23,718 nucleotides of DNA from a virus: IMG/VR virus record IMGVR_UViG_3300030103_001814, positions 1-23,718 of that record; one strand, given 5' to 3'. Position numbers and translations under genes: made by a program. The notes beneath the pieces are model-generated. The model was given only the letters and a program-made list of their open reading frames with translations. It ran no database searches and was not told the origin of the DNA. Positions within the stretch are counted from its first letter, which is position 1. Each line of letters starts with the position of its first letter. This document shows, piece by piece, positions 1-23,718 of the stretch.

Positions 1-308
1 ACAAGTCTAAAAGTGTCTGGCCAGAGGTGTCTTGGATCTTCTTCGCCTTTTTGTTTGCCTGCGACACTAAAAGGTTGGCAGGGGTAGGAACAAGTGAGGA
101 TGTCAATGCCATCAACTCCTGTTCTTTCTTTGATATCTTCATAAGTCAACTCCTTTAAGTCATTAAATATTGGAACACCAGGAAAGTTTTTTTGCAATAC
201 TTGTCTTGGGTACTTTTCTATCTCACAAAAGGCAACCGTGTTGATACCTAGCTCACGAAAAGCCAAAGCCCAACCACCAATACCTGAACAAAAGTCTAAA
301 TGATTCAT
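1..308 (-). CDS. C5-cytosine DNA methyltransferase, N-terminal part (cut by window edge)
   Basis: The first 102 codons of a DNA (cytosine-5) methyltransferase are present; the remainder lies beyond position 1. The S-adenosylmethionine-binding motif I is DFCSGIGGWALAF (residues 5-17). The catalytic motif IV is SYPCQPFS (74-81), with the nucleophile at Cys77. These two motifs define the family, which methylates C5 of cytosine in a short recognition site. I translated this by eye from the ATG at 308, which has AGAGGTG just upstream. It lies 16 nt after the stop of the polymerase gene, so it is probably the next gene of the replication operon. Its likely role is protecting phage DNA from host restriction, or regulation. 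The target-recognition domain is not visible, so specificity cannot be judged. Confidence 0.93.
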   Translation of the reverse strand, partial: MNHLDFCSGIGGWALAFRELGINTVAFCEIEKYPRQVLQKNFPGVPIFNDLKELTYEDIKERTGVDGIDILTCSYPCQPFSVAGKQKGEEDPRHLWPDTFRL

Positions 309-324
309 TGTTTCACCTCTACTT

Positions 325-2202
325 TCACACCGCTTCTCCAAAGTTATTACCTAATGCTACATCCACAACACTTGGTACTTTTAATTCCACACAAGTTTCC
401 ATAGCTTCTTTAATTTGTTTGGCTTGTTTATCACTCTCTACATTAAAACATAGTTCATCATGCACTTGTAATAAAGGTTGATGTCCTAATTCAATACAAT
501 TAAGAATAGCTTGTTTGGTTTGATCGGCCGCACTACCTTGTATTAAACGGTTGAGTGCTTTATAAGTAAATGCTCTTTTGATGTTTGCTTGACCGTACTT
601 AGCCGATGCGTTTTCAAAACGCTCTGCTGTATGTATACCAAAATCACGAGGTTCCCACATATCAAACCTACATTTACGACCTAATTTAGTCCTAATAACA
701 CCTTCATTGTCTGCTTTTTTCATACACATATCAGACAGCTCTTTTACAAAAGGAACTTTTCTATTGTATAAATTTATTAAGTCATGGGCTTCATCATTTG
801 ACACACCTAATTGTGTACCCAATTTATTTTTACCCATGCCATACATTAAACCTAAACCAATCGTCTTTGCTTGTTTACGATCAATACCAACTAAATCAGC
901 GACCGTTTGATGAAAGTCAGCATCACCTTTTTTATAAGCTTCTACTAACTCTTTTGAACCCGCAAAACCATCACCTACACTAGCAGCATAATGCACCACA
1001 AGTCTTGGCTCTTGTTGGGAGTAATCAAAGCTACCCCACTGACAATCTTTTTCAGGTAAAAACAAACCTCTAATCAGTGGTCCAAACTCTTTACTCCGGG
1101 CAGGTAGTTGTTGCAAGTTAGGATTAGACATCGCTAATCTGCCAGTAGTTGTACCACCTTGTTCGTTTTTAAGTTGTCTTATCTCACCGTGAATACGACC
1201 GTTATGTTCAAACTTCAAAATAGAATTAATAAAAGTGTTTTGAAACTTATTAAGTTCTCTTGCCTGGACTATTAATTTACTAAGTTTATGTGGCGAGTTG
1301 TTCAACCATTGTGCCGTAAAACTAGGTTCTTTTGATTTTGCTGTTTTAGGGTAATCAATACCTAGCTTATCAAACGCATGACCAATCTGTCTTGCTGCCC
1401 ATATATCTACATCAGTTCCAGTTAATTTTTTTATACCGTGTAAAACTGTTTTCTCTCGTTTTGAAAAATCCTTTTTAAGTTGGTTTGCTTTATCAACATC
1501 TACTCTAATACCTTGCATACGCATATTAATTAAATGTGGTAATAACTTACTCTCTAAATTCCATATAGTGTTTAAACTTTGATTTTGTATCTCAACCTTA
1601 AATCTTTGCCACAACATATGAGTAAGTCTTGCATCTTGTTCTGCATAAAATCCTACATGCTCTGCGGGTAATTTCCACATCTCCCCTTTTGGATCTACTC
1701 CATGCTGTTGTGCAGCTTCAATCAATTCAGTTTCTGCTTTTAATTCACCTAAATAATCTTTTGATAAACTATTTAGTGCATAGCTATACCTATTTTCATC
1801 AATCAATGCACCCGCTACCATCGTGTCTACAATTGTTCCGTGAACCGTGATTCCTGAGGCTTGTAGCCAACCCACATCGTACTGAGCGTTGTGAAATATC
1901 TTTGTTCCTGGCAAAGCACATACATCTTTCATGTATTGCCAAACTTGTTCCTTAATTAAATTACCGCCACCCAAATGTCCAAAAGGAAAGTAACCTTGCC
2001 AACCCGCAACGGCAACGGCAAAGCCAACAATCTCACCAGACTTCGTAGCCCAACCTGCACCCATACCTGAATTAATACCATCATCACGAGTCTCCAAGTC
2101 AATAGCGATTTCATCATATCCACTCAAATCCTTGTACTCACTGGGAGCTGACCATATTGATTTTTTAAAACTAAAGTTTAACTGTAATCCATCACTGTTC
2201 AT
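325..2202 (-). CDS. polA: Family A DNA polymerase with 3'-5' exonuclease domain
   Basis: This 625-aa replicative polymerase resembles the Klenow part of Pol I and has no 5' nuclease domain. Exonuclease motifs are intact: Exo I D35-x-E37, Exo II HNAQYD (N105, D109) and Exo III Y186-x3-D190. Polymerase motif A is FDYSQQEPR (D393, E398). Motif B runs from R442 through K446 to Y454-G455. Motif C is VHDE (H581-E583). The residue equivalent to E. coli Phe762 is Leu450. The open frame extends 78 codons further upstream, but that extension lies inside the helicase gene. The ATG at 2202 has AGGAGAG 5 nt upstream, so I start there. It overlaps the helicase end by 11 nt, which suggests coupled translation. 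Confidence 0.97.
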   Translation of the reverse strand: MNSDGLQLNFSFKKSIWSAPSEYKDLSGYDEIAIDLETRDDGINSGMGAGWATKSGEIVGFAVAVAGWQGYFPFGHLGGGNLIKEQVWQYMKDVCALPGTKIFHNAQYDVGWLQASGITVHGTIVDTMVAGALIDENRYSYALNSLSKDYLGELKAETELIEAAQQHGVDPKGEMWKLPAEHVGFYAEQDARLTHMLWQRFKVEIQNQSLNTIWNLESKLLPHLINMRMQGIRVDVDKANQLKKDFSKREKTVLHGIKKLTGTDVDIWAARQIGHAFDKLGIDYPKTAKSKEPSFTAQWLNNSPHKLSKLIVQARELNKFQNTFINSILKFEHNGRIHGEIRQLKNEQGGTTTGRLAMSNPNLQQLPARSKEFGPLIRGLFLPEKDCQWGSFDYSQQEPRLVVHYAASVGDGFAGSKELVEAYKKGDADFHQTVADLVGIDRKQAKTIGLGLMYGMGKNKLGTQLGVSNDEAHDLINLYNRKVPFVKELSDMCMKKADNEGVIRTKLGRKCRFDMWEPRDFGIHTAERFENASAKYGQANIKRAFTYKALNRLIQGSAADQTKQAILNCIELGHQPLLQVHDELCFNVESDKQAKQIKEAMETCVELKVPSVVDVALGNNFGEAV

Positions 2203-3811
2203 ATTTACTCTCCTGTAAGTAAACAAAATAATCTTCTCCCATAGGGTAGTTATATTGATGATCGGTTGATAATAAATGTAATGTATCTTTAGCCCTTGTT
2301 GCTCCTGTATAGTACACTCGTTTTTCGTCAGATTGTTCTTCTCGGTTCTTATGACTAAAAGCAGAAGGCCAGTTTGTTTTTGAGTACAATAAAACATTGT
2401 CCGCCTCTCCACCTTTGACCGAATGAATGGTGTCAATAATAATTTGTGGTTCTTTATCTAAAGCTTTTTGTCCGTAATTTTTTAACAAACGCACAAAATA
2501 ATTTACTTGTTCAGGTTTAAAGTTACGCTGTAACACTTTCCACCATACTAGTTCTTTTGTTTCCACAGGTAAATCAAGACCACAAAACTCAACCAAATAA
2601 TCAAAATCATAGATATCAGCATTTGGCATTTTCAACCAAAACTTTTGAGTTCTATAATCTGGATCTTTTATATCACGCAAGTATTGATACATAGTTTCCG
2701 CTGACTCCCGGTTCAATGGTTTTTGGTTAGACAAACGAGTCCAGGCTTTAATTGCAATCCATTGTTTTTTATCAAAAGACTTTGTGCCAGAGTTGTTAGA
2801 AAAATATAAACCTGATTCTTTAGCACACATACGCAATTCATTCACTGTTGTGTTGACACGACCTAAAATATACCAAGTACCTTTGAGTTCTGTAATTGGA
2901 ACTTCTTGAAAACTTAAATATCGTTTTACCGTGCCTTGTTTGTCTTGACAGTCGTATTCTTTTTCAACACTGTCTAAAATACCACGGCGAATAACTTTAG
3001 AAAAATGATGTATTGCCTCACCAAAACGGCGAGTCTTTCTTAAGATAACCTTTCTCCCAGGAAAGTAAGTTGTGAAGTATTTTGGATCTGCACCATTCCA
3101 ACGGTAAATACCTTGATCATCATCACCCGCTAAATAAATGCGTTTTACATTGTCCGCCATTTTGTAAATGACTGACCACTGCAATGGTGTAAAGTCTTGT
3201 GCTTCATCTAAAATTAAAACATCTAGAGGTGGAAAGTTTATTTCATCTACTGCTCTTAAAATCATGTCCGTAAAATCTATAAACGAATCTTTTTTATAGT
3301 GCTCGTAAGTTGATATCTTTCGTAAATAAATATCCATATTATCTTTTTTGTACGACTCTTTCTTATAAGTTAGTCTTGGATCTTCCATCATGTTCCGTGC
3401 TTTGTCATACACACCCAACGACCAATCCTTATAAGTAAAGTTATCATCAGCTAAACGAGTGTCAGATGTTTTAATAATCTTAGCTTCCATAGCATAGTCC
3501 AACATACAGTTCTTTGGATCAAACACTTCTTCTTTGAAGTAACGACGACAATATTTATGTAATGTCTTGAAACGAGTAAAGTCTTCTGTTGTAAACTGTG
3601 GAAAGGCAGCTAATGCTCTATCTCGTGCTGTGTTAACAGCTTTATTGGTAAATGAAATAAAAGCAATGTTGTTTGGGTGCACCCCTTTTTTCAAATAACC
3701 TTTTAATACACGCTCTATCAAAGTGTGTGTTTTACCTGTACCTGGTGGACCAAATATCTTAATGGTCTTGTGGTGCAGAGCTTTCTGTTTTTCCAGTCCT
3801 GAATTTTGCAT
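2192..3811 (-). CDS. UvrD/PcrA-like superfamily 1 DNA helicase
   Basis: This is a 539-aa ATP-dependent DNA helicase of superfamily 1. Walker A is GPPGTGKT (residues 21-28). The Walker B box is DEAQD (202-206). Motif III is GDDDQGIYRW (229-238). Motif V-like HSVKGGEADNV lies at 463-473 and motif VI VYYTGATRA at 499-507. It is shorter than cellular UvrD (about 720 aa). It sits between primase and polymerase genes and probably unwinds DNA for the phage polymerase. The ATG at 3811 is preferred; an in-frame GTG at 3832 would add 7 residues. Neither has a clear Shine-Dalgarno sequence. The gene overlaps the primase end by 53 nt, and that overlap stops just before the codons for Walker A. Confidence 0.93.
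   Translation of the reverse strand: MQNSGLEKQKALHHKTIKIFGPPGTGKTHTLIERVLKGYLKKGVHPNNIAFISFTNKAVNTARDRALAAFPQFTTEDFTRFKTLHKYCRRYFKEEVFDPKNCMLDYAMEAKIIKTSDTRLADDNFTYKDWSLGVYDKARNMMEDPRLTYKKESYKKDNMDIYLRKISTYEHYKKDSFIDFTDMILRAVDEINFPPLDVLILDEAQDFTPLQWSVIYKMADNVKRIYLAGDDDQGIYRWNGADPKYFTTYFPGRKVILRKTRRFGEAIHHFSKVIRRGILDSVEKEYDCQDKQGTVKRYLSFQEVPITELKGTWYILGRVNTTVNELRMCAKESGLYFSNNSGTKSFDKKQWIAIKAWTRLSNQKPLNRESAETMYQYLRDIKDPDYRTQKFWLKMPNADIYDFDYLVEFCGLDLPVETKELVWWKVLQRNFKPEQVNYFVRLLKNYGQKALDKEPQIIIDTIHSVKGGEADNVLLYSKTNWPSAFSHKNREEQSDEKRVYYTGATRAKDTLHLLSTDHQYNYPMGEDYFVYLQESKYEQ
2208..2214 (-). promoter_or_regulatory. Ribosome binding site of the DNA polymerase gene
   Basis: AGGAGAG sits 5 nt before the ATG at 2202. 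This decides the start against the longer open frame that begins at 2436 inside the helicase gene. Confidence 0.8.
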
Positions 3812-5345
3812 GATAATCGTCGTCAATTTCACTTACTGCGTGTTTTGTTTTGGATTTGCTTTTTATTGCTTGATGACTCACAAAGTCTGGCATCTTCACC
3901 CACCATATATTTTTCTCTCCCTCGTGATAATCCTTACGCTTACATTCTAACAGACGAAGAGCATCAGCGGGAGTGTTAAATACCCCATTTGCCTTTTTTT
4001 TCAAGAAGTTAGATAAGGTAATCTTTTTAAAATAACAAATATTACTTTTAGAATCCAACACGACATAACCATCTTTTAGTTTGTCAAACTTATCTTGTTC
4101 AATGTGAGATTCAAAAAAATCTTTTAAAACTCTATATCGTTCTTCTTCAACAGTGTCCTCATACAAATGATCTTTATTCTCAATTGCTTTCTCAACAATG
4201 CCTTTCATTAACAATTCAAAAGGCACTGGACCTTTTCTTGGTTTAGGTAAAGACATCCAAAATAATTTATATTGTAGAAGTTTGACCCGAAAAGATTTTT
4301 CATCTTTCATATCACTAGGAGTGATCATCACATGTTTACCCTCATAATCAAATTCATAAAAAATTGTTTTGGTATCCATGATATAAGTAATGTTGTCAAA
4401 CTTATCAATAATGTCAGGTGTTGCCTCACCAATGCCAAGTCGTCTTGTTTTACATAATTCTTTGTTACAAATAGGTTGAAACTCTGGGTGTTTAGGTGGA
4501 CATTGAAATTCATATCCTTGTTTATGTACGGATTTACACAAATTAGTAACTTCATTCTGTCCCAAAGGCTTTGTAAAAATTTGACTGTTTCGTTCAAAAG
4601 CAACTTCTTCTATTTGTTGTAGAGACAAACCTTGGTTTTTTTTCATCTCTAATACCATGACATTGAATAAATAATTATTACGATTATTACCAGACCAACC
4701 CTCTTGAACTAATTTTTGCACACAAGGGGGATAGTGTGACCACTCACTTTCGGCATCATATTCTGCCACTGAAAACTCATAAAATTCATCTGGGTCAATC
4801 TTTCTTTTGTTAGCAAATTCAATGAAACGACCAACCATCATTGGTGTGTTACTATCGTCAAAACCATATTCCATTGTGGCATTACAATTAAAATACGGCA
4901 TATTAACGGCTTTGTTCATTGGAAAAACTTCATCAGATAAAAAATATTGTTCGTTTATCTCATTAAGCTTTTGCTTTACTTTTATTACTTTTGCTTTTTG
5001 TTTAAAAAATACAAATATATGTAAACCACCCGACTTTGATTTTACGGGCACAAAAGGTAATTTATATTTTGCAATTATCTCTACATACTTTTTCTCAGAG
5101 TAATCTTTGTAATTGTTTGGGTCTACATCAATACAACCCCAAAAACATTCGTCACCGATTTCAGGTTTGACTCCGATACGAGTCTTACCGTCAAGGTGTT
5201 CTTTCCAGAGTTCTGCGGTTAGAGATTCTTTTACAGTGACATATTGTGCACCTTTCTTGCCCCTCTCGTCGTCCTCACCCGTAAGTGAGGACTTCAAGTA
5301 GGAACTATCATCTCCTTCAAATAAAGAAAATAATTCTTTGTGCAT
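3759..5345 (-). CDS. Archaeo-eukaryotic type primase with Cys-rich second domain
   Basis: This 528-aa protein is a likely primase or primase-polymerase. The N-terminal half has archaeo-eukaryotic primase (AEP) signatures: the metal-binding CIDVD (D73, D75), the KSGGLHIF histidine motif (H109), and DEVFP (138-142) followed by an MPY step near 149-151. The last pair resembles primases of TOTE-type and phage AEP families. Residues 205-300 contain PPC208, an NNRNNYLFN segment, then C282, C293 and C298. That pattern resembles the cysteine set of PriL-like C-terminal domains, which hold an Fe-S cluster or zinc; this match is inferred. The last 220 residues are unassigned, with no ATPase P-loop. The ATG at 5345 lies 2 nt after the preceding stop. 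The gene leads into the helicase and polymerase. Confidence 0.85.
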   Translation of the reverse strand: MHKELFSLFEGDDSSYLKSSLTGEDDERGKKGAQYVTVKESLTAELWKEHLDGKTRIGVKPEIGDECFWGCIDVDPNNYKDYSEKKYVEIIAKYKLPFVPVKSKSGGLHIFVFFKQKAKVIKVKQKLNEINEQYFLSDEVFPMNKAVNMPYFNCNATMEYGFDDSNTPMMVGRFIEFANKRKIDPDEFYEFSVAEYDAESEWSHYPPCVQKLVQEGWSGNNRNNYLFNVMVLEMKKNQGLSLQQIEEVAFERNSQIFTKPLGQNEVTNLCKSVHKQGYEFQCPPKHPEFQPICNKELCKTRRLGIGEATPDIIDKFDNITYIMDTKTIFYEFDYEGKHVMITPSDMKDEKSFRVKLLQYKLFWMSLPKPRKGPVPFELLMKGIVEKAIENKDHLYEDTVEEERYRVLKDFFESHIEQDKFDKLKDGYVVLDSKSNICYFKKITLSNFLKKKANGVFNTPADALRLLECKRKDYHEGEKNIWWVKMPDFVSHQAIKSKSKTKHAVSEIDDDYHAKFRTGKTESSAPQDH

Positions 5346-5347
5346 GA

Positions 5348-6211
5348 CTAGAAGAGTACATTACCGTCTTCAAAATCGGAGTCTTTTGAGACAGCTTCAG
5401 GCTTGTTTTTTCCAACAACAACTGCATCTTTAACGCCATCCTCTGAATAATCAACTTTGTTAGCTATGTCCATTTTCTTACTACTCTCACTAAACCCTTG
5501 AGTTACTTTAAGGGTATCGCTGTCAGTAGGTTGATCAAGAAAACGCTCAAAGTTTATCGCCCAACCATACCACTTACCTTTAGAGTTTTCCTCTTGTATA
5601 GAAGTAAGTCTATACGCAGTAGCCCATGTTGGTGGAGTAAAAAACCCTTTACTGCCTTCCATCTTTTTAGACATCATCATAGTGTTCCATAACCTAGATT
5701 TTTTCTTTTGAGTTGACTTCATTGTAATTAAAGCTGTCTCAATAGGTTTGTACTCTTCGTTAAGAATGTATACAAAGTGATTAGCTGTATCTTCAATATA
5801 GTGACCGTTTGATAATCTATCTTTACCGTCATCAGCTCTCTTGGTATCTTTCATCACCGTAGGATCTCTGTGAATAGCGAATGGTGCACCAGTTGAATCT
5901 TCTGACCCACGATCTGCCCATTCGTTGAATGTGTTGATGTAGTGGCAAGGAACAACAAGCATACCCTCTTTACCTTTGTAAATTGAGCCAGTGACTTCGT
6001 TCAACATGTCTCCAGGTTTTGCACCCGCAACATACTTGGCATTGTCTTCATCCAAGGCAGGTGATATTTTTGTCAGCAATTTTATGATTGGTAACTTAAC
6101 ATCTCTTGTTCCAATATTTTCTGTGCCTTGTCCAGCAAATGCTTCAAGGTCAGAAATAGTATCTACTGACACCGCTGTATTTTTTGCTTTCGCAACTTTC
6201 TTATCTGTCAT
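5348..6211 (-). CDS. Unassigned replication-operon protein, possible DNA-binding or recombination role
   Basis: This 287-aa soluble protein has no catalytic motif I can name. The N-terminus is Lys-rich. A conserved-looking core (LPIIKLLTKISPALD, then GAKPGDMLN, then VVPCHY and EWADRG) resembles proteins I recall from marine and other phages without an assigned function. The C-terminus is acidic (DSDFEDGNVLF), as in many single-strand DNA-binding proteins. The acidic tail and the place directly before the primase make an SSB-like role possible, but this is inference. The frame is open to 6265, but the ATG at 6211 has GGAGAA 6 nt upstream across a run of A, so I start there. Confidence 0.85.
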   Translation of the reverse strand: MTDKKVAKAKNTAVSVDTISDLEAFAGQGTENIGTRDVKLPIIKLLTKISPALDEDNAKYVAGAKPGDMLNEVTGSIYKGKEGMLVVPCHYINTFNEWADRGSEDSTGAPFAIHRDPTVMKDTKRADDGKDRLSNGHYIEDTANHFVYILNEEYKPIETALITMKSTQKKKSRLWNTMMMSKKMEGSKGFFTPPTWATAYRLTSIQEENSKGKWYGWAINFERFLDQPTDSDTLKVTQGFSESSKKMDIANKVDYSEDGVKDAVVVGKNKPEAVSKDSDFEDGNVLF

Positions 6212-6217
6212 TTTTTT

Positions 6218-6223
6218 TTCTCC
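6218..6223 (-). promoter_or_regulatory. Ribosome binding site fixing the start at 6211
   Basis: GGAGAA is separated by six A residues from the ATG at 6211. This favours the internal ATG over the 18-codon longer frame that would overlap the preceding gene. Confidence 0.75.
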
Positions 6224-6224
6224 A

Positions 6225-6761
6225 TTAACTTTTAATCGTGGTTTTGTTTCCAACAAAAATGCCAAATAAATCCATTGGCACTTCTCGCCCTTCTTCTATT
6301 TCATTACGAACAAAGGCTTTTAGTGTCATTGGTTCTACTTTCATTTTTTGAGAAACATTGTGACCTTTACTTTTCAGTTCAGTTACAAGATTATTTGCAT
6401 CTTCATCTTGTGCTTTACCAAATTGGAGTATCACATTATTTTTAATCAAATCTCCAAAGCCATTGTCACGCAACCAAGTAAAGGCTTCGTCTTGTTTAGC
6501 TTTAGAAATACTTGCGGCATAGTAAGGTTTTACTCCGATAGCAGTGCCATCTTCAAGTTTAATCTCACTAATACCAGCTTCACGCATCAAGTTAGGTATA
6601 GACTGCTCAGAAAGGGTTCGCTCTGTTTCCTTTAGCTTCTTTAACTGCTCTTCCATGTTTGCTACTTCTTTCTGAGTCTCTATTAACTTGTTGCACTCTT
6701 TTGCAATGTCTGTTGTCATTGCTGTATCTACATTTACCGTAGATAGTGCTTCAAGATCCAT
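6225..6761 (-). CDS. Coiled-coil protein, first gene of the replication operon
   Basis: This 178-aa protein has no named domain. Residues 20-55 are rich in Glu, Lys and Gln with heptad-like spacing (KLIETQKEVANMEEQLKKL) and should form a coiled coil. A mixed alpha/beta segment follows. The C-terminus (LKAFVRNEIEEG, then PMDLFGIFVG) looks like a short folded module and recalls unassigned proteins of other marine phages. A strong AGGAGGGTCCTA stands before the ATG at 6761. It is the first gene after the minus-strand promoter at 6794-6822. A role in replication or recombination is suggested only by its neighbours. Confidence 0.87.
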   Translation of the reverse strand: MDLEALSTVNVDTAMTTDIAKECNKLIETQKEVANMEEQLKKLKETERTLSEQSIPNLMREAGISEIKLEDGTAIGVKPYYAASISKAKQDEAFTWLRDNGFGDLIKNNVILQFGKAQDEDANNLVTELKSKGHNVSQKMKVEPMTLKAFVRNEIEEGREVPMDLFGIFVGNKTTIKS

Positions 6762-6793
6762 AGGACCCTCCTATATTTATTTATAGAAACTCA

Positions 6794-6822
6794 AAGATAT
6801 TCTTATTTTCTTGCAATGTCAA
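6794..6822 (-). promoter_or_regulatory. Sigma70-like promoter for the replication operon
   Basis: On the minus strand a perfect -35 box TTGACA (6817-6822) is followed after 17 nt by TATCTT (6794-6799), which matches TATAAT at four of six positions. Transcription would start near 6787. That leaves a leader of about 26 nt containing the strong AGGAGG before the ATG at 6761. It is recognised by consensus match and by its place in the divergent gap. Confidence 0.7.
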
Positions 6823-6839
6823 TAGTAGGATTGTAAAAT
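6811..6839 (+). promoter_or_regulatory. Sigma70-like promoter for the SNF2 gene
   Basis: TTGCAA (6811-6816), 17 nt and TAAAAT (6834-6839) form a good host-type promoter. The -35 box directly abuts the -35 box of the opposite promoter. A start 6-8 nt after the -10 box would fall at about 6846, almost on the ATG at 6849, so the mRNA would be leaderless or nearly so. This agrees with the lack of a clear Shine-Dalgarno sequence. Confidence 0.55.
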
Positions 6840-6848
6840 ACCTACCAT

Positions 6849-8249
6849 ATGTATGAATATAAAACACAACCGTTTGAACATCAAAGAGAAGCTTTAATCA
6901 ATGGAGCTGAAAAAGAAGTATACGCCTATCTTATGGAGATGGGTACAGGTAAAACTAAAGTATCTATTGATAATGCTGCGTATTTATACCAACAAAATAA
7001 AATAAAAATGTGTGTAGTTATAGCACCTAATTCTGTATATCAAAATTGGAAAGACGAAATAAATATGCACTGCCCGGTAGCTAACTCGATTTTTGTATAT
7101 AAAATTGATAAAGGTTTTAAATACACTGAGGGCAAATTAAATTTTATTCTTATGAATGTAGAAGCTTTTAGCCATAAGTCGGGAGTAAGTTTCCTTGAAC
7201 AAATTCTTAAATACTATGGGGTATACTCCATGGTGGTGCTTGACGAATCAACTACAATTAAAAACAGAACAGCAAAACGAACTAAATCTTTGCTTAAACT
7301 AGGTAAAATGAGTAAATACCGTAGGATTCTGACTGGATCACCTGTGACCAAATCACCTTTAGATTTATTTTCTCAGTTTCAGTTTTTAAAACCAAACCTA
7401 TTAGGGACAGATAATTTTTATGTGTTTAGAGCAAAATACTGTGTGATGCACGATATACCGTCGCCGTCTGGTAAACGAATTAGCATACCGAACTATTACA
7501 TTAACTTAGATGAATTAGAATCAAAAATAAAAGCACACTCTTTTAGAGTATTGAAAAAAGACTGTTTAGATCTAAAACCGAAAGTATATACAAAAAGATT
7601 TGTTGGTATGAAGAAAGATCAGGCAGAGGCTTATGCACAGTTAGCTGAGTTCGCCAGGACTATTATACATAACGATGAAATCAGTTATAACAACAAACTT
7701 ACAGAGATATTAAAACTACATGAGTTGACCGATGGTTTTTATACATCTGACGATGGCCAGAAGAAAGATCTACCATCAGCAAAACTAGATGAACTTTTAC
7801 ACATATTAGAAGAGACTAGTGGCAAGGTAATTATTTGGGCAAATTATGTTAGATCTATTGAAAAGATTATTTTGACCTTACAAAAAAAATACGGCACGGA
7901 TAGTGTGGTTGCCATCTATGGAAAGATACCCGCAAAAGATAGACCAGGAATTAATCATCGTTTTCAAAACGACAATGCTGTTAAATTTTTTGTAGGTAAT
8001 CCACAAACCGCAGGTTACGGAATAAATCTTACCAGTGCCAACACAGTCATTTATTATAGTAACAATTATAATTTAGAATATAGACAGCAATCAGAAGATC
8101 GTGCACACCGAGCTGGACAAAAAGGACAAGTTTTATATATTGATTTGGTCTGTAAAAATACAGTGGATGAACTAATTATTAAATCTTTAAAAAATAAAAT
8201 ACAAATCTCGTCAAAAACGCTCGGAGAGGAAATTGACAACTATTTATGA
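6849..8249 (+). CDS. SNF2-type DEAD/DEAH-like ATPase (superfamily 2 helicase-like)
   Basis: This is the only plus-strand gene, a 466-aa SNF2-family DNA translocase. PFEHQ (residues 8-12) is the Q-motif region. Walker A is MGTGKT (31-36). The Walker B box is DEST (132-135). Motif III is LTGSP (161-165), motif V GYGINL (389-394) and motif VI QSEDRAHRAGQ (414-424). The two RecA-like lobes fill the whole protein, with no accessory domain. Such short SNF2 proteins are common in phage replication regions, where they may remodel DNA-protein complexes or replication forks; the precise role is unknown. The first ATG is needed to keep the Q motif and P-loop. It is transcribed away from the replication operon and toward the nuclease gene. 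Confidence 0.95.
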   Translation: MYEYKTQPFEHQREALINGAEKEVYAYLMEMGTGKTKVSIDNAAYLYQQNKIKMCVVIAPNSVYQNWKDEINMHCPVANSIFVYKIDKGFKYTEGKLNFILMNVEAFSHKSGVSFLEQILKYYGVYSMVVLDESTTIKNRTAKRTKSLLKLGKMSKYRRILTGSPVTKSPLDLFSQFQFLKPNLLGTDNFYVFRAKYCVMHDIPSPSGKRISIPNYYINLDELESKIKAHSFRVLKKDCLDLKPKVYTKRFVGMKKDQAEAYAQLAEFARTIIHNDEISYNNKLTEILKLHELTDGFYTSDDGQKKDLPSAKLDELLHILEETSGKVIIWANYVRSIEKIILTLQKKYGTDSVVAIYGKIPAKDRPGINHRFQNDNAVKFFVGNPQTAGYGINLTSANTVIYYSNNYNLEYRQQSEDRAHRAGQKGQVLYIDLVCKNTVDELIIKSLKNKIQISSKTLGEEIDNYL

Positions 8250-8254
8250 AAATA

Positions 8255-8274
8255 ATAGCCCTCTACAAGGCTAT
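8255..8274 (+). terminator. Hairpin after the SNF2 gene, possible terminator
   Basis: ATAGCC (8255-8260) pairs perfectly with GGCTAT (8269-8274) across an 8-nt loop, starting 6 nt after the SNF2 stop. A run of six T follows at 8283-8288, 8 nt further on, so the plus-strand terminator is not ideal. In the other direction the hairpin is followed by TATTTTCAT. It lies between convergent genes. Confidence 0.4.
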
Positions 8275-8324
8275 ATTTGAGCTTTTTTAAAGCACCCTAA
8301 CCCAATTAGTCATAAAATAAATAA

Positions 8325-8343
8325 ACCGTCTAAATTGTACGGT
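8325..8343 (-). terminator. Hairpin after the late operon, possible terminator
   Basis: Read on the minus strand, ACCGT, a 9-nt loop and ACGGT form a 5-bp stem 8 nt after the nuclease stop. The T-rich TTATTTATTTTAT follows. This is the expected position for ending the long minus-strand virion/lysis transcript before it runs antisense into the SNF2 gene. The stem is short, so confidence is moderate. Confidence 0.4.
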
Positions 8344-8351
8344 AAAAGGGC

Positions 8352-9071
8352 TTAGAATTGATTTTTGTTGGTTTGGTAGTATTTTTCTACCCGATTCATC
8401 CATTTTTTCTCATATTCGTCTAACATAACCTCATTCATAAGAAATTGTTGAAAAACTAAATCTTTAGTACAGATTAAAATTAAACCTTGTAAAATTTTAC
8501 CGTATTGTTTTTTGTGAGCCAAAGAATATGCAGCGATTTGATAAAAGTAATCTTCAATCCATTCTTCTCTTTTTGGTTTGTTTGATTGTTTAAAATCAGC
8601 GATGGTTGGTTTACCATTGTAGACACAAACCAAATCAGTTGAACCCGCCCATTTATCTTCATACGCAAGATTTACTTCTGTTCCATACACCTCAGAAAGA
8701 TTAGCTAAGTTTTCTACGATAGTGTGTGCCATCATTCTTGGTAGCGAACCTTCTGACCCCAGGTTTAAATATCCTTGACCCTTCATATATTGTTCTAAAA
8801 CATAGTGCATTTCTGTGCCACGCTTTGCAGCTTGAGCCGTGATCCGTGATGCTTCAGTATAGCCCACTCGTTCACGCCAACGATCTAATGACTGTTGTTT
8901 TTCTTTTGATTGAGTGCCTGACAATATTGTTGTAACGCTAGGTACTTTTTTATCTTTTACATTGTAAGTACGAATCTTTTCATCATTCCTGGTGAGCTGA
9001 TTATAATTATATATTGGGTTTAATTTAAAGTCAGTGATTGTAAAAGAAGTATCATTCCTTATTATTTTCAT
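8352..9071 (-). CDS. PD-(D/E)XK nuclease, RecB/Cas4-like exonuclease
   Basis: This 239-aa DNA nuclease has a complete RecB-type active site: RGTEMH (H89), Glu132, GSTD (D146), the DFK pair (D159, K161) and QIAAY (Q178-Y182, the QxxxY helix). VPSVTTIL near residue 43 is the usual opening of this phage family. It probably degrades DNA 5'-3' to help recombination or replication, or breaks down host DNA. It is the last gene of the minus-strand late unit, although its function fits the replication set. The ATG at 9071 lies within the end of the dehydrogenase gene (20-nt overlap). Only a weak purine stretch precedes it, so translation may be coupled. Confidence 0.93.
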   Translation of the reverse strand: MKIIRNDTSFTITDFKLNPIYNYNQLTRNDEKIRTYNVKDKKVPSVTTILSGTQSKEKQQSLDRWRERVGYTEASRITAQAAKRGTEMHYVLEQYMKGQGYLNLGSEGSLPRMMAHTIVENLANLSEVYGTEVNLAYEDKWAGSTDLVCVYNGKPTIADFKQSNKPKREEWIEDYFYQIAAYSLAHKKQYGKILQGLILICTKDLVFQQFLMNEVMLDEYEKKWMNRVEKYYQTNKNQF

Positions 9072-9807
9072 TTCTTATTGTCTTGTTGTATTTAATTGTT
9101 TCCTCAATAATACTTAATTTTGTGGAAAAATACAAAGCTGAAGCATAAATAGCATTAATATCTTTGATTAAACAACTTCCGCCAAAACCACGCTCTTTGG
9201 TTACTAAACTGTGAGAACTGCCGATACGTGGATCCCCGGTAATCGCTTTTCTCACTTGGTTGTAATCTAAACCCGATGCTGTGCATAAGTCATAGACTTG
9301 ATTGAAAAACGACACCTTCAAAGCTAAAAAACTATTTCTAAAATATTTCCCCAGGATTAATTCTTCTGGTTCAAATACTTCAACATAAGGTGCAAAATAT
9401 ATTTTTTGAAAAATTTTTGTCCAAAAAGGTATTTCGTCTCCACCAATCAACACATGTTCACAATTTTTTACATCTTCAAGACTGGTTTTTTCTCGTAGGA
9501 ACTCTGGTGAAAAAGCCATTTTTTTTTCATAAGTTTTTTTGCAATGTCTCCAACCTTCTAAAGAAATCGTGCTTTTGATTAAAATGGGTACATCGGGACA
9601 AGCACGAATCACTTCGTATACATTACGCATGTCACAAACACCGCCATTGCCCTGTGGCGTGGACACACATACGATGACTGCATCACTATCCTCTTTTATT
9701 TTATTATTAGTATATTTCGGATCTACAATTTCTATTTCGTAATGTGGAGACAAAATAGATTCAAATGCCTTACCGACATACCCGTAACCTACAATGATAA
9801 TTTTCAT
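9052..9807 (-). CDS. Shortened UDP-glucose/GDP-mannose dehydrogenase-like protein
   Basis: This 251-aa NAD-dependent nucleotide-sugar dehydrogenase relative has the Rossmann start GYGYVG (7-12), SPEFLRE (100-106), the central KYFRNSFLALKVSFFNQ helix (154-170) and the catalytic GFGGSC (Cys212) followed by KD. Typical UDP-glucose 6-dehydrogenases have about 390-450 residues. The C-terminal UDP-binding domain is missing here and there is no room for it before the next gene. The canonical NE at the end of the central helix is NQ. It may oxidise a nucleotide sugar using a complete site formed by a dimer, or have a changed substrate. The ATG at 9807 overlaps the preceding stop as ATGA. Confidence 0.9.
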   Translation of the reverse strand: MKIIIVGYGYVGKAFESILSPHYEIEIVDPKYTNNKIKEDSDAVIVCVSTPQGNGGVCDMRNVYEVIRACPDVPILIKSTISLEGWRHCKKTYEKKMAFSPEFLREKTSLEDVKNCEHVLIGGDEIPFWTKIFQKIYFAPYVEVFEPEELILGKYFRNSFLALKVSFFNQVYDLCTASGLDYNQVRKAITGDPRIGSSHSLVTKERGFGGSCLIKDINAIYASALYFSTKLSIIEETIKYNKTIRNENNKE

Positions 9808-10490
9808 TTTTTGTTTTTATCTTCAGGTGCATACAAGTTGTTAAAAGTATACTCCCAATCCATGTAACTGTCATGTGCTTCTGCTTTATGTGTCCATTGT
9901 GACGGTATGAAATCAGGTGGTCCGTTGCCCGTGACCCACATAGCAGGAGAGGTGACTCTTACTCTGTTGTTTGGTAATGCTACAAAACAACCTTTCCAGG
10001 GTCCTTCAGTCAAGGCTAGAACATGAGATTGTTTGTGTTGAGCTGGATCGTCTGCTATTTCACTATTAGTGTAGTCCACGGTGAAATAATACTTAGCGGT
10101 GTAAAACTCACCTTCAATACGAGCCAACCAAGGACTAGAACTTGTTCTGTCAAATACAACAATAGAATGATCCCTGGAGGACACATCCCAAGGTTGAGCG
10201 ATATGTGTTGGCATAGGTGGTGGCATCTGATCTAAAGGTTCATCTTCAACTAAGGCGGTGATTGGCATACGAGCCCACATAGCACCACCATGAGGATTCT
10301 CTAAACGATTCTCCTCGTCTTCACAACCAGTAAAGATAACTTGAAAACTTAAACAACGATCTGGAATACAATTAACTGCGATAACATAACAGTGTAGGAA
10401 CTCACCATGATAAGCACGATGGTTGTGTGTAAATTCTTTTCTTACCCAAGCTTTTAAAACTAAAGGTATGTTTGATATTAAATGTGACAA
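9804..10490 (-). CDS. Unassigned conserved-looking phage protein with TTG start
   Basis: This 228-aa protein is of unknown function. It is rich in Trp, Pro and His, with four cysteines (C29, C36, C45, C56) in the first quarter. No signal peptide or membrane segment is seen. Patches such as GGAMWARMPITALV and GPWKGCFVALPNNRVRV look like beta strands of a compact fold. The first candidate start is TTG at 10490, 2 nt after the stop of the preceding gene, and no ATG occurs until far inside the protein. Translation is probably coupled to that gene. Its end overlaps the dehydrogenase ATG by 4 nt. Proteins of this kind recur, as I remember, in uncultured marine phages without a known role. Confidence 0.8.
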   Translation of the reverse strand: MSHLISNIPLVLKAWVRKEFTHNHRAYHGEFLHCYVIAVNCIPDRCLSFQVIFTGCEDEENRLENPHGGAMWARMPITALVEDEPLDQMPPPMPTHIAQPWDVSSRDHSIVVFDRTSSSPWLARIEGEFYTAKYYFTVDYTNSEIADDPAQHKQSHVLALTEGPWKGCFVALPNNRVRVTSPAMWVTGNGPPDFIPSQWTHKAEAHDSYMDWEYTFNNLYAPEDKNKK

Positions 10491-10492
10491 AT

Positions 10493-10708
10493 TTAAGCTC
10501 TAGAAACCTTCATCCCTAATCTTTTTGCAGCTGCTTTTAGTTGAGCCACGGTCATTGGTTTTACACCACCTTTACCCGTGCCTTTAGAATAGCCTTTAGC
10601 CATTTTACCAGCTTTAGCTTTCATCATTTTAGCTCCGCCTTTAGCGTAGCCTTTAGCCATTTTACCGCCTCTGGCTCTCATTACTTTTGAATTACCTTTA
10701 GTTTTCAT
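10493..10708 (-). CDS. Small Lys/Gly-rich repeat protein, possible nucleic-acid binder
   Basis: This 71-aa, very basic protein has two copies of GKMAKGY(A/S)KG at residues 15-24 and 34-43, 19 residues apart, linked by short Lys/Met stretches. The tail MTVAQLKAAAKRLGMKV (52-68) resembles the first half of a SAP or Rho-N helix pair, a known nucleic-acid-binding motif; that comparison is inferred. AGGAG precedes the ATG at 10708. It sits directly after the holin-like gene. Possible roles are DNA binding or membrane/cell-wall interaction. Its small size, composition and repeats give little for family assignment. Confidence 0.83.
   Translation of the reverse strand: MKTKGNSKVMRARGGKMAKGYAKGGAKMMKAKAGKMAKGYSKGTGKGGVKPMTVAQLKAAAKRLGMKVSRA
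10580..10666 (-). repeat. Two 30-bp direct repeats, 57 bp apart, inside the Lys/Gly-rich gene
   Basis: Positions 10580-10609 and 10637-10666 are identical at 28 of 30 bases, including a 20-bp exact match. They are in frame and give the duplicated GKMAKGY motif. The 57-bp period (19 codons) suggests a duplication within the gene. Confidence 0.85.
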
Positions 10709-10719
10709 TTAAATAACTC

Positions 10720-11097
10720 CTACTTAGTAAATTTACCAATTGATTTTAAACCAAAACTGGCTCCAATACTAGCCATAATTGACCATTGTAACCACTCTGG
10801 AAATGTGCCTAAAAACTCTATGCCCCTGGCAACATAGGGTTGAAAATAAGGTATGAAGCTAAAAATAATAATGGCTATAAACGTGAGAGTCCAAGCTTCG
10901 TCTTTCCAGCTATCATCAGAGGCTTTTGCCATGGTGGTCTCCCATTCAACCTTACCTTCCGCAACCTTCTTCTGTACAGCAGTTTTTGCGTCAATCTCTG
11001 CTATTTTTAAATCAGATTTAGCTTTAGCTTTCTTTGCACTATGTTCAAAATAACCACCCACAGCTTTTGATAATCCATTAACAATAAGTCCAATCAT
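10720..11097 (-). CDS. Holin-like membrane protein
   Basis: This 125-aa protein starts with a short hydrophobic or amphipathic segment (2-9) and a charged Lys/Ala/Glu helix (20-60). A conserved-looking WKDEAW (64-69) leads into a membrane segment at 70-85, and a second membrane segment lies at 103-118. The end is basic. The architecture resembles three-segment holins of the gene-transfer-agent type (Pfam GTA_holin_3TM), in which a Trp-Asp-Glu-Trp-like motif stands before the first strong membrane helix; I recall this rather than having searched it. Such proteins make the membrane lesion that starts lysis. GGAGAAAG precedes the ATG, which overlaps the previous stop by 4 nt. Confidence 0.8.
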   Translation of the reverse strand: MIGLIVNGLSKAVGGYFEHSAKKAKAKSDLKIAEIDAKTAVQKKVAEGKVEWETTMAKASDDSWKDEAWTLTFIAIIIFSFIPYFQPYVARGIEFLGTFPEWLQWSIMASIGASFGLKSIGKFTK

Positions 11098-11324
11098 TTT
11101 ACTTTCTCCAAAATAGTATCTAATTTTTCGCTGTTCTTTTGCACTTGAACTTTTATATATTCTAGCTCTACTTTAAGTCGGGTAATATCTTCTATCTTTT
11201 CTGACATCTTCTCTTGTGTTTCTTCTACGGCATACAAACGGTTCATACTAGCACCCCAGGCTACGCCAACCAAAACCAACATTGGTAGAACTTGTGTTAT
11301 AACTTTTGTGTCCATCTTAATCAT
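11094..11324 (-). CDS. Small membrane-anchored coiled-coil protein
   Basis: This 76-aa protein has one membrane segment (about 8-26) followed by a charged helix (34-76) with coiled-coil heptads such as EKIEDITRLKVELEYI. The ATG at 11324 overlaps the upstream stop as ATGA, and its own stop overlaps the holin-like ATG in the same way, so three genes are tightly coupled. The form, N-terminal anchor plus periplasmic coil, is that of inner-membrane spanins or holin partners. No sequence motif proves this role. Confidence 0.8.
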   Translation of the reverse strand: MIKMDTKVITQVLPMLVLVGVAWGASMNRLYAVEETQEKMSEKIEDITRLKVELEYIKVQVQKNSEKLDTILEKVK

Positions 11325-11662
11325 TTGCCTAGGGGGTTGTCGTTAATAATGTCGTAAACTTTGGATAGTTCTCTTTCCATCCAAGCAGAGAGTTTATCTT
11401 CCATGTCTCCCATTTCTGTATCCATTTTCTCAAAGCTTTCCCAAACATCATCAATGTTTTCAATATTGAATTGTATTCGTTCTTCTGCTTGAGTAAGTCT
11501 GTCATTTAATGTACCTGTGTCACTACTGGCTATACTACCTTCCATAGCCACTAAACGAGTGCTTAGGTCTGACATCCACCATACGAACCCACCTGCTGCT
11601 GGAACTACTGATAAGACTATCGTAAGTAGAACCGCTGGTGATAGCACTAATGTCTTGCTCAT
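11321..11662 (-). CDS. Membrane-anchored coiled-coil protein, inner-spanin candidate
   Basis: This 113-aa protein has an N-terminal membrane segment (9-29, ending in FVWWM) and then a long acidic helix (35-110) rich in Glu, Asp and Met that could form a coiled coil. AGGAG with good spacing precedes the ATG at 11662, which makes the start convincing although the first 128 nt also encode the end of the 450-aa secreted protein in another frame. It lies next to the holin-like gene. A one-helix anchor with a periplasmic rod suits an inner spanin, but no lipoprotein partner is visible nearby. Confidence 0.8.
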   Translation of the reverse strand: MSKTLVLSPAVLLTIVLSVVPAAGGFVWWMSDLSTRLVAMEGSIASSDTGTLNDRLTQAEERIQFNIENIDDVWESFEKMDTEMGDMEDKLSAWMERELSKVYDIINDNPLGK

Positions 11663-12887
11663 ATATCATCTCCTGTGTCAGTGACACTGTTTCTAATATT
11701 GTAATCGTTTGCGGTATTTCTTGCAATCCAATCAAATTGACCATATCTACTTGCTCAATCCCTGTATTCTTTTTAGTAGTTTCAGAAACTTGAGATTTAG
11801 ATTGCTTAGGCTTTTGTTTAGTTTCAGCTTTAGGCTCATTTTTTGATTCTGCAACTTCTGTTTCTTCTTCTGATTCGGCTTTTTCTTCTTCTTCAGAGCT
11901 CTCTGTTTCTTCAACTTCTTCATTTTCAGCAAGATCTTCCTCCATGTCAGTTTCTTTTAATTCTTCTGGTTGTTCTACTACTTCTTCAGTTACCTCTGCA
12001 ACTTCCTCTACTTCTATTTCTTGTATTTCTGGAATCTCCTCTACAATTTCAATTTCTTGTGGTACTTCAATCACTGTTGGTATTTCTATTTCAACAGAGG
12101 GTAAATCAGGTAACTCAGGTAAATTATTTACAGATACTTCTGGTTGCACTGGAGTATCAATTATTACATCAGTTACAATTTCAGTGTCTAAACTAAGACC
12201 TTCAATCACAGTGTTTTCTATAATAGGTTCTATAACAGTTTCTACAATCGGTTCTACAACAATTTCTACAATGGGTTCTACTATCACAGGTGCAATATAT
12301 TCTTCAATAGTTAAAGTAAGACTAATATTATCTACAATTGGGCCATACCAGTTACTGCTATTGCCTGTGTCGTCTCCCGCAACATTAAGGTTTATATTTA
12401 AATTGTCAGTATTAAAATCACCTGTAACATCTTCAGTAAAAGAATAATCACTCCACCCATCTTCATAAGGCACAGCAGTTGTATTGCTAATAACTTCTGC
12501 GGTATCAGTTGAAGTCAAGGTAACCGTGTTAGTTACCGTATCATCAGCACCAGCATTACACCATTGACTGCCTGAATTACCACAACCAATGCTTTGAAAG
12601 TTCATGTGTATTTGTTTGACGATGTGATTGTCAGGTAGTTTATCCATGTCTATATCTTGACTAATGTAACCATCTTGATATCTAAATCTTATACTTTTAG
12701 ATGCAGAATCAGAATAGGTGTTTGGATCACGCTTGACTTTGTTTTGATTATTATCAGACAACTCCCAATCAGAAGTATCGGTAGTAAAGCTGTCGTTATT
12801 CAGTAGGTTGTCCGTAGTCGTTTCTGCGTGGCTTGTTAACACCACCATGAACAACATTAGGATTGACCATAATATGATTTTTGTCAT
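11535..12887 (-). CDS. Secreted protein with beta-sandwich-like domain and acidic repetitive stalk
   Basis: This 450-aa protein has a signal peptide at residues 1-21 (cleavage after SHA). Residues 26-195 look like a carbohydrate-binding or galactose-binding beta sandwich: NLLNNDSFTTDTSDWELS at the start, DGWSDYSF in the middle and a paired Cys102/Cys110. Residues 199-229 hold Val-Glu-Pro-Ile repeats. A Pro/Glu/Ile/Val stretch follows, then an almost purely acidic part (312-348), a Lys-rich linker (350-375) and a less biased end with an SSSSS run (427-431). No catalytic residues are recognised. It may span the periplasm or sit on the virion. Both ends overlap neighbouring genes, by 92 nt at the start and 128 nt at the end. 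The signal peptide supports the ATG at 12887. Confidence 0.85.
   Translation of the reverse strand: MTKIILWSILMLFMVVLTSHAETTTDNLLNNDSFTTDTSDWELSDNNQNKVKRDPNTYSDSASKSIRFRYQDGYISQDIDMDKLPDNHIVKQIHMNFQSIGCGNSGSQWCNAGADDTVTNTVTLTSTDTAEVISNTTAVPYEDGWSDYSFTEDVTGDFNTDNLNINLNVAGDDTGNSSNWYGPIVDNISLTLTIEEYIAPVIVEPIVEIVVEPIVETVIEPIIENTVIEGLSLDTEIVTDVIIDTPVQPEVSVNNLPELPDLPSVEIEIPTVIEVPQEIEIVEEIPEIQEIEVEEVAEVTEEVVEQPEELKETDMEEDLAENEEVEETESSEEEEKAESEEETEVAESKNEPKAETKQKPKQSKSQVSETTKKNTGIEQVDMVNLIGLQEIPQTITILETVSLTQEMIYEQDISAITSGSTYDSLISSSSSRWVRMVDVRPKHSFSGYGR
12226..12285 (-). repeat. 24-bp tandem repeats encoding Val-Glu-Pro-Ile units
   Basis: Two full 24-bp units (12226-12249, 12250-12273) and a half unit (12274-12285) share the pattern ggttcta-y-aaca-r-tttctacaat on the plus strand. 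They encode eight-residue units like VEPIVETV in the secreted 450-aa protein. A more diverged copy lies just below 12226. Confidence 0.75.
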
Positions 12888-13299
12888 TGATAATACCTAG
12901 TTCTATATACTTAGCTTTAGCTTCCTTACCGACTAAACCGTCTATTGGACACGGAGACCCAGCAGCTAACATTGCACGAAATACTCGGATGTCTTGACAG
13001 AGAACTGCGGTGGCCGATACCTTGAGGCCAAGCTGTGCTAAACCCCTACTGAGCTTTAAACGCTCACAATTCATGTCTCTTACATGGGTACCAAAACTAC
13101 CAGAGAAAATACCTGTGCCCACAGCACCACTTCTTACTACGACACAAACATCATTACCACTGCCGATAGATAACCCAGGACTTATTGCCGAAGGTGGCGG
13201 TTGATCTTTATATCGGATTGTGGTTTCATTGCCGAAAATTAATGAACTAAAACTTAACAGTGAGATAAGTAAGAATAGATTGATAAGTAACCTAATCAT
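12796..13299 (-). CDS. Secreted four-cysteine protein of unknown function
   Basis: This 167-aa protein has a strongly hydrophobic N-terminal signal (1-23: MIRLLINLFLLISLL then SLIFG). There is no lipobox cysteine, so it is not an evident lipoprotein. A Pro-rich linker follows, then a Gly/Val-rich domain with four cysteines at 52, 78, 101 and 117, suited to two disulfides in the periplasm. The end (130-167) is polar and is encoded partly in the 92-nt overlap with the next gene. The ATG at 13299 lies 1 nt after the stop of the large virion gene, without a clear Shine-Dalgarno sequence. Its position opens the lysis/secreted block. The fold and role are not recognised. Confidence 0.82.
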   Translation of the reverse strand: MIRLLINLFLLISLLSFSSLIFGNETTIRYKDQPPPSAISPGLSIGSGNDVCVVVRSGAVGTGIFSGSFGTHVRDMNCERLKLSRGLAQLGLKVSATAVLCQDIRVFRAMLAAGSPCPIDGLVGKEAKAKYIELGIINDKNHIMVNPNVVHGGVNKPRRNDYGQPTE

Positions 13300-13300
13300 G

Positions 13301-16300
13301 TTACGAAAAGTAGTTCATACCCAGCGAAGCTAGTCCCTGGAGTGTTTGTTGTTTGTCAGTTACAGATCCACTGGCAACAGGTCTTTGTTGATTATTAGTG
13401 ACAGATCCTTGTGGTTGCGGTTTTATTTGTGCCACATTAATTGGTGCTTGAGATAAGTTTGATTGATTTTTTCTAATTTGTTCCTCATCTTTTATTTTTT
13501 TTACTTTTTCAAAAATACTGTTTTTTTGTTCCTCTGTAATATTTTCTATTGTTTTATCTTTTACCGCAGGAACATACTCTTTTAAAAATTCATATGTAGC
13601 AGGTAATTTTAATATTGATTTTATAGCTTCGTGTGCTTCACCATATTTACCAGCATTATAAAGTTTTGCTAATCTATCTAAAGCTTTTTTCGAATCAGGT
13701 TCTAATAAAATATCCCCAAGTTTATTATTTAGAAAAACGCTGTAATTATTTAAAAAGTTTGTAAATGCTACACCTTTTGCAGACAGTGGTCTAAAGTATA
13801 AAGACCTAAGAGCACCAACAGAGATATCTTCAGGACCTAATTCTCCATACGCTTGTCTCATTCTTGCTGATTGTTTTGATATACTATCGTTCGCTATATC
13901 AACAGCTACTTCAAATCTTCTTAAAAATTTAATCTGTTCTGGAGACATTGCTATGGTCAATAACTGTTCGTTTTTTTTCATAAAATCTGTATATTTCAAA
14001 GGATTGAAAAAATTCGTACCAGCATCTGCTGCCCTATCAGAAGTTTCAGCTTGAAACTTTCTTAAAATTCCAGCTTGTAAATCACCCATGATTTGTTTAT
14101 TGCTACTTTGTTTTAAAATTTTTACAACATCTAAAAATTTTTGTGGAGCTTCTGGATCCCATAAATCTCGTAAAATAAGTTCTGGGTTCATTTCAGTTAT
14201 TTTACCGCCACTTGCTATGTTTAATTCATCTATCTCTCTATTATGTTTTAGAATACGGTCATCAAAAACTTTTAACTTGTCTTTTACTGAATTTAATTTT
14301 GCATACTCTTCAGGAAATAAATATTCAATGTTATCTCCGAAATCTTTCATAAACTGTTTGTGTGCGGTTGGGTCTATGCCGAATGTTTCTATATCTCCAG
14401 CTTTTGTTTTAATTGGCTTTTCTTTAAATACTTGTCTTTTATAAAAAGCCCTTAAATCTGTCAAATACGCATTTTTAAAATCTGCGTCATCATCCATTAT
14501 TTTTTTTAAATCAAATAAATTTTTAAAACGGTTTTGTGAACCTGCTGATCTAAATGTACTTGTAAATACATTTTCACCAGCAACTTCATATTGCCCAGCA
14601 GAATTTTTTTTCAAAACACTTTTTAACACACCGCCTAAATTATTGATACCCTCGCTGTATATCTTACTTGCCTCTGCCCAATCATTAACAACTGCACGTT
14701 CTTCAGTTATAAAATCTTTAGCTTTACCTTTTTCACTTGATTTAGCCCAAGCTTCCATATCAGCATCTATTGAATCAATTAATTTTTTAAAATCGCCTTC
14801 TCTAAAATTTTTACGAAAGAACCCATCCCTTTCAAGTTTCATTAAATCAGATTTAGTATTTCTTAAAACTGCAAAAGAAACTCCTTCTTTTTTGGTTTTA
14901 AACAATTCTTGAACTGGATTTGATGTATTAATTAAAGTATCTCTTTCTCTTTTTTTAATACTTCCTATTGCTTTATAAAAGTTATTAGTTGGTATTTTTC
15001 CTACTTTAGTAACTTGAGAGGCAAGTTTTATATTATCGTAAAGTTCATTTACATCTTTATAAAACTTATCAAAAACTAATTCTAAAGGTTTTCTTAATTC
15101 TGTTTCTTGACTTGCCTTACTTGTCGGATACCCCAATGTTATATCATTAACTTCATCATAATTTTTTGCAAGTTTATCTAATTTTGCTCTTTTAATTGGA
15201 TCTCTATAATCATTAATAATTCCTTGGATATCTTTTCCTAATTTTGTTGTTGCAAAATCACCACCCTGATCAACAATTTGCCTAGTGATTTCAATATTTT
15301 TTTTACTTGCACCCATTATGTAAGTTTTAAAAATATTATTTAATGCTTTCATTTGTGTAATTTTTTGTAAATCAAAAGCATCAATATTTTTACTTAAAGA
15401 TGCTTGAACCGCTTGTCGAAATAAAAACTCAGGTCTTCTTGACCCTTCAGCTAAAGTGTATTTTAAATTTATATTATCTGGAAAATCTAAATTTTTATAT
15501 TTACCCCTAATTTCTTTTGAAACATTGTTCATAAAATCTGCAAGTTCTTCAGATTCTTTTATATTTTTTGTTAAAAATCCGTACTCTTCAGGGGTAACTT
15601 TACTACCTTTTAATAAAGTACCAAAACCTCTTCCTGCCCTATAAAACAAATCCATTACGCCAGTAAATAAAGCAGCATCTCCAGAAAATTTTACCACATC
15701 TTCTCTATCTAGTTCCCCTTTACGAACGCCCTCTGTTAATATGTCTAGTAAAGGTTGAATTGCTTTATCGTTAACTGTCCTATTAAAAACTTTACTAAAA
15801 TCTTCAACCTTTGCATCTGGATCAAGTATTTGTGTTGCATAAGCTAATTTTATTGCCTCGCCTAAACCATCACCATACCCAGAACCTGTAGCGTAAAGTC
15901 CAGTTTTTGTTAAGCCACCTACAGTTTTAGTAAGATATGTTCGTATAGTTTTATCTTGTACTTTTTTTAAAATAGCATTTCTTACTAAATTGACCATAAC
16001 ACTACCACCACCGCCTATCGTTCCCATACCTGCTAAATCAAACGCAATAGGTAAAGAACTTCCAGACAAACTTTCAATGCCCGGTGTATTTGAGTTACGG
16101 ACTAATTGTGTTTCTTGAGTTATTGGATTTACAAAAGTTAATTCATCTAAGTTATCATCCATAGACATTTCAACTTTAAGATTTGGATTACCTGTAAGTT
16201 CTCTAAAATGTTTATTAATGGTATTTTGTGCAGCAAGATTTTTTGTAGTTTTTTGATTCATAAAACTTTTTGCAAATTCAATATCATTTATGAGTACAGG

Positions 16301-16873
16301 TGTTTTACTTAAATCATAACCAAAAGATTCAGCTATTTGCTCATAAGAATATCTTTTTCTAAGACCTGGATTTAAAATTTTCTTTTGATAGTCAATTAAA
16401 TCAAAAGCTATATTTCTTTTAATGTTACTTTCGCTTTCAAGCACTGGATCAACTCCATTTGCATAATCAACAAAATTAATATTAAGAGATCTAAGTTTGT
16501 CACTTGGTTGAAGATTTTTGTGAATTAAAAGAGAATTACTATTGTCAGTTACATTTTGCCTTAAAACTTGATACATCATATTACTTGCTTTTATATTATC
16601 AGCAGGTATATCCATATCATTACCATATTTTTTTCTAAATTCTGACAAATTAGTAAAAGAATTATTAGCCTTGTAGCCTTCCATATACTTAAATATATCA
16701 ATATTTTTTTTAGTAATACGCTGTTTAGCATCATGTATTTTAAACATAACTGCATCTTCGTTGCCGTACTTTTCAAACATCCAAGGATATTTATCTATAA
16801 CATCTTGTTCACTTTGAATGTTAAGAATATCTTTACTTTTAATTTCTTGATTTGTATATTTACTATCTGCCAT
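13301..16873 (-). CDS. Large virion protein, T7 gp16-like internal/ejection protein candidate
   Basis: This 1190-aa protein is the largest in the window. It is mostly helical, Lys/Asp/Asn-rich and strongly AT-biased. Around residues 270-350 there is a Gly-rich, hydrophobic part (DLAGMGTIGGGG, then VGGLTKTGLYATGSGYG) that could interact with a membrane. The last 60 residues are Gln/Asn/Pro-rich and poorly structured. I see no lysozyme or transglycosylase active site. The size and place, last of a series of GNAT, Ala/Gln-rich, medium and very large proteins, match T7 gp13-14-15-16. Gp16 is the largest ejected core protein and helps DNA enter the cell. The ATG at 16873 follows the previous stop by 9 nt with no clear ribosome site. 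Confidence 0.9.
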   Translation of the reverse strand: MADSKYTNQEIKSKDILNIQSEQDVIDKYPWMFEKYGNEDAVMFKIHDAKQRITKKNIDIFKYMEGYKANNSFTNLSEFRKKYGNDMDIPADNIKASNMMYQVLRQNVTDNSNSLLIHKNLQPSDKLRSLNINFVDYANGVDPVLESESNIKRNIAFDLIDYQKKILNPGLRKRYSYEQIAESFGYDLSKTPVLINDIEFAKSFMNQKTTKNLAAQNTINKHFRELTGNPNLKVEMSMDDNLDELTFVNPITQETQLVRNSNTPGIESLSGSSLPIAFDLAGMGTIGGGGSVMVNLVRNAILKKVQDKTIRTYLTKTVGGLTKTGLYATGSGYGDGLGEAIKLAYATQILDPDAKVEDFSKVFNRTVNDKAIQPLLDILTEGVRKGELDREDVVKFSGDAALFTGVMDLFYRAGRGFGTLLKGSKVTPEEYGFLTKNIKESEELADFMNNVSKEIRGKYKNLDFPDNINLKYTLAEGSRRPEFLFRQAVQASLSKNIDAFDLQKITQMKALNNIFKTYIMGASKKNIEITRQIVDQGGDFATTKLGKDIQGIINDYRDPIKRAKLDKLAKNYDEVNDITLGYPTSKASQETELRKPLELVFDKFYKDVNELYDNIKLASQVTKVGKIPTNNFYKAIGSIKKRERDTLINTSNPVQELFKTKKEGVSFAVLRNTKSDLMKLERDGFFRKNFREGDFKKLIDSIDADMEAWAKSSEKGKAKDFITEERAVVNDWAEASKIYSEGINNLGGVLKSVLKKNSAGQYEVAGENVFTSTFRSAGSQNRFKNLFDLKKIMDDDADFKNAYLTDLRAFYKRQVFKEKPIKTKAGDIETFGIDPTAHKQFMKDFGDNIEYLFPEEYAKLNSVKDKLKVFDDRILKHNREIDELNIASGGKITEMNPELILRDLWDPEAPQKFLDVVKILKQSSNKQIMGDLQAGILRKFQAETSDRAADAGTNFFNPLKYTDFMKKNEQLLTIAMSPEQIKFLRRFEVAVDIANDSISKQSARMRQAYGELGPEDISVGALRSLYFRPLSAKGVAFTNFLNNYSVFLNNKLGDILLEPDSKKALDRLAKLYNAGKYGEAHEAIKSILKLPATYEFLKEYVPAVKDKTIENITEEQKNSIFEKVKKIKDEEQIRKNQSNLSQAPINVAQIKPQPQGSVTNNQQRPVASGSVTDKQQTLQGLASLGMNYFS

Positions 16874-16882
16874 AATTTTTAT

Positions 16883-18388
16883 CTATAGTTTAATACCATC
16901 ATCTTCTTCATTAACAAAACCTTTACCTATTAAATACGGTTTAATATAAGGAATAATTCTAGGGTCAGCCTTTGCAATTTCTTCTAATGCTGCTTGTTCT
17001 GTCATTTTACCTGCTCTTATTTCACTTAAATATTTTCTATAATCAACATGATTAAAATATCTAGTAACCACATCGTTAACAGCTGTTTTTTTAATTTCAG
17101 CTATTTTAGCTAAAGCTTGTTCACGGCTATTGCCATTACCCACAGATCGCATCGCTAATTCAATATCACTTACACTAAATCTTCCACCTTCTTCTCTAGC
17201 TTTTGCAAGAGCATAAGCTAATTCAATAACTAAAGTTTGTGCCTTAGCGTCTAAAACCGCAAATTGTTTAATACCTGTTTTAGTTAAACCAAAACCACTT
17301 TGTGAAGATAATTGATTACCTTTACTATCCTCATAGTTTGTAATGTAGTCTTCAATTTGTTTTTCTTTTTCAGCTTTACTTAAATCTTTATTTTTACGGA
17401 TAGCTTCTAAATCACTTTCTATGTCCATAGCATCACCGTATTTAAGATCTTCGCTAGTTCTGTAAACTCCAAAAACACCTCTTTCAGAAATTGCAGTATT
17501 AAGACCAGACAGCGTGTTATCTAACCAAGTTTGTGCACCTCCGACAGACCCTAAAGTAGCACTAAAACCATCACCAGAAATAGTATCCTCTAGCCTACTA
17601 GCTAAATCAATAAAAGTGCTTTTTTTATTAATGTCTGCACTTATACCCTTATTATCTTCTTTTAATTGCTCTGAATACTCATCAGCTCTTAGTTTTGCAA
17701 TGTATTCATCATATTTAAAAGCACTTGAATCATAAGGCAAAAAGGTTTTAGCAAATTTTTCAGCACCTAAATTTTTTAAATAATATATTCTTGCAGGAGC
17801 ACTTAAACTTCTGTTGTCTCCTTTTTTACCTAAACCAGAAACATCTGCACCTAAAGTATATTTTTCTGATTTTCCAAACATGTACCTTGGTTCTGGTTGT
17901 TGTTGGTCTAATACATATTCGTTATATGGAATTTGTTTTTCTTCCTCTCCTGTACTTAAATCAGTAACTTTTACTAAATTTAAACTTCCTGTTTTTGTTC
18001 TTGCAGCACGATCCTCTAAACTTAATTTTTGAATAACAGGAAAGTCTTCAGTAAGGGCTTTACCCACACCACGACCCACACCAGAGAACATACTCTCACC
18101 TGGTCTTTGTTGTGCTTGTAATAGTTGGCCTGCTATAGCAAGTACCATCGCTTGTTTTGAATTATAAGGTTGACCTGCTGAAGATGATGTATTTTTGTCT
18201 TCTCCTGTGACATTTAAAAAGTTGTTACCAAATACTTTTCTTAAACTAGCTAATCCAGAATCAAGTTTGCCCTGTGGTTTTTCAGTCACATTTAAATCAC
18301 CTGTTTTGTATTTAGGCAACATATCGCCACCATATTTCTTTAGTGCTTTCTCTCTAAACATCTTGCGTTGTAATACTTTATCTTTCAT
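16883..18388 (-). CDS. Virion protein, T7 gp15-like core protein candidate
   Basis: This 501-aa protein has a basic N-terminus (MKDKVLQRKMFREKALKKYGG). An Ala/Gln-rich helix (79-94) is followed by a Gly-rich GVGRGVGKAL turn. After a beta-rich middle part (130-195) the rest is largely helical. No enzyme motif is visible. AGGTGA stands just before the ATG at 18388. It lies between the Ala/Gln-rich gp14-like protein and the very large gp16-like protein, which is the place of T7 gp15, an ejected tunnel protein. It is shorter than T7 gp15 (747 aa). The assignment rests on order, not on sequence identity. Confidence 0.9.
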   Translation of the reverse strand: MKDKVLQRKMFREKALKKYGGDMLPKYKTGDLNVTEKPQGKLDSGLASLRKVFGNNFLNVTGEDKNTSSSAGQPYNSKQAMVLAIAGQLLQAQQRPGESMFSGVGRGVGKALTEDFPVIQKLSLEDRAARTKTGSLNLVKVTDLSTGEEEKQIPYNEYVLDQQQPEPRYMFGKSEKYTLGADVSGLGKKGDNRSLSAPARIYYLKNLGAEKFAKTFLPYDSSAFKYDEYIAKLRADEYSEQLKEDNKGISADINKKSTFIDLASRLEDTISGDGFSATLGSVGGAQTWLDNTLSGLNTAISERGVFGVYRTSEDLKYGDAMDIESDLEAIRKNKDLSKAEKEKQIEDYITNYEDSKGNQLSSQSGFGLTKTGIKQFAVLDAKAQTLVIELAYALAKAREEGGRFSVSDIELAMRSVGNGNSREQALAKIAEIKKTAVNDVVTRYFNHVDYRKYLSEIRAGKMTEQAALEEIAKADPRIIPYIKPYLIGKGFVNEEDDGIKL

Positions 18389-18395
18389 CTGTCAC

Positions 18396-19442
18396 CTATG
18401 CTGATTTAGGTAAGCCACTAAACGCAGCATACGCACCCAATCCTGTTCCAACTGTTTGTGCAAGTGGGTTAGATCTTGGAGATGCTGCTTGTGTAACTTG
18501 ACTCGCTGCGGTTGGCAACGCTGTCATAATACCTTTTTGGAACTCAACTCTTTGATACGGCTCATACGCTCTAGCCAGTTCTGTTTGTCTCTGTGCTTCT
18601 AATGCGGCTTGACCAATACCTCTTTGAGCTTGACCTAATTGAGCAGCTTGTTGTATATCAGCTTGAGCCATTTGTTGCTGTTGACCAGCAAAGCCAGACA
18701 ATTGTTTGGCAGCATTTTGTTGTGCCGCTACTTGTGCTGCTTGTTGAGCTTGTGCTGCACTTAACGCTTGACCAAAACCTGCCGCTTGTGCTTGACCAAT
18801 AGTGCCAAGTTCACGACCTTGTTGTTCTGCTAATTGCACACCTTCTCTGCCACCACCAAATGCACCTGACTGTATAGCGTTTGCTGCAATACCTTGTCTT
18901 TGTATTTGACCTTGTCTTTGTATTTCACCAATTACATTATCCATGTATGGGTTCATAAAGGCGTTAATGTCTGGGGGCAACATTGCTGTTTGTTGTGCAC
19001 CCAAGGCACTGGTTATACCTTGTTGCACTAACGGCTGTCCTATTCCAGGTTGTGCTGCAGCAGTAAATGCTTGTTGTTCTAAAGGACTAGGTCCTGCGAC
19101 TTGAAACTCAGGAATATTTACAGGTGTACTTGCTAAGTCTGCACCAATATCAAACAAAGCTAATTTACGAGCTTCAATTTCAGGTGCTTCACGAGTAATT
19201 GTAGTTTGTCTTTCTGGTGATCCACCACCACTAGAACCACCACCACCAAAGTATTGTTTAAGCCCGGTCTCATTATTGACTGTGCCACAACCACCATGTG
19301 CAATAAGAAGTTTTCTTTCGTATTCATTAATGTGTGCTAAATGCACATCACCATTTGTTCCGTGAGCCGTGATATCAGAATAGAGTTTCTCAAACAACTC
19401 TACCTTTTCATTTATACTAAGTTTTTCTATATTTATACTCAT
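18396..19442 (-). CDS. Ala/Gln-rich virion protein, T7 gp14-like candidate
   Basis: This 348-aa protein has a small ordered N-terminal domain (1-65) containing HGTNGDVHLAHINEYE and HGGCGTVNNETGL. A Gly/Ser linker (67-75) follows, then a long helix rich in Ala and Gln (about 180-300). Long Ala/Gln helices suit core or tail-tip proteins that insert in or cross membranes during ejection. The start overlaps the GNAT gene stop as ATGA. The stop lies 7 nt before the next ATG. By order it corresponds to T7 gp14, the core protein that goes to the outer membrane. The N-terminal module recurs, in my recollection, in uncultured marine phages. Confidence 0.88.
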   Translation of the reverse strand: MSINIEKLSINEKVELFEKLYSDITAHGTNGDVHLAHINEYERKLLIAHGGCGTVNNETGLKQYFGGGGSSGGGSPERQTTITREAPEIEARKLALFDIGADLASTPVNIPEFQVAGPSPLEQQAFTAAAQPGIGQPLVQQGITSALGAQQTAMLPPDINAFMNPYMDNVIGEIQRQGQIQRQGIAANAIQSGAFGGGREGVQLAEQQGRELGTIGQAQAAGFGQALSAAQAQQAAQVAAQQNAAKQLSGFAGQQQQMAQADIQQAAQLGQAQRGIGQAALEAQRQTELARAYEPYQRVEFQKGIMTALPTAASQVTQAASPRSNPLAQTVGTGLGAYAAFSGLPKSA

Positions 19443-19852
19443 AACTCTTTCTCTATTTGTACATGTGTTTTTTTATAACCTTTTGGTTTCATAATTTTTT
19501 CCCATCCCGGTCTTGCATACAACTCCATTTTTTTACAACCCTCTCCTTTAGCCCACTTTTCTAAATCACTAACGTGGTGGTGCCACTTTTCCATCTGCGT
19601 TCCCGTGACAATACGAGCATCACAGACTTTATAGTTAGGATAACTCCTAAGTTCAGTCACAACTGTAGCAAGAACTGTATCGGAGTCAGAAACAACTAAC
19701 CAAAGTTGCATGGCTCCTTGTCTACAAAGGTCTTTTATATCGTCTGAATTAAAAGCACCGTTTGTATCACATGCCAGTTGGACTAAATCTTTTGCTAAAG
19801 GCCATATCTTTTCTACTTCATGCTTAGTAAATTTAATAAACTTAGTTTGCAT
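19439..19852 (-). CDS. GNAT-fold acetyltransferase-like protein, T7 gp13-like candidate
   Basis: This 137-aa protein has the length and order of a GNAT N-acetyltransferase fold. A helical N-terminus (10-45) leads to beta strands LWLVVSDSDTVLATVV (50-65). A helix LEKWAKGEGCKKMELYA (97-113) and the last module GWEKIMKPKGYKKT (116-129) follow, where GNAT proteins have the Gly-Tyr near the C-terminus. The usual Q/R-x-x-G-x-G/A acetyl-CoA loop is not clear, so it may be inactive. T7 gp13 is also a GNAT-like protein of 138 aa, encoded before gp14-16. The 11-nt overlap with the preceding gene and ATGA junction with the next place it firmly in the virion operon. Confidence 0.87.
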   Translation of the reverse strand: MQTKFIKFTKHEVEKIWPLAKDLVQLACDTNGAFNSDDIKDLCRQGAMQLWLVVSDSDTVLATVVTELRSYPNYKVCDARIVTGTQMEKWHHHVSDLEKWAKGEGCKKMELYARPGWEKIMKPKGYKKTHVQIEKEL

Positions 19853-20741
19853 TTATAAGATCATAAATTCGTTTCATCTGATCCTGTTGATTGTAGAAAA
19901 ATGCAGCTCCTTTCTTACGCATTTCTTTAAAGTCCTCAGGATTTGCACCTGCCATGATGCCTGCCCCTAGGACAGCATCTGCACGAGACACGAACTCACC
20001 ATCGGCAAGTTGTGCTAACATGGTATCTTCATCTTTATCACCGTTACCAGAGCCGTCTTCAACATAACCGTGAGCTCTGACATAGTTGTTAATATCTTTT
20101 TCATCGTGGTCAATTTTACTTGGTAGATAATTTACCCCACCTTGATTGTATTTTGGTAAAGCATTAATGATGCCACCTTGGTTTGCAGTAGCCACTGGGC
20201 TACCAAATACTATATCTTTATAAGGCACTGAGTAGTCTCTATCAGCAAAAGTATATTCTCTTCCTTGAATGATAGGCTTCATTTGTGCATATGCTTTGCC
20301 ATACTCTTCAGCTCTTTTGTCTGCATCTATATCAGAAATACCTTGAAATTGTGGATTATAATCATCAAATTTGGTAGTCATTGCAGCCGCCATAGCTGGA
20401 TATGCAACATTATACCTATTAAGTCCTTGTCCCATACCAGCTACTTGTTTTGCAAGTTCTTTGTTTTCTGCAAATTGTTTTGTAAGAAAACCACTAATTC
20501 CAGATGTTGCTGCTTTTGTGCCTTCTTGTCCTGCAGCAGTAACCATGCCTGTAACTGGATCAAAAGGTATGCCAGTAGCGGTTACCCCACCAGCTGTTGT
20601 TCCAGCAAGACCAGACAATGCTTGTATACCACCAGAAAAAACTCCACCTGTCAGTCCAGATATCAAAGCATTTCTTGTTGAGGCACCAGACATTTTTGCT
20701 ACAGCGAAACTTGCTAATCCAGCGATAATTTGAGGTAACAT
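19842..20741 (-). CDS. Gly/Ala-rich virion-associated protein
   Basis: This 299-aa protein has an N-terminal Gly/Ala-rich, weakly hydrophobic helix (1-70). A middle part contains NYLPSKIDHDEKDI, and the end has the acidic EDTMLAQLADGEFVSRADAV (239-258) followed by GAG and a helical tail. The LADGEFV (residues 245-251) motif recurs in structural or internal virion proteins of marine phages, as I recall, with no known role. A TTG at 20747 is in frame, but the ATG at 20741 has AGGAG 6 nt upstream and is chosen. The gene follows the glycosyltransferases and overlaps the GNAT-like gene by 11 nt. Confidence 0.88.
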   Translation of the reverse strand: MLPQIIAGLASFAVAKMSGASTRNALISGLTGGVFSGGIQALSGLAGTTAGGVTATGIPFDPVTGMVTAAGQEGTKAATSGISGFLTKQFAENKELAKQVAGMGQGLNRYNVAYPAMAAAMTTKFDDYNPQFQGISDIDADKRAEEYGKAYAQMKPIIQGREYTFADRDYSVPYKDIVFGSPVATANQGGIINALPKYNQGGVNYLPSKIDHDEKDINNYVRAHGYVEDGSGNGDKDEDTMLAQLADGEFVSRADAVLGAGIMAGANPEDFKEMRKKGAAFFYNQQDQMKRIYDLINAN

Positions 20742-20747
20742 TAACAA

Positions 20748-20752
20748 CTCCT
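20748..20752 (-). promoter_or_regulatory. Ribosome binding site fixing the start at 20741
   Basis: AGGAG lies 6 nt before the ATG at 20741. This favours it over the TTG at 20747, which would be in contact with the site. Confidence 0.7.
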
Positions 20753-20753
20753 A

Positions 20754-20767
20754 ATATATATATATAT
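20754..20767 (-). repeat. (AT)7 microsatellite between two genes
   Basis: A perfect run of seven AT dinucleotides lies just upstream of the ribosome site of the Gly/Ala-rich virion gene. It could act as a -10-like or easily melted element, but no good -35 partner is visible. Confidence 0.6.
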
Positions 20768-20781
20768 TACTAAGTTTACCC

Positions 20782-21564
20782 TTATTTAGTAGGGTCTTCA
20801 ACACTACTTGGTCTCATTTCATCCCACAAACGACCTGTATATTGAAATTCTCCTACATGTGTTATGTAATCCATTATATAACAGTAACATTTTCCGCCTA
20901 AATTACGCCATAAACGGCAAAAAGCAAAGTCCTCACCTAAAAAATGTTTGGATTCTTTGTCATGATATGTGTCAAAAAAGTTATACAAATAAGGTTTTTT
21001 CTGTAATCTACCATCAACAATGGTCTCTTGTGTAATTTCTGTGTCGGGATAAGCCTTGATCATTTGTTCAAATACATTCCTTTTGATAAGCATACAACCA
21101 GTGGGTGCATGAGTGACTTCAATGACACCATCACCTTCAACTTTAATATCCTCTTCATCCTCTAATCGCAAAGGATAGGTATTACAATTGACATGAGCTT
21201 GTTTGGCTGTGGTCACATCACCCGCTTGTATCTTAGCAATGAGTCGGTCAAACTTAATGTGTTTAAGTGGATAAGGTACAGAAATGACATCCTTGTCAGC
21301 CTCAAGCATTTTCCATATGCTATCAATGGTAAAGGCTATATCACTATCTATAAACAATAAATGTGACATACCGCTTTCTAAAAAACCCGCCACACATAAA
21401 TTACGACCCTGGGTGACAAGTGATGATTTCATCATCTGTACTGTAATGTCTATGTTATTCACAAGACATTCTTTTTGAAAGTCTAATATACTTTGAACAT
21501 AATGTATAGACACTTCACTATGCACAGGTGTTGCTAAATATATTGATATGTTATTTTTTTGCAC
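20782..21564 (-). CDS. GT-A type glycosyltransferase
   Basis: This protein of about 260 aa has the GT-A pattern. An N-terminal beta strand (ISIYLATPVHS) is followed by SSLVTQGRNL and the metal-binding LLFIDSDIAF with a DSD motif (residues 73-75). A later APTGCMLIKR strand precedes a C-terminal GEDFAFCRLWRNLGG and THVG. This is the layout of family 2-like and related phage glycosyltransferases, which transfer a sugar from a nucleotide donor. There is no ATG at the beginning: TTG 21576, GTG 21573 and GTG 21564 are possible. I use GTG 21564 because GGTG precedes it by 6 nt. It overlaps the end of the GT-B gene. The acceptor, host surface or virion, is unknown. Confidence 0.88.
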   Translation of the reverse strand: MQKNNISIYLATPVHSEVSIHYVQSILDFQKECLVNNIDITVQMMKSSLVTQGRNLCVAGFLESGMSHLLFIDSDIAFTIDSIWKMLEADKDVISVPYPLKHIKFDRLIAKIQAGDVTTAKQAHVNCNTYPLRLEDEEDIKVEGDGVIEVTHAPTGCMLIKRNVFEQMIKAYPDTEITQETIVDGRLQKKPYLYNFFDTYHDKESKHFLGEDFAFCRLWRNLGGKCYCYIMDYITHVGEFQYTGRLWDEMRPSSVEDPTK

Positions 21565-22483
21565 CTTTAGCACCAATTAAAAAATTTGTCCATTGTGTTT
21601 TTCTACTATCCCAACTGTAGAAACGCTTCATATAGTTTTGTTGTAATTCTAAATGATCTTGAGCGTAATCTCTATGCAGTTGACACATAAGGTGTTTAAT
21701 TGCATAGGCAAACTTGTAAGCTAATTTTTTGTAGTCTTTGTCATAATTTATGTAAACTGGGAAATCAGCACATGTTTCAAACAATGCACCATAGTTTGTC
21801 GTAATTGTATACAAACCTGCTGACATACACTCAATTGCTGATATACAAGAAGTTTCTTCCCAAATACAAGGGTAGGCAAACATGTGATAATTAGTGATCT
21901 TATTCAAAATAAATTCATTTGGACGATTACCTAGATAATTTACATTAGGGAGAGATCTAGCTTGTTCATACAGTTTTTTCCAAGTTTCATCATTATTTTT
22001 AGCAAACTCACTACCGTATAAATTGCAACTACTATACACATCTAATTCTATGTTTTCATCTTTCAGAAGATCCATGGCACCTAACAAAACATTAAGACCA
22101 CGCCAAGGTGTTGGTTGAAAAATTAATCTTAACCTATCTCCTTCTTTGTAAGGCTGACGCTCTGGAAAGTGTGAAATAGCGTTTTTAATAACATGGCATT
22201 TTTCAAGCGGTAATCCATACATCATACGATACTTTTCTGCACTCCAATGAGAGTTAAATATATACCAATCGTATTGATCGTGATTCTTTTTATCACTAAA
22301 CCAGGGTTGTATGTTAGGTTGATTGTAGTTGTTTTTCTGCCACAAGATGTTTATTTTGTTTTTATCAATAGGAACTTTGCCCGGTATAGAGGTGCAGATT
22401 TGAAAGTGATCAAGTAACTCGTTATCTACATACTTTTGAAGAAAGCCTAATTGTAATTCTGTGCCGCCTTTAGGCTCACTCAT
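21551..22483 (-). CDS. GT-B type glycosyltransferase (group 1, GT4-like)
   Basis: This 310-aa protein has an N-terminal GGTEL (6-10), as in the GGxE start of many GT4 enzymes. Its donor-binding domain starts at RLIFQPTPWRGLNVLLGA (119-136). The E-x7-E signature spans E210 (EETSCISAIE) to E218 in the YPCIWEETSC region, followed by SAGLYTITTNYGALFE. These enzymes use nucleotide-sugar donors with retaining chemistry. A TTG at 22495 is in frame, but the ATG at 22483 has GGGGAG 4 nt before it. The gene overlaps the small upstream gene by 8 nt. It lies among virion genes, next to a second glycosyltransferase. Confidence 0.92.
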   Translation of the reverse strand: MSEPKGGTELQLGFLQKYVDNELLDHFQICTSIPGKVPIDKNKINILWQKNNYNQPNIQPWFSDKKNHDQYDWYIFNSHWSAEKYRMMYGLPLEKCHVIKNAISHFPERQPYKEGDRLRLIFQPTPWRGLNVLLGAMDLLKDENIELDVYSSCNLYGSEFAKNNDETWKKLYEQARSLPNVNYLGNRPNEFILNKITNYHMFAYPCIWEETSCISAIECMSAGLYTITTNYGALFETCADFPVYINYDKDYKKLAYKFAYAIKHLMCQLHRDYAQDHLELQQNYMKRFYSWDSRKTQWTNFLIGAKGAKK

Positions 22484-22667
22484 TCGTCTCCCCAAACAAG
22501 TCTAGTTTTGGAACAATAATGGTTACATCACGCCTAATGTCTTCTTCTTTGGTAGAAGTACCAGCATCCGCTATATCTGCTTGAGCCTCTTCTTCAGAAG
22601 AATATTCTAAGCCTGACTTTTTATTAGTTATTTTTGTTTTTGCTTCGCAATCAATAGTAATCGTCAT
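22476..22667 (-). CDS. Small acidic protein of unknown function
   Basis: This 63-aa protein starts with a beta-like MTITIDCEAKTKI. A central helix rich in Glu and Ala (YSSEEEAQADIADA) follows, then RRDVTIIVPKLDLFG at the end. There is no signal or membrane segment. No clear Shine-Dalgarno sequence is seen; the ATG at 22667 lies 9 nt after the previous stop, so translational coupling is likely. The end overlaps the glycosyltransferase start by 8 nt. It belongs to the chain of small virion-region genes, but its role is not recognisable. Confidence 0.75.
   Translation of the reverse strand: MTITIDCEAKTKITNKKSGLEYSSEEEAQADIADAGTSTKEEDIRRDVTIIVPKLDLFGETNE
22488..22493 (-). promoter_or_regulatory. 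Ribosome binding site fixing the GT-B gene start at 22483
   Basis: GGGGAG lies 4 nt before the ATG at 22483. The alternative TTG at 22495 would lie upstream of this site, so the ATG is preferred. Confidence 0.65.
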
Positions 22668-22676
22668 GGCTGTATT

Positions 22677-23018
22677 TTAACCATTTTCTTGAGATCGGTC
22701 AATTTGAGCGTATGAAATAACACCTGATATTTTAGCTGCTGTTTCTGCGGTCATTTTAAGTATGTCACCCTCTTCTAATACAAGTGTGTTCGTAATAATA
22801 TCTGTCGTGCTTACCGTAGCTATATCTTGATTGCCAATCGTGTGTGTAGCAGATGCTGAGGTATCTGTTAATTTAGTTGTTAATGTAACAGCACTACTGT
22901 GTATATTGACTGCTTGGATCTGTTTAATTAATAATCTTGCATCACTAGGTGCAGTTAACACTGAGGTTTCATCGGTACTGGCTAAAGTAAAACCTTGATT
23001 CTTATATTGTATTGTCAT
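22677..23018 (-). CDS. Small beta-rich protein, possible virion component
   Basis: This 113-aa protein is rich in Thr, Ser, Ala and Ile, with alternating patterns typical of beta sheets (VTLTTKLTDT, ATVSTTDIITNTLVLEEGDILKM). It has no cysteine, signal or membrane segment. LLIKQIQAVNIHSS followed by EEGDILKMTAET resembles small beta-barrel accessory proteins often found near tail or head-tail genes of marine phages. The ATG at 23018 overlaps the stop of the 54-aa gene as ATGA. A structural role is inferred from neighbours and composition. Confidence 0.8.
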   Translation of the reverse strand: MTIQYKNQGFTLASTDETSVLTAPSDARLLIKQIQAVNIHSSAVTLTTKLTDTSASATHTIGNQDIATVSTTDIITNTLVLEEGDILKMTAETAAKISGVISYAQIDRSQENG

Positions 23019-23179
23019 GAAATAAACCAGTTAAAAGTATCTTGTTCGTTTTTAAAATCTGTCTGAAAAGAAAAATTAAGTTGATTTTTGAGTGTAGCCA
23101 AAGCATCCATAATTTGTCTTTGATTAGACGCATCATATTCAGGTTTAGGTTCTGGTATATTAACAATTATTTTAGCCAT
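23015..23179 (-). CDS. Very small protein (54 aa) between virion genes
   Basis: I found this by translating the gap between two larger genes. It reads MAKIIVNIPEPKPEYDAS, then an amphipathic helix NQRQIMDALATLKNQL, then a Phe-rich end, DTFNWFIS. GGGAGAAG stands before the ATG, which overlaps the preceding stop (TAATG). The stop overlaps the next ATG as ATGA. These tight junctions on both sides, the good ribosome site and the lack of other coding use make it convincing. The function is unknown; small proteins here can be assembly factors or chaperones. Confidence 0.8.
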   Translation of the reverse strand: MAKIIVNIPEPKPEYDASNQRQIMDALATLKNQLNFSFQTDFKNEQDTFNWFIS

Positions 23180-23718
23180 TATCTTCTCCCGTCTGGTTGC
23201 ACATCTGCTCTAAAAGAACCAAATCGCCAGTTTTCATCTTGAGCACTGTTTTGTATTTTAAGTGAAGCAAATCTACCTCTTGCTCTAGTGTCTATTTTTT
23301 TAGTTGATGCGGTTATAGTAAATGGTCCTAATGAAGAACTTGATTCGGTTTCAGATGGAAAGTCTTTAAGCTGTATAGTGACTGTCGCATTACCACTTAA
23401 TACTTTAAAGTCTGGTAAAAAACGTCTTATCTTAATAAAGTTCTCACCTTGCCCACCTTGATCATCTAAAGTAAAATCACCTGATTCAATAAAAGCATCA
23501 ATGCTCTGCACAAAATTTCCGTTATGATCAGATTCGTTTACACCTTTTTCGTGTTGGTAAACAGTTGTTTTACCTAAATTTGTACTACCCCCTTGTATAG
23601 TAGGAAATGTTGGGGTGCTTGAACTGGTAAACTCTGTTGCAATAGGGTTATCAAATAAATATTTATCCACATAAGCAGTTCTTGATAATGAACTTGTTGT
23701 CCAAGCTCCCTCACGATA
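23179..23718 (-). CDS. C-terminal part of a virion (tail/stabilisation-type) protein, cut by window edge
   Basis: The open frame continues through position 23718 without a stop, so 179 codons plus the stop of a longer protein are present and the start lies outside; the GTG at 23670 is internal. The sequence has a pattern I recall from the ends of large tail or neck proteins of marine phages: W-x5-LSRTAYVD near the window edge, a HEKGVNE stretch, IESGDFTLDDQ, FLPDF, GPFTI and the last RARGRFASLKI then WRFGSFRADVQPDGRR. That suggests a beta-sheet tail-tube, nozzle or stabilisation protein. Its position at the head of the virion genes agrees. Confidence 0.8.
   Translation of the reverse strand, partial: YREGAWTTSSLSRTAYVDKYLFDNPIATEFTSSSTPTFPTIQGGSTNLGKTTVYQHEKGVNESDHNGNFVQSIDAFIESGDFTLDDQGGQGENFIKIRRFLPDFKVLSGNATVTIQLKDFPSETESSSSLGPFTITASTKKIDTRARGRFASLKIQNSAQDENWRFGSFRADVQPDGRR

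Follow-up and report, generated by a model that had tools for sequence, protein, structure and literature searches.

The window, by which we mean the whole 23,718-nt stretch analysed here and most of a 24,377-base virus record, encodes a small polycationic protein (named BASIC; 10493 to 10708, minus strand) that is one member of a large family of ocean phage proteins, apparently not described before, in which the repeats turn over while a 20-aa C-terminal tail persists. The window comes from the contig of a phage that is a relative of pelagiphage HTVC023P. Its DNA polymerase shares 72% identity with the polymerase of this Pelagibacter phage, and the capsid proteins of HTVC023P and of G002, a relative of the window, share 79%. 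Our best guess, offered tentatively, is that BASIC may act on the cell envelope in the manner of a disruptin, as a late cationic factor that depends on the holin; the neighbouring genes hint at a part in bursting the host cell. This guess draws on the observed family with its array turnover, conserved tail, purifying selection, operon partners, slot endolysins and LysM fusions, and from these we infer every functional step.

BASIC begins with ATG and runs for 71 codons. With 17 lysines, four arginines, no aspartate, glutamate or cysteine and a net charge of +21, it is the 71-aa basic protein that the sequence-only reading had described, and both copies of the GKMAKGY motif reported there are present (residues 15-21 and 34-40). 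They lie in two 19-aa units on the minus strand, GGKMAKGYAKGGAKMMKAK (10613 to 10669) and AGKMAKGYSKGTGKGGVKP (10556 to 10612), the latter with a degenerate second half, as delimited by repeat search and family comparison. At the DNA level the repeat search returned adjacent 57-nt copies (10571-10627 and 10628-10684) that are 77% identical; no codon-shuffled version out of 500 scored as high as the ORF does against itself (28.5), and for the protein one residue shuffle out of 1000 did so. The earlier description of two 30-bp repeats lying 57 bp apart thus holds as regards the duplication, but the 57 bp separate the starts of the two copies, and the best conserved part spans about 20-30 nt. An AGGAG ribosome-binding site, read from the sequence 8 nt before the ATG (10717 to 10721, minus strand), overlaps the stop codon of the upstream holin-like gene, which makes translational coupling likely. 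The family is under purifying selection, as a comparison of 13 pairs of relatives gave dN/dS values of 0.04-0.28.

Scanning IMG/VR with the window protein yielded 98 relatives, of which 80 loci were kept, encoding 64 distinct proteins of 56-222 aa (a few cut by contig ends). Their net charge ranges from +17 to +56 (median 27), cysteine is absent in 80/80 and acidic residues are absent in 38/80. GKMxK motifs occur one to four times per relative and successive ones are spaced 19 aa apart in 43 of 65 cases. The copy-number variation among relatives that the sequence-only reading had suggested looking for is real, with indels of unit size: L016 and L004 are identical wherever they align and a single 19-aa stretch sets them apart, and 19-aa indels were found seven times in the 82 pairs with a similarity of 90% or more, together with many indels of other lengths. 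The FTYQGKKY end was found in 5/64 distinct relatives. When bacterial genomes were scanned with relative L010, 161 stretches fitted a pattern and two encode a relative, each on a metagenome-assembled contig, possibly of phage origin. Standard searches can miss the family because low-complexity filters mask its sequence.

Starting from P216, a membrane protein that often precedes BASIC, we found a second type of locus whose basic gene carries KYMSKMAKGG, GTKSYAKAGKMM or KGGTKMMRMS repeats; in L255, L256 and L260, 12-aa GTKSYAKAGKMM repeats follow P216 and replace the KMAKGY array. A scan with a KYMSKMAKGG protein gave 41 loci and further units such as KSKGYKKGGAV. The first-type tail persists in most second-type loci, which makes it the more stable element, with the array turning over; some of the 41 (e.g. 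L315, L319, L324 and L325) are joined to the family by repeats only, because the MTVAQ tail is absent. A profile built solely from five second-type tails and run on 26 contigs finds the first-type gene in 13 of the 22 BASIC-carrying contigs (i-E 2e-10 to 0.005) and no other gene below 0.28. It misses G007, G012, G013, G014, G017, G018, G020 and G021, and also G005, whose BASIC gene is absent from the gene calls. Lysis-related genes are frequent in this second type: a Phage_lysozyme gene lies alongside in 20 of 40 loci, and P216, a 2TM protein, phrog_3704, the basic gene and lysozyme occur together in 18 of 40. L314 has the order phrog_3704, basic gene, holin-like, 2TM, lysozyme, and in L265 P216 comes before the holin-like and lysozyme genes.

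The tail of BASIC, MTVAQLKAAAKRLGMKVSRA (10496 to 10555, minus strand), contains one confident predicted helix at residues 54-63 (AlphaFold pLDDT 77-79), and the array was modelled at a pLDDT near 54 with a low-confidence helix at 25-35. Across the family, the tail profile matches 43/64 distinct relatives, in 39 of them at the C terminus; the other 21 are without a match, and several of these have other C termini. The sequence-only reading would have given up its proposal if neither repeats nor tail helix were conserved among homologues; as seen here, the repeats are kept and the tail is found in two-thirds of them. Its comparison of the tail with half a SAP/Rho-N motif fared worse. Residues 52-69 align to positions 5-22 of the 37-position SAP model (PF02037), with 16.9 bits (E 0.0051) against a gathering cut-off of 23.9 bits; among eight other family members scanned, L010 scored 13.4 bits, again below the cut-off, and the other seven gave no match. 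SAP domains consist of two helices with a loop between them, and BASIC ends after the first helix. For Rho-N there was no Pfam match at E up to 1 in the window protein and eight relatives, a search in which HMMER filters drop most weak matches. The SAP/Rho-N assignment was therefore rejected on the sub-cut-off SAP score, the missing Rho-N match and the single confident helix. A search of PDB sequences with the tail gave no match at E up to 10.

The gene preceding BASIC encodes a membrane protein in all 73 loci with room for one, ending within 260 nt. In 28 loci this is the holin-like protein (gap of 7-11 nt in every case) and in 45 it is P216, which has one TM segment towards its C terminus (29-256 nt); the remaining 7/80 loci lie at contig ends. 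In the window the upstream gene (10720 to 11097, minus strand; 125 aa, phrog_2524) is a plausible rather than proven holin, as endolysin genes come next in many relatives and an hhalign comparison of its family with a set containing a PF11351 (GTA_holin_3TM) member showed weak profile similarity (probability 66, E 5.7e-5, 63 columns). PHROG annotates phrog_2524 as "unknown function", and the protein is unnamed by Pfam or NCBIfam, without a Pfam match. It is followed upstream by a 76-aa protein that, from sequence features, has one N-terminal TM segment (11094 to 11324, minus strand) and a 113-aa protein with a weak Rz-like spanin PHROG match at E 0.017 (11321 to 11662, minus strand). Signal-peptide-like starts were also seen in a 450-aa protein with a net charge of -71 and Glu/Pro/Val-rich stretches (11535-12887, minus strand; cluster c44, in 12/27 contigs) and in a 167-aa protein with a phrog_20531 match at E 3e-8 (12796-13299, minus strand). 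The most constant neighbour lies downstream, a 228-aa phrog_3704 protein (9804 to 10490, minus strand) present in 78/78 first-type loci with room and in 39/40 second-type loci examined. Public labels of phrog_3704 (ferredoxin or PurM) look unreliable.

On a larger scale, three genome contexts can be distinguished. Context A (G002, G003, G004, G008, G010 and G011) has the order portal-like, small basic gene, holin-like, BASIC and phrog_3704, then three genes on to a scaffold-like gene followed by the capsid, where the portal and scaffold labels are putative and come from gene order and size. Context B (the window, G001, G007 and G009) comprises a 1,100-1,190-aa late gene, a secreted protein, small genes, holin-like, BASIC and phrog_3704, and then a UDP-sugar dehydrogenase-like gene and an exonuclease. 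Context C (11 contigs, G012 to G022) comprises a long late gene, usually a 76-aa TM gene, P216, BASIC and an exonuclease, the gene caller having missed phrog_3704 in some contigs; in one of them (G012) a GTA_holin_3TM-matching gene (58 bits) lies distant from BASIC. G005 has the order holin-like, BASIC, phrog_3704.

A survey of the slot after the holin-like gene covered 107 plus-oriented loci, with contigs retrieved in both scans counted twice. The next genes are a basic gene and phrog_3704 in 50 loci, and an M15_4 endolysin, directly or past one 81-aa gene, in 36. Less frequent are a 45-aa TM protein (seven loci), a basic gene only (four), Amidase_2 (one) and a 2TM protein with lysozyme (one, HMO-2011); eight are unassigned, among them L122, in which M15_4 overlaps the holin gene, and L083, which ends inside a BASIC-like gene. 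Representatives of the slot endolysins were confirmed by Pfam. None of the surveyed loci was seen with both a KMAKGY gene and an endolysin in that stretch; in L091 and L147, M15_4 is followed by other basic ORFs. Likewise, M15_4 exceeds its cut-off in 5/29 records, all without BASIC, and in 0/22 BASIC-carrying records, with matches below the cut-off in G017 and G019. The sequence-only reading was right about a helix that is attached to a cationic repeat array and about the probable holin next door, and its surprise at finding a potential nucleic-acid binder there is partly resolved by the membrane-protein gene in front, the endolysins in the same slot of relatives and the LysM fusions. The holin neighbourhood is not accidental; nucleic-acid binding is still conceivable because BASIC lies in the head module of other contigs.

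A separate M15_3-type endolysin was found away from BASIC in all 15 BASIC contigs of at least 48 kb (14 by clustering and G005 separately, the Pfam check, 74 bits, covering the G002 copy only), and we therefore rejected BASIC as an endolysin or its replacement. In 3/15 of these contigs a small TM gene (c63) directly adjoins this endolysin. A crude lipobox scan for o-spanins gave one candidate each in 4/27 contigs, none within 2.5 kb of BASIC in the five contigs checked, and also none in four scanned contigs without BASIC.

In the lysis interpretation, BASIC would be a late, largely unstructured polycationic protein among the phage lysis functions. Without a signal peptide, it would stay in the cytoplasm until the upstream membrane protein (holin-like or P216, themselves with a presumed role in lysis) opens the inner membrane. 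The Lys/Met/Gly array would then bind the negatively charged envelope, either the outer membrane or, where LysM is fused, peptidoglycan, and help to break it in a disruptin-like way, with the conserved C-terminal helix serving for docking or contact. Such an envelope role at lysis is favoured by the slot after the holin, the partner genes for membrane proteins and the fusions to LysM. The idea of an amphipathic helix was kept as weak support only, because the array of the window itself fails: the hydrophobic moment exceeded that of shuffles in 9/14 arrays tested, but 152/2000 shuffles reached that of the window, the arrays of L028 and L256 showed no significant amphipathicity, those of L057 and L073 fell under the shuffle mean, and 3/22 other basic proteins of these phages passed as well. 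Besides this array without significant amphipathicity, the separate M15_3-type endolysin, the six head-module contigs and a phrog_3704 partner more constant than either membrane protein argue against a lysis role, as do the equal lack of spanin candidates in contigs without BASIC and the named phages whose stretches read show no BASIC. We consider it unlikely that, in pelagiphage-type viruses, spanins are replaced by a new class of cationic lysis effectors built from repeat arrays and released by the holin, in which rapidly changing cationic repeats would accompany a conserved C-terminal helix, a fused LysM domain would sometimes direct them to peptidoglycan, and array length and composition would be tuned to the host envelope.

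The main rival explanation, which we hold to be somewhat doubtful, is that BASIC is an internal virion or DNA-condensing protein, a protamine-like neutraliser of packaged DNA whose helix might make a weak contact with DNA or capsid and which may be co-ejected with the genome. The position of BASIC between the portal-like and scaffold/capsid genes in the six context A contigs fits such a role, as do the separate endolysin, the SAP-like helix, even if below the cut-off, and the low-confidence array model, as expected of a flexible DNA-binding tail. Moreover, several other very basic small proteins are encoded between the capsid and tail genes of these phages, and LysM, FTYQGKKY and GGMMKA modules recur in some of them as well as in BASIC variants. 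However, a membrane-protein gene is the nearest upstream gene wherever there is room, LysM fusions are hard to explain on DNA, and the post-holin slot holds an endolysin in relatives. If BASIC is a virion protein after all, it would join the many very basic proteins of these phages that await characterisation.

The constancy of phrog_3704 raises the improbable alternative that both proteins share an intracellular role, e.g. nucleic-acid binding, and that the lysis neighbourhood is incidental. A relative of phrog_3704 in HTVC008M lies between the two ribonucleotide reductase subunit genes, which would agree with this, but the stretches read near phrog_3704 relatives in HTVC008M, S-TIM5, HTVC023P and HTVC027P showed neither a KMAKGY-type motif nor a match to the tail; phrog_3704 can thus be present where BASIC is not, and the AlphaFold model of the phrog_3704 protein was unusable (pLDDT 34). 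Distinctly improbable is a virion-associated ejection factor whose cationic and, in some variants, peptidoglycan-binding segments help ejection proteins to cross the envelope: contexts B and C place BASIC a few genes after 1,000-1,200-aa late genes, similar in position to the gene annotated as DNA transfer protein in DSL-LC04, and the LysM variants would suit this role, but BASIC lies away from those genes in six contigs and is linked to lysozyme in second-type loci.

According to PMC9599517, pelagiphages of the HTVC023P type are widespread. BASIC is not universal, since about 50 kb each of HTVC023P, HTVC027P, 023Pt_psg01 and DSL-LC04 contained no KMAKGY-type gene and no tail match. A tblastn search of named phages with the 71-aa protein and the tail peptide also gave no match, which does not show absence and is probably due to the low-complexity filter and the short query. 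Our literature search returned nothing on the BASIC protein itself, no virion proteome of this phage type and, within the open-licence literature, no account of how HTVC023P-type phages break the SAR11 outer membrane. The terms holin, peptidase M15 and LysM were not found in the main text of PMC9599517, the part of PMC9038755 consulted mentions lysis genes in general terms only, and that of PMC9636201 added nothing on disruptins. A conserved polycation gene in the endolysin slot of relatives, sometimes bearing LysM, is a concrete and testable candidate for the breakage of the SAR11 outer membrane.

Compared with known systems, BASIC resembles SAP (PF02037) over residues 52-69 of its tail and lacks the second half of the domain. 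The LysM motif (PF01476) occurs in 6/64 distinct relatives and was not matched in the window protein; in L066 it reaches 49.5 bits against a cut-off of 20.9, and no catalytic domain was matched in this variant. Other small proteins near the M15_3 endolysin (clusters c8, c18, c27 and c58), some of which share the modules named above, are very basic like BASIC but, unlike it, are not found by the second-type tail profile. One basic protein of 401 aa and net charge +68 (L162, part of G002; 2422-3627, minus strand) has FTYQGKKY and GGMMKA modules as well as a loop resembling dockerin, a weak similarity below threshold, and a C-terminal motif like GGAAIRGxxFxGV recurs in several basic proteins of these phages. 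The closest functional parallel proposed here is the phiKT disruptin, the archetype (Holt et al. 2022), which is a short amphipathic helix according to the part of PMC12819732 consulted. As far as disruptins are portrayed there, they and BASIC are alike in being small cationic phage proteins without a signal peptide, encoded near lysis genes (for BASIC, genes with a presumed lysis role) in phages without obvious spanins. BASIC, known here from its sequence, differs from the phiKT disruptin in its Gly/Met/Lys array of variable length, its conserved tail and, in some relatives, its LysM motif.
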